Source: Deltaproteobacteria bacterium (GTDB taxonomy: Bacteria > Myxococcota > Myxococcia > Myxococcales > SZAS-1). From it: 64,000 nt of DNA. The notes below the pieces were generated by a model. That model was not told the origin of the DNA and made no database searches. It saw only the letters and a program-made list of their open reading frames with translations. This document shows positions 1-64,000 of this stretch, piece after piece. Positions within the stretch are counted from its first letter, which is position 1. Each line of letters starts with the position of its first letter. The translations under genes and the position numbers were made by a program. Location: NCBI GenBank assembly GCA_018266075.1, contig JAFEBB010000005.1, positions 1 to 64,000 of the forward strand, in the 5' to 3' direction.

Positions 1-193
1 GCGCCACACGGACGCGAATCAGCCATGTAGCGCGCCACACGGACGCGAATCAGCCGTGTAGCGCGCCACATGGACGCGAATCAGCCGTGTAGCGCGCCAC
101 ACGGACGCGAATCAGCCGTGTAGCGCGCCACATGGGCGCGAATCGGCCGTGTAGTGCGCTACATGGACGCGAGTGAGTCGTGTGGCGCGCCAA
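1..193. repeat. 31-bp tandem array with internal palindromic arms
   Basis: Six copies and a partial seventh of a 31-bp unit run from the window edge, beginning near 1, 32, 63, 94, 125, 156 and 187. Each unit contains ACACGG (or ACATGG) and CCGTGT about 11 bases apart, so it can fold into a small hairpin. The last two units are the most diverged. Since 31 is not a multiple of 3, the array cannot keep one reading frame and is unlikely to be coding. There are no spacers, so it is not a CRISPR array. The left end lies outside the window, so the true copy number is unknown. Confidence 0.9.
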
Positions 194-273
194 ACCCCCG
201 TGGAGGCCGGCAAGGCCAGCCACATCGAGCTCACCTTCTGATTGGGTTGTCCGGCGTGGCATCGAGAAACAAA

Positions 274-301
274 GGGCGAGGTCGATCGCTCGACCTCGCC
301 C
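274..301 (-). terminator. Intrinsic terminator of the CADD-like gene
   Basis: A perfect 12-bp stem (GGGCGAGGTCGA / TCGACCTCGCCC) closes a 4-base loop. On the minus strand it is followed by TTTGTTTCT, the classic rho-independent arrangement. It lies 24 bases past the stop codon of the minus-strand gene at 326-991. The rest of 194-325 shows nothing else recognisable. Confidence 0.88.
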
Positions 302-325
302 GAGAGTCTTTCTGACTGGGTCGCG

Positions 326-991
326 CTACGCCGCGAGCCGCACGCGCTCAGCGCCATCGAGGAAGCGCCACTGGGCCTGAGCCGAGCGGGACGCCGCCTC
401 GCACGCGCGGGCCTCGAGGGCCGCGTCGCCGTGGCACGCGCGGGAGAGCGCGTTCAGCAGGTCGCTCGCGTGGTGCACGTCGAGCTGCTCGTGCAGCTTG
501 AAGAACGCCAGCGCTGCCGGGTTGGTGACGCCGTAGCGCTCCACCAGGCCCTCGTGCTTGGTCTTGGCCACGTGCGCGGTCTGCATCTCGTAGGTCCAGA
601 GCGCGGCCAGCGCGTCGACCTCGCCCGCGTTCACCAGCGACTCGAGCGACGCGTGGCTCTCGCGCGTCTCGGCGCCGGCAGCCTCAGCCGTCGACACGCC
701 CATCTCACGCGAGAAGTCCGCCCAGAGCTTGGCGTGCGCGGGGCCCACCTGGCCCAGCTCCTCGGAGAGGTTGCGATCGAGCGCGGCCACGGTCTCGGCG
801 TCGTGCGTCTGGGCGCGGGCGGCCTGGAGCAGGCGGGGCAGGGCGTCGACCTGGTGCTGGTACTGCGCGGCGTAGTGCGCGAGGTCCTCGCGGGTGAGCG
901 TGCCCATGCTCCACGCCTGGTAGAACGGATGGCAGAGCAGGTCGTGCGGCTTCACGGCGGCGCGGAGACGGCTTTCGAAGTCGGCGTGCAT
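326..991 (-). CDS. CADD-family (TenA/PqqC-fold) putative p-aminobenzoate synthase
   Basis: A 222-residue protein of the heme-oxygenase/TenA-like fold, closest by eye to the chlamydial CADD family, which makes p-aminobenzoate for folate by a self-sacrificing di-metal oxygenase mechanism. Visible motifs are HPFYQAW (21-27), a Glu/His pair (E78, H86), YE (134-135), K145 and the H-x3-D-x2-H triad (H167, D171, H174). These match the positions I recall for CADD tyrosines, metal ligands and the reactive Lys. The ATG at 991 is chosen because GAGGTG sits 7 bases upstream; an upstream ATG at 1069 would add 26 residues with no family similarity. The gene stands alone on the minus strand and ends in a strong terminator. 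Family placement is firm; activity is inferred. Confidence 0.9.
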   Translation of the reverse strand: MHADFESRLRAAVKPHDLLCHPFYQAWSMGTLTREDLAHYAAQYQHQVDALPRLLQAARAQTHDAETVAALDRNLSEELGQVGPAHAKLWADFSREMGVSTAEAAGAETRESHASLESLVNAGEVDALAALWTYEMQTAHVAKTKHEGLVERYGVTNPAALAFFKLHEQLDVHHASDLLNALSRACHGDAALEARACEAASRSAQAQWRFLDGAERVRLAA

Positions 992-1137
992 GGAGGCACC
1001 TCGCAGGTGCGCGCAGCGTTCCACGCCACGCCGACGTTCGCCACACTTTTCTGCCCCGATACCGTTCAAGGTTCATCAAGGCTCCCGCGAAGGGCGTTGC
1101 GCCGCGGCCCCATCGTCACGACGGTCGACGTGGGACC

Positions 1138-1914
1138 ATGTTCGCCTCACTCACCCGGCCGCGGTTGTCGCCTCTCGAAAATGCCGTGCTCGATCGACTC
1201 GAGCTGGCGCTGCACCCGAACGCACGCGCGAAGCTCGTGCAGCAGCGCCGCGAGGTGAACGCCGTTCGTCGCGAGGCCAACGAGTGCTGGCTCTGGGTGG
1301 AGCGCGGCGGCAAGCGCATCGTGCCGCCCGAGAGCCGATTGCCGGTGCTGCCGCTCACGCTGCGCCTGGCGACGCTCACGCTGCCGCATGCGTTGGGAAC
1401 CATCTCCGCCCGTGTGTGGCTCGACCAGGGCCGCGTGGCGTCGATCGAGTGGTCGCGCGAGGTGGCGACCCTCGACCTCGAGCCGGATGCAGAGGTGCAG
1501 TGTCGCGTCGAGCTGCCGAACCTGCGCGTGGGCAGCGTGATCGAATCGCCGGTGCGCGCCGAGATGCTTCCGGATTGGCTGCGTGAGCTGGCCGACGGGC
1601 TGCCGGTTCACGCGCGACGCGCAGCCGGGTTGGGGCTGCCCGAGCGTCGAAACGCGGACGGCGTCGAGCACCTCGGCTTCTGGCTCGGCGTGGGACCGCT
1701 CCGGCTGTGGTTGGGCGCGGAGGTCCCCGTCGTGGAAGCCGACGGGCGCGAGCTGCGGCTGCGCGCGCATGGGCGGCAGAGCGCCATTGCCCAGGCGAAG
1801 GACGAGGCGCTGTTCTGGATCGACCTCGGCACCGGGGGCTGTCGGCCCGCGCTCGACCCGCTGCGGCCGCTGCTGGCGAAGCTGCTCGAGAGCGAGCGTC
1901 GAACACGCTTGTAG
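1138..1914 (+). CDS. Hypothetical protein (258 aa)
   Basis: A soluble 258-residue protein I do not recognise. It has no signal peptide, membrane segment or obvious catalytic motif. The N-terminal 45 residues are helix-rich and charged; the rest alternates short hydrophobic beta-type stretches with Leu/Arg/Glu-rich segments, suggesting a beta-rich fold (for example the paired PVLPLTLRLATLTLP and LRLWLGAEVPVVEADG runs). It is divergently oriented to the CADD-like gene, with 146 bases between the two start codons, and is followed after 88 bases by the HEAT lipoprotein. Strong G/C third-position bias throughout supports it being a real gene. Confidence 0.75.
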   Translation: MFASLTRPRLSPLENAVLDRLELALHPNARAKLVQQRREVNAVRREANECWLWVERGGKRIVPPESRLPVLPLTLRLATLTLPHALGTISARVWLDQGRVASIEWSREVATLDLEPDAEVQCRVELPNLRVGSVIESPVRAEMLPDWLRELADGLPVHARRAAGLGLPERRNADGVEHLGFWLGVGPLRLWLGAEVPVVEADGRELRLRAHGRQSAIAQAKDEALFWIDLGTGGCRPALDPLRPLLAKLLESERRTRL

Positions 1915-2002
1915 CAGCAGAAACCGCCTGCTCGCTCGGATGGCGAAATCCGGCGGCAAACGCGGTACGCTGCACCGACCTCAACCCTGGGAAGCCATCC
2001 AC

Positions 2003-4075
2003 GTGCGCAGAACCCGGATCCGCACCGCAGCCGCCGCGCTCCTCGTCCTGGTGGGATGCCACGGCGAGCGCGACCAGCTCACCCGAGACTTGAAGAGCGA
2101 CCGCCCCGAGATTCGCGCGGGCGCCGTTCGCCGCCTGGCCGAGCTCCACGACGACCAGGACTTCCCCGCGTTCCTCAAGGCCAGCCAGGACTTCTCGGCC
2201 GGCGTCCGCAAGGCCGCCGCCGAGGCGCTCGGCACCGCCACGGATCCGCGCGCCGTCGACAACCTGGGCTCGCTGCTCGGCGACCCCGACGAGGACGTGC
2301 AGACCGCGGCCGCACAGAGCCTCGCGCACTTCCCCGGCGAGAAGGCCGGCGTCTACCTCCTCAACGCGTACGCGCGCCGCGGCACCGCCACGCGCGCGGC
2401 CATCGCCAAGGCGTTCGGCTACGGGCCCAAGCTGCAGGAGGCCATTCGCCGCGAGTCCGACGGCATTTGGGAGCGCAACACCAAGGCGCTCGAGAGCGGC
2501 GGCGCGGCCGAGAAGGTCGCTGCCGCCGAAGAGCTCGGCCGCTCGGGCAAGCCCGAGGCGGTGGAGCGCTTGATTCCGCTGCTCGGCAACGACGCCATCC
2601 TGCTCGCGGCCGGTGCGGCGCGCGGCCTCGGCGACGCGGGCGATCGCAAGGCCGTCGCGCCGCTGATGGCGGTGATGAAGGAGAACTACCCCGCGCTTCG
2701 CGAGGCTGCCTCCGAAGCGTTGGGCGATCTCGCGGATCCGACGTCGGTGCAGACGCTGACCCAGGCGGCCGCCGGTCCCGACGCTTCAGCTGCCGAGGCT
2801 GCATCCGCCCTCGCTCGCATGGCCCGCGCGCCCGACACGGATCTCGCGCTTTGCCAGATCGCCGGAACCGCTGGCACCCCGGGCGCCGCTGCCGTGGCCG
2901 CGAAGGCGATGGCGTCGCGCGGCGGCTGTCCACTGGCGCCGCTGCTCTCGCGGGTGAGCAAGGGCAACACCGAGAGCCGCGCCTCGCTCCTGGCGCTCGC
3001 CGCGCTCGATGCGGGCAAGCCCGAGGTCGTGGCCAAGCTGGCGCCGCTCGTCGAGGACAAGGATGTGCAGGTGCGCATCGCCGCCATCCAGGCCCTCGGC
3101 GCGGTGGGCTCGGCCGAGGCCGCGCCGCCGCTGCTCAAGGTCGTGAACGCCGAGTCCAAGCGGCTCGACGACGCGCGCGCCAAGTGGGTCAAGGACCCCA
3201 TGCCCAAGGAGTTCGCGCCGGGCTTCTCCGCGCCTTCGACGACAGACTTCGCCACCAAGATGCAGGGCCTCGAGGAGAAGGTGCACGCCGCCCAGGCGGC
3301 CCGCGCCGCCGACCAGGGCCAGGTGCTGCACGAGCCCAAGCCGGCCAAGGCGCGCGAGGTGATCGCCGACGTCGGTCCGGATGACGGCCAGCTCCTCGGC
3401 GTCGCCGCGACCGCGCTGGGCCGCACGCGCGCGCCCGAGGCCGGGGAGATCCTCGAGAAGCTCGCCACCGACGCCGACGACACCATCCGTGAAGGCGCGA
3501 TCGTGGGCCTGGCGTACCTCGGCGGTGGGCACCTGACCAGGCTGCAGGCCGCGTGGGCCGACCTCTCGCCCGAGGCCGTGGCCCAGGCCGCCGACGCGCT
3601 GCACAGCCTCGGCGACGCGGGCGTCCCGGTCCTGGTGGCCGGACTCGCGGCGCGCACCAGCGAGCGCGCGCCGCTCGCGCAGGCGCTGGGTCAGCTCAAG
3701 GCCACCTCGGCGATTGATCCGCTGGAGAAGCTGCTCGGCTCCGTCGGCGACGAGAGCGCCGCGGCCGCCGAGGCGCTGGGCCAGCTCGGCCAGGCCCGCT
3801 CGGTGAAGCCGCTGGTGGAGCTGCTCAAGGATCCGCGCGCGGCGGGCCGCGTCGAAGCGATCGAGGCGCTCGGCCGCATCAAGGATCCGGGCTCGCGCGA
3901 CGCCGTGGTCCGCGAGCTCTTCAGCGACCACCCCGAGTCGCGCGCAGCGGCGGTGCGGGCCCTGTCCGCGCTGGGCGCTGCGGGCAACGAGCTGGAGGCG
4001 CTCCGCGCCGACTATTACCGCGACGTCCGCCGGGCCGTGGAGCAGGTGCTCGGCGGGGCCACGGCGAGCAAGTAG
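2003..4075 (+). CDS. HEAT-repeat lipoprotein
   Basis: About 690 residues. A GTG start at 2003 gives an Arg-rich n-region, a short hydrophobic core and the lipobox LVGC, so export and lipidation are likely. The mature part is almost entirely HEAT/PBS-lyase-type alpha-helical repeats of about 30 residues with recurring patterns such as VRKAAAEALG, IREGAIVGLA and SRAAAVRALSALG. Such solenoids normally mediate protein-protein contacts. The frame is open further upstream, but only this start gives a signal peptide; no strong ribosome site precedes it. The next gene begins 15 bases after the stop, so the two are probably co-transcribed. The partner and role are unknown. Confidence 0.88.
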   Translation: MRRTRIRTAAAALLVLVGCHGERDQLTRDLKSDRPEIRAGAVRRLAELHDDQDFPAFLKASQDFSAGVRKAAAEALGTATDPRAVDNLGSLLGDPDEDVQTAAAQSLAHFPGEKAGVYLLNAYARRGTATRAAIAKAFGYGPKLQEAIRRESDGIWERNTKALESGGAAEKVAAAEELGRSGKPEAVERLIPLLGNDAILLAAGAARGLGDAGDRKAVAPLMAVMKENYPALREAASEALGDLADPTSVQTLTQAAAGPDASAAEAASALARMARAPDTDLALCQIAGTAGTPGAAAVAAKAMASRGGCPLAPLLSRVSKGNTESRASLLALAALDAGKPEVVAKLAPLVEDKDVQVRIAAIQALGAVGSAEAAPPLLKVVNAESKRLDDARAKWVKDPMPKEFAPGFSAPSTTDFATKMQGLEEKVHAAQAARAADQGQVLHEPKPAKAREVIADVGPDDGQLLGVAATALGRTRAPEAGEILEKLATDADDTIREGAIVGLAYLGGGHLTRLQAAWADLSPEAVAQAADALHSLGDAGVPVLVAGLAARTSERAPLAQALGQLKATSAIDPLEKLLGSVGDESAAAAEALGQLGQARSVKPLVELLKDPRAAGRVEAIEALGRIKDPGSRDAVVRELFSDHPESRAAAVRALSALGAAGNELEALRADYYRDVRRAVEQVLGGATASK

Positions 4076-4090
4076 CGGAGCCCGAACATC

Positions 4091-6028
4091 ATGGCTGACC
4101 TGCGCAAGCTCAAGGACGACGCGACCCAGGCCTTCGCCAAGGGCAAGTTCGCCAAGGCGGTGGATCTCTTCGACGAGCTCGTCAAAGCCGACCCGAAGGA
4201 CTTCCAGGCCCAGATGAAGCTGGGCGACGCGCTGGTGAAGGCGAACAACAAGCAGCGCGCGGTGACCGTGTACCAGAAGGTCGCCGAGGCGTACGCCAAC
4301 GGCGGCTTCCTCCCCAAGGCCATCGCGGCGTGCAAGGTCATCCTCGAGATCGACCCGAAGCACAACGCGACCCAGCAGGTGCTCGCGGGCCTGTACGCGA
4401 AGAAGCTCGGCACCGAGCCCGGTGCTGCGCCCAAGCGTCCGTCGACGGCTGCCGCCGCGCCGCGCCCGCCCTCGGCCGCCGTCGCGCCGGTCGCGCCGCC
4501 GCCTGCGAAGAAGCCCGAGCTGGAGATCGTCGAGGACGCCAGCGACGCCATCGAGCTCGACACCGGCGATCACGCGCAGGGTGGATTTGGTGCGCCCGCG
4601 CCTGTTGCGCCGCCGCAGGGCAACGATCTGCCGCCCGAGCTGGATCCCTCGCTCTACGACGCGCCCGCGACGCAGGCTGCACCTCCGCCTCCGCCGCCCC
4701 CCGAGCCCGAGCGTCCGCTGCCACCGCCCGCGCGTCCGCCGTCGACGCCTGCGCAGGCGGTCCAGGCGCGCCCGCCGACCGGTGGCGCGGTGCCCGCCGA
4801 GATCGAAGTCCCGCTGGAGCTGGACATCGAGCTCTCGGCGACCGCCGCGGCGAAGGTGGGCATCGGCGCCAAGCCCGATGACGACGAGCCGCTGAGCGCG
4901 CCCGAGCCTGCCGCACCTGCGCCGGCTCCCGTGCCGCAGCGTCCGCAGACCCGGGCGCCCAGCATGGACGCCTGGGGCAACGACGACGCAGACTCCATCG
5001 AAGCGCAGCTCTCTGCCGTTTCCACCGAGCCCGCAGGCGATCCCACGCCGCTCGCGCCCGCGGCCACCGAGCCTGGTGTCGACGAGGCAGCGTCGATCGA
5101 AGTCGCCTTCGACGTGCCCATGGCCGATTCGGCCGAGGAAGAGATCGAAGTCCTCAGCGTCACCGCCGAGGTTCCCAAGGATCTCGGCAAGCCCCTGCCC
5201 AAGATTCCGCTCTTCAGCGACCTCACGCCCGAGGCGTTCGTGGCGCTCATGGAGCAGTGCGGCTTCATCCGCGCCGAGCCGGGCCAGGTGATCATCAAGC
5301 AGGGCGATGCGGGCAACAGCTTCTTCGTGGTCTGCAGCGGCAAGATGAAGGTCGTGAAGCAGGACGCCGAGGGCAACGAGATCGTGATGGCGTACCTGGC
5401 CGAGGGCGCGTTCTTCGGCGAGATGGCGCTGCTCTCGGGGCTCAAGCGCACGGCCACCGTCGTCGCCGACGAGGAGAGCGATCTCCTCGAGATCTCCGCG
5501 CCGGTGCTCAACAACATCGCCAAGCAGTACCCGCACGTGGTGCAGTCGCTGCGCCAGTTCGGCCGCCAGCGCCTGCTCGCCGACGTGATGGCCACCTCCG
5601 CGCTCTTCCGGCCGTTCGACCGGTCCGACCGCAAGCGCCTCGTCGAGCTCTTCAAGGTGCGCGAGGTGGGCCCCGGCGAGCTCGTGGTGAAAGAGGGCAC
5701 GCCCACCGACGGCCTCTATTTGGTGATGAACGGCGAGCTGGAGGTGAAGAAGGCCGGCCCCAGTGGCGCGACGGTGCTGGCCACGCTCAAGGAGGGCGAC
5801 ATCTTTGGCGAGATGAGCCTGCTCTCCAAGAAGAACGCCACCGCCACCGTGGGCGCGCGCAAGCGCTCCAACGTGCTGCGGCTGCCTCGCGAGCGGTTCG
5901 AGGAGTTGATCGTCACCTATCCGCAAGTGCTGGTGCTGGTGAGCGACCTCGCCGACTCGCGCACGCGCGCCAACGCCAAGCAGCTCGCCACCACGCTCGC
6001 GCCGGATGCGGGCGCGCCGCTGGTCTGA
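4091..6028 (+). CDS. TPR protein with two cyclic-nucleotide-binding domains
   Basis: A 645-residue cytoplasmic protein. Residues 1-110 are TPR-like helical repeats; about 115-350 is a Pro/Ala/Glu-rich linker; about 370-490 and 500-625 are two cNMP-binding (Crp/Fnr-type) domains. The first has a phosphate-binding-cassette-like stretch, FFGEMALLSG followed by KRTATV, with the conserved Gly-Glu and Arg. In the second, FGEMSLLS is followed by NATATV and the usual Arg is missing, so it may not bind nucleotide. No DNA-binding helix-turn-helix is visible, so this is a sensor or scaffold rather than a Crp regulator. It follows the HEAT lipoprotein by 15 bases, a pairing that looks like one operon. 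Confidence 0.9.
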   Translation: MADLRKLKDDATQAFAKGKFAKAVDLFDELVKADPKDFQAQMKLGDALVKANNKQRAVTVYQKVAEAYANGGFLPKAIAACKVILEIDPKHNATQQVLAGLYAKKLGTEPGAAPKRPSTAAAAPRPPSAAVAPVAPPPAKKPELEIVEDASDAIELDTGDHAQGGFGAPAPVAPPQGNDLPPELDPSLYDAPATQAAPPPPPPPEPERPLPPPARPPSTPAQAVQARPPTGGAVPAEIEVPLELDIELSATAAAKVGIGAKPDDDEPLSAPEPAAPAPAPVPQRPQTRAPSMDAWGNDDADSIEAQLSAVSTEPAGDPTPLAPAATEPGVDEAASIEVAFDVPMADSAEEEIEVLSVTAEVPKDLGKPLPKIPLFSDLTPEAFVALMEQCGFIRAEPGQVIIKQGDAGNSFFVVCSGKMKVVKQDAEGNEIVMAYLAEGAFFGEMALLSGLKRTATVVADEESDLLEISAPVLNNIAKQYPHVVQSLRQFGRQRLLADVMATSALFRPFDRSDRKRLVELFKVREVGPGELVVKEGTPTDGLYLVMNGELEVKKAGPSGATVLATLKEGDIFGEMSLLSKKNATATVGARKRSNVLRLPRERFEELIVTYPQVLVLVSDLADSRTRANAKQLATTLAPDAGAPLV

Positions 6029-6062
6029 CACGACCTGACCTCAGCGCCGTTTCGGGGGAACC

Positions 6063-6785
6063 GTGCGCCACACCGTGCTGGCCACGCTCGCGGCGCTCCT
6101 CGTCACGCTCGTGGCGAAGCCGGCGCGCGCGGTCGACGTCGCCGTGTTCGACGCCGAGCCCATCGCCGCGGGCTGGGAGCAGGTGCGCGATCAGGACGGC
6201 GTGAAGGTCTACACGCGCAAGACCGAGGGCACCTCGCTGTACGCGCTCCGCTCCGACGGCGTGGTGGACGCGCCGCTCGACAAGGTCGCGCAGGTGTTCT
6301 TCGACCACGCGCGCACGCCCGAGTGGATCGATCGCATGGCCGACGAGCACGTGGTGCGCTTTCTCGGCGCCACGGAGTACGTCGAGTACAACCGCGTGAA
6401 CCTCCCGTTTCCCTTCAGCGACCGCGACTACGTCACGCGCGTGCACGTGCACGTTGACACCGCGCGCAATCGGCTGGAGATGACCTCGAGCTCCATCGAC
6501 GCGCCAGACCTTCCCAGCACGTGCGTGCGCGGCAGCCTGGAGACCGCGTATGTCCTGTCATCGGTCGACGGCGGCGCGCACACGCGCATCCAGGTGCTCT
6601 ACCTGATGGACCCCAACGGCGCGTTGCCACACTGGGTGGTGAACATCTTCCAGAAGTCGTGGCCGCTGGCGACGTTCCGCGGGATCCGCAAGCAGCTGCT
6701 CAAGCCCGACCTGCGCGAGCCGCCGCTGCAGCAGCTTCGCGACGTGGTCAGCCAGCTCCGCGCGCTGCAGCCTACAGGCCGATGA
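6063..6785 (+). CDS. Secreted START-domain protein
   Basis: A 240-residue protein with a cleavable signal peptide (Leu/Ala-rich core ending ARA) and a START/SRPBCC lipid-binding-type domain over most of the mature part. Typical features are GVKVYTRK near the N-terminus, the central DRDYVTRVHVHVD strand and the C-terminal helix after PLATFRGIRKQLL. START domains hold hydrophobic ligands; the ligand here is unknown. The start is GTG at 6063, preceded by GGGGGA. It follows the TPR/CNB gene by 34 bases and overlaps the convergent small gene at its 3' end by 14 bases. Confidence 0.88.
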   Translation: MRHTVLATLAALLVTLVAKPARAVDVAVFDAEPIAAGWEQVRDQDGVKVYTRKTEGTSLYALRSDGVVDAPLDKVAQVFFDHARTPEWIDRMADEHVVRFLGATEYVEYNRVNLPFPFSDRDYVTRVHVHVDTARNRLEMTSSSIDAPDLPSTCVRGSLETAYVLSSVDGGAHTRIQVLYLMDPNGALPHWVVNIFQKSWPLATFRGIRKQLLKPDLREPPLQQLRDVVSQLRALQPTGR

Positions 6786-6939
6786 GCGAGAGCAGCGCGT
6801 CCCAGATGCCGCTGTTGTCGCTGGTGGTCGTGGAGCTCGCGTTGTTGCTGCCGCGCGGATTCTGCATGTACACGTCGGCGCGGGCGGTGGAGCCGTAGAG
6901 CGTGACGGACACCAGCGCGGCGGCGAACAGCTTCTTCAT
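6772..6939 (-). CDS. Small secreted protein resembling the N-terminus of DD3-3 proteins
   Basis: A 55-residue product with a clear signal peptide (MKK, hydrophobic core, ARA cleavage) and a mature part of only about 34 residues beginning DVYMQNPRGSNNASS. DVYMxxPRGSN resembles the start of the DD3-3 family of secreted proteins, which are several hundred residues long; here the chain ends at once with IWDALLSLIGL. It could be a truncated remnant or an independent small secreted peptide. The ATG at 6939 has GGAGGG about 6 bases upstream. The 3' end overlaps the START-domain gene on the other strand. Confidence 0.7.
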   Translation of the reverse strand: MKKLFAAALVSVTLYGSTARADVYMQNPRGSNNASSTTTSDNSGIWDALLSLIGL

Positions 6940-7024
6940 GGCGAACCCTCCCGAGAGATGCCGTGTTGTCGCACAATCGCTGGCGCCCTTGTCGTGACCT
7001 GGGTCACGGCCCTGAGGAATTTCG

Positions 7025-8767
7025 ATGACCGGACTCCTGCTCGCCGCGCTCCTCGCTGCGTCGCCGCATGACGCGCTCACCAAGCTGGTCGACGACTACG
7101 ACACGTTCGATCGCCAGACGGACCCCATCAGCGCCGGCCAGGAGGGCGATCGCGAAGCGCTGAGCCGCTGGCCCGATGACTCGCCCGCCGCGCTCGCCGA
7201 GCAAGCGAAGACACTGCAGTCGCTGAAGATGCGGCTCGTGGCCATTCCTGCTTCCGGGCTCGGCGCGGACGACGCGCTGAACCGCGCGCTGCTCGTGGTG
7301 ATCCTCGACGACCGGCTCGAGGAGCTCGCGCTCGACACCGCGCGCATGCCGTTCACCGACCAGGATGGCTTCTGGACCTACCCGAACTACCTCGGCCACG
7401 TGACGGCGATTCACGATCGCTTCGAGGCAGACGCGTGGCTCGCGCGCCTTGCCGGCATCCCGCACTTCTACGACGTCGAGATCGCCAACGCGCGGCGTGG
7501 CATGGCCACCGGGTTCACGCAGCACAAGACGACCGTCGAGGCCACGCTCGTGTCCGCGCGCGAGATGGCCAAGGTGGAGCCCGAGAAGAGCGCGCTGATC
7601 TTGCCGTTGGAGAAGCTGCCGAGCTCGATTCCCGCGAAGGAGCAGGCCGAGCTTCGTGCGAAGGCGCTCGCGCTCGTGCGCGATGGCGTCTTGCCCGCGC
7701 AGCGCGCGTTCGTGAGGTTCCTCGAGACGGAATACCTGCCGAAAGCGCGCGCGAGCCTGGCCATTCGCGACGTCCCGAATGGCGAGGCCGTCTACGCGCA
7801 CGCGATTCGGCACTACACGACCACCAATCGCTCGCCCGACGAGCTCTTCGATCTGGGCCAGAGCGAGGTGAAGCGCATCCGCGCCGAGATGGATCAGGCC
7901 ATGGCCGCTGCGGGCTTTCACGGCACCTTCGCCGAGTTCCAGAAGTTTCTTCACACGGAGCCGCGCTTCTACGCGAGGACGCGCGAGGAGCTGCTCGAGA
8001 AGGCGTCGGAGATCGCCAAGCGCATCGACGACACGCTGCCGCGCGAGTTCGGCACGCTGCCGCGGCTCACCTACGGCGTGCGTCCGGTGCCGCGCGAGAT
8101 CGAGGAGACGTACACCACCGGTCGCTACTTCGAAGGCAGCCCGGCGCAGGGGCAGGCGGGCGGCTTGATGATCAACACCTCGCACCTCGACCAGCGGCCG
8201 CTCTACGAGCTTCCCGCACTGGTGCTGCATGAGGGCGTGCCCGGACATCACCTGCAGATCGCGCTCGCCCAGGAGCTGCACGATCTGCCTGCGTTCCGCC
8301 GGCACGGGGACTTCACGGCGTTCGTCGAGGGCTGGGGGCTCTACTCGGAGCAGCTCGGCGTGGAGCTCGGCATCTATCGCGACCCGTACGAGCAGTTCGG
8401 AAGGCTCTCGTACGAGATGTGGCGCGCGTGTCGACTGATTGCCGATAGCGGCATCCACTGGAAGCGCTGGACCCGCGAGCAGGCGCGCGCGTGCTTCGCC
8501 GAGAACACCGCCCTCTCGCCCAAGAACATCGACGTCGAGCTGGACCGCTACATCGCCTGGCCGGGACAGGCCCTGGCGTACAAGGTCGGCGAGCTGGAGC
8601 TGATGCGGCTGCGGCACCACGCCGAGGAGAAGCTCGGCTCGCGCTTCGACGTGCGGCGCTTCCACGACGCGGTGCTGCTCCAGGGCGCGCTGCCCATGGA
8701 GCTGCTCGCCCAGCGCGTGGATGCGTGGATTGCGGAAGAGCTGAAGCGGCCTACTGCCGGTCCCTGA
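7025..8767 (+). CDS. DUF885 family secreted metallopeptidase-like protein
   Basis: A 580-residue protein of the DUF885 family, which is related to zinc carboxypeptidase-like enzymes. The signature HEGVPGHH starts at about residue 402, and the downstream FVEGWGLYSEQLG stretch (about 436-448) is the second conserved block supplying the further Glu. A short hydrophobic N-terminus (MTGLLLAALLAAS) suggests export. GAGGA lies upstream of the ATG. DUF885 members are usually annotated as lipoproteins or peptidases; substrate unknown. The 3' end overlaps the convergent MshEN gene by 17 bases. Confidence 0.9.
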   Translation: MTGLLLAALLAASPHDALTKLVDDYDTFDRQTDPISAGQEGDREALSRWPDDSPAALAEQAKTLQSLKMRLVAIPASGLGADDALNRALLVVILDDRLEELALDTARMPFTDQDGFWTYPNYLGHVTAIHDRFEADAWLARLAGIPHFYDVEIANARRGMATGFTQHKTTVEATLVSAREMAKVEPEKSALILPLEKLPSSIPAKEQAELRAKALALVRDGVLPAQRAFVRFLETEYLPKARASLAIRDVPNGEAVYAHAIRHYTTTNRSPDELFDLGQSEVKRIRAEMDQAMAAAGFHGTFAEFQKFLHTEPRFYARTREELLEKASEIAKRIDDTLPREFGTLPRLTYGVRPVPREIEETYTTGRYFEGSPAQGQAGGLMINTSHLDQRPLYELPALVLHEGVPGHHLQIALAQELHDLPAFRRHGDFTAFVEGWGLYSEQLGVELGIYRDPYEQFGRLSYEMWRACRLIADSGIHWKRWTREQARACFAENTALSPKNIDVELDRYIAWPGQALAYKVGELELMRLRHHAEEKLGSRFDVRRFHDAVLLQGALPMELLAQRVDAWIAEELKRPTAGP

Positions 8768-9857
8768 CGCGCTTCAGGTACTCCTCGCGGCTGATCATGC
8801 CCTTCTCGACCAGCATCTCCACGAGCGTCCGCAGCGAGCGGACCTCGGCGGTGAGGAGCTGCTCCATGCGCTGCACGGAGGCGGTGAGCTGCGCGATCTG
8901 GTCGGCGCCGACCGCGGGCACGGCCTTCGACTGCGGGCGCGCGGCCACCATCGCGGCCGCGGTGAACACGGTCGCGGGTCCCTGACCCTGCGGCGCATGT
9001 CCGAGCACCGGCGGCTTGTGGGCCACCCCGGGGACGTGCGGCTGAGCGAGCGGCGGGGGCAGGGCGGCGGCGCCGTTGGTGGCCGGGCGTGCGCGCGCCT
9101 CGGGCGGCGGAGGCGGCGGCGTGGAACGCGAGGGCGGACGCGCGGTCTGCGCGGGCTTCGCAGGCACCTGACCCGCTGCGACCTTCGCGACATCGGCCAG
9201 CGTCACGTGCGGATTGGTCTCTTCCTTCAGCTTCTCCACGTCGACCATGTGCGAGACGCCGTCGCCGCGGCCGGGGATCACGCCCGCTGCCGGAACGCCG
9301 AGGTCGATGAGCTGCTCGGAGAGGCCGAAGTGCTGCGGCGTGGCCGTGGGCACCGACTGCACCGACTCGCCGTAGTAGTACTTGCGGATGGCGCGATCGA
9401 TGTCGCTCGCGCCGGCGACGACCGGGCTCACCGTGCGGATGTTCAGCTCCATCCGCATGTCGCGCAGGTTCGCTTCGTTGGTCGGGTCGGCGGTGGCGAC
9501 GGAGAGCGCCTTCTTCACGTCGTCGTACGCCATCGGGAACACGCCGTACTTCTCGGCGAGCTGCACGGGCACGCGCGAGATGGCCTCGGCGCTGGGCAGG
9601 TCCTTCGTCAGGTCGACGGCGGGGAGCTGGAGCTGGTGGGAGAGCGCCTTCACCATCAGCTCTTCCTTCACGAAGCCGAGGTCGATGAGGATGCGCCCGA
9701 GCTTGCCGCCCCACTTCTTCTGCTCGGCGAGCGCGGCGTTCAGCCGGGTGTCATCGAGGACACCGGCCGCGACCAGCAGCTCTCCCAGCTTTCTGCGATT
9801 GGCCATGAATCGGCTCCGTCCCGCGGCCTGCTGCTCGGGAATCGATACCACGTCCAT
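8751..9857 (-). CDS. MshEN (GspE/PilB N-terminal) domain protein
   Basis: A 368-residue protein. The N-terminal part (about 18-160) matches the MshEN/type II secretion ATPase N-terminal domain: KLGELLVAAGVL, the LGRILIDLGFV repeat, LPAVDL, and the ISRVPVQLAEKYGVFPM stretch before an ATADPTNEANL motif. No Walker A or ATPase domain follows. Instead there is a Pro/Ala-rich linker (about 235-300) and a C-terminal heptad-type coiled coil. In enzymes of this family the domain can bind cyclic di-GMP; whether this one does is unknown. The ATG at 9857 has GAGG about 10 bases upstream; an ATG at 9806 with ACGGAG at ideal spacing begins just at the conserved domain and is an equally good start. Confidence 0.85.
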   Translation of the reverse strand: MDVVSIPEQQAAGRSRFMANRRKLGELLVAAGVLDDTRLNAALAEQKKWGGKLGRILIDLGFVKEELMVKALSHQLQLPAVDLTKDLPSAEAISRVPVQLAEKYGVFPMAYDDVKKALSVATADPTNEANLRDMRMELNIRTVSPVVAGASDIDRAIRKYYYGESVQSVPTATPQHFGLSEQLIDLGVPAAGVIPGRGDGVSHMVDVEKLKEETNPHVTLADVAKVAAGQVPAKPAQTARPPSRSTPPPPPPEARARPATNGAAALPPPLAQPHVPGVAHKPPVLGHAPQGQGPATVFTAAAMVAARPQSKAVPAVGADQIAQLTASVQRMEQLLTAEVRSLRTLVEMLVEKGMISREEYLKRVRDRQ

Positions 9858-9970
9858 GGTCTCACCGCCTCTTTCCGGCCGGAAAATTACACCCGGCGCC
9901 TAGATACTCACTCGCAGGGCTTGCAAGCAAGGGAGCCCCTGGCGATTTTGGGGTTGCCCGCAAACGCGAA

Positions 9971-10002
9971 GACCCAGCCCGCCGACCGTCGGCAGCTGGG
10001 TC
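9971..10002 (-). terminator. Nested GC hairpin downstream of the metallophosphoesterase gene
   Basis: An outer stem GACCCAGC/GCTGGGTC encloses an inner stem GCCGA/TCGGC with a 3-base loop, giving one long hairpin. It lies 23 bases past the stop of the minus-strand gene at 10025-11245. There is no clear T-run, so it may end transcription only partly or protect the 3' end. Confidence 0.6.
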
Positions 10003-10024
10003 CCCTCGCTGATCTTCGGAGCGA

Positions 10025-11245
10025 CTACTTGGCGGCGGCGGCGTCCTTGGGAGCCGGCTTCTCGCCCTTGTCGGCCTCGGCAGCGGCAGCCGGCGCGTAC
10101 TTGGCGGCCATCTTCTGCGCCTCGGCCTTCTCGGCCTCGGTGAGCTTCTTGGCGCGGAAGGTCTGGTAGCTGGCCTGCTTGCCCTTCACGGTGAGCAGCG
10201 CCGCCATGCCCTCGGAGGTGGTGTTGTCGTTCATGCTCCAGGGCACGCTGTCCGCGGGGCCCACGCCCACGTAGAGCGCCGGAGAGGGGGTGTTCTCCTT
10301 GATGACGTTCTCGCCGGTGAGGTCGGTGGCGCGGCCGCCGGCCTCCTTCACGTTGCCGAAGACGCCGAAGGGGATCTTGCCGTCGGCCACGAGGCTGTTG
10401 AGGTTGGGGTCGCCGATGTTCTTGCCGCCCTCGATGGCGTCGATGGCGTTGGGGGTCTGGCCGTGCGGCGGGCCGTGGGCCACGAGGATCACCGGGTCGT
10501 TCGCGGCGAGCGCGACCTTCTTCAAGTCCTCCACGTCGCCCTTGGTGTAGATGCAGGGCGAGTTGGGGCAGTGCACGAACTGCGGGTCGTGGTAGCCGGG
10601 GACGGAGACGAGGTCGGCGTCGTCGAAGTCCACGTAGCGGACCTTGCCCAGGTCGACGACGTTGTCGAACTTCTTCTGCACCGCGAGCACGGCGTCGTTG
10701 TAGTCGCCCTTGCACTCGTGGTTGCCGATGAGGACGAACACCGGCAGGCCGCTCTCGGCGAGCACGGTGAGCGAGTGCTCGATGGAGCTCTCGGAGTCGC
10801 CGGTGTCGCCGTCGACGATGATGGCCTCGGCCTTGTTGGCCTTGAACCACTCGACGTAGCGCTTGAGGTTGAAGAGGTTGGTGCCCGTGTCCTCGTTGAT
10901 GCTGGAGAGCACGCCGAAGACGGCCTGATCGTCGGCGTCCTTGTCGAGGAAGCTGAGCTTGTAGCCGTTGAGCTCGGCCTTCTTGCCGGCGACGGTCACC
11001 TGCTTGGGCACGGCAGTGTCGATGGGCCCGACGCAGCTGCGGTCGGAGTCGCCATTGCGCGAGGGCGTGGAGGCGTCGCCGCGGTCGACCTGGTTGGCCG
11101 GGGCGGCAACGGGTGCCGAGCCGTGAACGGCGGGCTTGGCCTCGGGCTGGGCGGCGGGCGCGGGCGTCTCGGCCGGCGGCGTCTCCTTCTTGCAGCCGGA
11201 CGCGGCGAGGACGAGCAGGGCAGCAGCGAGCAGGCGCGTACGCAT
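10025..11245 (-). CDS. Metallophosphoesterase lipoprotein
   Basis: A 406-residue lipoprotein: short signal peptide with lipobox AASGC, a Pro/Ala-rich spacer (about 20-70), then a calcineurin-like phosphoesterase domain. Visible motifs are GDTGDS (GDxxD type, about residue 146), GNHE (about 174-177) and HGPPHG (about 258-263), which carry the usual two-metal ligands. A Lys/Ala/Glu-rich tail (about 360-406) follows. It is expected to face the periplasm on a membrane anchor and hydrolyse a phosphoester; the substrate is not evident. The gene is flanked downstream by a nested hairpin. Confidence 0.9.
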   Translation of the reverse strand: MRTRLLAAALLVLAASGCKKETPPAETPAPAAQPEAKPAVHGSAPVAAPANQVDRGDASTPSRNGDSDRSCVGPIDTAVPKQVTVAGKKAELNGYKLSFLDKDADDQAVFGVLSSINEDTGTNLFNLKRYVEWFKANKAEAIIVDGDTGDSESSIEHSLTVLAESGLPVFVLIGNHECKGDYNDAVLAVQKKFDNVVDLGKVRYVDFDDADLVSVPGYHDPQFVHCPNSPCIYTKGDVEDLKKVALAANDPVILVAHGPPHGQTPNAIDAIEGGKNIGDPNLNSLVADGKIPFGVFGNVKEAGGRATDLTGENVIKENTPSPALYVGVGPADSVPWSMNDNTTSEGMAALLTVKGKQASYQTFRAKKLTEAEKAEAQKMAAKYAPAAAAEADKGEKPAPKDAAAAK

Positions 11246-11278
11246 GGTTCTCCCCAGGCGGAGGAAGGGCGGCGGAAG

Positions 11279-11593
11279 CTACCCCACGGGGCACGCGTGC
11301 TCAAGGCCCCGGATCGCGGGCGGACGGTGCGCCCGGCGTCCATGGGGTGCCTCCTGACGCCGCACGCGCTCGACCGCTACTTCTCGGATTCGGTCGGACG
11401 CCCGTCGAGGCACACCACACGGCGCGCGCTCGAGTTGCACCCAGCGCAAACACTTTGGACAGACGAGCTCGATGGGGCCGCCCCCCCACGTATCCATCGT
11501 CGCCGCCGCGACGTGCGGCGGCGCGGGCGGCGCTTCGCTCTGAGCCAGGGCGACAGTGGGAAACAGGAAGAGCAGGGGAATCACAAATCGCAT
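11279..11593 (-). CDS. Possible small secreted protein with CxxC motif
   Basis: A 104-residue frame upstream of the phosphoesterase gene on the same strand, 33 bases away. It begins with a convincing signal peptide (MRFVIPLLFLFPTVALAQ) and the early mature part contains VCPKC. From about residue 55 the sequence becomes Arg-rich with no recognisable pattern, so the tail may be non-coding or frameshifted. No strong ribosome site precedes the ATG at 11593. I do not recognise the family. Confidence 0.4.
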   Translation of the reverse strand: MRFVIPLLFLFPTVALAQSEAPPAPPHVAAATMDTWGGGPIELVCPKCLRWVQLERAPCGVPRRASDRIREVAVERVRRQEAPHGRRAHRPPAIRGLEHACPVG

Positions 11594-11722
11594 GGAACCG
11601 AACCGGCACACGGGCTGCGGCATGTTGATCACCAACAGGCGCGCTCATGCGTCAGCCTGCCGCCACCGTCCGCCGAAACGCGCTCCCCGCGAAGGAGAGC
11701 AGGGTGCTATCTGAGGATCCCC

Positions 11723-12625
11723 ATGATCAAGAAGATCCTCCTCACGCTCGTCGCCATCGTGCTCGTCGGGGCCATGCTTCTCTACTTTGTAGGCATTCGG
11801 CCCACGTATGCGCCCGAGGGCTGCACCTACGAGCTCGACATCGCCAAGCTGCGCGCGCTCGCGGCGTCGGTGCCGGGCAACAAGCCCACGGAGATTCGCG
11901 TCGAGGACGTCACGGGCGTCGAATTTCCGCGCGCCATCGTCTGCCCCGGCGAGTCGTGGGACAAGGCGCAGTTCCGTGCGTACGCGTACCAGCTGGTCTT
12001 CGATGACAAGACGATCATCGTCGACACGGCGATGAACGCCGCGCAGGCCAAGACCCTCGGAATGACCGAGGGCTTTGACGAAGCCGCGTGGGAGCGCGTC
12101 GCGAAAGGGCTCGCGCAGGCGTCGGCGATCTACGTCACGCACGAGCACGCCGATCACATGGGCGGCGCGTTCGCCGACGACAAGTGGGCCGGCAGCTTGC
12201 GCCTGAATCCGCAGCAGCTCGACAGCACCATCATGAATCGACCGGAGATCTCGGCTGCCGCGCGCGCTGCCGCCAAGCGCATCGGCGCCGATCACTACCA
12301 GGCGGTCGCGCCCGGCGTGGTGGTGATCGAAGCGGCAGGCCACACGCCCGGGAGCCAGATGATCTACGTGGCTCGCGCCGACGGCACCGAGGTGATCTTC
12401 ACCGGCGACACCGCTTGGCTCGCCGACAACATCGATCACCAGCAGGGACCCGCCAAGGTCGTCCTCGCGGCGATGGGCAGCAACCGTCCGGCGCTGTCGT
12501 GTCAGCTCGCAGCGCTTGATCACCTTCAAAAGACCGAGCCCAAGGTCGCGATCATGCCGGGCCACGACAAGGCGCGCATGAGCGAGCTCGTGGCGCGCGG
12601 CGTGTTCAAGCCGACTTTCAAGTAG
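11723..12625 (+). CDS. MBL-fold metallo-hydrolase, membrane-anchored
   Basis: A 300-residue protein with one N-terminal membrane segment (about 3-23) and a metallo-beta-lactamase fold domain. Zinc-binding motifs are THEHADH (HxHxDH), GHTPGS, TGDTAW and a final GHD. The active domain probably lies outside the cytoplasmic membrane. The ATG at 11723 has GAGGA 9 bases upstream. The substrate is not evident; the family includes hydrolases of thioesters, lactones and phosphodiesters. Its stop lies 7 bases from the stop of the convergent Cys-rich gene. Confidence 0.9.
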   Translation: MIKKILLTLVAIVLVGAMLLYFVGIRPTYAPEGCTYELDIAKLRALAASVPGNKPTEIRVEDVTGVEFPRAIVCPGESWDKAQFRAYAYQLVFDDKTIIVDTAMNAAQAKTLGMTEGFDEAAWERVAKGLAQASAIYVTHEHADHMGGAFADDKWAGSLRLNPQQLDSTIMNRPEISAAARAAAKRIGADHYQAVAPGVVVIEAAGHTPGSQMIYVARADGTEVIFTGDTAWLADNIDHQQGPAKVVLAAMGSNRPALSCQLAALDHLQKTEPKVAIMPGHDKARMSELVARGVFKPTFK

Positions 12626-12632
12626 CTCGCGC

Positions 12633-13136
12633 TCAGCGCTTGGCGCACTTGCCGCTGTTGCAGGCGCCGCCGCCGCAGTCCTTGTCGCTGTAGCACTTGC
12701 CGCCGGGCGAATTGGCGCACGTGCCGCTGTTGCATGCAGCACCGCCGCAATCCTTGTCGGAGTAGCACTTGCCGCCGGTCGCGGTGGAGCACTTGCCGCT
12801 GTTGCACGAACCGCCGCCGCAGTCGGCGTCGCTGTAGCACGCGCCGCTCGCCTTCGCGCACTTGCCGCTGTTGCAGGCGCCGCCGCCGCAGTCCCGGTCG
12901 CTGTAACACTTGCCGTCGGGCGAGTTGGCGCAGGCGCCGCTGTTGCACGAACCGCCGCCGCAGTCCTTGTCGCTGTAGCACTTGCCGCCGGCCGCAGTGG
13001 CGCACTTCCCGCTGTTGCACGCCACCCCCGAGCCGCAGTCGGCATCGCTGTAGCACTGCCCGCCACCCGCCGACGCGATGCCAACGAAGACGAGCGTGAT
13101 TCCAACCGCGGCCGCAAGCGCGAGGATCTTGTTCAT
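12633..13136 (-). CDS. Secreted Cys-rich six-repeat protein
   Basis: A 167-residue exported protein: signal peptide of about 24 residues ending SAG, then six tandem repeats of 22-25 residues, each of the form CYSDxDCGGGxCNSGxC with four Cys. Every repeat looks like a small disulphide-linked module. Spacers between repeats vary (for example ATAAGG, ANSPDG, AKASG). The arrangement recalls the Cys-rich modules seen in other myxobacterial cell-surface proteins; no enzyme motif is visible. The ATG at 13136 is the only start giving a signal peptide. Confidence 0.85.
   Translation of the reverse strand: MNKILALAAAVGITLVFVGIASAGGGQCYSDADCGSGVACNSGKCATAAGGKCYSDKDCGGGSCNSGACANSPDGKCYSDRDCGGGACNSGKCAKASGACYSDADCGGGSCNSGKCSTATGGKCYSDKDCGGAACNSGTCANSPGGKCYSDKDCGGGACNSGKCAKR
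12640..13060. repeat. Tandem repeat encoding the Cys-rich modules
   Basis: Six DNA repeats of about 66-75 bp underlie the six protein modules of the Cys-rich gene. Sequence identity between units is high in the CYSDxDCGGG and CNSG parts. Repeat number could change by slippage or recombination without breaking the frame, because each unit is a multiple of 3. Confidence 0.8.
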
Positions 13137-13312
13137 GGCGCGAGCGTACCCGATTCCCTGCAGCCGAATGGGCCCGTCGATTCGTCGTCTGACCCGTGGC
13201 GCTGACTCCTCACTCTTTCTCGCTGGCGCTGTCGAAATCGCAGAAGCCCGTTCGTCGCTTGATGGGAGCGAAGAACCTCTCGTCGTTTTGAGACGATGGG
13301 AAAGGGACAACC

Positions 13313-13717
13313 ATGGGCGAAACGCGTGAAGTGAGTCGGTCCATCAAGATTACATATTGGATAACAACTGTACTGGCTGCGGCCATTTGGTCCGGCGGTG
13401 CGATAGGTACGCTCACCCGGGCCGCGTCGTCGATGGAGGTCTTTCATCGACTTGGCTATCCCGATTACTTCTCGACCATCCTTGGGAGCGCCCAGGTGCT
13501 TGGCGTCCTGGCGATTCTGTTCCCAATTTCGAAGACGTCTCGTGAGTGGGCCTACGCCGGCCTGACCTTTGATGTCGTGTCGGCCATCTTCTCCATCGCG
13601 GCGACGCGTGGTTCAATTGGCTTCTATATATTTCCAATTCTAGCCTTGACGCTGCTGCAGACCAGCTGCTGGACCGGGCGGACAGCGAGAGATTCCAAAT
13701 GGATGCTCAGGCCCTGA
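13313..13717 (+). CDS. DoxX-like integral membrane protein
   Basis: A 134-residue protein with four predicted membrane segments and the size and pattern of DoxX-like proteins (SAQVLGVLAILFP, then EWAYAGLTFDVVSAIFS). Many DoxX-like members sit in oxidoreductase or stress operons, but none is adjacent here. AAAGGGA precedes the ATG by 5 bases. The gene is less G/C biased at third positions than its neighbours and contains stretches such as ATTACATATTGG, suggesting more recent acquisition. Confidence 0.78.
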   Translation: MGETREVSRSIKITYWITTVLAAAIWSGGAIGTLTRAASSMEVFHRLGYPDYFSTILGSAQVLGVLAILFPISKTSREWAYAGLTFDVVSAIFSIAATRGSIGFYIFPILALTLLQTSCWTGRTARDSKWMLRP

Positions 13718-14008
13718 GCTCGGCAGATTGAACCGACCCTCATCAAACCGCGGACAGGCGTTCTCCATGCGTCAGGGCGCCGTGCATCTAACGGTCGAGC
13801 GCATCGGGATTCATGGCACCCCGTCCGGTCGCTCGGCGTCGAGACGCCCGAGTGGCTCGCAGAGGAGGCCCGAACGACGACACGACTCTCGGCGAAGCGG
13901 CCGAGAAGATGCTCGCGCTCTGCAGTTGAACACCTCAAGACGAGCGGATTCGTTCGCGCCGCTGTCGCACTCGACGCGTGAACTCATGAGCGCTCGAGCC
14001 GGCTCCGC
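13718..14008. other. Intergenic stretch, nothing recognised
   Basis: About 290 bases between the DoxX-like gene and a convergent lipoprotein gene. Open frames exist but show no signal peptide, no ribosome site and no family resemblance. Codon bias is poor in all frames. Confidence 0.5.
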
Positions 14009-14695
14009 TCACGGCTCATCGAACTCGGCAATGGTGCGGCCGGAACCCTCGACGCCGAGATCAGCTTGCCCGGCGAGAAACACGCCCTGGTACACCGTGT
14101 ACTGCTTGCCCTTGCGGATCGCGACCGTGTACGGCACCGCCTCTGCCGCGGTGCAGTTCTCGTAGTAGTCCACGCGGACGGTGTAGTGGCCCAGCGGCGG
14201 CGGGGTGTTCGGAGGATAGATGATGTTCTCCGTGTCCTCGCCGAGGCCCGTCGCGAACGGCGTGGTGCAGGCCGCGTTTGCATCGAGGTCGAGCGAGCCC
14301 AGGGCGCCGCAGCTGCTGGGCAATGAGCGATTGGTGTCGCCGTACCAGATCTCGCAGGGGCCGTTGGGCGCGGGCTCCACGAGGTGCAGGTCGAGGTCTT
14401 CCGGCGTGCGTGGGAGGTTCGCCCAGCGCAGCGTGATCTGCAGGTCTCCCTCGTCGCCGTTGAGCGTGCAGTAGCCCGACTCACAGTGGAAGCCGTCGCC
14501 GCAGATGGGATCATCGGTGCAGGGCAGCACGGGAAAGCCCGCGTCGTAGCCGCCGTCGACCGGCTCGCCCGCGTCGATCTCACGGCCGGCGTCGACCAGG
14601 CCGCCGTCGACGGGTGGAGGCAAGCGCGGAAAGAGCGGCTCGCTCTTCCCGCAGGCCGCGAGCGCCAGCAGCATGGAGAACAGGATGCGGCGCAC
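14009..14695 (-). CDS. Lipoprotein with DLDLH...EIWYG domain (paralogue of the 58.2-kb gene)
   Basis: A 228-residue lipoprotein: lipobox LAAC at about residue 15, a Pro/Asp/Gly-rich tether (PVDGG, VDAG, IDAG), a short Cys motif (CGDGFHCESGYC), then a domain with LQITLRWA, EDLDLHLVEP, CEIWYGD, LDLDANAACTT, ENIIYP and GHYTVRVDYYENC. The same landmarks occur in order in the larger lipoprotein at 58215-59699, so the two are paralogues. The pattern resembles YfaP/DUF2135-like beta-sandwich domains, but I place it only tentatively. The role is probably at the cell surface. Confidence 0.82.
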   Translation of the reverse strand: MRRILFSMLLALAACGKSEPLFPRLPPPVDGGLVDAGREIDAGEPVDGGYDAGFPVLPCTDDPICGDGFHCESGYCTLNGDEGDLQITLRWANLPRTPEDLDLHLVEPAPNGPCEIWYGDTNRSLPSSCGALGSLDLDANAACTTPFATGLGEDTENIIYPPNTPPPLGHYTVRVDYYENCTAAEAVPYTVAIRKGKQYTVYQGVFLAGQADLGVEGSGRTIAEFDEP

Positions 14696-14763
14696 GCGTG
14701 TCCCCGGGTGGAGGGCTCCCGAGCGACTCTACATCAGAGCCGGACGGGTTCCGCAGGCGGGCA

Positions 14764-14792
14764 TGCCGCTCGTTCGTCCGGTCCTCTAGAAT
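14764..14792 (+). promoter_or_regulatory. Possible promoter for the rhodanese gene
   Basis: TAGAAT at 14787-14792 is a good -10 hexamer; 17 bases upstream lies a weak -35, TGCCGC. The implied start, near 14799, would leave a 25-base leader before the ATG at 14824, which carries GAGGAG. The site lies in the 128-base gap between divergent genes. Confidence 0.4.
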
Positions 14793-14823
14793 CGGGTCCG
14801 CGTGGCACATGCGAGGAGCAACC

Positions 14824-15339
14824 ATGAAGCCGTTTCCGCCGGCGCTGGTGAACTTTGAAGACTTCAAGTCGCTGGTGAGCGCCGTCGAGAGGCACCGCGA
14901 GCAGCGGCTGGTGGACCTCGACACCTTCTTGCGCATGAGCAAGGAGCCGAACACCGTCGTCCTCGACTCGCGGTCGGACTTTCGCTTCGGGCGCAAGCAC
15001 CTCGCTGGCGCGAAGCACTTGAGCTTTCCCGACTTCACCGTGCAGAACTTGAGGACGCTGATCCCGGACCCGGCGACGCGGATTCTCATCTATTGCAATA
15101 ACAACTTCGACGGCGACCCGGTGGACTTCGCGACGAAGATGGCGCCGCGCTTCGACGAGCCGCCGCGGGTGATGGAGACCCAGATCCTCTCGAATCGCAA
15201 GCCGCTGATGCTGGCGCTCAACATTCCCACGTACGTCAACCTCTACGGGTACGGCTACACGAACGTGTACGAATTGGCGGAGCTGGTGAAGGTGAATGAT
15301 CCGCGGATCAAATTCGAGGGAACGGTCGTCGCGCGTTGA
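14824..15339 (+). CDS. Rhodanese-like domain protein
   Basis: A 171-residue protein with a single rhodanese fold: VVLDSRSDFRFGRKHLAGAKHL is the typical N-terminal substructure (about 40-60) and IYCNNNFDGD (about 91-100) holds the active-site-type Cys and loop. The loop is longer than the usual six residues, so thiosulphate sulphurtransferase activity is uncertain. No signal peptide is seen. GAGGAG lies 5 bases upstream of the ATG. A strong hairpin follows the stop. Confidence 0.87.
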   Translation: MKPFPPALVNFEDFKSLVSAVERHREQRLVDLDTFLRMSKEPNTVVLDSRSDFRFGRKHLAGAKHLSFPDFTVQNLRTLIPDPATRILIYCNNNFDGDPVDFATKMAPRFDEPPRVMETQILSNRKPLMLALNIPTYVNLYGYGYTNVYELAELVKVNDPRIKFEGTVVAR

Positions 15340-15344
15340 GACAT

Positions 15345-15382
15345 GCGCGCCGGCGCTCCCCGAGACAGGGAGGCCGGCGCGC
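15345..15382. terminator. Bidirectional-looking nested hairpin
   Basis: A perfect 10-bp stem (GCGCGCCGGC/GCCGGCGCGC) encloses a second stem CTCCC/GGGAG with a 7-base loop. It starts 6 bases after the rhodanese stop codon and lies 18 bases before the stop of the small convergent frame at 15401-15736. No T-run is present on either side. Confidence 0.65.
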
Positions 15383-15400
15383 ACCACCTCGACGCTCAGC

Positions 15401-15736
15401 CTAAGGACAGAAGCCTCCGTCGAACTCCACGTTCACATTTGCCGGCGCCGCGTTCAAACGGACGTTCGAACTGTTGAGTCCGGTTGCATTGTAGATCTCC
15501 GCCTGGCTGACGATGGTCGCGCCCCAGCCCTCGTTGAGGATGCAGCTGAACGACGCGCCGCTGTCGAGGGGGAATGCGCAGAGCGTCGCGTACGAGAGCG
15601 TGTCCCCTTGAAGTTGCGTGCCTCGTTCGCGCGAAGGCCCGCCAGAGCCGCCGGGAGCGGTGACAACTCGAGGCCTGGGGGCGAAACGGAACTTCCATGC
15701 TCCACTCCGCGTGCGCTGGATTCGCTCGCAGACCAC
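15401..15736 (-). pseudogene. Probable gene remnant or small secreted-protein tail
   Basis: A 111-residue open frame on the minus strand. Only the C-terminal 70 residues look protein-like (TLCAFPLDSGASFSCIL, then EIYNATGLNSSNV and a final FDGGFCP), like the end of a secreted Cys-containing protein. The N-terminal 40 residues are Arg/Gly/Pro-rich and there is no signal peptide or ribosome site. I read it as the 3' remnant of a longer gene, though a genuine small gene is possible, since a hairpin sits just past its stop. Confidence 0.35.
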
Positions 15737-15780
15737 CTCGCACTCGCGTGTGGAGCATCCCAGGGATATGACGTGCGGGC

Positions 15781-16305
15781 ATGCCGGACGTCGCGCACAT
15801 CATCTCGCTCGCCACCTCGGAGGACGTTGCCCCGATTGCCGCGCTGCTGCGCCGCTGCATGTTGAAGATGCGCGCCGACGGCAGCGATCAGTGGAGCGAG
15901 GCGTACCCGACCGCGGAGGTGGTGGTCGGTGACGTGGCCGCGGGGACACTCTTCAGCCTGCGCACCTCGCCGCGCGCCCCCATCGTCGCCGTGATCACCT
16001 GCGATGAGAACGTGCCGCCTGAATATGAGCCGATCGCCTTCACGAGAGGGCGCCCGCTGGTTGTGCATCGGCTGGCGGTCGATCCGGAACAGCAGGGCAG
16101 GGGATACGCGCGCATGCTCATGCAGTTCGCCGAGCGTCGCGCGCGCGAGCTCGGCTGCACGACGATTCGCTTCGACACGTATTCGCGAAATGTCGCGGCG
16201 GTTGGGCTGTATTTGCAGCTCGGCTACGTGCAACTGCCGGGAGAAATCCGCTTCCCGGGGCGAGCGGCCCATTTCTATTGTTTCGAGAAGCTCCTCGATC
16301 GGTAG
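15781..16305 (+). CDS. GNAT family N-acetyltransferase
   Basis: A 174-residue GNAT-fold enzyme. Motif A is present as VHRLAVDPEQQGRGYARMLM (acetyl-CoA pyrophosphate loop Q-x-x-G-x-G/A, about 98-117), followed by the ARELGCTTIRFDTYSRN strand and the GLYLQLGYV C-terminal motif. The acceptor substrate is not evident. The start at 15781 is the first ATG that gives the complete fold. Confidence 0.9.
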   Translation: MPDVAHIISLATSEDVAPIAALLRRCMLKMRADGSDQWSEAYPTAEVVVGDVAAGTLFSLRTSPRAPIVAVITCDENVPPEYEPIAFTRGRPLVVHRLAVDPEQQGRGYARMLMQFAERRARELGCTTIRFDTYSRNVAAVGLYLQLGYVQLPGEIRFPGRAAHFYCFEKLLDR

Positions 16306-16320
16306 GCGAGGACGTCATTC

Positions 16321-16526
16321 ATGAGCGAACGACAGATCGAAATGATTTGGCGCGCTCGCTCGTGCCAACTCAGGAGCCTTGGGCGGCACGCGCCATAGAC
16401 GGCACGGAAGAGTACGAGATGCCGAGCGACACCGCTTCGGCGCCTTCGGTGGTGGACCCGGCGCTCGATGTGAATTTAGACGGCGGCTACACGTTCAAGG
16501 TGCGCCCAGCAGACGCGGGACGATGA
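16321..16526 (+). pseudogene. Decayed zinc-ribbon-type protein gene
   Basis: An ATG at 16321 opens a frame reading MSERQIEMIWRARSC, which stops after 25 residues. A different frame immediately downstream reads DGTEEYEMPSDTASAPSVVDPAL (to about 16468). From memory, the pieces IEMIWRC and EYEMP belong in one small zinc-ribbon protein family. Here the CxxC residues are lost and the two halves are in different frames, so I read it as a frameshifted, decayed copy. The stretch from 16527 to 16723 shows nothing further. Confidence 0.4.
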
Positions 16527-16723
16527 GTCGCCCCAGCTCGGACTCCACGTTCAAGACCTGCTGAATTCGCAGGTCGCGCTCGCGAAGTTGGGGCGTACGC
16601 CTTCGACTACCGTCAAGAGGGCCGCACCATGCTCGGCTCGTTGCAGCTCTCGCTCTCTAGCTGCGGCGATTGAATCGAGCTCGTCGAAGGCGCGAAACTC
16701 TCTTCTTCAACGAGGCGGGTGTC

Positions 16724-17140
16724 ATGGACAGCGTGGTCTTCAAGAGGCTCTCACGAGCGGATCGTGTGACATGGCAGCTCGATGGCCTCGCCATCGCGCG
16801 CCCCAGCTCGCCCGGACCGGATGGCGCGGGCGGAAAATGGGAAGACCGAAGCTCATGGCTCCGCGTGCACGGCGTGGGCGTGGAGCGCGTGCTGGTGGCT
16901 CCGGGAGAGCATCGCGTGGTGGCCTCGGCAACAGTTGATGGTGAGGTCTTGCCGACCGTCGAGAGGGCCATCCGTGTGACACGCGGCGAAGGACTCGAAG
17001 TCGTGCTCGAGCGCTTCACTCGTCGCCGATTCCGCCGCATCGCGCTCAGGTGCTCGTTACGATCCCTGCGATCGGAGCGACACCGTGTCCCAACAACATC
17101 CCATCCCATCTGGCTTCGATGCGACGACGACCGCGCGTGA
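16724..17140 (+). CDS. Hypothetical PEGA-like fragment
   Basis: A 138-residue frame with GAGGCGGG 4 bases upstream of the ATG. The middle (VLVAPGEHRVVASATVDG, then RAIRVTRGEGLEVVLERF) looks like a PEGA-type beta-sandwich repeat. The last 30 residues are Arg/Ser-rich and overlap the start of the following SDR gene by 56 bases, so the real 3' end may be earlier or the gene may be broken. Low confidence; it lies next to decayed coding pieces. Confidence 0.38.
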   Translation: MDSVVFKRLSRADRVTWQLDGLAIARPSSPGPDGAGGKWEDRSSWLRVHGVGVERVLVAPGEHRVVASATVDGEVLPTVERAIRVTRGEGLEVVLERFTRRRFRRIALRCSLRSLRSERHRVPTTSHPIWLRCDDDRA

Positions 17141-18011
17141 GGTGATTGGCGAGCGTCGCCTCGACGGCAAGACGGCGATTGTCACGGGCGGATACGCAGG
17201 CATCGGCGTGGAGACGACGCGCGTGCTGGCCGCGGCGGGCGCGCAGGTCATCGTGCCGGCGCGCGACATTCCGAAGGCCACGAAGTCCATCGGCGCGCTC
17301 GCGAATGTCCACATCGAGCAGATGGATCTCGCCGTGCCTTCCACGATTGACGCGTTCGCGCAGCGCCTGGGCAACCGCCCGCTGCACCTCCTCATCAATA
17401 ATGCGGGCATCATGGCCGCGCCGCTGTCGCGCGATTCGCGCGGGCTCGAATCGCAGCTCGCAGTGAATCACGTGGGGCACTTCCAGCTCTTCACGCGGCT
17501 CTTGCCGGCGCTGCGGCGCGCCCAGGGCGCGCGGGTGATCGCGCTGTCTTCGCGCGGGCACGTGCGCTCGGCGTTCGACTTCGACGATCCCAACTTCGAG
17601 CGCCGGCCGTACGAGAAGATGATCGCGTACGGGCAATCGAAGACTGCGAACATCCTCTTTGCCGTCGAGGCAGACCGCCGCTTCCAGGCCGAGGGCATTC
17701 GCGCGTTCGCCGTTCACCCGGGCGCCATCCTCGAGACGGAGCTCGCGCGCAACTACGATCCCGAGGAGTTCAAGCTCGTCGTCGAGCGCGCGCGCCGCAT
17801 CGGCAGCTTCAAGTCGGTCGAGCAGGGCGCGGCCACGACGATCTTCTGCGCAACCAGCCCGCTGCTCGATGGCATCGGCGGCGTGTACTGCGAGAACTGC
17901 GATGTCGCGAGCGTGAAGAGCGACGGCGACGATGGCGTGCGGCCGTATGCGATTGATCCCGAGAACGCGAAGCGCTTGTGGATGTGGAGCGAGCGCGTCG
18001 TCGGCATCTGA
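17085..18011 (+). CDS. Short-chain dehydrogenase/reductase (retinol-dehydrogenase-like)
   Basis: A 308-residue classical SDR. The nucleotide-binding motif TGGYAGIG is at about 34-41, NNAG at about 105-108, a catalytic-region Ser in VIALSSRGH (about 153), and the catalytic YxxxK as YGQSK (about 185-189). The size, substrate loop and C-terminal extension are like the WWOX/retinol-dehydrogenase-like oxidoreductases common in soil bacteria. The GTG start at 17085 has GGAG about 8 bases upstream. Substrate unknown; NADP(H) or NAD(H) preference cannot be told reliably. Confidence 0.92.
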   Translation: MSQQHPIPSGFDATTTAREVIGERRLDGKTAIVTGGYAGIGVETTRVLAAAGAQVIVPARDIPKATKSIGALANVHIEQMDLAVPSTIDAFAQRLGNRPLHLLINNAGIMAAPLSRDSRGLESQLAVNHVGHFQLFTRLLPALRRAQGARVIALSSRGHVRSAFDFDDPNFERRPYEKMIAYGQSKTANILFAVEADRRFQAEGIRAFAVHPGAILETELARNYDPEEFKLVVERARRIGSFKSVEQGAATTIFCATSPLLDGIGGVYCENCDVASVKSDGDDGVRPYAIDPENAKRLWMWSERVVGI

Positions 18012-18168
18012 CGCTGCCAGACTCTGACATGCATGTCTGGGTTGGCGCGCGTGGAATGCGCCGCGTCACGCGCGAAGTCCGCGACAGGAGGGCCTCGTCA
18101 CCAGACGATGGGCTCCGGGCCCGCAATTTGCTGAGTACCCGCGGAGCCCAAATGGAGAGGGACACACC

Positions 18169-18891
18169 ATGCGCTACCCGAAGCTCGTGGCTGCGATGTT
18201 TTTCTTCGCCGCCTGCACCGATGTCAGCTCCACCAACATTCGCACTGGCGGCATGACTGCGCGCATCCGCGTGACGGCCGTCGGCAACGGCACCACCAAC
18301 GCCTCGGCGACGATCAACGTAGGCAGCAGCCTCACGGACTTCGTGGAGTTGCAGAGCACTGACACGCTGAAGGCCACGGTCGGCACCAGCTCGCAGGTGA
18401 TGGCCGAGAGCAAGGTGCTCGGCGCGATCAGCTACCTCACCAGCTTCACCGGTCAAGACGCCGCCGGAACGCAGTACACCATCGCGCTCCAGCGCGGCGC
18501 GAGCGACACCAGCGCGCCATCCAGCACCTGCACGTTGCCGCAGCCGTTCACGATCACGGCGCCCGCGTCGTCGGGGACGAACTTCTCGCGCGGCACGCAG
18601 GACATCACCGTCACCTACACCGGCAGCGGCCAGCCTGAGCCGCTCGCGTGGACGGCGACTGGCGATTGCATCCAGGCGGCGTCGGCGTCGATCAGCGCGG
18701 ACACCGGGAGCTTCATCATCACCAAGGGCACCCTGCGCGCGGCGAATTCGGCCGACGGCGGCTCGGCGGAGAGCTGCCAGGTGACGGTGAGCGTCACGCG
18801 CGACCGTGCGGGCACGCTCGACCCTGCGTACGGCGGCGGAAGCACCGTCTGCAGCCAGGCGCGCACGTTCACAATCACCTCGGCGCCCTGA
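18169..18891 (+). CDS. Lipoprotein of unknown function
   Basis: A 240-residue lipoprotein: MRYPK n-region, hydrophobic core and lipobox FFAAC. The mature part is Ser/Thr/Gly-rich and beta-type, with a possible Ig-like repeat (RIRVTAVGNGTTNASATINVG) and few Cys (TCTLPQ, GDCIQ, ESCQVTV, TVCSQ). I do not recognise a family. It is followed after 47 bases by another lipoprotein gene in the same direction. Confidence 0.78.
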   Translation: MRYPKLVAAMFFFAACTDVSSTNIRTGGMTARIRVTAVGNGTTNASATINVGSSLTDFVELQSTDTLKATVGTSSQVMAESKVLGAISYLTSFTGQDAAGTQYTIALQRGASDTSAPSSTCTLPQPFTITAPASSGTNFSRGTQDITVTYTGSGQPEPLAWTATGDCIQAASASISADTGSFIITKGTLRAANSADGGSAESCQVTVSVTRDRAGTLDPAYGGGSTVCSQARTFTITSAP

Positions 18892-18938
18892 GCCCGCAGC
18901 ACTTGCACCGAAGCCTCCGACCCCCGAGGCTCGGTGAC

Positions 18939-19967
18939 ATGACCTCGTCGCTCTTGGCCTCCGCGCGGCCTGCACAGTTCGTGGCCGCGGCGTTCCTGTT
19001 CGCGTTGGCCGGCTGCTCGAGCTCGAATGCGGGCTCATCGAGCGGAAGCTCGAGCTCCGCGAGCGCGACGACCGGGAGCAGCGGCGCGTCATCGACGACT
19101 TCGTCGGGCTCGAGCGGGTCCAGCTCGAGCACCTCGTCGTTGTCGTCGACCTCGAGTGGTTCGAGTAGCAGCTCCGCGACCAGCGCGACGGGCTCGTCCT
19201 CGAGCGGAACCTCGGGAAGCAATTCCTCGAGTGGGACCTCGGGCGGATCGTCGTCGAGCGGGACCACGGGGACGTCGTCGTCGCCCGGACTGCTGGTGCC
19301 GGCCTACTGGGATCCCAGCGCAGACCCGGACGATTGGGCCACCCTGACCTCAACGGCGAGCCAGGTTCCGCTGATCGCAATCATGAATCCGAACAGCGGG
19401 CCCGGTTCCGGCCCCGATACTCAATATTCAGATGCGATCGACGCCATCAACACCGCCGGCGGCAGCGTGGTGGGCTACGTGCACACCAGCTATGGCGCGC
19501 GGCCGACTGCGGACGTCGAGTCGGAGATAGATGACTATTTCGCTTGGTACAATGTGCAAGGCATCTTCTTCGACGAGATGGCGAACGACGCGACGAGCGC
19601 GCACCTCTCGTACTACGAAGAGATCGCGACGTACGTTCGGAGCAACCATCCCGGGTCGACGATCATTGCCAATCCCGGCGCTTCGTTCGACGAGGCCTTT
19701 GAGACGAATGCCGTCGCGGACATCTTCGTGGACGAAGAGGACGTGCAGACCAACGTCCACGCGGCCACCCAGGCGCCGTGGGAGGCCGGCTACCCGGCCT
19801 CGACGTTTGCGGAGATGTCGCTGCAGACCACGGGTGATGTGGCCGAGATTGCGTGGCTGGTGGCCAATCGGCACGCGGGCTGGTTCTATGCGACCACGCT
19901 CGACTACAGCCCCAATCCGTACAGCGCGTTGCCGAGTGACTTTGCGGAGTCGGTGTCGTCGCTCTAA
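18939..19967 (+). CDS. Spherulin-4/GH135-type domain lipoprotein on a Ser/Gly tether
   Basis: A 342-residue lipoprotein. After the signal peptide and lipobox LAGC come about 90 residues of almost pure Ser/Gly/Thr, then a spherulation-specific family 4 domain (about 115-342). Landmarks are LLVPAYWDPS, IAIMNPNSGPG, VVGYVHTSYGAR, WYNVQGIFFDEM and the Pro/Tyr-rich C-terminus. Fungal relatives in GH135/GH114-like families cleave galactosaminogalactan, so a polysaccharide hydrolase at the outer surface is the best inference. The acidic pair in FFDEM is a candidate catalytic region. The GH18-like gene 680 bases downstream on the other strand fits a carbohydrate theme. Confidence 0.88.
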   Translation: MTSSLLASARPAQFVAAAFLFALAGCSSSNAGSSSGSSSSASATTGSSGASSTTSSGSSGSSSSTSSLSSTSSGSSSSSATSATGSSSSGTSGSNSSSGTSGGSSSSGTTGTSSSPGLLVPAYWDPSADPDDWATLTSTASQVPLIAIMNPNSGPGSGPDTQYSDAIDAINTAGGSVVGYVHTSYGARPTADVESEIDDYFAWYNVQGIFFDEMANDATSAHLSYYEEIATYVRSNHPGSTIIANPGASFDEAFETNAVADIFVDEEDVQTNVHAATQAPWEAGYPASTFAEMSLQTTGDVAEIAWLVANRHAGWFYATTLDYSPNPYSALPSDFAESVSSL

Positions 19968-19984
19968 GGTTAGGTGCGCGAGTC

Positions 19985-20623
19985 ATGGCCAACCGTCCTC
20001 CGCGTGGCGCATCCGTCGGCGTCGCCGAGAACGCCAACTCCGCTGTCCTCGTGACGATGGGTCCGGCCGGAGAGCTCCTCGACCGGCGTCAGATCGAACT
20101 CACGGAGCGCCTGCCGACGCACCCGCATCACCATGAAGGCTCATGGGCCGTCGGCCGATATCTGAATACGCCGGGGGCGCGAAAGATCTCGCTCGCCGAC
20201 GCCGTCGCGCTCGTGGAGCACGTGCGCGAGGCCGCAGGGAAGGGCGCGCAAGACAGCCTGAAGGCGCTCGCCGAGAGCGTTTCGGTTCCCATCGCGAGCA
20301 TTTCGCTTCGCATCTGCCCCGCGCTTCCGCCGACGGTTGAAGAGTGCATCGCCGACCACCGCGCGCAGACCGTGGCCGACTCGGTGATGTACCGCCAGGC
20401 GCTCGCGAGTGCTGCCGAGGCGCGAGGCTGGTCGGTGCACTGGTACGAGCGCGATGACGTGTATCGCGACGCCGCCGCCGCGCTCGGCCGCGAGGACATC
20501 GAGTCGTTTCTCGCCGAGCTGGGCCGCACGGTCGGGCCGCCCTGGCAAGCGAAGCACAAGCTGGCTGCTGCAGCTGCGCTCGCAAAAGCGGCGGCGGCCC
20601 TTGAGGACCGCCGCCGGACTTAG
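19985..20623 (+). CDS. Conserved hypothetical protein (212 aa)
   Basis: A 212-residue soluble protein. I recognise the general pattern from other bacterial genomes (VGVAENANSAVLVT at the start, THPHHHEG, then CPALPPT and the VADSVMYRQALA block) but know no function. The opening strand, repeated Asp/Glu and the overall size are reminiscent of an RNase H-like nuclease fold, which is only a guess. It starts 17 bases after the spherulin-type gene. Its last 35 bases contain the hairpin that terminates the opposing gene. Confidence 0.8.
   Translation: MANRPPRGASVGVAENANSAVLVTMGPAGELLDRRQIELTERLPTHPHHHEGSWAVGRYLNTPGARKISLADAVALVEHVREAAGKGAQDSLKALAESVSVPIASISLRICPALPPTVEECIADHRAQTVADSVMYRQALASAAEARGWSVHWYERDDVYRDAAAALGREDIESFLAELGRTVGPPWQAKHKLAAAAALAKAAAALEDRRRT
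20590..20615 (-). terminator. Intrinsic terminator of the GH18-like gene, inside the opposing gene
   Basis: An 11-bp stem with one mismatch (GGCGGCGGCCC/GGACCGCCGCC) and a 4-base loop. Read on the minus strand it is followed by GCTTTTGCG, a short T-run. It lies 30 bases past the stop of the gene at 20645-22894 and wholly within the last codons of the plus-strand gene ending at 20623, where it encodes AAAALEDRRR. Confidence 0.8.
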
Positions 20624-20644
20624 CCACTTTGCAATGTGCAGGCC

Positions 20645-22894
20645 CTACTGAGTGAGGAAGGTCTGCAGCAGCGAGTACCAGGTCGAGCCGCTCGGGCTGA
20701 TCCCCGAGGTCGTCATGAACGGCGCCTGCGGCCAGATTGCCACGCGGGTGAAGCCGTAGCTGTGGAGCGCACTCATCGCCTGGCCGGCCACGGGGTTGGT
20801 GCTGTTTGGGTCGGCATCGAGGCCGATGACCGCCTTGTCGAACGAGAGGTTCGGCGAGCACATCATGTTCATCATGCCGGTAACTGTATAGTCGCACGAC
20901 GCCGGGCTGCTGCTGCTCATCACCACGTTCTGACACGAGGTGGTGGCCGTGCCGAAGCTGCTCACGTAGTCCTCGATGATCACGCGATCGATCGACGAAT
21001 TGTTGAGCTTGGCGAGATCAATGAACCCGTTGTTGCTCGAGCACCAGGTGCCATTGATGTTCGAGACGATGGCGTCCACGGAGAGCGACATGCCGTGGGG
21101 CGCGAGCGCCGCCTTGAACTTGTTCACGAAGCTGACGAACTTGTCCGCGTAGGCGCTGCCCGCCGTCGACGCCTCCCAGTCGAGGTTGTAGCCGGCGTAG
21201 CCGTTGTTCACGGCCTCGGTGGTCATGGCGTTGATGAAGTTGTCTCCCGCACCGTTCACGTTGTCGAGCAGGTTGGTCATGCCCTGGTCGGTTCCGCCGT
21301 TGGCGCCGCCCGCGTAAATGGCGGGCACGGTGGCCAGCCCGGCGGCGCGAGCCTGATCGGTGAACTGCTTGGTGGTCAGCCCGTTGAAGTTGTTCGAGCC
21401 GTTGCTCGCGCAGTCGTAGCCGCTGCTCGTGGGGCAGGTGGCGTAGTAGGCAACGCCCGATTGGTAATTATAGTTGATTGAATAGAACGTCGGGCTGAGG
21501 TGGGTGAAGCTCGACTTGTGCGAGATGATGCTGTTCAGGACGTTCGAGTAGTCCGTGTAGACCCACACCCACGACTCCTTCCCCGTGTTCACGGGCGGCG
21601 AACCCGCGTCAGGGGGCGTCGTCGTGCCGGCATCGGGCGGCGTGGTCGTGCCCGCATCGGGCGGCGTCGTCGTGCCAGCATCGGGCGGTGTGCTGATGCC
21701 CGCATCCGGCGGCGCGGTGGTCGAGCCGGCATCCGGCGTCGATCCCGGCGAGGAGCTCGGCGTGGTGTCGATGCCAATCTCATCGAAGTAGAGGGTCGGC
21801 AGGGTCTTGCCCGAGTCCTCCTGGATGGCGATGGCAGAGATGGTGCTGTTGGCCGGGGCGAGGGTGGAGAGCGGCACGGTACACGTCACCCAGGCGTTGG
21901 CCTTCACCGCGCCGCCCGCACAGGTCGGGCCGAGCGCCGTGCCGAGCTGCCAGGTTCCATTGACCAGCGCGCGCGCGCGCAGGGCCACGCCGCCCCCGCT
22001 CGGGCCGCCATTCACCGCCAGCACCAGGTTCTGGTGGCCGGACGTGGAGAAGGTGGTCGCGAAGTCGAGCGCCTGCCACGCACCCATGGTCGTGGAGATG
22101 GAGTACGACCCCGCGGCGACGGGCGAGGTATTCGAGAGGTTGTGCGCCGCCCAGGACTGATCGGTCCAGGGGCTCACCATCGCATCACGATAGATCCACA
22201 CGCCGCCCGAGCTCGGAGGCGTCGTGGTGCCGGCGTCCGGAGGCGTCGAGGAGCCGGCGTCGGGAGGCAGTGTCGTTCCCGCATCGGGAGTGGTCGTCGA
22301 GCCGGCGTCGATGGTCGTGGCCGGATTGAACTGAATACTGTCGATGTAAAGTGTCTGGAGTGTCTTGCCAGCTCCCTCCTGAATGACGACGCCGTCGAGC
22401 GTGACGCCGGCAGCGCCGAGCGCGCTCAGCGGGATGCTGCATGGCGTCCAGCTGTTCGAAGGAATCGTCTTGCCGGTGCAGTACTGAGCGACCGCGACCG
22501 TGGTCTGCGCCTTGCCGCCCTTGGTGACATAGGCGGTGAGCGCCGGGTTGTTGTTGGCGCCGCCGTTCACTTGAAAGTCGAGCGTGGAGAGCCCGCTCGT
22601 GCTCAGGCCGGCGTTATGAAAGTACAAGCCCTTCCACGGGCCATAGGTCACTGAGATCGATCGCGTGCCGCTGGCGACCGGCGAGGCGTTCGCCAGGTTT
22701 CGCGTGGCCCACGACCAGTCGGCCCAGCCGCTGGCCAGTGCGTCGGTGTACACGGGCGCGGCCGCAGTCAGCGATTCCTGCGCGTCCGCCAGGTCGGGTG
22801 CGTTGCCGGTGGTCGCGCCGCAGCCAACAGCCGCCAGGACCAGCGCGAGCGCGCCGGCCTTCATCCACTTCTGGTTCGGGCTTCTCGCCATCAT
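20645..22894 (-). CDS. GH18-like lipoprotein with two repeated ancillary domains
   Basis: A 749-residue lipoprotein: signal peptide with lipobox AAVGC, two related domains of about 150 residues (each with a W-rich opening such as WSWATRNLANASPVASG, then YGPWKGLYFH or MGAWQALDFA, and ending in QEGAGKTLQTLYID or QEDSGKTLPTLYFD), PDAG-rich linkers, and a C-terminal TIM-barrel-type region (about 440-749). The latter has GYNLDWE, which fits the DxxDxDxE end of GH18 chitinase-like enzymes, and YADKFVSFVNKFK. The duplicated domains are probable carbohydrate-binding modules. The ATG at 22894 has AAAGGA at good spacing. Confidence 0.88.
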   Translation of the reverse strand: MMARSPNQKWMKAGALALVLAAVGCGATTGNAPDLADAQESLTAAAPVYTDALASGWADWSWATRNLANASPVASGTRSISVTYGPWKGLYFHNAGLSTSGLSTLDFQVNGGANNNPALTAYVTKGGKAQTTVAVAQYCTGKTIPSNSWTPCSIPLSALGAAGVTLDGVVIQEGAGKTLQTLYIDSIQFNPATTIDAGSTTTPDAGTTLPPDAGSSTPPDAGTTTPPSSGGVWIYRDAMVSPWTDQSWAAHNLSNTSPVAAGSYSISTTMGAWQALDFATTFSTSGHQNLVLAVNGGPSGGGVALRARALVNGTWQLGTALGPTCAGGAVKANAWVTCTVPLSTLAPANSTISAIAIQEDSGKTLPTLYFDEIGIDTTPSSSPGSTPDAGSTTAPPDAGISTPPDAGTTTPPDAGTTTPPDAGTTTPPDAGSPPVNTGKESWVWVYTDYSNVLNSIISHKSSFTHLSPTFYSINYNYQSGVAYYATCPTSSGYDCASNGSNNFNGLTTKQFTDQARAAGLATVPAIYAGGANGGTDQGMTNLLDNVNGAGDNFINAMTTEAVNNGYAGYNLDWEASTAGSAYADKFVSFVNKFKAALAPHGMSLSVDAIVSNINGTWCSSNNGFIDLAKLNNSSIDRVIIEDYVSSFGTATTSCQNVVMSSSSPASCDYTVTGMMNMMCSPNLSFDKAVIGLDADPNSTNPVAGQAMSALHSYGFTRVAIWPQAPFMTTSGISPSGSTWYSLLQTFLTQ
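21604..21735. repeat. 24-bp tandem repeat encoding PPDAG linker
   Basis: Five to six copies of a 24-bp unit (one octapeptide, of the form TTTPPDAG) form the linker between the second ancillary domain and the catalytic region of the GH18-like protein. A shorter, looser set encoding PDAG steps occurs at about 22215-22310 between the two ancillary domains. Confidence 0.8.
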
Positions 22895-23146
22895 GCTCGT
22901 TCCTTTCGCGAAATCCGGAATGGGCCGCACCAACCGCGAGCGGCGCCGGACCTTCTCCACCGGATCGCGGAAATAGGCAGTACACGGGCGCGTGGGTGCT
23001 CAGGCGCAGGTCGAGCGAGCGGGCGCGCGTTGTCGAGTGCGGATACCCTCGATCGCGGCGGTGCAGGAGCACTCAACAGTTCGACTGGACGCCAGGGTCG
23101 CTCTGCCGCGAACGGTCGTCGGAAGCAAGCGTGCTAGCGTCAAGGC

Positions 23147-23434
23147 ATGCGCTTCGCGCGACGTGAGGGCGTCATGGGTGCAGCGAGGCCGAAGCGAGCC
23201 GTGGATTTTGGATTGCTCCTGCTCGCCGCATTGGTCACTGCGTCCTGCGCGAGCATGAACTACACAGAGAAGTGCCGCGAACAAATGAACGACTGCATGC
23301 GCGAGTGTGCCGAGCGTTCACAGAGCACGCCCGGCACGCTGCCGACGTGCACCACCTGCAAGCCCGAGGCAGAGCGCTGTGATGCGCAGGAGCGCCTCGT
23401 GGAATCGCAGTCGAAGCAATCGAAGAATCCGTAA
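23147..23434 (+). CDS. Small Cys-rich lipoprotein
   Basis: A 95-residue product with an Arg-rich n-region, hydrophobic core LLLLAALVTA and lipobox TASC. The mature part has a CxxxMNDCMREC-type stretch and CTTCKPEAERC, that is seven further Cys in about 45 residues, so it is likely disulphide-bonded. No family recognised. The long n-region means an internal ATG at 23174 is an alternative start. It converges on the next gene with 13 bases between stops. Confidence 0.6.
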   Translation: MRFARREGVMGAARPKRAVDFGLLLLAALVTASCASMNYTEKCREQMNDCMRECAERSQSTPGTLPTCTTCKPEAERCDAQERLVESQSKQSKNP

Positions 23435-23447
23435 CGTCGATCGACGC

Positions 23448-23720
23448 TCAACGGTACTTGGCAGGGACGGGCAGGGGACGCTTGAGGATCGCGCGGCGGC
23501 TGAGTTCGCGCGCAATGTTCACGGCGGCGCGCACGTCTGTCGCGAGCTTCTCGGCAGCCTCGAGGCCCTTCTCGTCATCCAGCGACGTCCGCGCGGGCAC
23601 CGACACGTGCACGAGCGCGCCGTCCCGCTTCACGCGCCGACCTGGCCCGCGGCGGATGGACGCCAAGAGCTTCTCGAGCTTCGCGGCGGCGGGCGTGTCG
23701 CTGCCCAGGCGGTGCGACAC
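23448..23720 (-). CDS. Hypothetical protein (90 aa)
   Basis: A 90-residue basic protein with a GTG start at 23720 and a Lys/Arg-rich C-terminus. The middle contains VHVSVPARTSLDDEKGLEAAEKLATD. No membrane segment or known motif. The frame remains open with protein-like sequence for a few codons upstream of the GTG, so the true start is uncertain. Its start region faces the DUF5946 gene. Confidence 0.45.
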   Translation of the reverse strand: MSHRLGSDTPAAAKLEKLLASIRRGPGRRVKRDGALVHVSVPARTSLDDEKGLEAAEKLATDVRAAVNIARELSRRAILKRPLPVPAKYR

Positions 23721-23777
23721 TTCATAGTCAGCTTTTCATGGATGATGACGTCAGCTGCGCGGACGCGGAGGTCCATC

Positions 23778-24293
23778 GTGGGTGAGTCGAGCGAAGCGTG
23801 TCCGGGCTGCGGTCTCGTTGCGCCTGCTCTTGACGGCCCGCGCGATCCGTATGGCGGCTCGTCGCCAGCGTGCTGGGCTGCGTTCGGCGAGGTCACGGCG
23901 AAGGACTATGGCGAGTTTCGATATCCCGAAGTGCATCGCCTGATCGTCGACGCGTACATGGCGCAGCACGCGATGTTCGACGCGCCCGCTGCGCGGCGCT
24001 CGGCCGTGGTGCATCTCATCGGGCTACACCTCGCGCTCGATCGCGGGCTCTCGGGGCCGGCGGTGAGCAAGGCGATGGGCGTGGTGTTTCCCAAGAAGGA
24101 GGATCCCGCGCCGCTTGCGCCAAGGCCGCCCCCCGGCGGTCTGACGGTCGCGTCCGTGCTCGCGGCGAAGGATCTCGAGGCGCACACCCGGCTCGCTCGC
24201 GCGTGGGCGGCCTCGGTTTGGGCCTCGTGGTCGGCACACCACGCTGAGATCCGCGCCTTGGCTGACGCGGCAGTGTCGCGCGCGCGAGCCTAG
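23778..24293 (+). CDS. DUF5946 family protein
   Basis: A 171-residue protein matching DUF5946: CPGCGLVAP near the N-terminus, GPRDPYGGSSPACWAAFGEV, then YGEFRYPEVHRLIVDAYMAQH and VHLIGLHLALDRG. The CPGC and later Cys may bind a metal. Function unknown. The GTG at 23778 is chosen because GGAGG lies 6 bases upstream; in-frame ATGs at 23742 and 23745 lack such a site. Confidence 0.85.
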   Translation: MGESSEACPGCGLVAPALDGPRDPYGGSSPACWAAFGEVTAKDYGEFRYPEVHRLIVDAYMAQHAMFDAPAARRSAVVHLIGLHLALDRGLSGPAVSKAMGVVFPKKEDPAPLAPRPPPGGLTVASVLAAKDLEAHTRLARAWAASVWASWSAHHAEIRALADAAVSRARA

Positions 24294-24466
24294 CGCGCGC
24301 CGATCTCCGACTGCGCGATCACGCGCTCGACAACCTGCGGCTCGGCGCGGCCACGAACGCCATCCGCATCGCGAGCCGTTGGTTCCCTGGCAAGGACCGG
24401 GAACTCAACTCTTAGTTTGGTTGCAGAGCAAAAGGCACGAGGCTGCGCGCGCAGTAGTATTGAGCC

Positions 24467-25063
24467 ATGAAGCCGCGTTCCGACGACACGTCCGCAGTTG
24501 TCCGAGAGGGCGTCGAGAAGGCGGCACGCGAGTTCAGCGAACGCATCGCTCCGCTCGGCTTCTCTCGCACAAAGAGGCTGCTCTGGGTGCGCAGGCATCT
24601 ACATACTGCGGACGTGATCGGCCTCAGTCGCGGGTTCAGGCCGCCGCTGAACTACTCCGTTGATCTGTCGATCGACTTCATTCGTGTCCTGAACGACGCC
24701 TTCGAGGGGTTGGCGCTCAATGCGCCGAACGCTCCTGCGCTGGTGAGCGCTGGGCGTTATCACCATCGCTTCAATGCCAAGTCCGGCAGCACATATGAAA
24801 GATGCATCGATGACCTCTCACGCTTTGTCTCGAGTGAGTGTGAACCCTGGTTCGTTCGCTTCCGCGAGGTGGAGGCGCTGCTCTCGTTCGCGGACTCTCC
24901 GCTCGGACAGCCCGAGAAGCACCGGTTGCGCGATGCGCTCACCGGCAACGGTGAAACGAGCGCGGTCGAGCGATCGCTGAAACTGCTTGGCATTTCGACG
25001 CGTCGGGACCGCAACACCAAACCAGACGAGCCGGACAATGACGGATTTGGTCCTGAAACCTGA
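24467..25063 (+). CDS. Hypothetical protein, DUF4304-like
   Basis: A 198-residue soluble protein. The opening (helix, then IAPLGFSRTKRLLWVRR and a HTADVIGLSRG strand) resembles DUF4304-type proteins, often found near toxin or immunity genes, but the match is by impression only. Third-position G/C use is lower than in most neighbours. TAGTAT lies 7 bases before the ATG as a possible -10 or chance match. It stands alone between the DUF5946 gene and a lipoprotein gene. Confidence 0.65.
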   Translation: MKPRSDDTSAVVREGVEKAAREFSERIAPLGFSRTKRLLWVRRHLHTADVIGLSRGFRPPLNYSVDLSIDFIRVLNDAFEGLALNAPNAPALVSAGRYHHRFNAKSGSTYERCIDDLSRFVSSECEPWFVRFREVEALLSFADSPLGQPEKHRLRDALTGNGETSAVERSLKLLGISTRRDRNTKPDEPDNDGFGPET

Positions 25064-25065
25064 GA

Positions 25066-25094
25066 TTGATCTTGTCCCGGCGTCTGCCTAGAAC
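25066..25094 (+). promoter_or_regulatory. Sigma70-type promoter of the GNA1162-like gene
   Basis: TTGATC (25066-25071), a 17-base spacer and TAGAAC (25089-25094). The expected start near 25101 is only about 2 bases before the ATG at 25103, so the transcript would be nearly leaderless; no ribosome site is visible. Confidence 0.55.
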
Positions 25095-25102
25095 CCCACG
25101 CC

Positions 25103-25933
25103 ATGCGCCGCGTCCACAGCCTTGCCCTGGCCGTGCTGTTGCTCGCCGGCTGTCCCCACAACACCACCTATGACGCCGATGCCGCCCAGCGGCTGCAGCG
25201 GGTGGCCATCGTCGTCCGCGTGCTCGGCTCGCCCAGCGCGGACCTGCCGGACACCGTCCGTGGCACCGCCTCGCCCGAGAAGCTGAGCAAGAAGCTCGAA
25301 GGCGCGATGAGCGCGTTCGAGGTGGCGGAGCGCGTGCGCTCGGGGCTCATCGAGCACCTGCCCGACGCGCCGCCGTGGAACACCGTGGTGCCCGCGGTGC
25401 AGGCGGACAGCGTCCTCGGCGACACGCTCACTGTGGACCGCCCCGCGAGCTCGCCGCAGTTCGACGACCTCCAGCGCATCGGCGTCGACGGCGTGCTCTA
25501 CATCGAGATCGAGCACTGGGGCGTGCGCGCCGACGACACCTCGAGCGGCTACATGCTCCAGGGCACCGGCCGCTTCTTCACCTTGCCCGGCCACGACACG
25601 CTCTGGCGCGGCACCTTCGACACGCTCGGTGATGGCCCGCTCACCACCGGTTGGAGCCAGGTGGGCGCCATCCGCGAGCACTTGATGAACGCCTGCCGCA
25701 CCGCGGGCGAGCAGCTCGCGCTCACGCTGGGCGGCTCGAGCTCGTCGGTGGCGCACACCCCGGCGCTGGAGCAGCCCGACATCGAGGACAAGGGGCACCC
25801 GCCGGAGAAGCTCAAGCCGGTCATCCCGTTCAACATCCCCGAGCGCGACGGCGGCGCCCCGCGCGACGCGGGTGGCGGCATCGACATCAGCTTCCCCGAC
25901 GGCGGCGACATCCCCGGCTTGATCGGTCACTGA
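25103..25933 (+). CDS. GNA1162-like lipoprotein
   Basis: A 276-residue lipoprotein with lipobox LLAGC at about residue 17. Segments such as SPEKLSKKLEGAM, the FDDLQRIGVDGVLYIEIEHWG strand and the GTGRFFTL block resemble DUF799/GNA1162-type putative outer-membrane-complex lipoproteins, but the match is not certain. The tail is Pro/Gly/Asp-rich. Preceded by a good promoter; the 3' end overlaps the convergent thioredoxin-like gene by 7 bases. Confidence 0.75.
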   Translation: MRRVHSLALAVLLLAGCPHNTTYDADAAQRLQRVAIVVRVLGSPSADLPDTVRGTASPEKLSKKLEGAMSAFEVAERVRSGLIEHLPDAPPWNTVVPAVQADSVLGDTLTVDRPASSPQFDDLQRIGVDGVLYIEIEHWGVRADDTSSGYMLQGTGRFFTLPGHDTLWRGTFDTLGDGPLTTGWSQVGAIREHLMNACRTAGEQLALTLGGSSSSVAHTPALEQPDIEDKGHPPEKLKPVIPFNIPERDGGAPRDAGGGIDISFPDGGDIPGLIGH

Positions 25934-26394
25934 CGACGCAACACCTCGCGCGCGCGAGCCGCGATGGCGCTGGGCTTCGCGGCGCGCGGCTCGGCGTCGA
26001 CCACGATGCCTTGCGCGTTCACGTAGAGCGTGGCCGGAAACGTCTTCAGATCGTTCGGACCGAGCAGCTCTTCGTCGCTCGTCAGCACGGGCATGCCCAG
26101 CTTGAACTGCGCGGCCTCGGCGAACGCATCGTCGGGCTGATCGGTGAGCGCCAGCGACCAGAGCGCGATGCCGTCGTGCTCGAGGCCCGCGCGCTCGGCG
26201 TCGAGCGCCGGCAGCGCGCGTCCGCACTGGCCGCAGTTCGGCATCCAGAGCTCGAGCACGTGGGGCTGGCCGCGCAGCGCCGAGGCATCGAGCGCGCCGC
26301 CGTCGGGCCAGTGCGCCGTGAGCTGCAGCGGGTGCGCATGGTACGGCGGCCGACAGCCGGCGAGCAGCAGCAAGGCCAGGAGCGCGCGGCGCAT
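25927..26394 (-). CDS. TlpA-like thioredoxin-fold lipoprotein
   Basis: A 155-residue lipoprotein with lipobox LLAGC, then a redoxin/TlpA-type fold: HVLELWMPNCGQCGRALPAL carries the CxxC active site as CGQC (about 54-57), and FPATLYVNAQG has the cis-Pro segment. It is probably a periplasm-facing, membrane-anchored thiol reductant or oxidant. It is divergent from rtcA, with 60 bases between the start codons. Confidence 0.88.
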   Translation of the reverse strand: MRRALLALLLLAGCRPPYHAHPLQLTAHWPDGGALDASALRGQPHVLELWMPNCGQCGRALPALDAERAGLEHDGIALWSLALTDQPDDAFAEAAQFKLGMPVLTSDEELLGPNDLKTFPATLYVNAQGIVVDAEPRAAKPSAIAARAREVLRRQ

Positions 26395-26416
26395 GGTGGA
26401 AGGATACGCGCGGCGG

Positions 26417-26446
26417 TTGACCGCAAGCGAGGGCCGTACCTACGGT
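26417..26446 (+). promoter_or_regulatory. Sigma70-type promoter of rtcA
   Basis: TTGACC (26417-26422), an 18-base spacer and TACGGT (26441-26446). The expected start at about 26453 lies 2 bases before the ATG at 26455, and no ribosome site is present, which suggests a leaderless or nearly leaderless message. Confidence 0.6.
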
Positions 26447-26454
26447 GCGCCCCC

Positions 26455-27534
26455 ATGGCGCTGGAGCCGGTGAGAATCGACGGCCAGGAAGGCGAGGGTG
26501 GCGGCCAGGTGCTCCGCACCGCGCTGACGCTGTCGCTGATCACCGGCCGGCCGTTCGAGCTGGTGAACGTGCGGGGCAAGCGCAAGCCGCCCGGGCTCCG
26601 GCCGCAGCACCTCGCGTGCGTGAAGCTCGCGCAGACCATCGGCTCGGCGACGGTGCAGGGCGACACGGTCGGCAGCCACCACATCACCTTCGCGCCGCAG
26701 GCCGTGCGCAGCGGCGACTTTCTCTTCGACGTCGGCACGGCCGGCTCCGTCGCGCTGCTCTTCCAGGGCGTGTGCTTTCCGCTCGCGCTCGCCGGCGGCA
26801 CGTCGAAGCTCAAGCTCAAGGGCGGCACGCACGTCACGCACAGCCCGTCGATCATGGATCTGGCGCTCGCCTGGGCGCCGTGGATGGCCAGGCTGGGCTT
26901 CACCTTCGAGCTCGAGCTGGAGGCGGCGGGCTTCTATCCCGAGGGCGGCGGCGAGGTGACCGCGGTGGTGAAGCCCGCGCAGCCGTCGAAGGCGTTCACC
27001 TGCATGGGCCGCGGGACGCTGCTCGAGGCGCGCGTGCTCTCCGTCGTCGGCGGACGTCCCCAGGTTTCGGCCGGTGAGCTCGGCGCGCGCGCGGCCCGGA
27101 AGCTTCGCGCCGCGGGCGTGCTGGCCGAGGTGGAGACGCTCCCCGTTCGCGCCATTCGCAGCAAGGGCGCGGCGATCTACGTCGTCGGCAAGTTCGAGCA
27201 CGGCACCTCCACGTTCTACGAGCTCGCCGAAGGCAAGGACCCGCTCGCCGCGGCAGATCGCGTGGCCAAGAACTTTGGTGGGTTCATGGAGCGCGGCGGC
27301 GCCGTGGACCGGCACCTCGGAGACCAGCTTCTGTTGCCGCTTGCCATTGCGGCGGCGGGATTGCAGGGCGGCACGCCGACCTCGGGCCACTACACGACCG
27401 AGGCCGTGACCCAGCACCTGCTCACGCACGCGGATGTCGTGCAGCGCTTCCTCGACGTGCGCGTGGCCATTCGTGGCGAGCTGGGCGAGGTCGGCGAGGT
27501 GGTGGTTGCGCCGAAGTTGAAGCTCGACGAATAA
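26455..27534 (+). CDS. rtcA: RNA 3'-terminal phosphate cyclase
   Basis: A 359-residue RtcA. It converts RNA 3'-phosphate ends to 2',3'-cyclic phosphates with ATP through a covalent AMP-His intermediate. The opening IDGQEGEGGGQVLRTALTLS is diagnostic, followed by RPQHLACVKL, GTAGSVALLFQ and the C-terminal GAVDRHLGDQLLLPLA with the nucleophile His at about residue 287. In enterobacteria rtcA sits with the ligase rtcB under the RtcR activator; neither is visible here. An M24 peptidase gene follows 24 bases downstream. The ATG is the only start giving the full N-terminus. Confidence 0.95.
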   Translation: MALEPVRIDGQEGEGGGQVLRTALTLSLITGRPFELVNVRGKRKPPGLRPQHLACVKLAQTIGSATVQGDTVGSHHITFAPQAVRSGDFLFDVGTAGSVALLFQGVCFPLALAGGTSKLKLKGGTHVTHSPSIMDLALAWAPWMARLGFTFELELEAAGFYPEGGGEVTAVVKPAQPSKAFTCMGRGTLLEARVLSVVGGRPQVSAGELGARAARKLRAAGVLAEVETLPVRAIRSKGAAIYVVGKFEHGTSTFYELAEGKDPLAAADRVAKNFGGFMERGGAVDRHLGDQLLLPLAIAAAGLQGGTPTSGHYTTEAVTQHLLTHADVVQRFLDVRVAIRGELGEVGEVVVAPKLKLDE

Positions 27535-27558
27535 GTCCTGGGCTAGCTAGGGGGCAGC

Positions 27559-28365
27559 ATGCGGACCGCGCAGCTTCAGGGAATCGGCAACGCCCAGCGG
27601 ACCACCCGCGAGGTGATCCTCGAGGCAGCGCACGGCGTGCGGCCCTACGACACCGAGCGCGCCGTGGCCGGACGCATCGAGGCCGCGCTCGAGCGCGCAG
27701 GCGTGCACCACTTCCTGCACACCGCCTACGCGTGGTGGGGCGACCGGACCCGGTTCGCGCACTTTCACACCTGGGAAGCCAGCGCGCTCCCGACCGAGCG
27801 GCGGCTGCAGCCGGGCGAGGCGTTCATCCTCGACGTGGCGCCGCTGGTCGAGGGCTGGCCTGCGGACTTCGCCTACTCGGGCGTGGCCGGCGACGCCGAG
27901 CCGCCGCCGGTGCACGCCCAGCTCTTGAAGGACCTGGAGCAGATCAAGCGCGATCTGGTGCGCTGGGCCCGCGAGGCGCCGAGCGGCGGCGATGTCTGCG
28001 CGCTGGTCGATTCGTCGATGCGCGCGAATGGGCGCGAGGTGGTGCACACGCGCTACCCCGCTGGCGTGCTCGGGCACTCGTTCGAGGGCTTCCCAAACGC
28101 CCTCGGGAAGATGCCGCGCATCGGCAGCGGGTTTCAGTTCCCGCTGGTGGGCAACATCGCGCTGGCCATCGGCGCGCACCACCTGCTGGGCAAGCCGTAC
28201 CCGTTCTTGAACGACGGCGCGCCCGGGAAGCCGCAGGGGCTGTACGCCGTCGAGCCGCACCTGGCGCAGGGCGAGGTCGGTGCAAAGTTCGAGTCGGTGC
28301 TGCTCATCGACGGCGACGAGACGCGCTGGCTCGACCCGGGCCTCTTCGGCGAGGTGACGCCGTGA
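27559..28365 (+). CDS. M24 family metallopeptidase
   Basis: A 268-residue pita-bread-fold (M24) protein. The five expected metal ligands can be seen: Asp in ILDVAP, Asp in PADFAYS, His in LGHSFEGFP, Glu in AVEPHL and Glu in KFESVLLI, so it may be an active Xaa-Pro-type or methionine-type aminopeptidase. The substrate side is unusual (WWGDRTRFAHFHTWEA). It follows rtcA by 24 bases and its TGA overlaps the GTG of the next micro-ORF (GTGA), indicating translational coupling. Confidence 0.88.
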   Translation: MRTAQLQGIGNAQRTTREVILEAAHGVRPYDTERAVAGRIEAALERAGVHHFLHTAYAWWGDRTRFAHFHTWEASALPTERRLQPGEAFILDVAPLVEGWPADFAYSGVAGDAEPPPVHAQLLKDLEQIKRDLVRWAREAPSGGDVCALVDSSMRANGREVVHTRYPAGVLGHSFEGFPNALGKMPRIGSGFQFPLVGNIALAIGAHHLLGKPYPFLNDGAPGKPQGLYAVEPHLAQGEVGAKFESVLLIDGDETRWLDPGLFGEVTP

Positions 28366-28496
28366 CGCCCCCCAAGTCGCCGCGCGCGCCGCTCGGCCGC
28401 GACGTGCTGATCATCCTGCGTGGGCTCTGGGGATTCCTGATGCAGCTCGCGAAGTCGGTGGGGCGTCGTCCGCCCAAGCCCGGGAGCACGCCATGA
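28362..28496 (+). CDS. 44-residue micro-ORF, translationally coupled on both sides
   Basis: A 44-residue frame (GTG start) encoding a short hydrophobic stretch, VLIILRGLWGFLMQLAK, with Pro/Arg/Lys-rich ends. Its start overlaps the M24 stop as GTGA and its stop overlaps the next ATG as ATGA, a double coupling that argues for real translation. It could be a single-pass membrane peptide. Too short to be picked up by length alone; no family known. Confidence 0.6.
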   Translation: MTPPKSPRAPLGRDVLIILRGLWGFLMQLAKSVGRRPPKPGSTP

Positions 28497-28969
28497 CCGC
28501 CGCCGCTGAAGCGTCCGCTGCACCTGCGTTGCCGCCGCGCTCGGGCTTCGTGCTCGGATCGCTGATCGTCGCGTTCGTGGTGACGGTTGCGTACTGGGTG
28601 ATCTGGTTCTTCGTCGACCGGGCGATCCTGGCGAGCGCGAACACGGAGTCGTACTACGTGTTCGAGAACGCGTTCCCCGTGGCCGACACCTGGCTCGCCG
28701 TGACCGCGCTGCTCGGCGCGATCGCGCTCCGCAAGCGCCGCGCGACGACGCTCCTGTGGTGCCTCTGCGCCGGCAGCGCCAGCCTGTACCTCGCCGGCAT
28801 GGACATCCTCTTCGACCTCGAGAACGGCATCTACAAGGCGCCCACCGGCGACTGGGGTGGGGTGGTCGTGGAGGCGCTGATCAACGCGGGCACGCTGTTC
28901 ATCGGCGCGTACGTGGTGCACTGGACCTGGAAGCACCGTCGGACGCTCGCTGCGCTCGAGGGCTTCTAG
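28493..28969 (+). CDS. Integral membrane protein, unknown family
   Basis: A 158-residue protein with four predicted membrane segments (about 20-42, 60-80, 88-108, 125-145) and a short charged C-terminus. Coupled to the micro-ORF by ATGA. The loop DILFDLENGIYKAPTGDWGG is conspicuously hydrophilic and could face the periplasm. No known motif. Confidence 0.82.
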   Translation: MTAAAEASAAPALPPRSGFVLGSLIVAFVVTVAYWVIWFFVDRAILASANTESYYVFENAFPVADTWLAVTALLGAIALRKRRATTLLWCLCAGSASLYLAGMDILFDLENGIYKAPTGDWGGVVVEALINAGTLFIGAYVVHWTWKHRRTLAALEGF

Positions 28970-29020
28970 AGGGCGCCGTCGAACGACCCACGAACCGCGA
29001 CCCACGGCCCGCGACTGGGC

Positions 29021-29245
29021 TCACCGACCCGGCACTCCCTTGCCAGCCAATCGGGCGAGCGCCTGCTGAAACTCGGCCACCGACACGTTCACGTGCTCGA
29101 CCACGCGGCCGTAGAGCATCGCCGACGGCACGTTCCGCCCGCCGTTGCGCTCCTGCATCAGCCCCATCTGCCAGAGGATGACGCGCTCCAGCCGGGTGAG
29201 GCCGTCGCGGGCGTCGGGGAGCACGTCGAGCGGGTCGCGAGCCAT
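29021..29245 (-). CDS. Small conserved hypothetical protein (74 aa)
   Basis: A 74-residue soluble protein beginning MARDPLDVLPDARDG, with TRLERVILWQMGLMQ and ending EFQQALARLAGKGVPGR. Helix-rich with regular hydrophobic spacing, as in a small winged-helix-like or adaptor fold. No ribosome site stands out. It lies 52 bases from the stop of the membrane protein gene, convergently. Confidence 0.65.
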   Translation of the reverse strand: MARDPLDVLPDARDGLTRLERVILWQMGLMQERNGGRNVPSAMLYGRVVEHVNVSVAEFQQALARLAGKGVPGR

Positions 29246-29276
29246 GGCGGACGAAATATAGCGCCCCGCAAGCGAG

Positions 29277-29306
29277 AAGGCCGATCGGCTCGCGCCAATC
29301 GGCCTT
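29277..29306 (-). terminator. Hairpin downstream of the membrane-anchored wHTH-like gene
   Basis: Perfect 9-bp arms AAGGCCGAT/ATCGGCCTT with a 12-base loop, 22 bases past the stop of the minus gene at 29329-29934 and just before the next gene's start. The T-run is poor (CTTCTCGCTT), so termination strength is uncertain. Confidence 0.55.
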
Positions 29307-29328
29307 CGCGAATGACCCAGCGACCGAG

Positions 29329-29934
29329 CTAGACGGCGCGGTAGATGGGCTTGCCCGACTTGTCGTTGGCGTGCTCGAGCTGGCCCTCTTCGGCCAGGGC
29401 GTTCAGCTCGTCGGTGGCCTCGGAGGCCGAGAGGCCCGCCGTGCGCGCCACCCAATCGACGGGGACCCACTGGTTCACGGAGGTGACGGCCTCCCAGACG
29501 CGATCGCGCGGGCTGCCGCCGCCGAGGGCGTCACCCTTGCTGACCTCGACCGGCTGCTTCTTGGCCTCGCCGCTCTTCTCCTTGCCGTCGGTGACGCGGC
29601 CGACCGTCTTCAGGTCGGACAGGTCCTTCGACGTGGAGCGGTAGACCAGCAGCGCCACGGGCGCCGAGAGCGCCGCCAGGATCGCGCCGAGCGCCAGCGC
29701 CTTCCAGGGGAAGGGCTTCTCGGGCACCTTGGTGCTTGCGCCGTAGTCGTTTACCTCGCCGCGACGGTGATGCTCGAGCGAGGCGCCGTTGTCTTTCTGC
29801 ACGAAGTCCGAGGGCGGTTGGCCAGCGTGATGCTCGGCCAGGGCCACGCCTGCGGTGCCCAGGGTCAGGAAAGCCGCAGCAAGCGCGGCGATAAAGGTCG
29901 CGGTTCGCACGGACGAGGACGTTAGCAAAAACAT
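29329..29934 (-). CDS. Exported membrane-anchored protein with possible winged-helix tail
   Basis: A 201-residue protein with an N-terminal signal sequence (to about residue 24, ALA), a hydrophilic spacer containing HHAGQPP and DFVQKDNGAS, one membrane segment (about 65-88), then a soluble tail (about 130-201) with VPVDWVARTAGLSASEATDELNALAEEGQLE, which has the look of a small winged helix. The ATG at 29934 has GAGG close upstream. If the first hydrophobic segment is cleaved, the C-terminal domain would be cytoplasmic. Function unknown. Confidence 0.72.
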   Translation of the reverse strand: MFLLTSSSVRTATFIAALAAAFLTLGTAGVALAEHHAGQPPSDFVQKDNGASLEHHRRGEVNDYGASTKVPEKPFPWKALALGAILAALSAPVALLVYRSTSKDLSDLKTVGRVTDGKEKSGEAKKQPVEVSKGDALGGGSPRDRVWEAVTSVNQWVPVDWVARTAGLSASEATDELNALAEEGQLEHANDKSGKPIYRAV

Positions 29935-30045
29935 GGCCTCAATAGGAACTCCTGGTTGGCCCAATCGGTTCGGTCGACCCGAAGTCGTTGCCCGGGGCGC
30001 CAGGGACCACTAAGAACCCCCACGCCGCCCAACCGGCCCACAAAC

Positions 30046-31716
30046 ATGTTCCGCCTCGCGATCTCGCTGGTGGTCAACCTCCTGCTCCTGCTGGCCTGGC
30101 CCATTCGGGGGCTGATGCGGGCCCTGGGGCGGCGGCGATCGGCGCTGGCCGTGGTGCTCCGGGTGCGCGGCGAGCTGCCGTATCTGGCGCCCCCGCGGCG
30201 GCGGCCGTGGCTGTTCCGGTTGCTCTCCCGGCGCGAAGGCAAGCATCCCGAAGAGCCCACCAGCCTGCGCGATCTGGAGCGCGATCTCGCCGCCCTGGCC
30301 GAGCGGCCCGAGGTGAAGGCCGTGGTGCTGCACCTGGAGAGCTTCTCCGGCTCGGGCGCGGCGCTCACCGCGCTCTTGAAGGCGCTCGAGCCGCTTCGCA
30401 AGGCGGGCAAGAAGGTCACGGGCTACTCGCGCGTGGCGACCACGGGCGAGTACCGGCTCCTGGCGCAGCTCGATCGATTCGAACTCGGGCCGGGCGGGCG
30501 ATTGGAGCTCGCGGGCTACGCCGCCGAGGTGCTGAGCCTTCGCGACGCGCTGGCGCTCGCGGGCGTGCGGCCCCAGTTCGTTCGGCGCGGCGAGTTCAAG
30601 ACCGCGCCGGAGATGTTCACCGAGGCGTCGATCTCGCCGGCCCAGCGCAAGACGCTGGAAGCCATCCTCGACGAGCGGACCGACGCGCTCCTTCAAGGCA
30701 TCACCTCGGGCCGCAATCTCACCCTGGACGCTGCGAAGGCCGCGCTCGATCAGGGCCCGTACAGCGCCCGCCGCGCCATCGACGCCAAGCTGGTGGACGG
30801 CACGTCGGAGCCGGCGGCCATCGAAGACGCGCTCAAGGCCGAGCACGGGAAGAAGCTGCAGATGGTGCCCTACGGCGCGTTCCAGGGCGCGTGGCGGCGC
30901 GGGCGCCCGGCGTTCCGACCCCTGCGGCGGCCGAAGTACCTGGCGGTGGTGCCCGTGCGAGGCGTCATCAACGTCGGCGAGGGCCGCGGCGGCAGCGGGC
31001 CAACCGTGGCCGGCAGCGACTCGGTGGTGGAGGCGCTCGACGAAGCCGTGGAGTCCAGCCGCGCGCCCGCGATCCTGCTCTACATCGACTCGCGCGGCGG
31101 CTCGGCCGTGGCCAGCGAGCTCATCCACGCAGCGGTGCATCGCGCGAACAAGAAGAAGCCCGTCATCGCCTACTGCGACACGGTGGCGGCGAGCGGCGGC
31201 TACATGGCCGCGGTGGGCGCGCGCGAATTCTGGTCGGCGCCCGAGTCGATCGTGGGATCGATTGGCGTGTTCGCCGGCAAGCTCGACGTCGAGGGCTTGT
31301 TGAAGCAGGTGCGCGTGGGCGTCGACGAGATCCGCCGCGGCGCGCACGCGGGCCTGTACTCGCTCCTGCGCGGCTGGACCGACGAGGAGCGCGCGGTCAT
31401 GGAGCGCGACGTCGAGGAGACCTACCAGGACTTCCTGCGCATCGTGGCTTCGGGCCGCAACATGACCACGGATGCCGTGCATGCCGTGGCCGAGGGCCGC
31501 GTCTTCACCGGCACCAAGGCGCTGCAGGCCAAGCTCGTCGACGGCAACTGCGACTTCCAGGAGGCGATCCGCAAGGCGTGCACCGCCGGGGGATTGCCAT
31601 TCGACGCGCCGCTGGGCTGGATCGATCCCTCGCCCGCTGCGCCGAGCCCCCTGGAGCTGCTGCGGCCGGCGATGCAAGAGCGGCTGTGGATGCTGGACCT
31701 CAGCTGGCTGCGCTGA
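30046..31716 (+). CDS. sppA: Signal peptide peptidase SppA (long form)
   Basis: A 556-residue long-form SppA, which degrades signal peptides in the membrane. An N-terminal membrane anchor (about 4-22) is followed by the two tandem S49 domains. The catalytic Lys is K185 in RRGEFKTAPEMF and the nucleophile Ser is S383 in DTVAASGGYM, 198 residues apart, close to the spacing of the E. coli K209/S409 dyad. The C-terminal domain keeps the usual SIVGSIGVF and the GRVFTGTKA block. The gene converges on the giant membrane protein gene with only 9 bases between stops. Confidence 0.93.
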   Translation: MFRLAISLVVNLLLLLAWPIRGLMRALGRRRSALAVVLRVRGELPYLAPPRRRPWLFRLLSRREGKHPEEPTSLRDLERDLAALAERPEVKAVVLHLESFSGSGAALTALLKALEPLRKAGKKVTGYSRVATTGEYRLLAQLDRFELGPGGRLELAGYAAEVLSLRDALALAGVRPQFVRRGEFKTAPEMFTEASISPAQRKTLEAILDERTDALLQGITSGRNLTLDAAKAALDQGPYSARRAIDAKLVDGTSEPAAIEDALKAEHGKKLQMVPYGAFQGAWRRGRPAFRPLRRPKYLAVVPVRGVINVGEGRGGSGPTVAGSDSVVEALDEAVESSRAPAILLYIDSRGGSAVASELIHAAVHRANKKKPVIAYCDTVAASGGYMAAVGAREFWSAPESIVGSIGVFAGKLDVEGLLKQVRVGVDEIRRGAHAGLYSLLRGWTDEERAVMERDVEETYQDFLRIVASGRNMTTDAVHAVAEGRVFTGTKALQAKLVDGNCDFQEAIRKACTAGGLPFDAPLGWIDPSPAAPSPLELLRPAMQERLWMLDLSWLR

Positions 31717-31725
31717 GCGCCGCGA

Positions 31726-34700
31726 TCACTCCCAGTCGCGCATCAATGCCTGAACCGCGGCGTAGCGTCGCAGCAGCTCCTCGCGCTTGCTCAGGAAGAA
31801 CACCCAGCCGCCGACGAGCATGAACCCGAGCAGGGTGAGCATGATGCCCAGCACCAGCCCGTTGTGCAGGCCGCGGCGGGCGCCGTAGCTGAGCACGTCG
31901 AGCACGAGCACCGCGGTGCCCAGGTACACGTAGCTCTTCACGCGCAGCATCACGCCGAGCAGCACGCCCACCACGCAGACCACCGCGCAGATCATCACGT
32001 AGCCGAGCTCGTCGTACATCACGCTGCTCGCCACCGACGCCAGATACACGGTGAGGATGCCCACGGTGCGCATCCAGAACCGGCCGTTGTCGGAGAGGTC
32101 TTTGCGGAAGATGCGCGCGAACGCGAGCAGCGTGGCGCCGAAGGGGATGGCGTAGAACTGCGGGTCGTTGATGCCGCGGCTCGCCCAGGTCACGGCGAGC
32201 GCCGCGTTGAGGGCGATGCCCGAGAGCACCGCCGCGATCTTCGAGCCGCCCAGCGACGCGCTCACCGCCGCGTAGTGCATCGCCAGACCTGCAGCGTAGA
32301 GCGCGGCCTGGCCGGCATCGAGGTGGGGCACGAACACCAGGCCCACCAGCGGCAGCGCGTGCGTGGCGATCGTCATCGGCCGATCGAAGACCTCGGCGTC
32401 GGCGCGCTTGGCCAGCGCGTGCAGCCCCAGGAACGCGAAGCCGAGGAGCACGCTCGCGAGCGCGTCGCGATCGCTGCGCGCGCCGATGAGGTCGGTCTGG
32501 ATTCGCACCAGCAGGTACAGCGCGAGCAGCGCCAGCTGAGCGAGGTAGGCGTAGATCTCGTTGCCGGTGTCGAGCGCGCGCAGCGTCGCAAAAGTCCCCA
32601 GCAGCGCCGCCGCGAGCGCCGCGAACGCGAGTTCCTTGGGCAGCATGCCGTTCATCAAGCCCATCGCGCCGCCGAGCTCGAGGGCGCCGAGCACGAAGTA
32701 CAGGTGCGCGGCCACGAGGATGTCGGCTCGCTTCTTGTCGCCCTGGGCGAAGCGCTCCGCGGCCACCGCGAGCCCCGCCGACGCCAGCGCCCACGCGCCC
32801 AGGATCGCCTCGTGCGGCCGCCCCGTCGCGAGCTTCACGCCCAGCCACGCGAGCGCGAGGTGTGCGGTGAGCGGGAGCAGCGCCAGCGCCAGGAAGCGCC
32901 CGCCGCGCTCGCGCAAGCTCCCCACCACGAGCGCCACGGTGAGGATTGCCGCCGTCGCCGGGGTCTGCCATTCGCCGAGCTCGAAGCCGGTGGCCGCGAG
33001 GCCGGCGAGCGCGAGCAGCACCACCGTCGCGAACGCGAGCGACGCGGCGATCTTCCGCCGACGCGCGGGCATCGCGAGCCCCACCCGCGCGAGGAGCCGT
33101 CCCTCGGCGTGGTTCGGGATGCGCCAGGCGATGAGCGCGAAGGGCAGGGCAGTGAGGGCGAGCAGCACCGGGCGCATATCCACCGGCGCCACGTAGGCCA
33201 CCGGCAGCACCAGCGCCGCGTACACCAACCCGAGCGCCCACACGCCGCGCCGCCGCCAGAGCAGGTGCAGCGCGGCGATGGGCAGGTACTCGGCCACGAG
33301 CAAGCCCGTGGGCTCCGTGCCGCGGCGCAGATCGAGGCGGTCGTAGATGCCCAGCGCGAGCGCGACCACGCCCACGCCGATGGTCCACGCAGCCGTCATC
33401 GACAGCGCACCCGCGTAGGGACGGAAGCTCTCGGGAGCATCGCCCTCGGCGTCGACCGCGCCGAACACGCGCTGCAGCACGCGCTCCACGCGACGCACGC
33501 GCAGCAGCCCCGCGAGCGCGAGCAGCACGTTCAAGACCACGAACGCGGGCAGCACGTTCGCGACCTTGCCGTTGCCGAGCGCGTCCACCATCGCCAGGAC
33601 GCCAGCGACCGGCCACCACAGCGGCCCCGGCGCGGCGAGCGCGGCGAGCGTGAGCAGCGCGCAGCTCACGGCCACGGGCACGTCCATGGCGACGTCGTCG
33701 TAAGCGGCGATGCTCAGCGCGCCGCCGATGGCGAGCAGCATCGCCACCAGCATCGACCAGCGCAGCGTTTGGGCCCGGCCGCGGTCCGGCGAACGGTCGA
33801 GGAAGACGAGCGTCAGCGCGCTCGGGAAGCGCCTCGTGAGCAGAGCGAGCCCGAGGCCGGCGGCGCCCGCGGCGAGCACGAGGTGCGTGGCGTGCGCGGG
33901 GTCCTTCGCGCGGGCAAGCTCGGCGGCGATGAGCAAGCCCACCGCAGCGGGCTGCAGCGGCGCCCAGCCCAGCGCGCGCGCCGAGAGGAAGACCACCAGG
34001 GCAGCGGCGTAGGGCGCGAGGTGCCACCAGGCATCCGACGCGCGGCCGTCGAGCCCGCAGAGCGCCGCGCCCGAGATGCACAGCAGCGCCAGCACGCCGA
34101 GCGCGTACCCGATCGTCTTGGCCGGCTTCGGGCCGAAGACCGCCTCCGCGGCGCTGCCCAGCGCACGCGCGAGATTGGCGAGAACGCCGAAGGCGATCGC
34201 CGAGCCGAGCAGGATGTCCGGGGCCGCGGTCGGCCAGTAGAACGCCGCGGCGAGCACGCCCATCGCCGCGCCGGCGAAGAGCGCGAGCGCGTTCTCGGTC
34301 TGGTGCGCGAGCAGCAGGTACGCCATCGCGAAGAGCGCGAGCACCTCGGCCGCGTCGACGTGCGTGACAACGTGGCTGCGATCGATGGCGAGCGCGTCGG
34401 CGCCAGCGAGGATCGGCGCGAGCAGAACCAGGACGATCGCCGTCAGGGCAATGCCTTCGGCCTTGCCACCGAACGCGAGCTCCACCCAGCGCGGGCGCTT
34501 CGCGGCCACGAGGCCGAGCACGGCCGTCCCGAGCGCCAGCGCGCCCGCCGAGAGCCCGGGCACGTCCGACGATTGCGGCTCGGTGGCCCACCAGGCCGCC
34601 AGGAACGCCAGCGGGAGCCAAAGCGCCGGCGCATCGCGCCAACGCAGCAGCACCACGTACGCCAGCGCGCCGAGCGCGAGCCACGGCGACGCCACGTGCG

Positions 34701-37464
34701 CGCCGATGGCCATGGGGATGAGCAGCGCAGCGATCGCAGGAGGCACCGACGTCGCCGGACCTTCGTCGCGGAGCACAGAACGCGCGAGCTTGGGCAGCTT
34801 CTCGAACGCGACGGCCACCAACGCCATCAGCAGACCGAAGATCGCCAGCGCGGGGATCCACTTCGCACACGCCAGCGCCCCGAGCGTCACGGCGGCGAAT
34901 GCGCCCCAGCCGAACGCGTGTCGCCGCGCGAGCCCCAGCGCCAGCACCGCACCCAGCGCGAGCGCGAGCGTGTCATCCGGCGCGCGCTCGTGCAGCGTTG
35001 CGCTCGCGAGCGTGGGCAGCACGGCCATGACACCGAGCAGCCCCGCGAACAGCGCCAACGGATCGCGCGCGAGCCAGAAGCCCGATGCCGGCCACGGCAA
35101 CGGCGCGCCGAACGGCTTGGTGCCGGGCTCGCACTCGGGCGGATGCGCGTGCGCGAAGCCCGAGGCGATGAGCGCGAGGAATGCCGGCGCGAGCAGCAGC
35201 CGCGCGTCGATCCACGCCGGATGCGGAATCTGGAGCGCCCACCACGCACCGAGCACGGCCACGCACGCAGCGGCGTAGGCGGGGAGCTGCGACCGCGTCT
35301 CGAGGGCGAGCAGCACGAGCAGCACGGCCGCGGCGCCGAGGGTGGCGGCGGCGAGCTCGGGACTGTCGGCCACGAGCGCCCACGGAACCGACGCGGCCGC
35401 GAGGAACAGCGCCTCGCCCACCATGCCCGGTCGCTGCCGGTCGGGCGCGATGCGGGCGATCACCACCAGCCCGAGGCCCGAAGCGATGGCGAAGAGCGCC
35501 TGGGTGTCGCCGCCGAGCGAGTGCGAGACGTCCCAGCCGAGCAGGGCGATGACCCAGCCGAAGAGGTAGCCCGCCGCCGCGTGATCCGCGAGCCAGAGCG
35601 CGGCGCCGAGCAGCAGCGTCAGCGCGATCGATGACCAGAGGCCCGGGCGAACCTCCGTCGAGCTGTGCGCGACGACAGTGAGCAGCAACGTCAGCGCTGC
35701 GCCCGACCAACCCAGCGGCCGGTACAGCCACGGCTGGTTCTTGGCGTGCGCACGCCGCGCGAGGAAGCCGAGCAGCACCAGGTACGGCACGGTCGACACG
35801 CCCGCGTAGGCCACGGGCAGCGACTGGCTCGGCGCGTAGCCCAGGGCCTGCCGCGCGGCCGCGAGCAGCTGGGCGACGCCGTTCCGGATCAGGTCGGGCG
35901 AGAGGTAGTACGCGAAGAGCCCGAGCACCGACGCGATGGCCACGAACGCGCTGCGCCGGTACGTCCGCGCGGCGTCCGCGAAGGCGAGCGTGGCCACCAT
36001 CGCCGCCGCAGCCGCCGACGCCTCCGCCACGAGCGACGCCAGCGCGCCCACCGCGAGCAGCGCCATCGCCGCGAGCGTCGTGGCCGGCACCTTCGGGCGA
36101 TCGCCCGTCGCACCCACGCGCGCAACGTCGGCGCGCATCGCAATCCAGCCCAGCGCAGCGGTCACCGGTCCGTAGAGCTCGAGGCCCGGCTCGGGCGAGG
36201 CGCTGAAGTGCAGGCGCGCGAGGTCGAAGGCCGCCAGATAGAGCAGCGAGAGCGCGCCGAACGCCTGCGACGCGCGCTCCATGGCCGGCTCGCGCACGCG
36301 CATCAGGCCCGTGGCCGAGAAGAGCGCGGCCAGCGGCACGAGCGCGCAGAGCCGCGGATCCGACGCAGCCCACGGAACGGCCAGCTCCCACGCGAGCAGC
36401 ACGCCACCGGTGGCGGCCACGCGCAGGCTCATCCGGTCGTCGAAGCGGTCGCAGGCGAGCTTGAGCAGCCACGTGGACGCCGCCGCGCCGAGGACGCCCG
36501 CGCCGAGGAAGAGCGCGCCGTGTTGCTCGCGGAGCGGATCGAGCGTGACCAGCGCCACGGGTGCGACCGCGGCGCCGATGAGGCTCAGGATGCGGCCGGC
36601 GCTGGTGAGCTGCTTCTTCTCGCCGAGCAGGAAGCCCGCGCCGCCAAACGCCGCGGCGTAGAGCGTCATCATGCTGAAGACGATGAGCGAGCGGGCCACG
36701 TCGCTGCCCGCGCGCAGGTACGCCTGCGACGCCACGTACAGCGACCCGGACACGATGCAGAACGCGCCCACGAACCAGATGGCGTTGTCGTAGAGGAACG
36801 GCCGCCAGACCTTGTTCCAGCTCGACTCGCGCTCGACGATCTTCTCCACCTTGCTCGGCGGCGGCGCGCCCAGCTCGGTAAGCGCGAGCGGGCCTTCGAC
36901 AGCGCCGCTCGCGAGCGCCGCAGCGTCGGCGGCGAGCGCGATGGCCGGAACGGGCTCCGGCACCGGCTTCGGCGGCTCGACGAGCTCGTTGACCACGGCC
37001 GGCAGGACGACGGACGCGGGTTCGTGGCTGGTGGCTGGTGGCTGGTGGCTGGTCTCGGGCGCCGGTTCGGACGGCCGATCGTGGATCGCGGCTCGTGGCT
37101 CGTGGCTCGCTGCAACTGGGGCTGGGGATGCGGTTTCGGAGTGAATCGGAGCAGGAGGTTGCTGCACCTCGGCGAACTTCACCTTCGGCAGCAGCGCTTC
37201 CGCGCTCGACACACGCCGATCCATCTCATCCAGCGTCGCCTCGAGCCGCTTGGCGCGCTCGCGATACGGCTCCGAGAGCTTCTTCGCGAACTTGCCCGGC
37301 AGATCGCCGCGGCGCTCCCACGACTCCACCGCATCAATCAGGAAGAAGTGTTGCTGCAGATCGCGCTGCACCAGTTCGCGCGGGCGATCCTCGAGCGGAC
37401 CACCACACGCCACGCAAAAGCGCGTCTTGGGCCCTCGCTCCTCGCTGCATCGCGGGCAGTACAT
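31726..37464 (-). CDS. Giant zinc-ribbon polytopic membrane protein (1912 aa)
   Basis: A single frame of 1912 residues. Residues 1-20 form a zinc ribbon (C3, C6, C17, C20). Then comes a helical charged stretch (to about 95), a Pro/Ala/Glu-rich low-complexity region (about 100-215, with repeats such as ATSHEPA), and from about 230 to the end dozens of hydrophobic segments, which I estimate at more than 40 membrane spans, in loosely repeating Ala/Leu-rich blocks. The style resembles DUF2339/DUF2157-type proteins, which are usually far shorter. GGGGG lies 6 bases upstream of the ATG. No enzymatic motif is visible. It stands alone and converges on sppA. Confidence 0.88.
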   Translation of the reverse strand: MYCPRCSEERGPKTRFCVACGGPLEDRPRELVQRDLQQHFFLIDAVESWERRGDLPGKFAKKLSEPYRERAKRLEATLDEMDRRVSSAEALLPKVKFAEVQQPPAPIHSETASPAPVAASHEPRAAIHDRPSEPAPETSHQPPATSHEPASVVLPAVVNELVEPPKPVPEPVPAIALAADAAALASGAVEGPLALTELGAPPPSKVEKIVERESSWNKVWRPFLYDNAIWFVGAFCIVSGSLYVASQAYLRAGSDVARSLIVFSMMTLYAAAFGGAGFLLGEKKQLTSAGRILSLIGAAVAPVALVTLDPLREQHGALFLGAGVLGAAASTWLLKLACDRFDDRMSLRVAATGGVLLAWELAVPWAASDPRLCALVPLAALFSATGLMRVREPAMERASQAFGALSLLYLAAFDLARLHFSASPEPGLELYGPVTAALGWIAMRADVARVGATGDRPKVPATTLAAMALLAVGALASLVAEASAAAAAMVATLAFADAARTYRRSAFVAIASVLGLFAYYLSPDLIRNGVAQLLAAARQALGYAPSQSLPVAYAGVSTVPYLVLLGFLARRAHAKNQPWLYRPLGWSGAALTLLLTVVAHSSTEVRPGLWSSIALTLLLGAALWLADHAAAGYLFGWVIALLGWDVSHSLGGDTQALFAIASGLGLVVIARIAPDRQRPGMVGEALFLAAASVPWALVADSPELAAATLGAAAVLLVLLALETRSQLPAYAAACVAVLGAWWALQIPHPAWIDARLLLAPAFLALIASGFAHAHPPECEPGTKPFGAPLPWPASGFWLARDPLALFAGLLGVMAVLPTLASATLHERAPDDTLALALGAVLALGLARRHAFGWGAFAAVTLGALACAKWIPALAIFGLLMALVAVAFEKLPKLARSVLRDEGPATSVPPAIAALLIPMAIGAHVASPWLALGALAYVVLLRWRDAPALWLPLAFLAAWWATEPQSSDVPGLSAGALALGTAVLGLVAAKRPRWVELAFGGKAEGIALTAIVLVLLAPILAGADALAIDRSHVVTHVDAAEVLALFAMAYLLLAHQTENALALFAGAAMGVLAAAFYWPTAAPDILLGSAIAFGVLANLARALGSAAEAVFGPKPAKTIGYALGVLALLCISGAALCGLDGRASDAWWHLAPYAAALVVFLSARALGWAPLQPAAVGLLIAAELARAKDPAHATHLVLAAGAAGLGLALLTRRFPSALTLVFLDRSPDRGRAQTLRWSMLVAMLLAIGGALSIAAYDDVAMDVPVAVSCALLTLAALAAPGPLWWPVAGVLAMVDALGNGKVANVLPAFVVLNVLLALAGLLRVRRVERVLQRVFGAVDAEGDAPESFRPYAGALSMTAAWTIGVGVVALALGIYDRLDLRRGTEPTGLLVAEYLPIAALHLLWRRRGVWALGLVYAALVLPVAYVAPVDMRPVLLALTALPFALIAWRIPNHAEGRLLARVGLAMPARRRKIAASLAFATVVLLALAGLAATGFELGEWQTPATAAILTVALVVGSLRERGGRFLALALLPLTAHLALAWLGVKLATGRPHEAILGAWALASAGLAVAAERFAQGDKKRADILVAAHLYFVLGALELGGAMGLMNGMLPKELAFAALAAALLGTFATLRALDTGNEIYAYLAQLALLALYLLVRIQTDLIGARSDRDALASVLLGFAFLGLHALAKRADAEVFDRPMTIATHALPLVGLVFVPHLDAGQAALYAAGLAMHYAAVSASLGGSKIAAVLSGIALNAALAVTWASRGINDPQFYAIPFGATLLAFARIFRKDLSDNGRFWMRTVGILTVYLASVASSVMYDELGYVMICAVVCVVGVLLGVMLRVKSYVYLGTAVLVLDVLSYGARRGLHNGLVLGIMLTLLGFMLVGGWVFFLSKREELLRRYAAVQALMRDWE

Positions 37465-37610
37465 GCCAACCCCCGAGTTGCGCCTGCGCCCCCAGATGCT
37501 CCGGGAGCCGGTATCATCCCAGCGTCACGGCTCGCGAACCAGCGATGTGCGTCGCGCGTGCCAGACCGCAAGGTCCCGAAACCGCGGACGCGAGCACCGG
37601 AGGACGGCGA

Positions 37611-38015
37611 ATGTTGGACAGGGTGTGGCGAGTCGTCTGTGGCATGGCCATGACAATGCTGATCGCCGGCTGCCCGCAGGCCCCTGTGACGCCGCCCACA
37701 CCCGACCAGCCCGACGCCGCCCCGCGCGCCGCGCTCCAGGCCTTCCTCGAAGCTCAGCAACAGGGCGACTTCGCCAAGGCCTACGCGTTGCTCTCGGCAC
37801 CGCTGCGCGCCCGCTACACGCCCGAGCGCCTGCAGGCGGACTACGCGCGCGATCACGCGCTCGCGGATGACAAGCTCGCCCGCATTCGCGCGGCGCTCGC
37901 CTCGGGCACGCCGCTCGATGTCCACGGAGCGGACGCTGCGCTGTTGCTTGGCGAAGGGCGCGCGGTGCACCTCGTCGATGAGCGCGGCGCCTGGCACGTG
38001 GCCAATCTGGAGTAG
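37611..38015 (+). CDS. Small lipoprotein with SnoaL/DUF4878-like domain
   Basis: A 134-residue lipoprotein (lipobox IAGC) with a soluble domain of about 90 residues whose pattern, AALQAFLEAQQQGDFAKAYALLSAPLRARY, fits the cystatin/NTF2-like domains seen in DUF4878-type lipoproteins. GGAGGA lies 6 bases upstream of the ATG at 37611. It follows the divergent giant gene by about 146 bases and precedes an oxidoreductase gene by 54. Confidence 0.8.
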   Translation: MLDRVWRVVCGMAMTMLIAGCPQAPVTPPTPDQPDAAPRAALQAFLEAQQQGDFAKAYALLSAPLRARYTPERLQADYARDHALADDKLARIRAALASGTPLDVHGADAALLLGEGRAVHLVDERGAWHVANLE

Positions 38016-38069
38016 GGCGCCGCCGAGCCCGCCTTGCTAACCATGGGTGGCCTGCTTCCGAGCCCGCCC

Positions 38070-39065
38070 ATGACCCTGCCGCTTTCGCTGCTGGAGCTTT
38101 CGCCCGTGGGTGCTGGCGTCGCGCCGAGCCAAGCCGTGCGCGAATCGGTGGAGCTGGCCCGCGCTGCGGAGCGCCTGGGCTTCTCGCGCTTCTGGGTGGC
38201 CGAGCATCACAACATGCCCTCGATCGCCACCTCGGCGCCGGAGGTGCTCATCGCGCACCTCGCGGCCAACACCTCGCGCATCCGGATCGGCGCCGGTGGG
38301 ATCATGTTGCCCAACCACACGCCGCTGCGCGTGGTGGAGATCTTTCGCACGCTGGAGGCGCTCCATCCCGGCCGCATCGATCTTGGCCTGGGCCGCGCGC
38401 CGGGCACGGATCCGCTGACCTCGTCGGCGCTTCGGCGCAGCGACGATCCCGACGTGAACCAGCTCCTGGTCGAGCTCATCGCCTTCGAGCGCGGCGCGTT
38501 CCCCGAAGACCATCCGTTTCGCGCCATCACGCCCATGCCCAGCGACGTGCGCATCGGCGCGTTGTGGATGCTCGGCTCGACCCATGCGGGCGCCCAGATC
38601 GCCGCGCAGCTCGGGACGCGCTACGCCTTCGCGGGGCACTTCTCGATGCGGTTCGGCATGGAGGCGCTCGAGATCTACCGGCGCTTCTTTCAGCCGTCGG
38701 ACGAGCTGGCGAAGCCGTACGCGATGCTCGCCGTGACCGCCGTCTGCGCCGAGACCGACGAGGAAGCGCAGCGCCTGGCCGCGCCGCTGAAGCTGGCCAT
38801 CGCTCGCAGCCGGTTGGGCAAGCCGCAGCCCATCGCGTCGGTGGAGGAGGCGATGGCGTACCGCTTCTCGACCGCCGAGCAGGCGATCATCGACGAGTTC
38901 TTCGCGGGGGCCGTCATCGGCTCGCCGTCGCGCGTGGCCCAGGGCCTGCGCGAGCTCGCCGCCAAGACCGGTGCTGACGAGCTCATGCTCTCTGCGCTCG
39001 TGCCGGACCTGAAATCGCGCATCCGCTCGCTGGAGCTGATCGCCGACGCGATGAAGTCGCCCTGA
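38070..39065 (+). CDS. LLM-class flavin-dependent oxidoreductase
   Basis: A 331-residue luciferase-like monooxygenase-fold flavoprotein of the YhbW-like type. Typical blocks are LELSPVGAG, FSRFWVAEHHNMPSIA, RIRIGAGGIMLPNH, RIDLGLGRAPGTD, and a late GSPSRVAQGLREL. These proteins bind FMN or F420; which one is used here cannot be told. The ATG at 38070 begins right at the conserved N-terminus; an upstream ATG at 38034 adds a non-conserved stretch. Confidence 0.9.
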   Translation: MTLPLSLLELSPVGAGVAPSQAVRESVELARAAERLGFSRFWVAEHHNMPSIATSAPEVLIAHLAANTSRIRIGAGGIMLPNHTPLRVVEIFRTLEALHPGRIDLGLGRAPGTDPLTSSALRRSDDPDVNQLLVELIAFERGAFPEDHPFRAITPMPSDVRIGALWMLGSTHAGAQIAAQLGTRYAFAGHFSMRFGMEALEIYRRFFQPSDELAKPYAMLAVTAVCAETDEEAQRLAAPLKLAIARSRLGKPQPIASVEEAMAYRFSTAEQAIIDEFFAGAVIGSPSRVAQGLRELAAKTGADELMLSALVPDLKSRIRSLELIADAMKSP

Positions 39066-39156
39066 CCAGCACGATTCCTGCTCTTCCGAACGGCTCACAC
39101 GGCGCGCCGCGGGCTTGGACCCGCACGCGCGGTGAACCGTCGACGGAGGCGCTCAA

Positions 39157-39806
39157 ATGCTGGCGTACGTGCTCGCGTTGCACCTGATGTCGCCGCAACT
39201 GCGACTTTCGATTCCAGACCTCGACGTGCCCCGTCCCGTGCGAGTGGAGCCCGCGACCCGCCTGCGGACTTCGAGAAGCCGCACCACGATCGCGACGATC
39301 CCGAGGGCGATGCGCGCTCGCGAGAGTTCTGGTCGGCCATGGGCGGCATGGTGGGCGGCCACGGAATCGCCGCCGGCTGCGCGTTCATGGCGGCACTCGC
39401 TTTCACGCCCTTCAATGACCCCAGGGCCGACATCCCGGCGTCAGCGGGAGCGGGACTGTTCTTCGGGTTCCTGGCCGAAATCATCGTGGTGCCGCTCGTG
39501 GCGAGCCTGTTCGCCACCTGGGAAGCGCCCAGCGGCGCGTCGCTGTGGTCGCCGTTCTGGCGCGGCTTTCTCGTTCACGCCGGCGCGCTCTTTGGCTTGG
39601 GGGCCTTTGCGACGCTCAGCGTGCCAACGGCCATCATCGGATTCGCCTTGTTCGTCGCGGTCGAGTTCGTGGGCGTGCCGAAGATCATCGTCGCGGGGCT
39701 CAACCTCGAATCGGATCCGCCGAGCGCGTCCACGCCTGCGCCCGCCTCGCACGCCCAGGCGACCGACGGCTCGCCGCGCACGCTCGCCTGGGGCCTTGCG
39801 TTCTAG
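39157..39806 (+). pseudogene. Membrane protein gene with an apparent frameshift
   Basis: A small membrane protein gene read in two frames. The ATG at 39157 has GGAGG 7 bases upstream and opens a frame with excellent G/C-ending codons to about 39240 (MLAYVLALHLMSPQ, VPRPVRVEPA). From about 39250 a different frame carries the protein (DPPADFEKPHHDRDDPEGDA, then GGMVGGHGIAAG and three or four membrane segments to 39806). Upstream of 39240 the second frame has mostly A/T-ending codons, so it is not coding there. Either a real inactivating shift, a programmed shift, or an assembly error. No known family. Confidence 0.55.
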
Positions 39807-39866
39807 CGACCAAGCCCGAGGCTCTTCGCCTTGACAGTTGAGGCCCAGGCCGTGATCTTGCGCGCC

Positions 39867-40952
<1,086 letters not shown>

Positions 40953-40994
40953 CAGCGCCTCTCGCTCAAGATTCTTCTGGTCCGAATTGACGGA

Positions 40995-41022
40995 TTGCGA
41001 ACGCGTGGCCGGGTGGTACGGT
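40995..41022 (+). promoter_or_regulatory. Promoter that decides the start of the membrane protein gene
   Basis: TTGCGA (40995-41000), a 16-base spacer and TACGGT (41017-41022). The expected start at about 41029 lies just before the ATG at 41033; a GTG at 41021 falls inside the -10 element and so is an unlikely start codon. Confidence 0.5.
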
Positions 41023-41032
41023 GCCGCGCCCG

Positions 41033-42364
41033 ATGCGCCGCCTCGCCCCGATCTTTGCGCTCGCCTGCGTGGCGCTGGTGCTCTTCTTTCATCAAGAGGA
41101 GAGCCCGAACCCGCTCTCGCGCTTGCTGACGCCGTACGCGCTGGTGGAGCACCACACGCTCCAGGCCGATGCGTGGCGCGACGCGTACGACAAGGCGATC
41201 GTCGACGGGCACGTGTACAGCGACAAGGCGCCGCTCTCGAGCTTCCTGGTGCTGCCGTTCTACGCGGGGATGCGGCTGTTCGAGCACGGCCCGCAGACGA
41301 TGGCCGACAAGGCCGCGGCGGTGCACATCGGCGATGTGGTCGGTGCGGCGATCCCGTTCGCCATCTTCGCGCTGCTCTTGTTGCGACGCGGTCGGCGCGA
41401 AGGCCTGAGCCCGGAGCTCTCGGTGGCCGTGGCGCTCGCGGCGACGTTCGGCACGTTCCTCTTCAACTACGGCGGCGCGTTCTTCGGGCACATGCTCGCG
41501 GCCACGTTCCTCGTCGGCGGCTGGGTGCTCGCCACGGAGGACAAGCACCTGCGGCTCGCGGGATTCCTGGGCGGCTGCAGCGTGCTCACCGAGTATCCGC
41601 TCGTGCTGCTTCAGGCGGCGATCGTGGTGGCGCTCTGGTTCGAGCCGGATCGCGTGCGCAAGGTGCGCGACTACGTCATCGGCGCGGCGCCATGCGCGGT
41701 GCTGCTGTTCGTGTGGAACTTCGCCGTCACCGGCAACCCGCTCGACTTCCCGTACTCGCACGTGCCCGACTTGTTCCGGCCGATGCAGCACCACTTTGGC
41801 ATCGCGCTGCCGGATCCGGCTGCGGCGTGGGAGCTGAGCTTCGGGCAGTTCCGCGGTGCGTTCTTCTACGCGCCGGCGCTGCTCCTGCTGGTTCCGCTGC
41901 TCGGCTACGCGTTCCCCGGGCCGAACGCGCGGCGCAACGTGGTGCTCGTTGCCGCAGCGGGCTACCTGCTCTTCGTGAGCTCGTACTTTCAGTGGGACGG
42001 AGGCTGGTGCACCGGCCCGAGGCACCTCCTGCCGCCCGTGGCGCTGCTGCTCTACGAGGGCGTGGGCGCGCTGGCGAAGAACCCGCGCTTCCTGAAGCCC
42101 TTCGCGGCGCTGTCGGCGATGGGCGTGGCCGTGAACCTGCTCGCGGTGTCGACGAACCCGTGCCCGCCCGATCAGGCGAAGCTGCCCGTGTTCCAGGTCT
42201 TCTGGCCGCGGCTCATGGACGGCAAGACCGCCGACGCGATCCTCGTCGACCTCGGCGCGCCGCGCGGCGCGTACCTGGTGGGCATCTGGCTGGTGCTCTT
42301 CGTCGCCGGCGGGGTGGGGCTCGCGTTCGCGGCGCGGAAGCTGCTGGCGGCGGAGAAGGCTTAA
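41033..42364 (+). CDS. Polytopic membrane protein, glycosyltransferase-like
   Basis: A 443-residue protein with about ten membrane segments. The first loop, after segment one, is large (about 25-60) with DGHVYSDKAPLSSF, a position typical of the acidic catalytic loop in GT-C-type glycosyltransferases, and a later segment has QWDGGWCTGPRHLLP, a recurrent motif of bacterial hypothetical membrane proteins of this type. I infer a GT-C-like or related lipid-carrier enzyme, but no substrate. The start follows from the promoter geometry. Confidence 0.82.
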   Translation: MRRLAPIFALACVALVLFFHQEESPNPLSRLLTPYALVEHHTLQADAWRDAYDKAIVDGHVYSDKAPLSSFLVLPFYAGMRLFEHGPQTMADKAAAVHIGDVVGAAIPFAIFALLLLRRGRREGLSPELSVAVALAATFGTFLFNYGGAFFGHMLAATFLVGGWVLATEDKHLRLAGFLGGCSVLTEYPLVLLQAAIVVALWFEPDRVRKVRDYVIGAAPCAVLLFVWNFAVTGNPLDFPYSHVPDLFRPMQHHFGIALPDPAAAWELSFGQFRGAFFYAPALLLLVPLLGYAFPGPNARRNVVLVAAAGYLLFVSSYFQWDGGWCTGPRHLLPPVALLLYEGVGALAKNPRFLKPFAALSAMGVAVNLLAVSTNPCPPDQAKLPVFQVFWPRLMDGKTADAILVDLGAPRGAYLVGIWLVLFVAGGVGLAFAARKLLAAEKA

Positions 42365-42383
42365 CCGTTTCGTTAAGCGTCGC

Positions 42384-42409
42384 TTGCCTGGCCGCGGCTG
42401 GGCTACACT
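42384..42409 (+). promoter_or_regulatory. Possible leaderless promoter of the peptidase-MA gene
   Basis: TACACT at 42404-42409 is a good -10, and the usual 6-7 base step puts the transcript start at the GTG at 42416 itself. The upstream TTGCCT (42384-42389) is only 14 bases away, which is short, so the -35 assignment is weak. Confidence 0.35.
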
Positions 42410-42415
42410 CTGCGC

Positions 42416-43801
42416 GTGCACGCCCTCCTGCTCCTCGCGGCGCTCGCCGCGCCCGCCTCGACCGCCGCCGACGCTGAGAAGCTCGCCCACGCCAAGGACT
42501 GGGACAACCTGTACCTGGCCTTCTCGTCCGGCGATCCCGCGAAGTTCTCAGCCGCGGATCGCACCAAGATCGGCGACGCGTTGCTCACGGGCGCCAAGGC
42601 CATGGCCTCGAGCGATCCGGTGATGGCCGTCTCGTTGGGCGAGCGCGCCGTCGCGTTCAACGAGAGCGTGGACTCGCTGCTCGAGGCGGCGTCGCTCGAG
42701 GAGAAGGCCGACCAGAACGGCCAGGCGGCGAAGTTCCTCGAGCGCGCGGTGGCGGTGGATCCCAAGAGCGGCGCGGCGCACCTCGCGCGCGCCCAGCACG
42801 CGCTCCACGAGAACGACTCCGCGCTCTGCCTCAAGGAGCTCGACGCCGTGCCTGCCGGTTTCCAGGCCGCGCAGGTGAAGGCCCTGCGAACCAAGGCGCA
42901 AGCCAAAGTCGTGGAGAAGCAGGCCGACGAGGCCGCGCTGGATCGCGTGCAGCAGCAGGTGGCCAACAACCAGATGAAGGCGCCGGATCAGGCCGCGCCC
43001 AAGCAAATCAAGCCGGAGCCTGCGAACGCCAAGATGGTGAACATGGTCGATCCCGCGGATCGCATCGACGGCGCGGCGATGGCCGGGCTGCGTCAGAAGG
43101 CGGGGGAGCACTTCGTGTTCGCGTACGGCAACAACGAGCGCGACTGGGGCCAGCGCGCGGACTACGAGGGCCATGTCGAGGAAGCGCTCGAAGAGGCCTA
43201 CGAGTACGTGGGCGAGGCGATGCACACCAACCGCACCGAGCCGGTGCAGGTGGTGCTCTACACCAAGCAGGAGTACGAGTTTCACTTCGGCGGGAGCGCG
43301 CTCTCGCGTGCGGCCGGCTTCTTCTCGGGGAAGATCCGCATCAACGGCGCCGAAGAGATGACGCCCGAGGTGCGCGCGGTCATCGTGCACGAGTACGTGC
43401 ACGCGGTGCTCGGCGAGCTCATGGGCCCCCGGGGCAGCTGCCCGCAGTGGGTGAATGAAGGCTTCGCCACGTATGTCGAGAACATGTACCGCTCGAGCCG
43501 CGGCATGCCCGGCGCCGACGACATCTGGCGCACCGAGCTCCACGCCATGGCCGTCGCCGGCCGGCTGCCCAAGGTGGCCAGCCTCGACCGCAGCTTCCTC
43601 GAGTACAGCAACCCCCGCGTGGCCTACGCGACGTCGGGCGAGGCGATGAGGCTCCTGGTCGAGCGCTACGGCATGGACACGTTCGTCACCGCGCTGCACG
43701 ACTCCGCGAAGATGGGCTGGCCCCGGTCGATGGCCGAGCACCTGCCCGCCGACATGGACGGCCTCGACGACGAGATCAAGAGCAACCTCTCGAAGCTCTG
43801 A
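42416..43801 (+). CDS. Exported peptidase-MA-like zinc metalloprotease with TPR-like N-terminus
   Basis: A 461-residue protein: short signal peptide (LLLLAALAAPAS), an alpha-helical TPR-like region (about 20-170), a linker rich in Lys/Pro/Glu, and a gluzincin-type peptidase domain of the peptidase-MA family. HEYVH spans residues 325-329, and the third ligand, E348, lies in the downstream WVNEGFATYVE. The protein probably acts in the periplasm or at the surface. Starts with GTG at 42416 and shows no ribosome site. Confidence 0.88.
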   Translation: MHALLLLAALAAPASTAADAEKLAHAKDWDNLYLAFSSGDPAKFSAADRTKIGDALLTGAKAMASSDPVMAVSLGERAVAFNESVDSLLEAASLEEKADQNGQAAKFLERAVAVDPKSGAAHLARAQHALHENDSALCLKELDAVPAGFQAAQVKALRTKAQAKVVEKQADEAALDRVQQQVANNQMKAPDQAAPKQIKPEPANAKMVNMVDPADRIDGAAMAGLRQKAGEHFVFAYGNNERDWGQRADYEGHVEEALEEAYEYVGEAMHTNRTEPVQVVLYTKQEYEFHFGGSALSRAAGFFSGKIRINGAEEMTPEVRAVIVHEYVHAVLGELMGPRGSCPQWVNEGFATYVENMYRSSRGMPGADDIWRTELHAMAVAGRLPKVASLDRSFLEYSNPRVAYATSGEAMRLLVERYGMDTFVTALHDSAKMGWPRSMAEHLPADMDGLDDEIKSNLSKL

Positions 43802-43935
43802 GCGAGCGAGCGGCCGAGCGCGGATGAAGGCCTGGCCACTTCTCAACCACCTCGGCCAAACCTGTTGTTTGTGCCTGGCTGGGGGCGGGGTAACATCGCG
43901 AACGCCTGAGCTGAAAAGCAACGCCACGGCCACCC

Positions 43936-46605
43936 ATGTCCGACACCTTGAGCGCCATGCGCGAGTACCGCTTCCTCGACGACAAGAGGAACGCCAGCGG
44001 GCTCAGCGACTCTGAAGAGACGCGCTGGCGCGAGCTGGGTAACCAACTCCAGATGGCGCCCGCCGCGGAGGCGCCGCAGGATCCGGTCGCTTACGCCCAG
44101 GCGCTGGTGGCGCAGGGCTACGACCCGGTGCAGGCGTTCCTGCACGTGGGCTTCACGCTCGATCAGATCGCTGCGGCCGGCTACGACATCACCGCGCACC
44201 AGCAGGCGCAGCAGGCCTACGATCCGCACGCGTACGCGCAGCAGCTCCTCGCTCAGGGCTACGACGCCGCGACCGCTTATGGCGCAGCGGGCTTGCCCGT
44301 CCCCGAGACGGCGGCGCCGGCCGCTCCGGTTGCGCCCGCGCCGGAGCCCGAGCCCGAGTTCGCCGACGCCGAGCTGATGGACGAGCCTGTTGCCGCCGCA
44401 GCGGCTGCACCAGCGCCCGAGGTCGATCCCACCGGCGGCTGGACGGCGGAGAGTGCGGGCACGCGTCCGGTCTCGGCGGAGCAAGCGATCCCCAAGGCCG
44501 ATCCCTGGCGTTCGCCGAGCCCCGTGGTGGAGACGCTGCCGGCGCCGGCGCGCGTCGTGCCGATGGTGGACGACGTCACCCGGAACGCCGACGAGCTCTT
44601 GAAGGACGCAGCCTGGGGCGTGGACAAGCCCGAGGCCGCCACCCTGCCGCGGCCGACATCCGCGGAGCGGCGCGCGGTGGATCCGTTCGCGCCGTCGGAG
44701 CCGTTGCCGCTGCCGGAAGGTGCGACGCTCCACGGTGATGCGGCTGCCGCGCCGGCCGAGGTCGCGCCGCCGCCCGAGCCGGAGCGCTCGCCGTTCGAGC
44801 CCACGCCGGTGGCGATCGCTGCGCCCGAGCCCGATCTTTCGACGCTGCCCACCTCGCCCATGCGCTCGCCGTTCGAGGCGGGCGCGGCCGGTGCGCCGAC
44901 GGTGGACCTCGCGGAGTCGACCGAGTCCGTCGAGATGGGCACGGCGGGTGTCCAGGCCGGTGGCGGGCTCGAGGGCATTCCCGAGATCGACATGGGCGCC
45001 GGCGAGCCGGCCGAGCTGGAGCTCGAGACCGGACCGAAGAGCGTTCAACCGTCGTTTGGCGGCGAGATTGATCTCGCGTCCGCGCCGGAGACCACGCCCG
45101 AGCCCGACAGCCGATTCCAAATGCCGGCCGAGATCGACCTGGCTGCCAGCAGCGAGCCGGCGCCGGAGCTCGCGGTCGAGGCGTCGCCTGCGACGGTCAT
45201 GGTCGCGGCCGTTGAGGCCGAGCCGGTCGCCGAAGCGTCGCCGGCCACCGTGATGGTGCCGGCCATCGAGGCGCCGCCCGCGATGGAGGCGTCGCCGGCC
45301 ACGGTGATGGTGGAGGCCGCTGCGCCGCCGCCGGAGCTGGTCGCCGAGCCGGTCATCGAGAGCGCGCCCGTCATCGAGAGCGCGCCCCTCATCGACGCGG
45401 CGCCGGTGATTGAAGCGCCCGCCATTGAGGCCGCGCCGGCCATCGATGCCGAGCCCGTCATCGACGCCGCACCGGTCATCGAAGCGCCGGCCATCGATGC
45501 AGAGCCCGTGTTGGAGGCTGCGCCGGTGGTCGAAGCGCCTGCCGTCGAGGCCCAGCCGGCGATCGACGCCGCGCCGGTGATGGAGGCCGCGCCGGTCGTG
45601 GAGCAGGCGATTGAGGTCACGGCCGAGGTCATTCCGGCGGCGGCCGAGCCCATCACGGCCGACGGGACGAACGGCGTGGCCCACGCGCCCGTGGCCAATG
45701 ACAATCCGCCGTGGCCCACGCGCTCGGAGCTGTCCGAGTGGCGCTCGGCCGACAAGGCCGAGTACGTCGCCTGGTCGTGGAACGAGGGCGGGATCGAGCC
45801 GTTTGCGGAGCTGCCGGAAGAGGCCTTTGCCGCGGAAGGCGCAGCTGCACCGGCGCCGACTCCGGTTTTTGCGGCCGAGCCCGTGCCAGAGCCCGCGCCC
45901 GAGCCGGTTGCGCCGCCCGCGCTCGATCGCACGCCGACCGAGTTCGACGCGCATCCGGCCGGCGAAGAGGCCACGCTCGACGGCGAAGTGCTGGAGATGA
46001 GCGAGCCGGTCATCGAGGCTGCGCCCGTGATCGAAGCGGCGCCGGTCCTCGATGCCCAGCCGATGCTGGACGCGCAGCCGATGCTCGAGGCCGACGTGGT
46101 GCTCGAGCCGGTGATCGACGCGCAGCCCATCCTCGAGGCGCCGATCCTCGAGGTGGCGCCAGCGACCGACGACGCGCCGATGGCCATCGACGAGAGCGAG
46201 TTCGTGCCGGGCGCGAACCCGGCGGGTCCGCAGCCTGCGCCGGTGGTGGCGGGGGAGAACCGCGTCATCGTGCACCTGGTGGAGGGCGCGGTGAAGCGGG
46301 GCACGGTTCAGGACATCGACCTGGGTGCGGATGCGGTCGTGCTGCACTCGCAGATTGGCGCGGAGACGATTCGCCGCGAGCGGATCAAGGCGGTGTTCTT
46401 CATGTTGCCGCCGGGCGCGCCGCCGCCGCAGGTGGAGGGCAGCAAGCTGCGCATCACCTTCCACGACGGCCGCCAGCTCGTGGGCTACTCCGATGCCTAC
46501 GACGGTCAGTCGAGCGGCTTCTTCGTGATCCCGGCCGACGCGCGCACGAACACGCAGCGCATCTACGTGTACCAGGGCGCCGTCCGCCAGGTCGCGCGCG
46601 GCTAA
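43936..46605 (+). CDS. 889-aa low-complexity protein with DUF6982-like C-terminus
   Basis: A large soluble protein. The first 125 residues are helical and contain repeated YAQALVAQGYDP-type units (compare YAQQLLAQGYDA). From about 130 to 770 it is Pro/Ala/Glu-rich low complexity with many near-identical steps (PVIEAAP, PVIDAQP, ASPATVMV). The final 110 residues fold as a DUF6982-like, PilZ-like beta barrel: RVIVHLVEGAVKRGTVQDID, AVFFMLPPG, LRITFHDGRQLVGYSD, GFFVIP. Such domains occur in myxobacterial motility and signalling proteins; ligand unknown. Confidence 0.87.
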   Translation: MSDTLSAMREYRFLDDKRNASGLSDSEETRWRELGNQLQMAPAAEAPQDPVAYAQALVAQGYDPVQAFLHVGFTLDQIAAAGYDITAHQQAQQAYDPHAYAQQLLAQGYDAATAYGAAGLPVPETAAPAAPVAPAPEPEPEFADAELMDEPVAAAAAAPAPEVDPTGGWTAESAGTRPVSAEQAIPKADPWRSPSPVVETLPAPARVVPMVDDVTRNADELLKDAAWGVDKPEAATLPRPTSAERRAVDPFAPSEPLPLPEGATLHGDAAAAPAEVAPPPEPERSPFEPTPVAIAAPEPDLSTLPTSPMRSPFEAGAAGAPTVDLAESTESVEMGTAGVQAGGGLEGIPEIDMGAGEPAELELETGPKSVQPSFGGEIDLASAPETTPEPDSRFQMPAEIDLAASSEPAPELAVEASPATVMVAAVEAEPVAEASPATVMVPAIEAPPAMEASPATVMVEAAAPPPELVAEPVIESAPVIESAPLIDAAPVIEAPAIEAAPAIDAEPVIDAAPVIEAPAIDAEPVLEAAPVVEAPAVEAQPAIDAAPVMEAAPVVEQAIEVTAEVIPAAAEPITADGTNGVAHAPVANDNPPWPTRSELSEWRSADKAEYVAWSWNEGGIEPFAELPEEAFAAEGAAAPAPTPVFAAEPVPEPAPEPVAPPALDRTPTEFDAHPAGEEATLDGEVLEMSEPVIEAAPVIEAAPVLDAQPMLDAQPMLEADVVLEPVIDAQPILEAPILEVAPATDDAPMAIDESEFVPGANPAGPQPAPVVAGENRVIVHLVEGAVKRGTVQDIDLGADAVVLHSQIGAETIRRERIKAVFFMLPPGAPPPQVEGSKLRITFHDGRQLVGYSDAYDGQSSGFFVIPADARTNTQRIYVYQGAVRQVARG

Positions 46606-46851
46606 TCCGGTCCGATCACCGCACACCGATCACCGTCACCGTTCCCCAAGCACGCGCGCGACCCGTGCGCCGTGGGGAAACGTGTGCCACCCACGCCATG
46701 CAGAGATCGCGTGATCTTTCGCCGCACTGCGTCGTGTAGGTGCTCCACGGTTCACGTGCGGTCGAATGTGTGGGTGGGGGTCTTGAACTCACAATCCCCG
46801 CCACCTAAAGTGCCGATCAGCTCCGGTCCGGGGAGCAGAGGTTGGGGAACA
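46606..46851. other. Intergenic stretch before the PilZ gene
   Basis: About 245 bases. The first part has short direct repeats (CCGATCACCGCACACCGATC). No gene, promoter pair or terminator could be supported. The region just upstream of the PilZ start contains GGTTGGGGAACA as the likely ribosome site. Confidence 0.5.
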
Positions 46852-47202
46852 ATGGTGGTGGCTTCTTCCGAGCGGCGCGCCGATCAGCGGCTCCCGCTTT
46901 CGCTCACCGCGCACTGCCAGGTGGGCACGGATTACTCACGCAGCGACGTGGTCGACGTCTCGCGTTCGGGCATTGGCCTGCGCACCGACACGCCCTGGCC
47001 GCCGGGCACCTCGCTGCGCGTGGCGATGGCGCTGCCGCACCACGAGGGCCCCAAGTTCTGCACCCTCACCGGCACCGTGGTCCGCGCGCGCCCGGGCGGC
47101 GTGGGCGTGCGCCTCGATGACTCCAAGGCCAGCCGCAGCGACCGCGATGTGCTCGCCGGCTTCCTGGCCGTGCTGAGCATGCAGCGCCAGCTCAGCTACT
47201 AG
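46852..47202 (+). CDS. PilZ domain protein
   Basis: A 116-residue single-domain PilZ protein. The cyclic di-GMP-binding motifs are visible: RRADQR (RxxxR-type, about 8-13), DVSRSGIGL ((D/N)xSxxG type, about 33-41), and a later GTVVRARPGGVGVRLDD strand. It probably binds cyclic di-GMP and acts through a partner. GGGGAACA precedes the ATG. Confidence 0.9.
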   Translation: MVVASSERRADQRLPLSLTAHCQVGTDYSRSDVVDVSRSGIGLRTDTPWPPGTSLRVAMALPHHEGPKFCTLTGTVVRARPGGVGVRLDDSKASRSDRDVLAGFLAVLSMQRQLSY

Positions 47203-47214
47203 CTTCAGCGACCA

Positions 47215-47997
47215 TCAGTTCAGGTAGCCGCCGCTTCCAGGCGTGCCCGTGCCTTCGTCGTCGTCGGGCTCGTCGCCGCCCGTGATGACGGTGAACTTGC
47301 TCGAGCGCTTGCGCAGCTCCTGCTCGATGCGGTGCGCGCGCCAGCGCAGCCAGAGGCGCCGCGGCGAGAGGTCGAAGCTCGAGCGCGTGGCGAGCTCTCC
47401 AGCGAAGAACGCAGAGAACTCGGGAACGAGGGCGGCGGGGTGGGTCCGGATGGCGTAGAGCACCAGCATGCCCAGCGAGAGGTAGAGCAGCACCTCGGCC
47501 TTCATGGGCAGCACCATCATGAAGTTGATGAGCGCGCCCCGGTGCAGGGCCACCCAAACGACCAGGAGCCCGAGGGAGACGGCCGTCGCGCCCAGGTAGC
47601 TGCCGTCCGCGACGCGGGCCCAGAAGAGCGAGAACCCCAGGGTCACCAGCGAGCCAGCCAGCCCGAGCCCGAAGAACCAACCCAGGAACGCCGACGATCC
47701 CACGCGCTCTTCCACCCCCGCACCGAACACCAGGAGAGAGTAGACCGTGAAGACGAGGCCCCACGGGTCCGGGTCGGCGAAGACGTAGGTCACGAGCTGC
47801 CAGACGAGCCCGTGCTTCACCTCGGCGGGCGTGAAGACGAAGGCCTTGACGAGCCCCAGGCCCACCACCTCGGGCATGTGGTGCGCGCCCATGAGCAGCA
47901 CCGAGAGCACGAACGTGACGATCGCGAGCCGCGTGGACCACATCCGCAGGTCCCACCGGATCCCGAATCCACCGCCGAAGCCTTGGGCTGGTCTCAT
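47215..47997 (-). CDS. Rhomboid-like membrane protein lacking catalytic residues
   Basis: A 260-residue protein with about six membrane segments and a charged cytoplasmic C-terminus (about 205-260). The overall pattern fits the rhomboid/Derlin-like fold: GLVWQLVTYVFADPDPWGLVFTVYSLLVFG and the later GSYLGATAVSLG, where active rhomboids have GxSG. The nucleophile Ser is replaced by GATA and no catalytic His is seen in the later helices, so it is probably not a protease. Function unknown. The stop faces the PilZ gene with 12 bases between. Confidence 0.75.
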   Translation of the reverse strand: MRPAQGFGGGFGIRWDLRMWSTRLAIVTFVLSVLLMGAHHMPEVVGLGLVKAFVFTPAEVKHGLVWQLVTYVFADPDPWGLVFTVYSLLVFGAGVEERVGSSAFLGWFFGLGLAGSLVTLGFSLFWARVADGSYLGATAVSLGLLVVWVALHRGALINFMMVLPMKAEVLLYLSLGMLVLYAIRTHPAALVPEFSAFFAGELATRSSFDLSPRRLWLRWRAHRIEQELRKRSSKFTVITGGDEPDDDEGTGTPGSGGYLN

Positions 47998-48070
47998 AGC
48001 TGCAACCGATGCGTCCGAGCGGGTGCGATTGCAACCTAACCACGAAACCAGCGGGCCGCCGGGCGGGCGC

Positions 48071-48265
48071 CTACTTGGCCCGTTCCTTCCAGAAGAGCGT
48101 GACCGTGAGGCAGTGGAACTCCTTGTCGGAGCTCTGCGTGACGACCTTGTCCACGATCTCGCAACCAGGGTTGTCGCGGATCCACTTGGTGATGTTCTCG
48201 CCCATCTGCTCGCGGTCGCGCGCGAGGGTGGTCGAGAAGACCTTCACACCCGTGAAGTTCACCAT
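48071..48265 (-). CDS. Small conserved hypothetical protein (64 aa)
   Basis: A 64-residue soluble protein with alternating beta strands (MVNFTGVKVFSTTLARD, and KEFHCLTVTLFWKERAK at the end) and a middle helix (MGENITKWIRDN). The size and fold type resemble small beta-sheet proteins such as dodecin-like or stand-alone domains, but I recognise no family. GGGAGTGGG lies upstream of the ATG. Confidence 0.72.
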   Translation of the reverse strand: MVNFTGVKVFSTTLARDREQMGENITKWIRDNPGCEIVDKVVTQSSDKEFHCLTVTLFWKERAK

Positions 48266-48353
48266 GTTTTCCCACTCCCGCTCATCGGGACGACGCCCGT
48301 CCTGAAATCACTCTACACGCACTTGTCGGCTCCCAGAAACCAGGAACCAGGAA

Positions 48354-49541
48354 CTAGATCGCCTCGACCAGCACCGCGATCCCCTGCCCACCGCCGATGC
48401 ACGCCGAGCCGATGCCGTACTTCTGGCCGCGGCGCTTGAGCTCATAGAGCAGGTGCGCGGTGATGCGCGAGCCCGAGGCCGCGAGCGGGTGGCCCACGGC
48501 CGTGGCGCCGCCGTCGACGTTGGTCGTCTCGCGGTCCAGCCCGAGCTCCTTCTCCACCGCCAGGTACTGCGGCACGAAGGCCTCGTTCACCTCGACCAGC
48601 GACACGTCCTTCATGGTCGCGCCAGTCTTCTCCAGCAGCTGACGAATCGCCGGCGCCGGGCCGATGCCCATCACCTTCGGGTCGCAGCCCACCACGCCCC
48701 AGCCGAGCAGCTTGCCGATGGGCGTGAGGCCCTTCTCCGCCCATGCGCGGTGCGCGAGCACGAACGCGCCGGCGCCGTCGCTGATGCCCGAGGCCGCGCC
48801 CGGGTGCACCACGCCGTCCTTCTTGAAGACCTTGGGCAGCTTCTTCAGGCCCTCGAGCGTCGTGTCCGGACGGTTGTGCTCGTCCTTGGCGAAGAACGTG
48901 GAGCCCTTCTTGCTCACCAGCTCCACGGGCGTGATCTCGTTCGCGAGGCGGCCGCCTTCCTGCGCGGCGGCGAAGCGCTTCTGGGTGAGGACCGAGTAGG
49001 CGTCGACCTCGTCCTGGCTGATCTTGTACTGCTCCGCGAGGTTCTCCGCGGTGATGCCCATGGGCAGCCCGGTGAAGCTGTCGGTGAGCGAGGTGGTGAG
49101 GCTGTCCTCGAGGCCGCCCTTGCCGAGCGGGATGCCCCAGCGCGCGCCGCGGATGATGTGCGGCGCCTGGCTCATGCTCTCCGTGCCACCCGCGAGGACC
49201 ACGTTGGCCTGGCCGGTCATGATCAGCGCGGCGGCCTGGGTGAGCGCCTCGAACCCCGAGCCGCAGAGCCGGTTCACGGTGACGGCCGGGACGTTCTGCG
49301 GTGCCCCGACCTTCAGGCCGATGTGGCGCGCCAGGTAGATCGCGTCGGGCGAGGTCTGCACCACGTTGCCGAAGACGACGTGCTCGATCTGATCGGGCGT
49401 CACCTTGGCCTGCTCCAGGGCGGCCTTCGCGGCCACCACGCCGAGGTCGGTGGCGCTCTTGTCCTTCAAGGTGCCGCCGAAGGTGCCGAACGCGGTGCGC
49501 TTGGCGGAGAGGATCACGAGGTCGTTCGAGACGGGCTTCAT
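48354..49541 (-). CDS. Acetyl-CoA C-acetyltransferase (thiolase)
   Basis: A 395-residue thiolase II-type enzyme condensing two acetyl-CoA to acetoacetyl-CoA, or the reverse. The nucleophile Cys is C93 in VNRLCGSGFEA; the NEAF motif, GHPLAASGSR with the catalytic His, and the final CIGGGQGIA with the acid-base Cys are all present. The ATG at 49541 has AGGAG 8 bases upstream; the frame extends further with no conserved sequence. It stands alone, divergent from the FG-GAP gene. Confidence 0.93.
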   Translation of the reverse strand: MKPVSNDLVILSAKRTAFGTFGGTLKDKSATDLGVVAAKAALEQAKVTPDQIEHVVFGNVVQTSPDAIYLARHIGLKVGAPQNVPAVTVNRLCGSGFEALTQAAALIMTGQANVVLAGGTESMSQAPHIIRGARWGIPLGKGGLEDSLTTSLTDSFTGLPMGITAENLAEQYKISQDEVDAYSVLTQKRFAAAQEGGRLANEITPVELVSKKGSTFFAKDEHNRPDTTLEGLKKLPKVFKKDGVVHPGAASGISDGAGAFVLAHRAWAEKGLTPIGKLLGWGVVGCDPKVMGIGPAPAIRQLLEKTGATMKDVSLVEVNEAFVPQYLAVEKELGLDRETTNVDGGATAVGHPLAASGSRITAHLLYELKRRGQKYGIGSACIGGGQGIAVLVEAI

Positions 49542-49605
49542 GGGTGGGCTCCTGGAGGGCGGCAAACATCACCTGCGAGCGGGTGAATCGCAAGCGCGGC
49601 GAGCC

Positions 49606-49711
49606 GCCAGTAACGCGGGACGGGTCGCCAGTAACAGCCGATGGGTCACCAGTAACGGGGGAAGGGGCGCCAGTAACAGCCGATGGGTCGCCAGTAACGG
49701 GGGGAACGGTC
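49606..49711. repeat. 21-bp tandem array between divergent genes
   Basis: Five units of 21 bp (one of 22) beginning GCCAGTAAC or ACCAGTAAC at 49606, 49627, 49648, 49669 and 49690. Units 2 and 4 are almost identical, hinting at a 42-bp higher-order unit. A second pair of 21-bp units (GGCAGCCCAGGCGGCGTT type) follows at about 49730-49772. The array lies in the 277-base gap between the thiolase and FG-GAP genes; a small frame through it (GTG at 49583 to a stop at 49822) overlaps the ATG at 49819. Confidence 0.85.
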
Positions 49712-49818
49712 GCCAGTCATGTGACCGGCAGCCCAGGCGGCGTTTCTGGCAGCCCAAGCGGCGTTGCCGGCGACCCTCGGAGAGGCCGGGAGGTGGGGTT
49801 TCGAGTAGTTTGCAGCCC

Positions 49819-51897
49819 ATGAACCGTCGCCTCGCCTGCCTGCTGCTCGTCCTGCCGCTGATCGCCTGCAACAAGAGCTCGACCGCCTCCGACGCCGGCG
49901 GCACCACCACCGGAGGTTCGGGCTCGACGGCCGGCGGCACGACCTCTGGAAGCTCGAGCACCGGCGGCAGCACCGGCTCGACCGGCGACGCAGGTCCGAT
50001 CGACGCCGGCCCAATCGATGCGGGCGACTTCGAGCAATGCGACGCACACGCGAGCGGCCCGAGCCACATGACCGACTCGACCATCGCCTGGAACCTGGGC
50101 GACGGCGGCTTGAACCTCACCGGCAACCGCATCATCGCCGCGGACCTCGACGGCGACGGCTATCCGGACCTGATCGTCCACGCCATCTACACGAACGCGC
50201 GCAGCCTGGTCCCGCTCTCGGACGGCGGCACCGGGCCGCTCTACGAGCACGTGCTCATGAACCGGCCGAATCCGAATGGCGGGCGCATGTTCGTGGACGC
50301 GACGGTGGAGAGCGGCGTGTTCCAGGTGCGCGCGGGGCAGGGCCTGCGCTCGGCGCAGCTCGCCGTGGCCGCCGACATCGACAACGACGGCGACCTCGAT
50401 CTCTTCAGCGGCACGTACACGGATCCCACCCATCCGGAGACCGACCCGGGCGACCGCAGCGAGGTGCTCATCAACGACGGCACCGGCCACTTCACGCTCG
50501 CGCCCATCTCCGACGCGCAGCCGCAGGCGAGTCAGCTCTGGCCGACGACGGGCGCCACGTTCACCGACGTCGACCACGACGGCAAGCTCGACCTGTTCGT
50601 GGGCTTTTGGTACCGCGCGTACGGCTCGTCGGAGTACGGCGTGCCCGCGCAGCTCTACCGGGGCAACGGCGACGGCACGTTCGCGTCGATCACCAACAGC
50701 GCGGGCGTGGCCACCAGCAGCGGCCTCTTCACGCTCGGCAACGACCAGAACCCCAAGCCGGCGTACGGCGTCACCGCGTGCGACGTGAACGGCGACGGCT
50801 CGCCCGAGCTGATGATCAGCGCCTACGGCCGCCAGTGGAACAACCTCTACTTGAACGACGGCACCGGCCACTTCGCCGAGGTCGGCCAGGACTCGGGCTA
50901 CGCCGGCGACGAGAACCTCGACTACACCGATAACCAGTTCTTCCTCTGCTACTGCACCGTGCATCCAACGGCCGCCGGCTGCGCGGACGCAGGCGCGCCG
51001 CTGATCCAGTGCCCCACGCCCGCCGACGCGGACTGGTCCGCGGGCAGCGACGATCAGCCCTGGCGCCTCAACGGCAACACCTTCTCCACGCTCTGCGCCG
51101 ACATCACCGGCGACGGCATCCCCGATCTCTACTCGGCCGAGATTCGCCACTGGCACATCGGCAACAGCTCGGATCCGTCGGAGCTGCTGGTGGGCGACGG
51201 CCACGCGCACTTCACGCGCCCGGGCAACGCCAACGACGGCCTGGTGATGCCGCATCCCACCAGCGACTGGAACGAGGGTGCGCTCATGGTCGCCGGGCCG
51301 GACCTGGACAACGACGGCCGGCGCGATCTGGTGGTGGCCGCGAGCGACTACCCCGATCAGTTCGGCTGGGTCTTCCACCAGCTCACGGACGGCGGCTTCG
51401 AAGAGGTCGGGCAGGACTGGGGCATGCACCACCCGTGCATGAGCGGGCTCGCGGTGGCCGACTTCGATCGCGACGGCGATCTCGACGTCATCGTGGGCTC
51501 GGGCACCGCGCGCGACTGCTCGGCGATTTGGCACACCAACGAGGTGCACATCTACACGAACGACGCGTCGACGCGCGCGCACGCGATCGAGATTCGCCTC
51601 CGCGGCGACGGCGTGACCGCGAACCGCATGGGTGCGGGCGCGAAGGTGACGGTGGAGGCGGGCGGGGTGACGCAGGTGCAGGAGCTGCAGACGGGCTTCG
51701 GTCACATGGCGATGGAGCACGACACGGTGTTGCACTTCGGGCTCGGCGAGTGCGCGGGCGCGGCGAACATCACGGTCACCTGGCCGGATGCGGTGCACAC
51801 CACGCAGACCTGGACGCGGGTGCTCGGCGATCAGCTCATCGAGCTGCAGATGGGCGACCCTTCGGTGCACCAGGTGGTCAGCTGGTATCGGGGCTAG
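49819..51897 (+). CDS. FG-GAP/VCBS lipoprotein with ASPIC/UnbV tail
   Basis: A 692-residue lipoprotein: lipobox LIAC, a Ser/Gly/Thr tether with two PIDAG steps, then a seven-bladed-propeller-type domain with repeated calcium-binding FG-GAP motifs (DLDGDGYPDLIV, DIDNDGDLDLFS, DVDHDGKLDLFV, DVNGDGSPELMI, DITGDGIPDLYS, DLDNDGRRDLVV, DFDRDGDLDVIV). The C-terminus has MGAGAKVTVEAGG and VTWPDAVHTTQTW, the ASPIC/UnbV pattern. A surface adhesin or binding protein is likely. The last codons and stop lie inside the left arm of an inverted-repeat element. Confidence 0.9.
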   Translation: MNRRLACLLLVLPLIACNKSSTASDAGGTTTGGSGSTAGGTTSGSSSTGGSTGSTGDAGPIDAGPIDAGDFEQCDAHASGPSHMTDSTIAWNLGDGGLNLTGNRIIAADLDGDGYPDLIVHAIYTNARSLVPLSDGGTGPLYEHVLMNRPNPNGGRMFVDATVESGVFQVRAGQGLRSAQLAVAADIDNDGDLDLFSGTYTDPTHPETDPGDRSEVLINDGTGHFTLAPISDAQPQASQLWPTTGATFTDVDHDGKLDLFVGFWYRAYGSSEYGVPAQLYRGNGDGTFASITNSAGVATSSGLFTLGNDQNPKPAYGVTACDVNGDGSPELMISAYGRQWNNLYLNDGTGHFAEVGQDSGYAGDENLDYTDNQFFLCYCTVHPTAAGCADAGAPLIQCPTPADADWSAGSDDQPWRLNGNTFSTLCADITGDGIPDLYSAEIRHWHIGNSSDPSELLVGDGHAHFTRPGNANDGLVMPHPTSDWNEGALMVAGPDLDNDGRRDLVVAASDYPDQFGWVFHQLTDGGFEEVGQDWGMHHPCMSGLAVADFDRDGDLDVIVGSGTARDCSAIWHTNEVHIYTNDASTRAHAIEIRLRGDGVTANRMGAGAKVTVEAGGVTQVQELQTGFGHMAMEHDTVLHFGLGECAGAANITVTWPDAVHTTQTWTRVLGDQLIELQMGDPSVHQVVSWYRG

Positions 51898-51987
51898 GAA
51901 GCCCCTCCCACAGAACCACTTTCTCAAAGTGGCGTGGACCGGGGGTGCATGAGGTTGTGGGAGGCGCTTCCCAGCGCCGACATCCCA
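51888..51987. repeat. Inverted-repeat element, copy 1
   Basis: The right part (51955-51987) is identical over 33 bp to the right part of copy 2. The left arm (51888-51912) matches copy 2 with about three or four differences, and it contains the TAG stop of the FG-GAP gene. Between the arms lies a separate perfect hairpin, CCACTTT/AAAGTGG (51916-51932), not shared with copy 2. The element sits in the gap between two convergent genes. Confidence 0.85.
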
Positions 51988-51988
51988 A

Positions 51989-52672
51989 CTACCTCAGTGA
52001 GAACTTGTCCCAGTGTCCCCAGGGCAGCCCGGCGACGATCTGGTACAGCATGATCGACCCGAGCAGCGCGAGGAACGCGGGCCGCAGGTGTCGCACGCGC
52101 ACCTCGCGCTTGCCGACGCCGGTGAACCAGGCCTTCGCGGCGTCCATGCGATCGGCCATGGTGCCCTTGGCTGCGCGCTCCCGGCCCGTCTCTTCCATCG
52201 CCGCGAGCTGACGCTTGTGCGCCACCCAGAGCTGGTCGGGCGTGGCGTTGGGAAGGCCCCCGGCGAGATAGTAGCCGTCGAGATCCGCGCCCGGGCGCTT
52301 GTGGTCCGCGCTCAGCACCGACGCGCCGCCGTCATAGGGCGTGAAGAAGTAGAGCCGCCGGGTGCGCTTGTCGACGAGGTACAGCGACGCGTACGTCTTC
52401 TCCGCGCGATGCAGGTAGTCGAACGAGTACTGCGCCTGCCCGAGGAGCGGCTTCTCGCTTCGCACGCCCAGCCGCTCGAAGCCGAGCGCCTCCAGCGCGG
52501 GCGCGGTGGTGCGAATGGGCTCGGGGTCGTCCTGCGGCGGCCACTCGTCGTGCGGCTCGGCGCGCTGGCGAACGGCGCCGGGAAAGAGGCAGGCGAGGGC
52601 GCCGGGCACGCTCGACCAGAGGATGCCAATGGCCAGCGCGGTGACGAGGAGGAGTCTCAAGCCGTACGGCAT
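51989..52672 (-). CDS. Hypothetical exported or membrane protein (227 aa)
   Basis: A 227-residue protein with an N-terminal hydrophobic segment (about 4-27), a soluble middle containing LGFERLGVRSEKPL and RAEKTYASLYLVDKRTRRLYFFTPYDGG, and a C-terminal hydrophobic segment (LRPAFLALLGSIMLYQIV). The middle looks like a periplasmic beta domain. No family recognised. Its stop is only 2 bases past the inverted-repeat element. Confidence 0.75.
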   Translation of the reverse strand: MPYGLRLLLVTALAIGILWSSVPGALACLFPGAVRQRAEPHDEWPPQDDPEPIRTTAPALEALGFERLGVRSEKPLLGQAQYSFDYLHRAEKTYASLYLVDKRTRRLYFFTPYDGGASVLSADHKRPGADLDGYYLAGGLPNATPDQLWVAHKRQLAAMEETGRERAAKGTMADRMDAAKAWFTGVGKREVRVRHLRPAFLALLGSIMLYQIVAGLPWGHWDKFSLR

Positions 52673-52727
52673 GCGCGCGTGAACTTAGCCCAGGCGGCTC
52701 CGAAGTTGTGCTTGGATTGCGCCCGGC

Positions 52728-53492
52728 ATGCGCATCGTGATCACCACCGGTCGGGAGCGCTCCCTGGCGCACGACCTCGAAGCCCAGGAGCTCTCGACCC
52801 GCTACGGGCTCGCCTTCACGCCGCGCGCGGACCGACGGCTCGAAGCGATCGCGGCGGAGTCGGGCGCGGAGGTGATCGGCGTGTTCGGCAGCGATGGCCT
52901 GGTGCTCCAGCGCGAGGGCGTGAAGCTGCGGTTCAGCGCGGGCATGGCCGAGCTGCGAATCAAGCGCGTCTTGAGCGGCGAGCACGAGCCGCTGGTGCAG
53001 CTCGGCGGGCTCAAGCCGGGCGACGCGGTGCTCGATTGCACCCTCGGGCTCGCGCGCGATGCGCTGGTGATGGCCGCGTCGGGCGCGCGCGTGGATGGCA
53101 TCGAGGGCCAGTCCATCGTGGCCGCGTTCTGCGAGGCCGGGCTGCGCGTGGTCGGCGGCGCGGCGGGCGAGGTGGCGTCGCGGGTCTCGGTGAAGCTGGG
53201 CAAGTACGCGAGCGTGCTCGAGCGGCTTCCGGCCAAGAGCTACGACGTCGTCTATCTCGATCCCATGTTCGCCGACGAAGTGAGCATGCCGCCCGAGTAC
53301 GAGCTCTTCCGCCAGCTCGCCGACGCGACCGAGCTCGATCGCAACGCCATCGCCGACGCACGCCGGGTGGCGCGGCGCGCCGTGATTGTGAAGGACGGCC
53401 CGCGCGGCCAGCTCTTGAAGACGCTCGGCGTGCCCTTGCAGGAGCTCACCTTCGGGACGCGGGTCAGGTACGCGCGGGTGGAGCCGGAGTAG
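52728..53492 (+). CDS. RsmJ-like 16S rRNA methyltransferase
   Basis: A 254-residue Rossmann-fold methyltransferase resembling RsmJ (16S rRNA m2G1516 in E. coli), which acts on the 30S subunit. A helical N-terminus with the recurrent GVFGSDGLVLQREG pattern precedes motif I, VLDCTLGLARDALVMAASGA, and the catalytic-region motif IV as YLDPMFAD. Identity to RsmJ is judged by eye, so another RNA methyltransferase is possible. The TAG stop forms the start of the left arm of inverted-repeat copy 2. Confidence 0.82.
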   Translation: MRIVITTGRERSLAHDLEAQELSTRYGLAFTPRADRRLEAIAAESGAEVIGVFGSDGLVLQREGVKLRFSAGMAELRIKRVLSGEHEPLVQLGGLKPGDAVLDCTLGLARDALVMAASGARVDGIEGQSIVAAFCEAGLRVVGGAAGEVASRVSVKLGKYASVLERLPAKSYDVVYLDPMFADEVSMPPEYELFRQLADATELDRNAIADARRVARRAVIVKDGPRGQLLKTLGVPLQELTFGTRVRYARVEPE

Positions 53493-53623
53493 TCGGCGCT
53501 GGGAAGCGCCTCCCACAGATCCAATTTGCCAGGCTGTTTGGCAGAAGAGTGTTTGGATCCAATCTGCCAGGCTGGTTGGGAGAAGGGTGTTTGTGGGAGG
53601 CGCTTCCCAGCGCCGACATCCCA
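53492..53623. repeat. Inverted-repeat element, copy 2
   Basis: Perfect 26-bp inverted arms: 53492-53517 (starts GTCGGCGCTGGGAAGC) and 53592-53617 (ends CGCTTCCCAGCGCCGAC). Between them lies a 74-base core made of two diverged 38-bp direct repeats (each starting GATCCAAT and containing TGCCAGGCTG). Located exactly between two convergent genes; the left arm overlaps a TAG stop codon as in copy 1. No open frame in it resembles a transposase, and target-site duplication is not clear. Confidence 0.88.
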
Positions 53624-53634
53624 GAAAGCACGAA

Positions 53635-53660
53635 CGCCCCGCTCGAATCCGAGCGAGGCG
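53635..53660 (-). terminator. Hairpin downstream of the phosphatase gene
   Basis: An 11-bp stem with one mismatch (CGCCCCGCTCG/CGAGCGAGGCG) and a 4-base loop, 22 bases past the stop of the minus-strand gene at 53683. The T-run is weak (CGTTCGTGCTTTCT). Confidence 0.55.
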
Positions 53661-53682
53661 TCGAGGTGCCGCAGCGCTTTCG

Positions 53683-54381
53683 CTACTGCTTGACCGGGTA
53701 GCCCGCGATCTTGCCCGCGGCCAGGTCGTTGCCGAACTGCTGCAGGAACTGGAGCTGGTCGGGCAGCTTCATGCCCATCTGCTTGGCCTCGGCGATGGCG
53801 GCCTGCGGCGTCCAGCCATCGACGGCCATGCGGTAGGCCGCGCTCATCACGCCCGTGCGGCCCTGGCCCGCCTCGCAGTGCACGTACGCGGGCTGGTTGG
53901 CCGGGTTGGTTGCGAAGTCGAGGAACTGCTTCACCTGGGCCTCGCTCGGCGCGGAGTTGTCGAGGATGGGCAGGTGCAGCGAGTTCATGCCCAGCGCCTT
54001 CGCGCGCGGGGTGTCGTCGTCGTTCTCCATGCAGAGGTTGATGACGCTCTTGTAGCCCTGCGTGTGGAGCTGCGCGATGCCCTCGTCGCTGAGGCGCGAG
54101 CCGCGGGTGAGGTTGTCGTCGAGCTTCGACTGGTAGGTGTTCACCGGGTACTTGGCGCCGAGCAGCTCGGCCACGCCCACCGCCTCCGCGCCGCCGTCGG
54201 CGAAGCCGTCGCCCACGTCCTTCAAGCCGTTCACGGCCGCCGAGCCCGCCTGGCTCTCCTTGCCGGTGACGAGATCCTTCGCCGCGGTGCCAATGGCGTC
54301 GCCCGCCTGCTTGAAGTCGTTGCCGACCGTCTTGCCAAGCGTCTCCAAGCCCTTGCCGATGTTCTTGAAGCTGATGCCCAT
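53683..54381 (-). CDS. Dual-specificity/tyrosine phosphatase
   Basis: A 232-residue protein. The N-terminal 70 residues are helical and low in motifs (GKGLETLGKTVGNDFKQAGDAIG). The remainder is a cysteine-based protein phosphatase of the DSP type with the P-loop HCEAGQGRTGV (CX5R, about 161-171), an upstream general-acid-region Asp in LPILDN, and a helix after MAVDGWTPQAAI. Similar proteins remove phosphate from Tyr or phosphoinositides; target unknown. The ATG at 54381 has GGAGGTG 5 bases upstream. Confidence 0.88.
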   Translation of the reverse strand: MGISFKNIGKGLETLGKTVGNDFKQAGDAIGTAAKDLVTGKESQAGSAAVNGLKDVGDGFADGGAEAVGVAELLGAKYPVNTYQSKLDDNLTRGSRLSDEGIAQLHTQGYKSVINLCMENDDDTPRAKALGMNSLHLPILDNSAPSEAQVKQFLDFATNPANQPAYVHCEAGQGRTGVMSAAYRMAVDGWTPQAAIAEAKQMGMKLPDQLQFLQQFGNDLAAGKIAGYPVKQ

Positions 54382-54474
54382 GTGGCACCTCCCGTGTAGG
54401 CCATTATCACCCAACTCCCGGCGAAGTTGCGTGCGGGGCGACCTACAACGGCTTTACGGCTAGGCTTTTCCGAC

Positions 54475-55110
54475 GTGGACTCGGCCAACCTCATCGCTGC
54501 GGGGACCTTCGCGTACCTGGTGGGGAGCTTCGCGCTCCACCGGATGCGGCTCTCGCGCACGCAGCGCGACGGGCTCGAGCTCTCGCTGCTCCGGCGCATC
54601 GATAGAGCCCACCTTCCGTCCGAGGCGGATCCCGCGCTCGAGGCGTACGGTCGCGCGGAGGCCGCGCGCGTCCAGGGCGACGCAGCGGCGCGCGAGAAGG
54701 AAGCGCACGCGGCGCTCGGGTATGTGAAGCACGCGGGAGGCGCGAAGGCGTCGGCGGCGCTGGCGTATCTCGACGCCACGATCCGGCTCGCGCATCTCGT
54801 CGGACCGGTGAACGTGGAGCTGGTGGGGATCTCCAGCATCCTGGCGCTCAAGGCCGCGCTGAAGAAGTTCGGCTCGTCGCCGGAGCTGCACCTGGGGCTG
54901 GCGCACGCGCACGCGGTGCTCGGCCAGACGACGTCGTCGCTCGACGAGCTCGGACGCGCCGTCTATTACGCGCACGGCGCGCCGTTCTATGTGGACCTGG
55001 TGCTGGCGTCGGAGTTCGTGGAGCGGATGCGGCCGCGGCTGAGGCAGCAGTGTCTCGATGAAGCCAAAGGTGCGACATCGGCGCAGAATTCGGCTGTAGA
55101 GCCTTCCTGA
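54475..55110 (+). CDS. TPR-like helical protein (211 aa)
   Basis: A 211-residue all-helical protein with one possible N-terminal membrane helix (LIAAGTFAYLVGSFALHRM) and TPR/Sel1-like repeats after it (ELSLLRRIDRAHLPSEADPALEAYGRAEAARVQGDAAAREKEAH). Probably a membrane-anchored scaffold. The GTG at 54475 follows TAGGCT (54461-54466) closely, so the transcript may be leaderless; a GTG at 54427 is an alternative start. Confidence 0.72.
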   Translation: MDSANLIAAGTFAYLVGSFALHRMRLSRTQRDGLELSLLRRIDRAHLPSEADPALEAYGRAEAARVQGDAAAREKEAHAALGYVKHAGGAKASAALAYLDATIRLAHLVGPVNVELVGISSILALKAALKKFGSSPELHLGLAHAHAVLGQTTSSLDELGRAVYYAHGAPFYVDLVLASEFVERMRPRLRQQCLDEAKGATSAQNSAVEPS

Positions 55111-55114
55111 ACTG

Positions 55115-55142
55115 GTGACAGCGCTCACGAACCGATTAGACT
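55115..55142 (+). promoter_or_regulatory. Promoter of the VWA lipoprotein gene
   Basis: GTGACA (55115-55120), a 16-base spacer and TAGACT (55137-55142). The implied start near 55149 leaves a leader of about 23 bases to the ATG at 55172, which carries AGGAG. A similar -10 with the same following bases (TAGACTC) precedes the gene at 60557. Confidence 0.55.
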
Positions 55143-55171
55143 CTCGCACCCGAATTCGCAGGAGTCGCCGC

Positions 55172-56350
55172 ATGAAGCGCAACCGACTTTTCGCTTTGAC
55201 CTCCGCGCTGGTCGCTTTGACAGCGTGTCAGGCGTACGAGGTCGATCCGGTGCTGCCCGCGGCGGCGAAGATCCAGGACGCCCCAAAGCCGGTGGGTCAC
55301 AAGCTCACGCCGAACCTGATGCTCGTGGTGGACCGCTCGGGATCGATGGCCGACAGCGCCGACGGGTCGCAGAGCGGCCAGGGACTTTGCGCCGGCCAGA
55401 CCGGGCAGCATGGCGTCGCCTGCAAGTGGCAACAGCTCCTCGGTGCGATGTGCGGTGACGGCACGGCGAACAATCCGGGCTTCGTGTCCAATCTCGTCAC
55501 GCAGGGCGGCACGTCGGACCCGATCAAGATCGGGTTGCTCACCTTCGCAGGATCGAACGCCTGTGACGTCGGCGTGGTTCAGGAGACGATCAGCACCTCC
55601 GGCCCTGGCAACATCTGTCGCGACCTCAATGCGATCGCTCCGGGCGGTGGTACGCCGACCGCCGCCTCCATGCAGGCTGCCGCCCAGGAGTTCGTCAACG
55701 ACAACGTCGAGCAGTCGGGTCGGTCGAACTACATCGTGTTGCTCACCGACGGCGCGCCGAACTGCAACCCGAACTTCCAGGCGACGCTGGCCAACTGTCA
55801 GGACGGGACGCAGTACTGCGTTTCGAACAACGCTTGCGTGCAGTCGAGCGGCACCTTGGACGGCTCGGCTCCGCTCGGCTGCCTCGACGAGGACAACCTC
55901 GTGAGCACGGTTCAGTCGATCAACGGCAACGGCATCCAGACCTTCGTGATCGGCTTCGGCGCCGACTTCACGAACCAGTCGAGCCTCGCGAACGACACGC
56001 TTCAAAAGTCCGCGATCGCGGGTGGCGAGGCCATCTACAACAACGGCCAGCCTGCAACGCCTGCGTTCTACCAGGCCACCGACCAGACCTCGCTCAATGC
56101 TGCGCTCAACGCGATCGTGGCGCTCGTGAACAACGCCTGCAGCTGGAACCTCGACTCGACGCCGCCGTCGCCGTCGGCCGTTGAAGTGGTGGTCACGCTG
56201 CCCGGCGGTTCGCCCACGACCCTGAGCTCGAACCAGTACTCGGTCACCGGCTCCACGGTCACGGTCACGGACCACACGCTGTGCGACCAGCTCAACGCCT
56301 CGAGCGCGTCGAATCCCGCGACGATCGAGTTCAAGTACCTCGGGCAGTAG
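55172..56350 (+). CDS. VWA-domain lipoprotein, CglB-like
   Basis: A 392-residue lipoprotein: lipobox LTAC, then PNLMLVVDRSGSMAD, the metal-ion-dependent adhesion motif (DxSxS) of a von Willebrand A domain, followed by a long Cys-containing insertion (GLCAGQTGQHGVACKW) and a late TFVIGFGADF strand. The organisation (VWA domain next to the lipobox, Cys pairs, about 400 residues) is like CglB, the myxobacterial adventurous-gliding lipoprotein that links the motility machinery to the outside. CglB identity is likely but not proven. The ATG at 55172 has AGGAG 8 bases upstream. Confidence 0.85.
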   Translation: MKRNRLFALTSALVALTACQAYEVDPVLPAAAKIQDAPKPVGHKLTPNLMLVVDRSGSMADSADGSQSGQGLCAGQTGQHGVACKWQQLLGAMCGDGTANNPGFVSNLVTQGGTSDPIKIGLLTFAGSNACDVGVVQETISTSGPGNICRDLNAIAPGGGTPTAASMQAAAQEFVNDNVEQSGRSNYIVLLTDGAPNCNPNFQATLANCQDGTQYCVSNNACVQSSGTLDGSAPLGCLDEDNLVSTVQSINGNGIQTFVIGFGADFTNQSSLANDTLQKSAIAGGEAIYNNGQPATPAFYQATDQTSLNAALNAIVALVNNACSWNLDSTPPSPSAVEVVVTLPGGSPTTLSSNQYSVTGSTVTVTDHTLCDQLNASSASNPATIEFKYLGQ

Positions 56351-56419
56351 CTCCGACTCCTACCGCTGCCTCGGCAGCCGGGCGTGTTCGTCTGTTGAGG
56401 CGAGGCGCAACAGGTGCTC

Positions 56420-56435
56420 CTCGGCCTTGGCCGAG
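56420..56435 (+). terminator. Compact hairpin downstream of the VWA gene
   Basis: CTCGGCC/GGCCGAG arms with a 2-base loop, 70 bases past the VWA stop; a second small stem (GCTGCC/GGCAGC) lies nearer the stop. Neither has a T-run. The stretch 56351-56598 shows no other support for a gene. Confidence 0.4.
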
Positions 56436-56580
56436 ACAAAGCATTCGTGCCGTCTGAGAACGTCCGCGAGCCGCGCTACTTGGTCGATCGGGTACTCGTC
56501 CAACTGCAGTCGGCGATGGCCTGACTCGGTTGCCGACCTTCACGCTTGCGCTGACCGGCTGAACACCCTGGGCGTAGGCG

Positions 56581-56913
56581 ATGAACGTCGCGACGGACTC
56601 GCTGCACGCCCGGGCCTGCTCGCTGGACGCCTTGGCTTACTCGATTCACGCTAGGGCTTACTCGCTGGACGCCTTGGCTTACTCGACCGACGCCTTGGCT
56701 TACTCGACCGACGCCGGGGCCTGCTCGCCGAACGCCTTGGCGTCGTCGCAGGTCGCCTGGGCTTGCTCGCTGGACGCCTGGGCGTCGTCGATGTCCGCCC
56801 GGGCTTGCTCGGTGCACGCCGTGGCGTACTCGATGTCCGCCTGGGCTTGCTCGCTGAACGCCACGGCGTCCTCGTCTTACGCCTGGGCGTGCTCGCTGAA
56901 CGCCAAGGCGTGA
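56581..56913 (+). CDS. Possible heptad-repeat protein (110 aa), broken by an internal stop
   Basis: The ATG at 56581 opens a frame of 110 residues in which nearly every seven residues read S-x-x-A-x-A-[YCS]. The evidence that this frame is or was coding is that codon 6 of each unit is always Ala although its third base varies among C, T and G, and the TCG and GCC codons are almost fixed. A TGA at 56911 ends the frame, after which five further units stay in phase to a terminal TGA at 57018. No ribosome site or signal peptide. Weakly supported as a live gene. Confidence 0.3.
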   Translation: MNVATDSLHARACSLDALAYSIHARAYSLDALAYSTDALAYSTDAGACSPNALASSQVAWACSLDAWASSMSARACSVHAVAYSMSAWACSLNATASSSYAWACSLNAKA

Positions 56914-57018
56914 TGCAACGACGCCTCGGCGTACTCGCTGAACGCCTGGGCGTACTCGATAGACGCCTCGGCGTACTCGGTTCACGCCTCGGCGTACTCG
57001 CTGCACGCCTTGGCGTGA
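56599..57018. repeat. 20 x 21-bp tandem array (heptad array)
   Basis: Exactly 20 units of 21 bp with no insertion or deletion. Consensus TCGCTG(A/G)ACGCCTGGGCGTAC, read as Ser-Leu-Asp/Asn-Ala-Trp/Leu-Ala-Tyr/Cys. Variation is concentrated at codons 2, 3, 5 and 7. Because the unit is 21 bp, several frames on both strands are open through all or most of it, so open frames alone are not evidence of coding. Confidence 0.92.
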
Positions 57019-57024
57019 ATCGAA

Positions 57025-57117
57025 AGGGGCCAATTTGGCCCCTCCGCGCCCTCCCAACTACCCGAGATTGCACGCGAGGGTCCCAAATGGCCCCTGGGGA
57101 AGGGTCCAAAATGGCCC
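57025..57117 (+). promoter_or_regulatory. Three GGCCCCT motifs and a perfect palindrome
   Basis: A 19-base palindrome, AGGGGCCAATTTGGCCCCT (57025-57043), follows the heptad array. Two more copies of CAAA(A)TGGCCCCT occur within the next 75 bases (around 57072-57085 and 57100-57116). They sit upstream of the gene at 57243 and could be a repeated protein-binding site; the palindrome alone could also be a terminator. Confidence 0.45.
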
Positions 57118-57242
57118 CTCGCTCAAGGCCGCGACAACAAGTTCGCGCGGTTAGCCCGTGGCACCCAAGCTGCTCTGGCGCTGCTCACGTTCGCACACGC
57201 GAACGCCCCCGCAATCCAGCGGGGAAAACAAGGAGCGGTGCC

Positions 57243-57953
57243 ATGTCTGGAAGCAACAAGCTGAAGTTTGGGAACCTCACGTTGGGGCAGTTCTACGATT
57301 CGGCGTACCAGGCAGCCAACGCGAACCTGCCGGCCGGTGCGAAGCTGAAGATTCTTGGCAAGCAGATGAGCAAGTCGCAGTTGCTGGCGGAGCTGGCGAA
57401 GCGCAAGCAGCGCTACGACGACGCAGACCGGGCTCGCACCCAACTGCGGGAGTTGGTGGCGGCGCGGCAGCAGGCCGAGCCGGAGGCCCAGGCGTTCGCC
57501 GACGGCTACGCGGCGGCCATCAAGGCAGAGTTTGGGACGAGCCCGACGATCGACGAGAAGTTTGGTGTCCCGCGCAAGCAGCCGCGGCGGCAGCGCTCGG
57601 TGCAGGAGAAGGTCCAGGCCAGCGCCAAGGCGAGCGCCACCCGCGGTCTCCGCCACACGATGGGGCCGCGGCAGAAGGAGGGCCTGAAGGCCAGCGGTTC
57701 GTTCAAGGTGAGCGTGAACGGCCCGCCGGGGGGAGGCGATTCGAGCGGCCCGAGCTCGTCGACTGGGTCGCCGCCGCCACGGGTCGCCGCGCCGGCATCG
57801 GTGATCAGCGCGGCGCCGGTGCCCGCCGCGACGCCCGTGGTGAGCACGCCTGCGCATCCTGCTCCGTCAGCCAGCTCGGATGACGCCGGAGCCGTCCCGA
57901 ACGGGAGCAGCGGCAGTGTCGCACCGATGCGCATGAACGGGTCGGGGCACTAG
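57243..57953 (+). CDS. Conserved hypothetical protein with basic centre
   Basis: A 236-residue protein. The N-terminal 100 residues are helical (LGQFYDSAYQAANANLPAG and a coiled-coil-like stretch), then a basic block with VPRKQPRRQRSVQEKVQASAK and ATRGLRHTMGPRQKEGLK, then a Gly/Pro/Ser-rich tail. I recognise the KATR...GTMG-like basic block from many soil-bacterial genomes as a protein of unknown function; nucleic-acid binding is a reasonable guess. AAGGAG lies 7 bases upstream of the ATG. Confidence 0.8.
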   Translation: MSGSNKLKFGNLTLGQFYDSAYQAANANLPAGAKLKILGKQMSKSQLLAELAKRKQRYDDADRARTQLRELVAARQQAEPEAQAFADGYAAAIKAEFGTSPTIDEKFGVPRKQPRRQRSVQEKVQASAKASATRGLRHTMGPRQKEGLKASGSFKVSVNGPPGGGDSSGPSSSTGSPPPRVAAPASVISAAPVPAATPVVSTPAHPAPSASSDDAGAVPNGSSGSVAPMRMNGSGH

Positions 57954-58214
57954 GTCGCCCGCATGCGTGGACAGGACAGAGGGCGCTTCGTCTCCAAGCG
58001 AGGCGTCCTCTATTTCTTGGCCGACCCCTTCAGCGCCGGTCAGGTGGTCGTGGTGAAGCGCTCGGCGAGTGGCGCATTCGCATCGCGGTTCAGAATCCGT
58101 GACCTGAGTACAAGAAAAATTGCACGCGCCAGCCGACGTCAACGTCTGGTCCGCTCGTGAATCCTTTCCGATAGGCTTGTCCGCCGGCCGACTCGATCCG
58201 TCCAGGGAGCGCGC
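57954..58214. other. Intergenic stretch before the tethered lipoprotein
   Basis: About 260 bases with a 65-codon frame at 57963-58160 whose sequence is basic and unremarkable (QGRFVSKRGVLYFLAD-like start). It has no ribosome site and lower G/C bias. GATAGGCT at about 58170 could be a -10 for the next gene. Confidence 0.4.
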
Positions 58215-59699
58215 ATGTTCAGCAGGGACCTCCACCTTCGCACCAGCCTCCTGGCCCTCGCGCTCCTCGGCGCGCTCGCCTGTGGCAAGTCGTCCGGCAA
58301 GACGAGCTCGTCGAGCTCCGGCGCGGGCACCTCGGGCACGTCCGCGACCGCCGGTTCGACCGCGTCCTCGAGCAGCGGCACCACCGGCTCCGGCAGCAGC
58401 AGCAGCGGCTCCACGAGCGGCTCGAGCGGCAGCTCAGGCAGCGTCGCCATGTGCACGCCGTGCCTCACCAGCTCGGACTGCGGCGCTGGCCAGTGCATCA
58501 CCGAGGGCATCTCCAGCAACGACTGGTTCTGCGCGAGCCCGTGCGATCCCAACGGCGACTCGAGCGACTGCCCCTCGGGCGCGCACTGCTTCACCTTCCC
58601 GGGCGGCGGCGGCTGCTTCCCCGAGACCGGCACCTGCCTGCCGCCGGGCTCCACTGGCGGCTCGGGCAGCACGGGCAGCAACTGCACCCGCGACGGCGAG
58701 TGGTCGGGGGATGCGACCTTGTGCTGCTCGGGCACCGTCGACCCGAACGGCTACTGCGGCCAGGGCAGCGGCACCACCAGCGGCCCGCCGCACCTCGGCC
58801 CCGGCCCGTGTCCGGAGAACATCCCCAACATCAACACCGGCCAGACCGCGGTGGGCGGCGTGTGCAACAACAACCCCTCGGCGCCCAAGTGCCCCAGCGG
58901 CTTCAGCTGCGTGGACAACTACTGCGTCCTCAACGGCGGCGCGGGCCCGGTGCAGGTCACGCTGAGCTGGGACTACCCCGAGGACCTCGACCTGCACGTC
59001 ATCGAGCCGCAGGACGGCGGCCCCGAGGCCTGCTTCAGCGACAACGTGGCGCCGTGCATCTTCCCCGACCCGGGCGTCACGCCGAACCAGTGCGCGAACG
59101 GGTTCCCGGCGAGCTTCCCGTCGGACTACACCGGCCAGGGCTGTGAGATCTGGTACGGCAACATCGGCCCGCGTCCGGGCGACCCGGGCAGCGGCGACTG
59201 CGAGCCCATCGGCTGGCTCGATCGAGACTCGGATCCGGGCTGCTCGTTCGACGGCATCAACATCGAGAACGTGATCTACGCGACCGGCGTTCCCGCGCCC
59301 GTGGGCACGTACATGGTCCGCGTGGACTACTACACGGGATGCGCCGGCGACACGTACCTGAACGGCGCAACGGTCGCGCCGTACCCGAACATCCCGTACG
59401 CGGTGCAGGTGCGCAGCAACGGCCAGGTGCAGCTCTACTGCGACAGCTTCCCCGGCCAGAGCTCCAACAACGGCTCCGAGGGCACCGGCAAGTACATCCA
59501 GTCCTTCATCCAGCTCAACATCTGGCCCGACGGCGGCCTCGAGTTCCCGCCCGATGCTGGTCCCGTCGATGCCGGCCCGGCCGACGCGGGCCCCGATGAC
59601 GCGGGCGCTGTCGATGCTGGACCCGACGATGCGGGTCCCGACGATGCTGGCCCGGTTGACGCCGGACCGGATGACGCAGGTGCCGCGGACGCCGGTTAG
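58215..59699 (+). CDS. Tethered lipoprotein with DLDLH domain and PDAG tail
   Basis: A 494-residue lipoprotein: lipobox ALAC, a Ser/Gly/Thr tether (about 25-75), a Cys-rich region (about 80-240, with CTPCLTSSDCGAGQC), a domain with VQVTLSWDYPEDLDLHVIEP, CEIWYGN, ENVIYATG and TYMVRVDYYTGC, and a C-terminal run of about ten PDAG/VDAG steps. It is the larger paralogue of the gene at 14009-14695. Likely outer-surface. The start is an ATG after a GGGAG-containing leader. Confidence 0.85.
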   Translation: MFSRDLHLRTSLLALALLGALACGKSSGKTSSSSSGAGTSGTSATAGSTASSSSGTTGSGSSSSGSTSGSSGSSGSVAMCTPCLTSSDCGAGQCITEGISSNDWFCASPCDPNGDSSDCPSGAHCFTFPGGGGCFPETGTCLPPGSTGGSGSTGSNCTRDGEWSGDATLCCSGTVDPNGYCGQGSGTTSGPPHLGPGPCPENIPNINTGQTAVGGVCNNNPSAPKCPSGFSCVDNYCVLNGGAGPVQVTLSWDYPEDLDLHVIEPQDGGPEACFSDNVAPCIFPDPGVTPNQCANGFPASFPSDYTGQGCEIWYGNIGPRPGDPGSGDCEPIGWLDRDSDPGCSFDGINIENVIYATGVPAPVGTYMVRVDYYTGCAGDTYLNGATVAPYPNIPYAVQVRSNGQVQLYCDSFPGQSSNNGSEGTGKYIQSFIQLNIWPDGGLEFPPDAGPVDAGPADAGPDDAGAVDAGPDDAGPDDAGPVDAGPDDAGAADAG

Positions 59700-59724
59700 T
59701 CGGCCCGATCGTGGCTCGTTGAGC

Positions 59725-60372
59725 TCAGTGACACGTCGCCACGATCTGCGCCAAATCGATCGTCCCGCTCATGGCGAACGAGCCGCCATCGGTGAGCGGG
59801 AACGTGAGATCGGCCTGGCCCAACATCTCGAAGGTGACCACGCTGCCGGCCAGGTCCTCGTTGAACTCGCTGATGCTCAGCGTGCCGCTCGAGGCGTTGA
59901 ACTGCTGCACCTGGCCGGTCACGGTGTCCTGCACCGCGAGCCGCGCCGCGGCCTGGCCCACGCTCGCGACCTGCGCGATGGGGTAGCTCTGACCCACCAC
60001 CGAGCCGCCGTCGTCGGCGTTCATGTCCAGGGTGAGCGTCTCCACCGTGCGCGGCGTGCAGTCGGCGCCGGTGGCGGGGTCGTTGTTCTGGTTGCTGAGT
60101 TGCAAGTCGAAGCCCTGCAGGATCGGCCCGGCGTCCGGGTAGTGGAACTCGCCGGTGGGCGCGAAGAGCTGGTGGTTCGCGTTGAAGCCGAGCGGGCCCG
60201 AGAACAACTCGCCCGTGGTGCCGCTGGTGCCCGTCGTCGTCCCGCTGCCGGAGGTGGAGCCGCTCGACGTCGTGCCCGCACCGCTGGTGCCGCTGGTGGA
60301 ACCGCTGCTGCCCGATGAACCGCTGCACGCCGCCAGCACGGACGCACAAAGCAACACGAGGGTGACGCGCAT
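59725..60372 (-). CDS. Tethered lipoprotein of unknown function
   Basis: A 215-residue lipoprotein: lipobox LAAC, a Ser/Gly/Thr tether (about 20-55), then a beta-type domain with LFAPTGEFHYPDAGPI, LDMNADDGG and the C-terminal TFPLTDGGSFAMSGTI strand. No recognised family. ATG at 60372 preceded by AGGAGG at good spacing; a GTG one codon upstream is also possible. It converges on the previous lipoprotein gene with 25 bases between. Confidence 0.8.
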   Translation of the reverse strand: MRVTLVLLCASVLAACSGSSGSSGSTSGTSGAGTTSSGSTSGSGTTTGTSGTTGELFSGPLGFNANHQLFAPTGEFHYPDAGPILQGFDLQLSNQNNDPATGADCTPRTVETLTLDMNADDGGSVVGQSYPIAQVASVGQAAARLAVQDTVTGQVQQFNASSGTLSISEFNEDLAGSVVTFEMLGQADLTFPLTDGGSFAMSGTIDLAQIVATCH

Positions 60373-60556
60373 CACCGCGAACCTCCTGAGGTTGGGCGAT
60401 CATACCCGTCTGGGCAACACGACGTGGCGCAGTTGCGCGACTCGTCACCCTCGCGCGTGAAGAGGGAACCTGTAGACTCGCGCTTCGTTTGAACGGCCGG
60501 CCCACCCGCGAGCACCACGACTGCTTCGACGGGTCTTCCGAGGAACGGTAATCGCC

Positions 60557-62263
60557 ATGAAATTCTCCTTCGCGTGGGTCGCCCTGGCCCTGGGGCTCGG
60601 TGTCTTCCAGATCGGCTGCGGCAAGACGTGCGGCCCCGACAACTGCGCCAGCGGCTGCTGCGACGCCAACAACACCTGCCAGATCCCGGCCGCCGATCAC
60701 TGCGGCAAGGGCGGCGGCTCCTGCGTGACCTGCATCGCGGGCGAGGTCTGCTCCACTGTGACCGCCACCTGCCAGTTCTCCGGCGGCAACGGCAGCGGCA
60801 ACGGCTCCAGCAACGGCACGAACGGCAGCGGCTCCAACGGGACGAACACCACGTCGGGCAGCAATGGGACGTCGACGTCGACGAGCACCAACAACACGTC
60901 CACGACGGGCACGAACTCGACGTCGACCTCGAACACCGGGACCACCGGCACCACCAGCACCAACTCCAGCGCCACCACGGGCACGAGCACCACCGGGACC
61001 ACGTCGACCAGCACCACCGGCACGACGGCCACCAGCACCACCACGGGCACGAACGCGACCACCACCACCGGAACCACGACGACCACCAGCACGTCGACGA
61101 CCACCGGCACCACGGGCACCTCGGGCTACCCGGCTGGCCACCCGAGCTGGCCGCAGGTGACGGACAACGGCGGCCCGAGCCTCTCCGCGATGCAGGTCAT
61201 CACCATCACCTTCAGCGGCTACTCGCACGCCACCGACGTCACGAACTTCACCGACTGGATCATGACCTCGAGCTACTGGGCCACCGGCGGCGCGGACTAC
61301 GGCGTGGGCAACGGCACGCACTTCCAGAGCGTGGTCCTCAACGAGACGGCGCCCGGCGTCCTCAATGGCAGCCAGCTCGGCTCCACCATCTCCGATGATC
61401 AGATCCAGCAGTACCTCTCAGCCAAGATCAGCGCGGGCGTCCTTCCGGCCCCGAGCAACTCGCTGACCCAGCCGCTCTACGCGATCTTCTACCCCGGTAA
61501 CATCACCATCAACCTCTCCGCCGGCGGAACCACCGAGCAGAGCTGCTCTTCGTTCGGCGGTTACCACAGCAACTTCGCCTACAACGGCCGCGACGTGTCC
61601 TACGCGGTGCTGCCGCTCTGCCAGCCGCCGCCGCCGGAGTCGGAGCTGCAGTACCTCACCATCGCCACCGCGCACGAGTACATGGAGGCGGCCACGGATC
61701 CGTTCCCGATGTCGTCGCCGGCGTGGGAGCTCACCGACTACACCTACCCCTGGGCCTTCATCCCCGGCGAGGTGGGCGACCTCTGCTACACCGAGATCTA
61801 CAACGACCCCAGCGGCTGGACGGTGCAGCCCATCTGGTCGAACAGCGCGGCCCAGGCCTCGTACTCCACCGGCCAGGATCCGTGCGTCCCTGACTCGTGG
61901 AACGGCCAGGCGTACGTGAACGTGGCCACCAACCCCGCGACGACGCAGTTCCTCCCGTCGGCGACGTTCAGCCTCACCGCGTTCAGCTCCGGCCCAGCGA
62001 CGCAGTGGGCGGTCGAGGTCTACCAGGCCGGCGGCTCCATCCAGCCCACCTGGACGCTCACCACCAGCGACGGCCAGAGCATCAACTCGGGCTCCTCGCA
62101 GCCGTACGTCTACGTGACCAACGGCATCACCGGCACCTTCAGCGTCCAGGACAACGGCGCGCAGCAGGGCGACTACGCGTTCTACTACTTGATCTCTTAC
62201 ACCCAGCAGGGCGAGAGCACGGGCTCGTACGCGTTCTGGCCCGTCGCCGTGTACATGAACTGA
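60557..62263 (+). CDS. Tethered lipoprotein, possible metalloprotease-like domain
   Basis: A 568-residue lipoprotein: lipobox IGC, a Cys-rich head (CGPDNCASGCC, about 25-65), a Gly/Ser/Thr/Asn tether of about 110 residues, then a folded part with ITITFSGYSHATDVTNF and AHEYMEAATDP (about 370-380). The HExxx motif is not a full HExxH, so peptidase activity is doubtful. A beta-rich C-terminus follows. TAGACT lies at 60473-60478. Function unknown. Confidence 0.83.
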   Translation: MKFSFAWVALALGLGVFQIGCGKTCGPDNCASGCCDANNTCQIPAADHCGKGGGSCVTCIAGEVCSTVTATCQFSGGNGSGNGSSNGTNGSGSNGTNTTSGSNGTSTSTSTNNTSTTGTNSTSTSNTGTTGTTSTNSSATTGTSTTGTTSTSTTGTTATSTTTGTNATTTTGTTTTTSTSTTTGTTGTSGYPAGHPSWPQVTDNGGPSLSAMQVITITFSGYSHATDVTNFTDWIMTSSYWATGGADYGVGNGTHFQSVVLNETAPGVLNGSQLGSTISDDQIQQYLSAKISAGVLPAPSNSLTQPLYAIFYPGNITINLSAGGTTEQSCSSFGGYHSNFAYNGRDVSYAVLPLCQPPPPESELQYLTIATAHEYMEAATDPFPMSSPAWELTDYTYPWAFIPGEVGDLCYTEIYNDPSGWTVQPIWSNSAAQASYSTGQDPCVPDSWNGQAYVNVATNPATTQFLPSATFSLTAFSSGPATQWAVEVYQAGGSIQPTWTLTTSDGQSINSGSSQPYVYVTNGITGTFSVQDNGAQQGDYAFYYLISYTQQGESTGSYAFWPVAVYMN

Positions 62264-62360
62264 GCGACCCCACACCGGGTGTGAACGCGGCGCCGACCCC
62301 CGGAAGGAGCGGGGGCGAGCGCCGCGCGCCTTTGGGCCCAAGCTGCGATAGCGTTTGGGG

Positions 62361-64000
62361 ATGCCCAACTCCTCGCGCCTCCTGATCCTCGCGGCGTTCG
62401 CGCTCGCCGCGTGCAGCGACAACGCGTCGAAGCCCAAGAGCGGCCGCGACGCCGGGACGCACTACCTTCCCGACGGCGGGCAGCAGTTCCCCGACGGCGG
62501 CGTGGAGCTCCCCGACGGCGGCGGCCTCCTGCCCGACGGCGGCGTGCCTGGGCTCTGCGCGTCGCACACCGACTGCGCGGCGGGCCAGGTGTGCATCGCC
62601 GGGAGCTGCTCGACCGCGGGCTCGGTGGGCGTCGGCGGGCGTTGCTACGCCTCGCTCGACTGCGGCACGGGCCTCTACTGCTCGCCGTACGGCTTCTGCG
62701 CGCATGCGGGCTCGGGCGCGAGCGACGCGGGCTGCACCACCGACGGCGACTGCGCGAGCGGCCTGCGCTGCGTGTACTCGGGCTTCGCGGCCCACTGCGG
62801 CGCATCGACCGGGAACGGCGACCTGGGCGACGCGTGCACCGCGCAGACGGACTGCATGGCGGGCCTGTTCTGCTCCAACGGCCTCGGCGGCGCGGCGCGC
62901 ACCTGCCAGGCGTACGGCGCGGCGTTCCCGCCGTACACCGGCCCGACCTGCACCGACGACACGCCGCTGCGCGTGTACTTCTCGGTGCCGCGGCCGTCGG
63001 GCTATCCGTCGGACTTCTTCAAGCTGCCGTACCCGAACGACATCCGCGTCACCACCGACTCGGACGGCGGCAAGCACCTCGACATCAGCGACTTCCCAAC
63101 GCCGGGCGTGAGCCTTGCCGACGTGGACCTGGTGCAGCTCTACAAGGACGCGCTGACCGCCGACTTCGATGGCTTCTCGACGGTGGCGCCGGTGACCTTC
63201 CGCTTCTCGGGCGGGATCAACTTCTCGACCATCGGCAACTTCGTGAAGATCGTCGACCTCACGGAGCCGGTGAGCAGCTCGGTCTTCTTCTACGAGTTCA
63301 CGTACGTCACCAATGGCAACAAGTACAACTGCCCCAATCGCCTCACCGTCGGCCCCACCGAGGCCACGCCGTTGAAGGCCGGTCACACCTACGCGGTGCT
63401 GCTGATGAGCGGCATCACCGACGAGAACGGCAACGGCGTCGTGGCCGACGCGGACCTGGTCTCCATCCTCGGCGCGAGCGCGCCGCCGGACACCACGCTC
63501 GCCAACGCGTACGCCGCCTACGCGCCGCTGCGCGCGTGGATCGCCGATCCGAACAACGCCATCTCCTCGAACCAGATCGTGGGCGCCTCGGTGTTCACGG
63601 TGGGCAAGCCGCTCGCGGCCATGACCGGCGTGGCCGCAGCCGTGGCCGCCGAAGCCGCGCCCACGATCTCCGACCTCGAGGTCTGCGGCACCGGCGGCGC
63701 GTCGACGTGCGACGACCTGGGCCCGGACCACGTGTGCTCGGCCGCGTCGCCGGACTTCTACGAGATCCATGGCCGCATCAGCATGCCCATCTACCAGGCC
63801 GGCCAGGAGCCGTACCTCACGCCGGACGCGGGAGGCGGCATCTCCTTCGACGCCAACGGCAACGCCGTGAAGGTGCGCACCGAGAACGTGTGCTTCGCGC
63901 TCACCGTGCCCAAGAGCACCGCGCCCGGCGCAGGCTGGCCGCTGGTCATCACCCACCACGGCACCGGCGGCTCGATGACGGACTTCATCCGCTCGGGCGT
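62361..64000 (+). CDS. Large tethered lipoprotein with alpha/beta-hydrolase-type region (partial, runs off the window)
   Basis: Open to the right window edge, 546 codons so far. The lipobox LAAC is at about residue 18. Then comes a PDGG-step linker (about 38-62), Cys-rich modules (about 65-180, with CASHTDCAAGQVC and CTAQTDCMAGLFC), and a large region beginning LRVYFSVPRPSGYPSDFF, which ends here in WPLVITHHGTGGSMTDF, the oxyanion/His-Gly region of many alpha/beta hydrolases. The catalytic Ser and His are expected beyond the window. The ATG follows TAGCGT closely. A likely exported esterase or lipase with a long anchor. Confidence 0.85.
   Translation, partial: MPNSSRLLILAAFALAACSDNASKPKSGRDAGTHYLPDGGQQFPDGGVELPDGGGLLPDGGVPGLCASHTDCAAGQVCIAGSCSTAGSVGVGGRCYASLDCGTGLYCSPYGFCAHAGSGASDAGCTTDGDCASGLRCVYSGFAAHCGASTGNGDLGDACTAQTDCMAGLFCSNGLGGAARTCQAYGAAFPPYTGPTCTDDTPLRVYFSVPRPSGYPSDFFKLPYPNDIRVTTDSDGGKHLDISDFPTPGVSLADVDLVQLYKDALTADFDGFSTVAPVTFRFSGGINFSTIGNFVKIVDLTEPVSSSVFFYEFTYVTNGNKYNCPNRLTVGPTEATPLKAGHTYAVLLMSGITDENGNGVVADADLVSILGASAPPDTTLANAYAAYAPLRAWIADPNNAISSNQIVGASVFTVGKPLAAMTGVAAAVAAEAAPTISDLEVCGTGGASTCDDLGPDHVCSAASPDFYEIHGRISMPIYQAGQEPYLTPDAGGGISFDANGNAVKVRTENVCFALTVPKSTAPGAGWPLVITHHGTGGSMTDFIRSG

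Follow-up and report, generated by a model that had tools for sequence, protein, structure and literature searches.

Two inverted-repeat elements between convergent genes of a Myxococcota genome belong to a lineage-private REPIN family with a RAYT gene

REPs tagged with GTAG have been described as forming tail-inward dimers that lie beside the 3' ends of genes, between unidirectional or convergent genes, with some REPs supplying TAG stops and with RAYT genes being REP-flanked (Di Nocera et al. 2013, PMC3733652). REPINs are defined in PMC3116915, where single REPs are regarded as remnants. In TnpA-REP, residues W94, Q95 and R104 contact the GTAG and N119 is essential (PMC6006769). The GTAG is described as a guide, cleavage at CA or CC is reported for GTGG, and for one TnpA-REP a change of guide shifts the cleaved dinucleotide in vitro (PMC8266576). 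E. coli REPs lying no more than 15 nt from a stop codon are reported to stall ribosomes, as relayed by PMC12306157 from its reference 17. A literature search for REPs in myxobacteria found none, and words starting with 'Myxoco' are absent from the text of PMC3733652.

The window, by which we mean the whole stretch of 64,000 nucleotides analysed here, contains two copies of an inverted-repeat element, each in a gap between convergent genes (stops at 51897 and 51989 for copy 1, and at 53492 and 53683 for copy 2), as proposed in an earlier note based on the sequence (Table 1). The arms of copy 2 form a perfect 26-bp inverted repeat (53492-53517 and 53592-53617), 26 bp being the arm length given in that note, and the arms of copy 1 can be refined to 25 nt (51888-51912 and 51956-51980) with 88% complementarity. 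The 33 identical bases said to be common to the two right parts are present (51955-51987 and 53591-53623), the last six of them (ATCCCA) lying outside the conserved unit and agreeing at chance level. The cores differ as described, one containing a 17-nt hairpin, CCACTTTCTCAAAGTGG, and the other a 38-nt direct repeat (53518-53555 and 53556-53593) with 89% identity. The upstream TAG is inside the left arm of copy 1 and overlaps the left arm of copy 2 by one base, also in agreement with what had been noticed. Chance does not account for the window repeats, because the 25-mer of the arm has no match in any shuffle of the window and the whole doublets fold well beyond their shuffles (z -4.6 for copy 1 and -11.1 for copy 2), each as one hairpin. 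Folding of a single REP alone is not clearly beyond shuffles (z -1.5).

Table 1. Features at the two window copies (positions are those of the window).
Feature	Coordinates	Strand	Remarks
Gene upstream of copy 1	49450..51897	+	FG-GAP repeats and ASPIC/UnbV domain; start approximate
Left REP, copy 1	51887..51911	-	GTGGGAGGGGCTTCCTAGCCCCGAT on the - strand; compensatory stem change; upstream TAG at 51895-51897
Spacer (core), copy 1	51912..51956		Contains the 17-nt hairpin, 51916-51932
Right REP, copy 1	51957..51981	+	Exact consensus
Convergent gene, right of copy 1	51989..52672	-	227 aa; no Pfam match
Gene upstream of copy 2	52728..53492	+	Putative SAM-dependent methyltransferase (PF04445)
Left REP, copy 2	53492..53516	-	Exact consensus; begins at the final G of the upstream gene's TAG
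Spacer (core), copy 2	53517..53592		Contains the 38-nt direct repeat
Right REP, copy 2	53593..53617	+	Exact consensus
Terminator-like hairpin, T-rich tail	53633..53662	-	In the gap from copy 2 to the phosphatase stop; outside the REPIN
Convergent gene, right of copy 2	53683..54414	-	DSP/PTP-type phosphatase; start approximate

One 25-nt hairpin, GTGGGAGGCGCTTCCCAGCGCCGAC, makes up the arms of both copies, and it has the layout of a REP, with a 6-bp stem and a 4-nt loop preceded by a GTGG tail and GA and followed by GA(C/T), the consensus of the main subtype being GTGG-GA-GGCGCT-TCCC-AGCGCC-GAC. Beyond being a terminal repeat, the 26-bp arm is a REP that folds into a hairpin of its own. Across 30 distinct units 95.6% of the stem cells are paired and eight are changed on both sides, compared to 2.0 in shuffles, which indicates compensatory change; the third stem pair is switched from C-G to G-C in six distinct units, including the left REP of copy 1. 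The tetranucleotide at the end of the stem-loop is an unpaired GTRG, with GTGG in the main subtype and GTAG in the subtype located at the RAYT. The outer boundary is sharp, and the conserved unit stops directly at GA(C/T); beyond it three pairs of outer flanks share at least five bases where 2.6 are expected, which is the level of random intergenic sequence, and no target or cleavage dinucleotide common to the sites outside the REP is visible in this comparison. On the inner side a weak consensus extends over some 15 nt, and 51/55 units have T at -1; the spacers are weakly alike (mean local score 7.4, compared to a null of 6.0). No Rfam family reaches its gathering score for the element, and the three weak matches are of the kind given by chance. 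The units share the GTRG tail, 6-bp stem and 3-4 nt loop with the GTAG-REPs and TT dimers described in PMC3733652.

In the draft genome (7,840,890 bases or 7.84 Mb in 166 contigs, 96.6% complete), a search allowing ≤3 mismatches finds GTGGGAGGCGCTTCCCAGCGCCGAC 53 times, with 32 exact copies, and its reversed control not at all. A covariance model built on 67 aligned units, which make up most of its matches, finds at least 83 matches at E ≤ 5 and at least 68 at E ≤ 0.005, with 150 of 17,415 first-look candidates scored; the matches with E > 0.05 on contigs C2, C30 and C128 appear to be fortuitous similarities within coding sequence. There are also eight matches to a 24-nt form with a 3-nt loop (five GTAG, two GTTG and one GTGG), and intermediates between the GTAG/3-nt-loop and GTGG/4-nt-loop subtypes are located at C10:18926 and C27:54895. 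Within 29 stretches totalling 324 kb (28 around ≤3-mismatch matches and one around a Y1 transposase other than the RAYT) there are 58 units at ≤6 mismatches in 38 clusters, comprising 17 doublets ('-+'), one four-unit cluster ('--++') and 20 singles. All of the 17 plain doublets have the '-+' orientation with GTGG ends inward, and none has any other. The inverted REP doublets form one hairpin and the family is dispersed and mostly extragenic (37/38 clusters are in gaps and one is inside a weak gene call), both being properties by which REPINs are recognized; the REPIN here consists of two inverted REP hairpins, GTGG ends inward, around a fast-evolving spacer. Of the 38 clusters, 14 have a neighbour within 5 kb where 1.7 are expected, a number reached in none of 5000 simulations with positions uniform along one line. 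Segmental duplication is not the cause of the dispersal, since BLAST links between the flanks of different loci are short stretches of 26-80 nt, the longer matches coming from overlapping segments around a single locus.

The REPINs of Pseudomonas fluorescens SBW25 (PMC3116915) are similar in being intergenic inverted REP doublets with a variable folding spacer, in having a matching RAYT gene, and in the presence of lone REPs as likely remnants. The two differ in sequence and in family size, with about 70 units here and more than 1000 in SBW25. In SBW25 doublets are better conserved than singles, a trend that is not part of the definition; here singles are not more diverged (mean mismatches of 0.85 for 20 units, compared to 1.13 for the 38 units in doublets and the four-unit cluster), in a sample biased toward units with ≤3 mismatches.

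There are two Y1 transposase genes in the genome. The product of the gene on contig C10 (C10:16758-17405) matches NF047646 (REP-associated tyrosine transposase) with 120.4 bits (cut-off 80), and its score to the IS200 model (35 bits) is under the cut-off of 55. It has low overall similarity to the solved E. coli TnpA-REP (chain 4er8_A; E 6.8e-9, 39 bits), but the two have the HUH motif, the Tyr signature and the GTAG-contacting W, Q and R in common; as read from the alignment, W94, Q95, R104, N119 and Y115 of 4er8, the last of which we take to be the catalytic tyrosine, are identical in the C10 RAYT. The gene is enclosed by a 37-nt inverted pair (36 positions matching) containing GTAGGAGGCGTTTCC(T)AACGCCGAC, and has inverted GTAG-type REPs on both sides at C10:16771-16793 and C10:17291-17313; the downstream REP (6771-6794 of stretch L039) is within the end of the RAYT open frame (6759-7406 of L039). 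This is the arrangement of the REPtrons in PMC3733652, which are REP-flanked with one REP overlapping the 3' end of the gene. The REPs beside the RAYT are 24 nt long with a 3-nt loop and GTAG, whereas the window subtype is 25 nt long with a 4-nt loop and GTGG, and two window-type REPINs lie 1.4-2.3 kb from the RAYT. The likeness of the subtypes and the presence of intermediates suggest that this RAYT is also linked to the window subtype, and with the assembly in this state a second, unassembled RAYT is possible. That one RAYT serves both subtypes, and that a natural change of guide went with the spread of a subtype, aided by local hopping, is a tentative idea that we consider rather unlikely.

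The second Y1 transposase (C28:21760-22122) matches PF01797 with 112.5 bits, which is better than the match of the RAYT to that model, and from its translation reads as an IS200/IS605 TnpA. No REP-like unit was found in the surrounding 10 kb (stretch L049). A search with PF02371 (IS110 family) gave one match, at C10:74152, with no link to a collapsed repeat.

The earlier note had pointed to relatives as a place to look for the arm, and at ≤3 mismatches the window REP family is present in none of the 59 other genomes of the order, among which the same bacterial family is not represented; in the relatives searched, from which that family is likewise absent, no empty insertion site was found. A scan of a genome collection, possibly without the window's own genome, yielded one stray match in a Treponema MAG. 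The RAYT model has matches at E ≤ 0.001 in 50/117 genomes of the order and above its cut-off in only four, own genome included. The flanks of 30 RAYT loci were compared (L084 being that of this genome), five of which were too short for examination. At L085 the RAYT is bracketed by a GTAG-containing 29-nt inverted pair without mismatch, and L087 has a shorter inverted pair; L088, L089, L092 and L093 have GGGGACAC-type repeats at the RAYT flanks, L090 has a 26-nt pair at its RAYT in which the GTRG hairpin is not visible, and L113 has an imperfect inverted pair. The remaining loci show short flank matches only (≤17 nt). From this comparison and the absence of the window family from the 59 genomes, we conclude that the relatives have RAYTs with repeats of other kinds. 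The family is a new, lineage-private REPIN family with a RAYT, as judged from the features described in PMC3733652 for its 24 families, and every one of its main features has precedent.

For analysis of placement, genes were called by a custom script with approximate starts, which recovered the stops of the four window genes. Eighteen clusters are between tandem genes, 14 between convergent genes and five between divergent genes, and one is inside the weak gene call. The convergent placement seen at the two window copies is enriched among the placed clusters (14/37, compared to 41/275 control gaps without REPs in the same fetched stretches; p = 0.002), but the excess comes from the doublets (10/18; p = 0.0002) and the singles (4/19) are no different from the control (p = 0.51), so that it is a tendency and not a rule. 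Closeness to a stop codon is the stronger rule, with 25 of the 37 placed clusters having a facing stop codon no more than 12 bp away, compared to 8.2% of random intergenic positions; five of the 37 face no gene end. The genome scan thus revealed neither a family of only two copies nor a random placement relative to gene ends. In four units the loop is changed from TCCC to TCCT, creating CTAG on the other strand, and in all four this is an in-frame stop for the upstream gene. In another four cases the TAG and the REP overlap by one base, the last of the stop and the first of the REP. TAG stops are present at 21/38 gene ends near REPs and at 107/278 others (p = 0.054), so that an excess of TAG at REP-adjacent gene ends is suggestive. 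The REPs of PMC3733652 share these habits, being tail-inward dimers that are mostly beside gene 3' ends and that supply TAG stops.

The position behind stops fits the purging of intragenic insertions, and it fits an effect on mRNA ends as well. In the latter case near-stop REPs would be host-selected RNA elements that act on the upstream mRNA, by making its 3' end more stable or by holding up the ribosome at termination, with selection setting their position. This reading can draw on the 25/37 clusters with a facing stop no more than 12 bp away, the ribosome stalling reported for E. coli REPs that are at most 15 nt from a stop codon (PMC12306157, its reference 17), and the in-frame TAG given by the four loop variants. 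However, purging would lead to the same placement, the family is confined to a single lineage, and the four genes next to the window copies belong to unrelated types; we regard such an element as possible but doubtful. The earlier note had also offered a bidirectional terminator cassette, in which the hairpin ends both convergent transcripts and is kept or spread for that purpose. The enrichment of doublets in convergent gaps (10/18 compared to 41/275) and the strong folds (z -4.6 and -11.1) are in keeping with this, but only 1/55 units is followed by a T-tract, leaving an intrinsic terminator unsupported as the main reading, and a terminator scan of the window finds no terminator-like site in the REPs themselves. 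In addition, 5/37 clusters are without a facing stop codon and the phosphatase gene to the right of copy 2 has a terminator-like hairpin of its own. Termination by an intrinsic mechanism is unlikely, and the cassette as a whole has little probability; of the two interpretations in the earlier note, only that of a mobile, non-autonomous REP-like unit at gene ends is supported, with 53 copies, inward doublets, an excess near stop codons and a RAYT in a REP pair. The inverted ends and dispersed copies would also suit a MITE of an ordinary DDE transposon with terminal inverted repeats, but this is extremely improbable given that each arm forms a hairpin in its own right, with compensatory changes in the stem, the outer flanks share nothing above chance, solitary half-elements are common (20/38 clusters) and the RAYT sits in a REP pair.

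The best overall explanation, which we hold with high confidence, is that both copies are REPINs, probably moved by a RAYT and kept mainly behind stop codons. The family, its geometry, the conserved stem, the RAYT within a pair of variant REPs, and the enrichment near stop codons and in convergent gaps are observed in this genome, and kinship and geometry suggest that the genome's RAYT mobilizes the copies. The RAYT would bind the GTRG-hairpin unit while the DNA is single-stranded, as it is at a replication fork, for example, and cleave beside the unit, with the REPIN being rejoined elsewhere, often nearby. Insertions would last mainly where nothing is broken, that is, behind stop codons, and some of those that persist may later provide the stop codon of the gene; REPs standing alone probably derive from former doublets. 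Putative effects on the host, such as protection of mRNA 3' ends or ribosome stalling close to the stop, would be secondary.

With about 70 units and one RAYT, this REPIN population is compact enough for every copy to be placed, and none of the genomes searched is a close relative of its host lineage. Apart from two questions it is an ordinary REPIN population. It offers natural tests of whether one RAYT can switch its guide sequence and found a new subtype, and of whether REPs come to lie behind stop codons by the purging of harmful insertions or by their action on mRNA.

In the draft genome itself, REPs (short hairpins with a GTGG or GTAG tail) of type 2 are interrupted by contig ends. One common sequence (CAACTGTAATCAACGCG...) abuts the REP tail GTGGTGGATGTAGGAG at four contig ends, and a second (...CACGCCCTATAAGCA) abuts a REP half at contig C112 and within C18; in C91 a REP half lies at an equal distance from the contig end. 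From sequence, these junctions look like those of a multicopy insertion element that would target REPs at GTAGG-AG, the two common sequences being its putative ends, each seen separately, and the body of this candidate element looks to have been collapsed by the assembly. The seven sites fall in loci L065, L069, L120, L121, L123, L124 and L043.

Coordinates of broken REPs (contigs, C) and mixed-subtype REP clusters (fetched loci, L)
Feature	Position
Contig end with broken REP	C1:1-50
Contig end with broken REP	C8:1-50
Contig end with broken REP	C85:30365-30447
Contig end with broken REP	C121:1-96
Further REP-half site	C112:1-63
Further REP-half site	C91:25887-25951
Further REP-half site	C18:43843
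Mixed-subtype cluster	L043:5013-5209
Mixed-subtype cluster	L053:4867-5017
Mixed-subtype cluster	L039:8783-8950

The three mixed clusters contain two to four REPs each, some of the units being partial, and seem to reflect insertions that are nested or that recurred at one place. Exact and inexact REPs were tallied by eye in 18 REPINs, comprising 17 plain doublets and, from the L043 cluster, its inner pair; the right-hand REP is that on the contig + strand. Although contig orientation is expected to be arbitrary, exactness is skewed to the right-hand REP, which alone is exact in 8/18 REPINs (the opposite in 0/18; both exact in seven, neither in three); this skew is possibly chance. Beside the second REPIN of the window, the phosphatase gene has a terminator-like hairpin and T-rich tail (window 53633-53662), distinct from the REPIN.

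At the RAYT loci of relatives (L088, L089, L092 and L093), GGGGACAC-type repeats flank RAYT-like genes, an arrangement reminiscent of the TIR-flanked transposases, with motif GGGGWSAS, described in PMC3733652.
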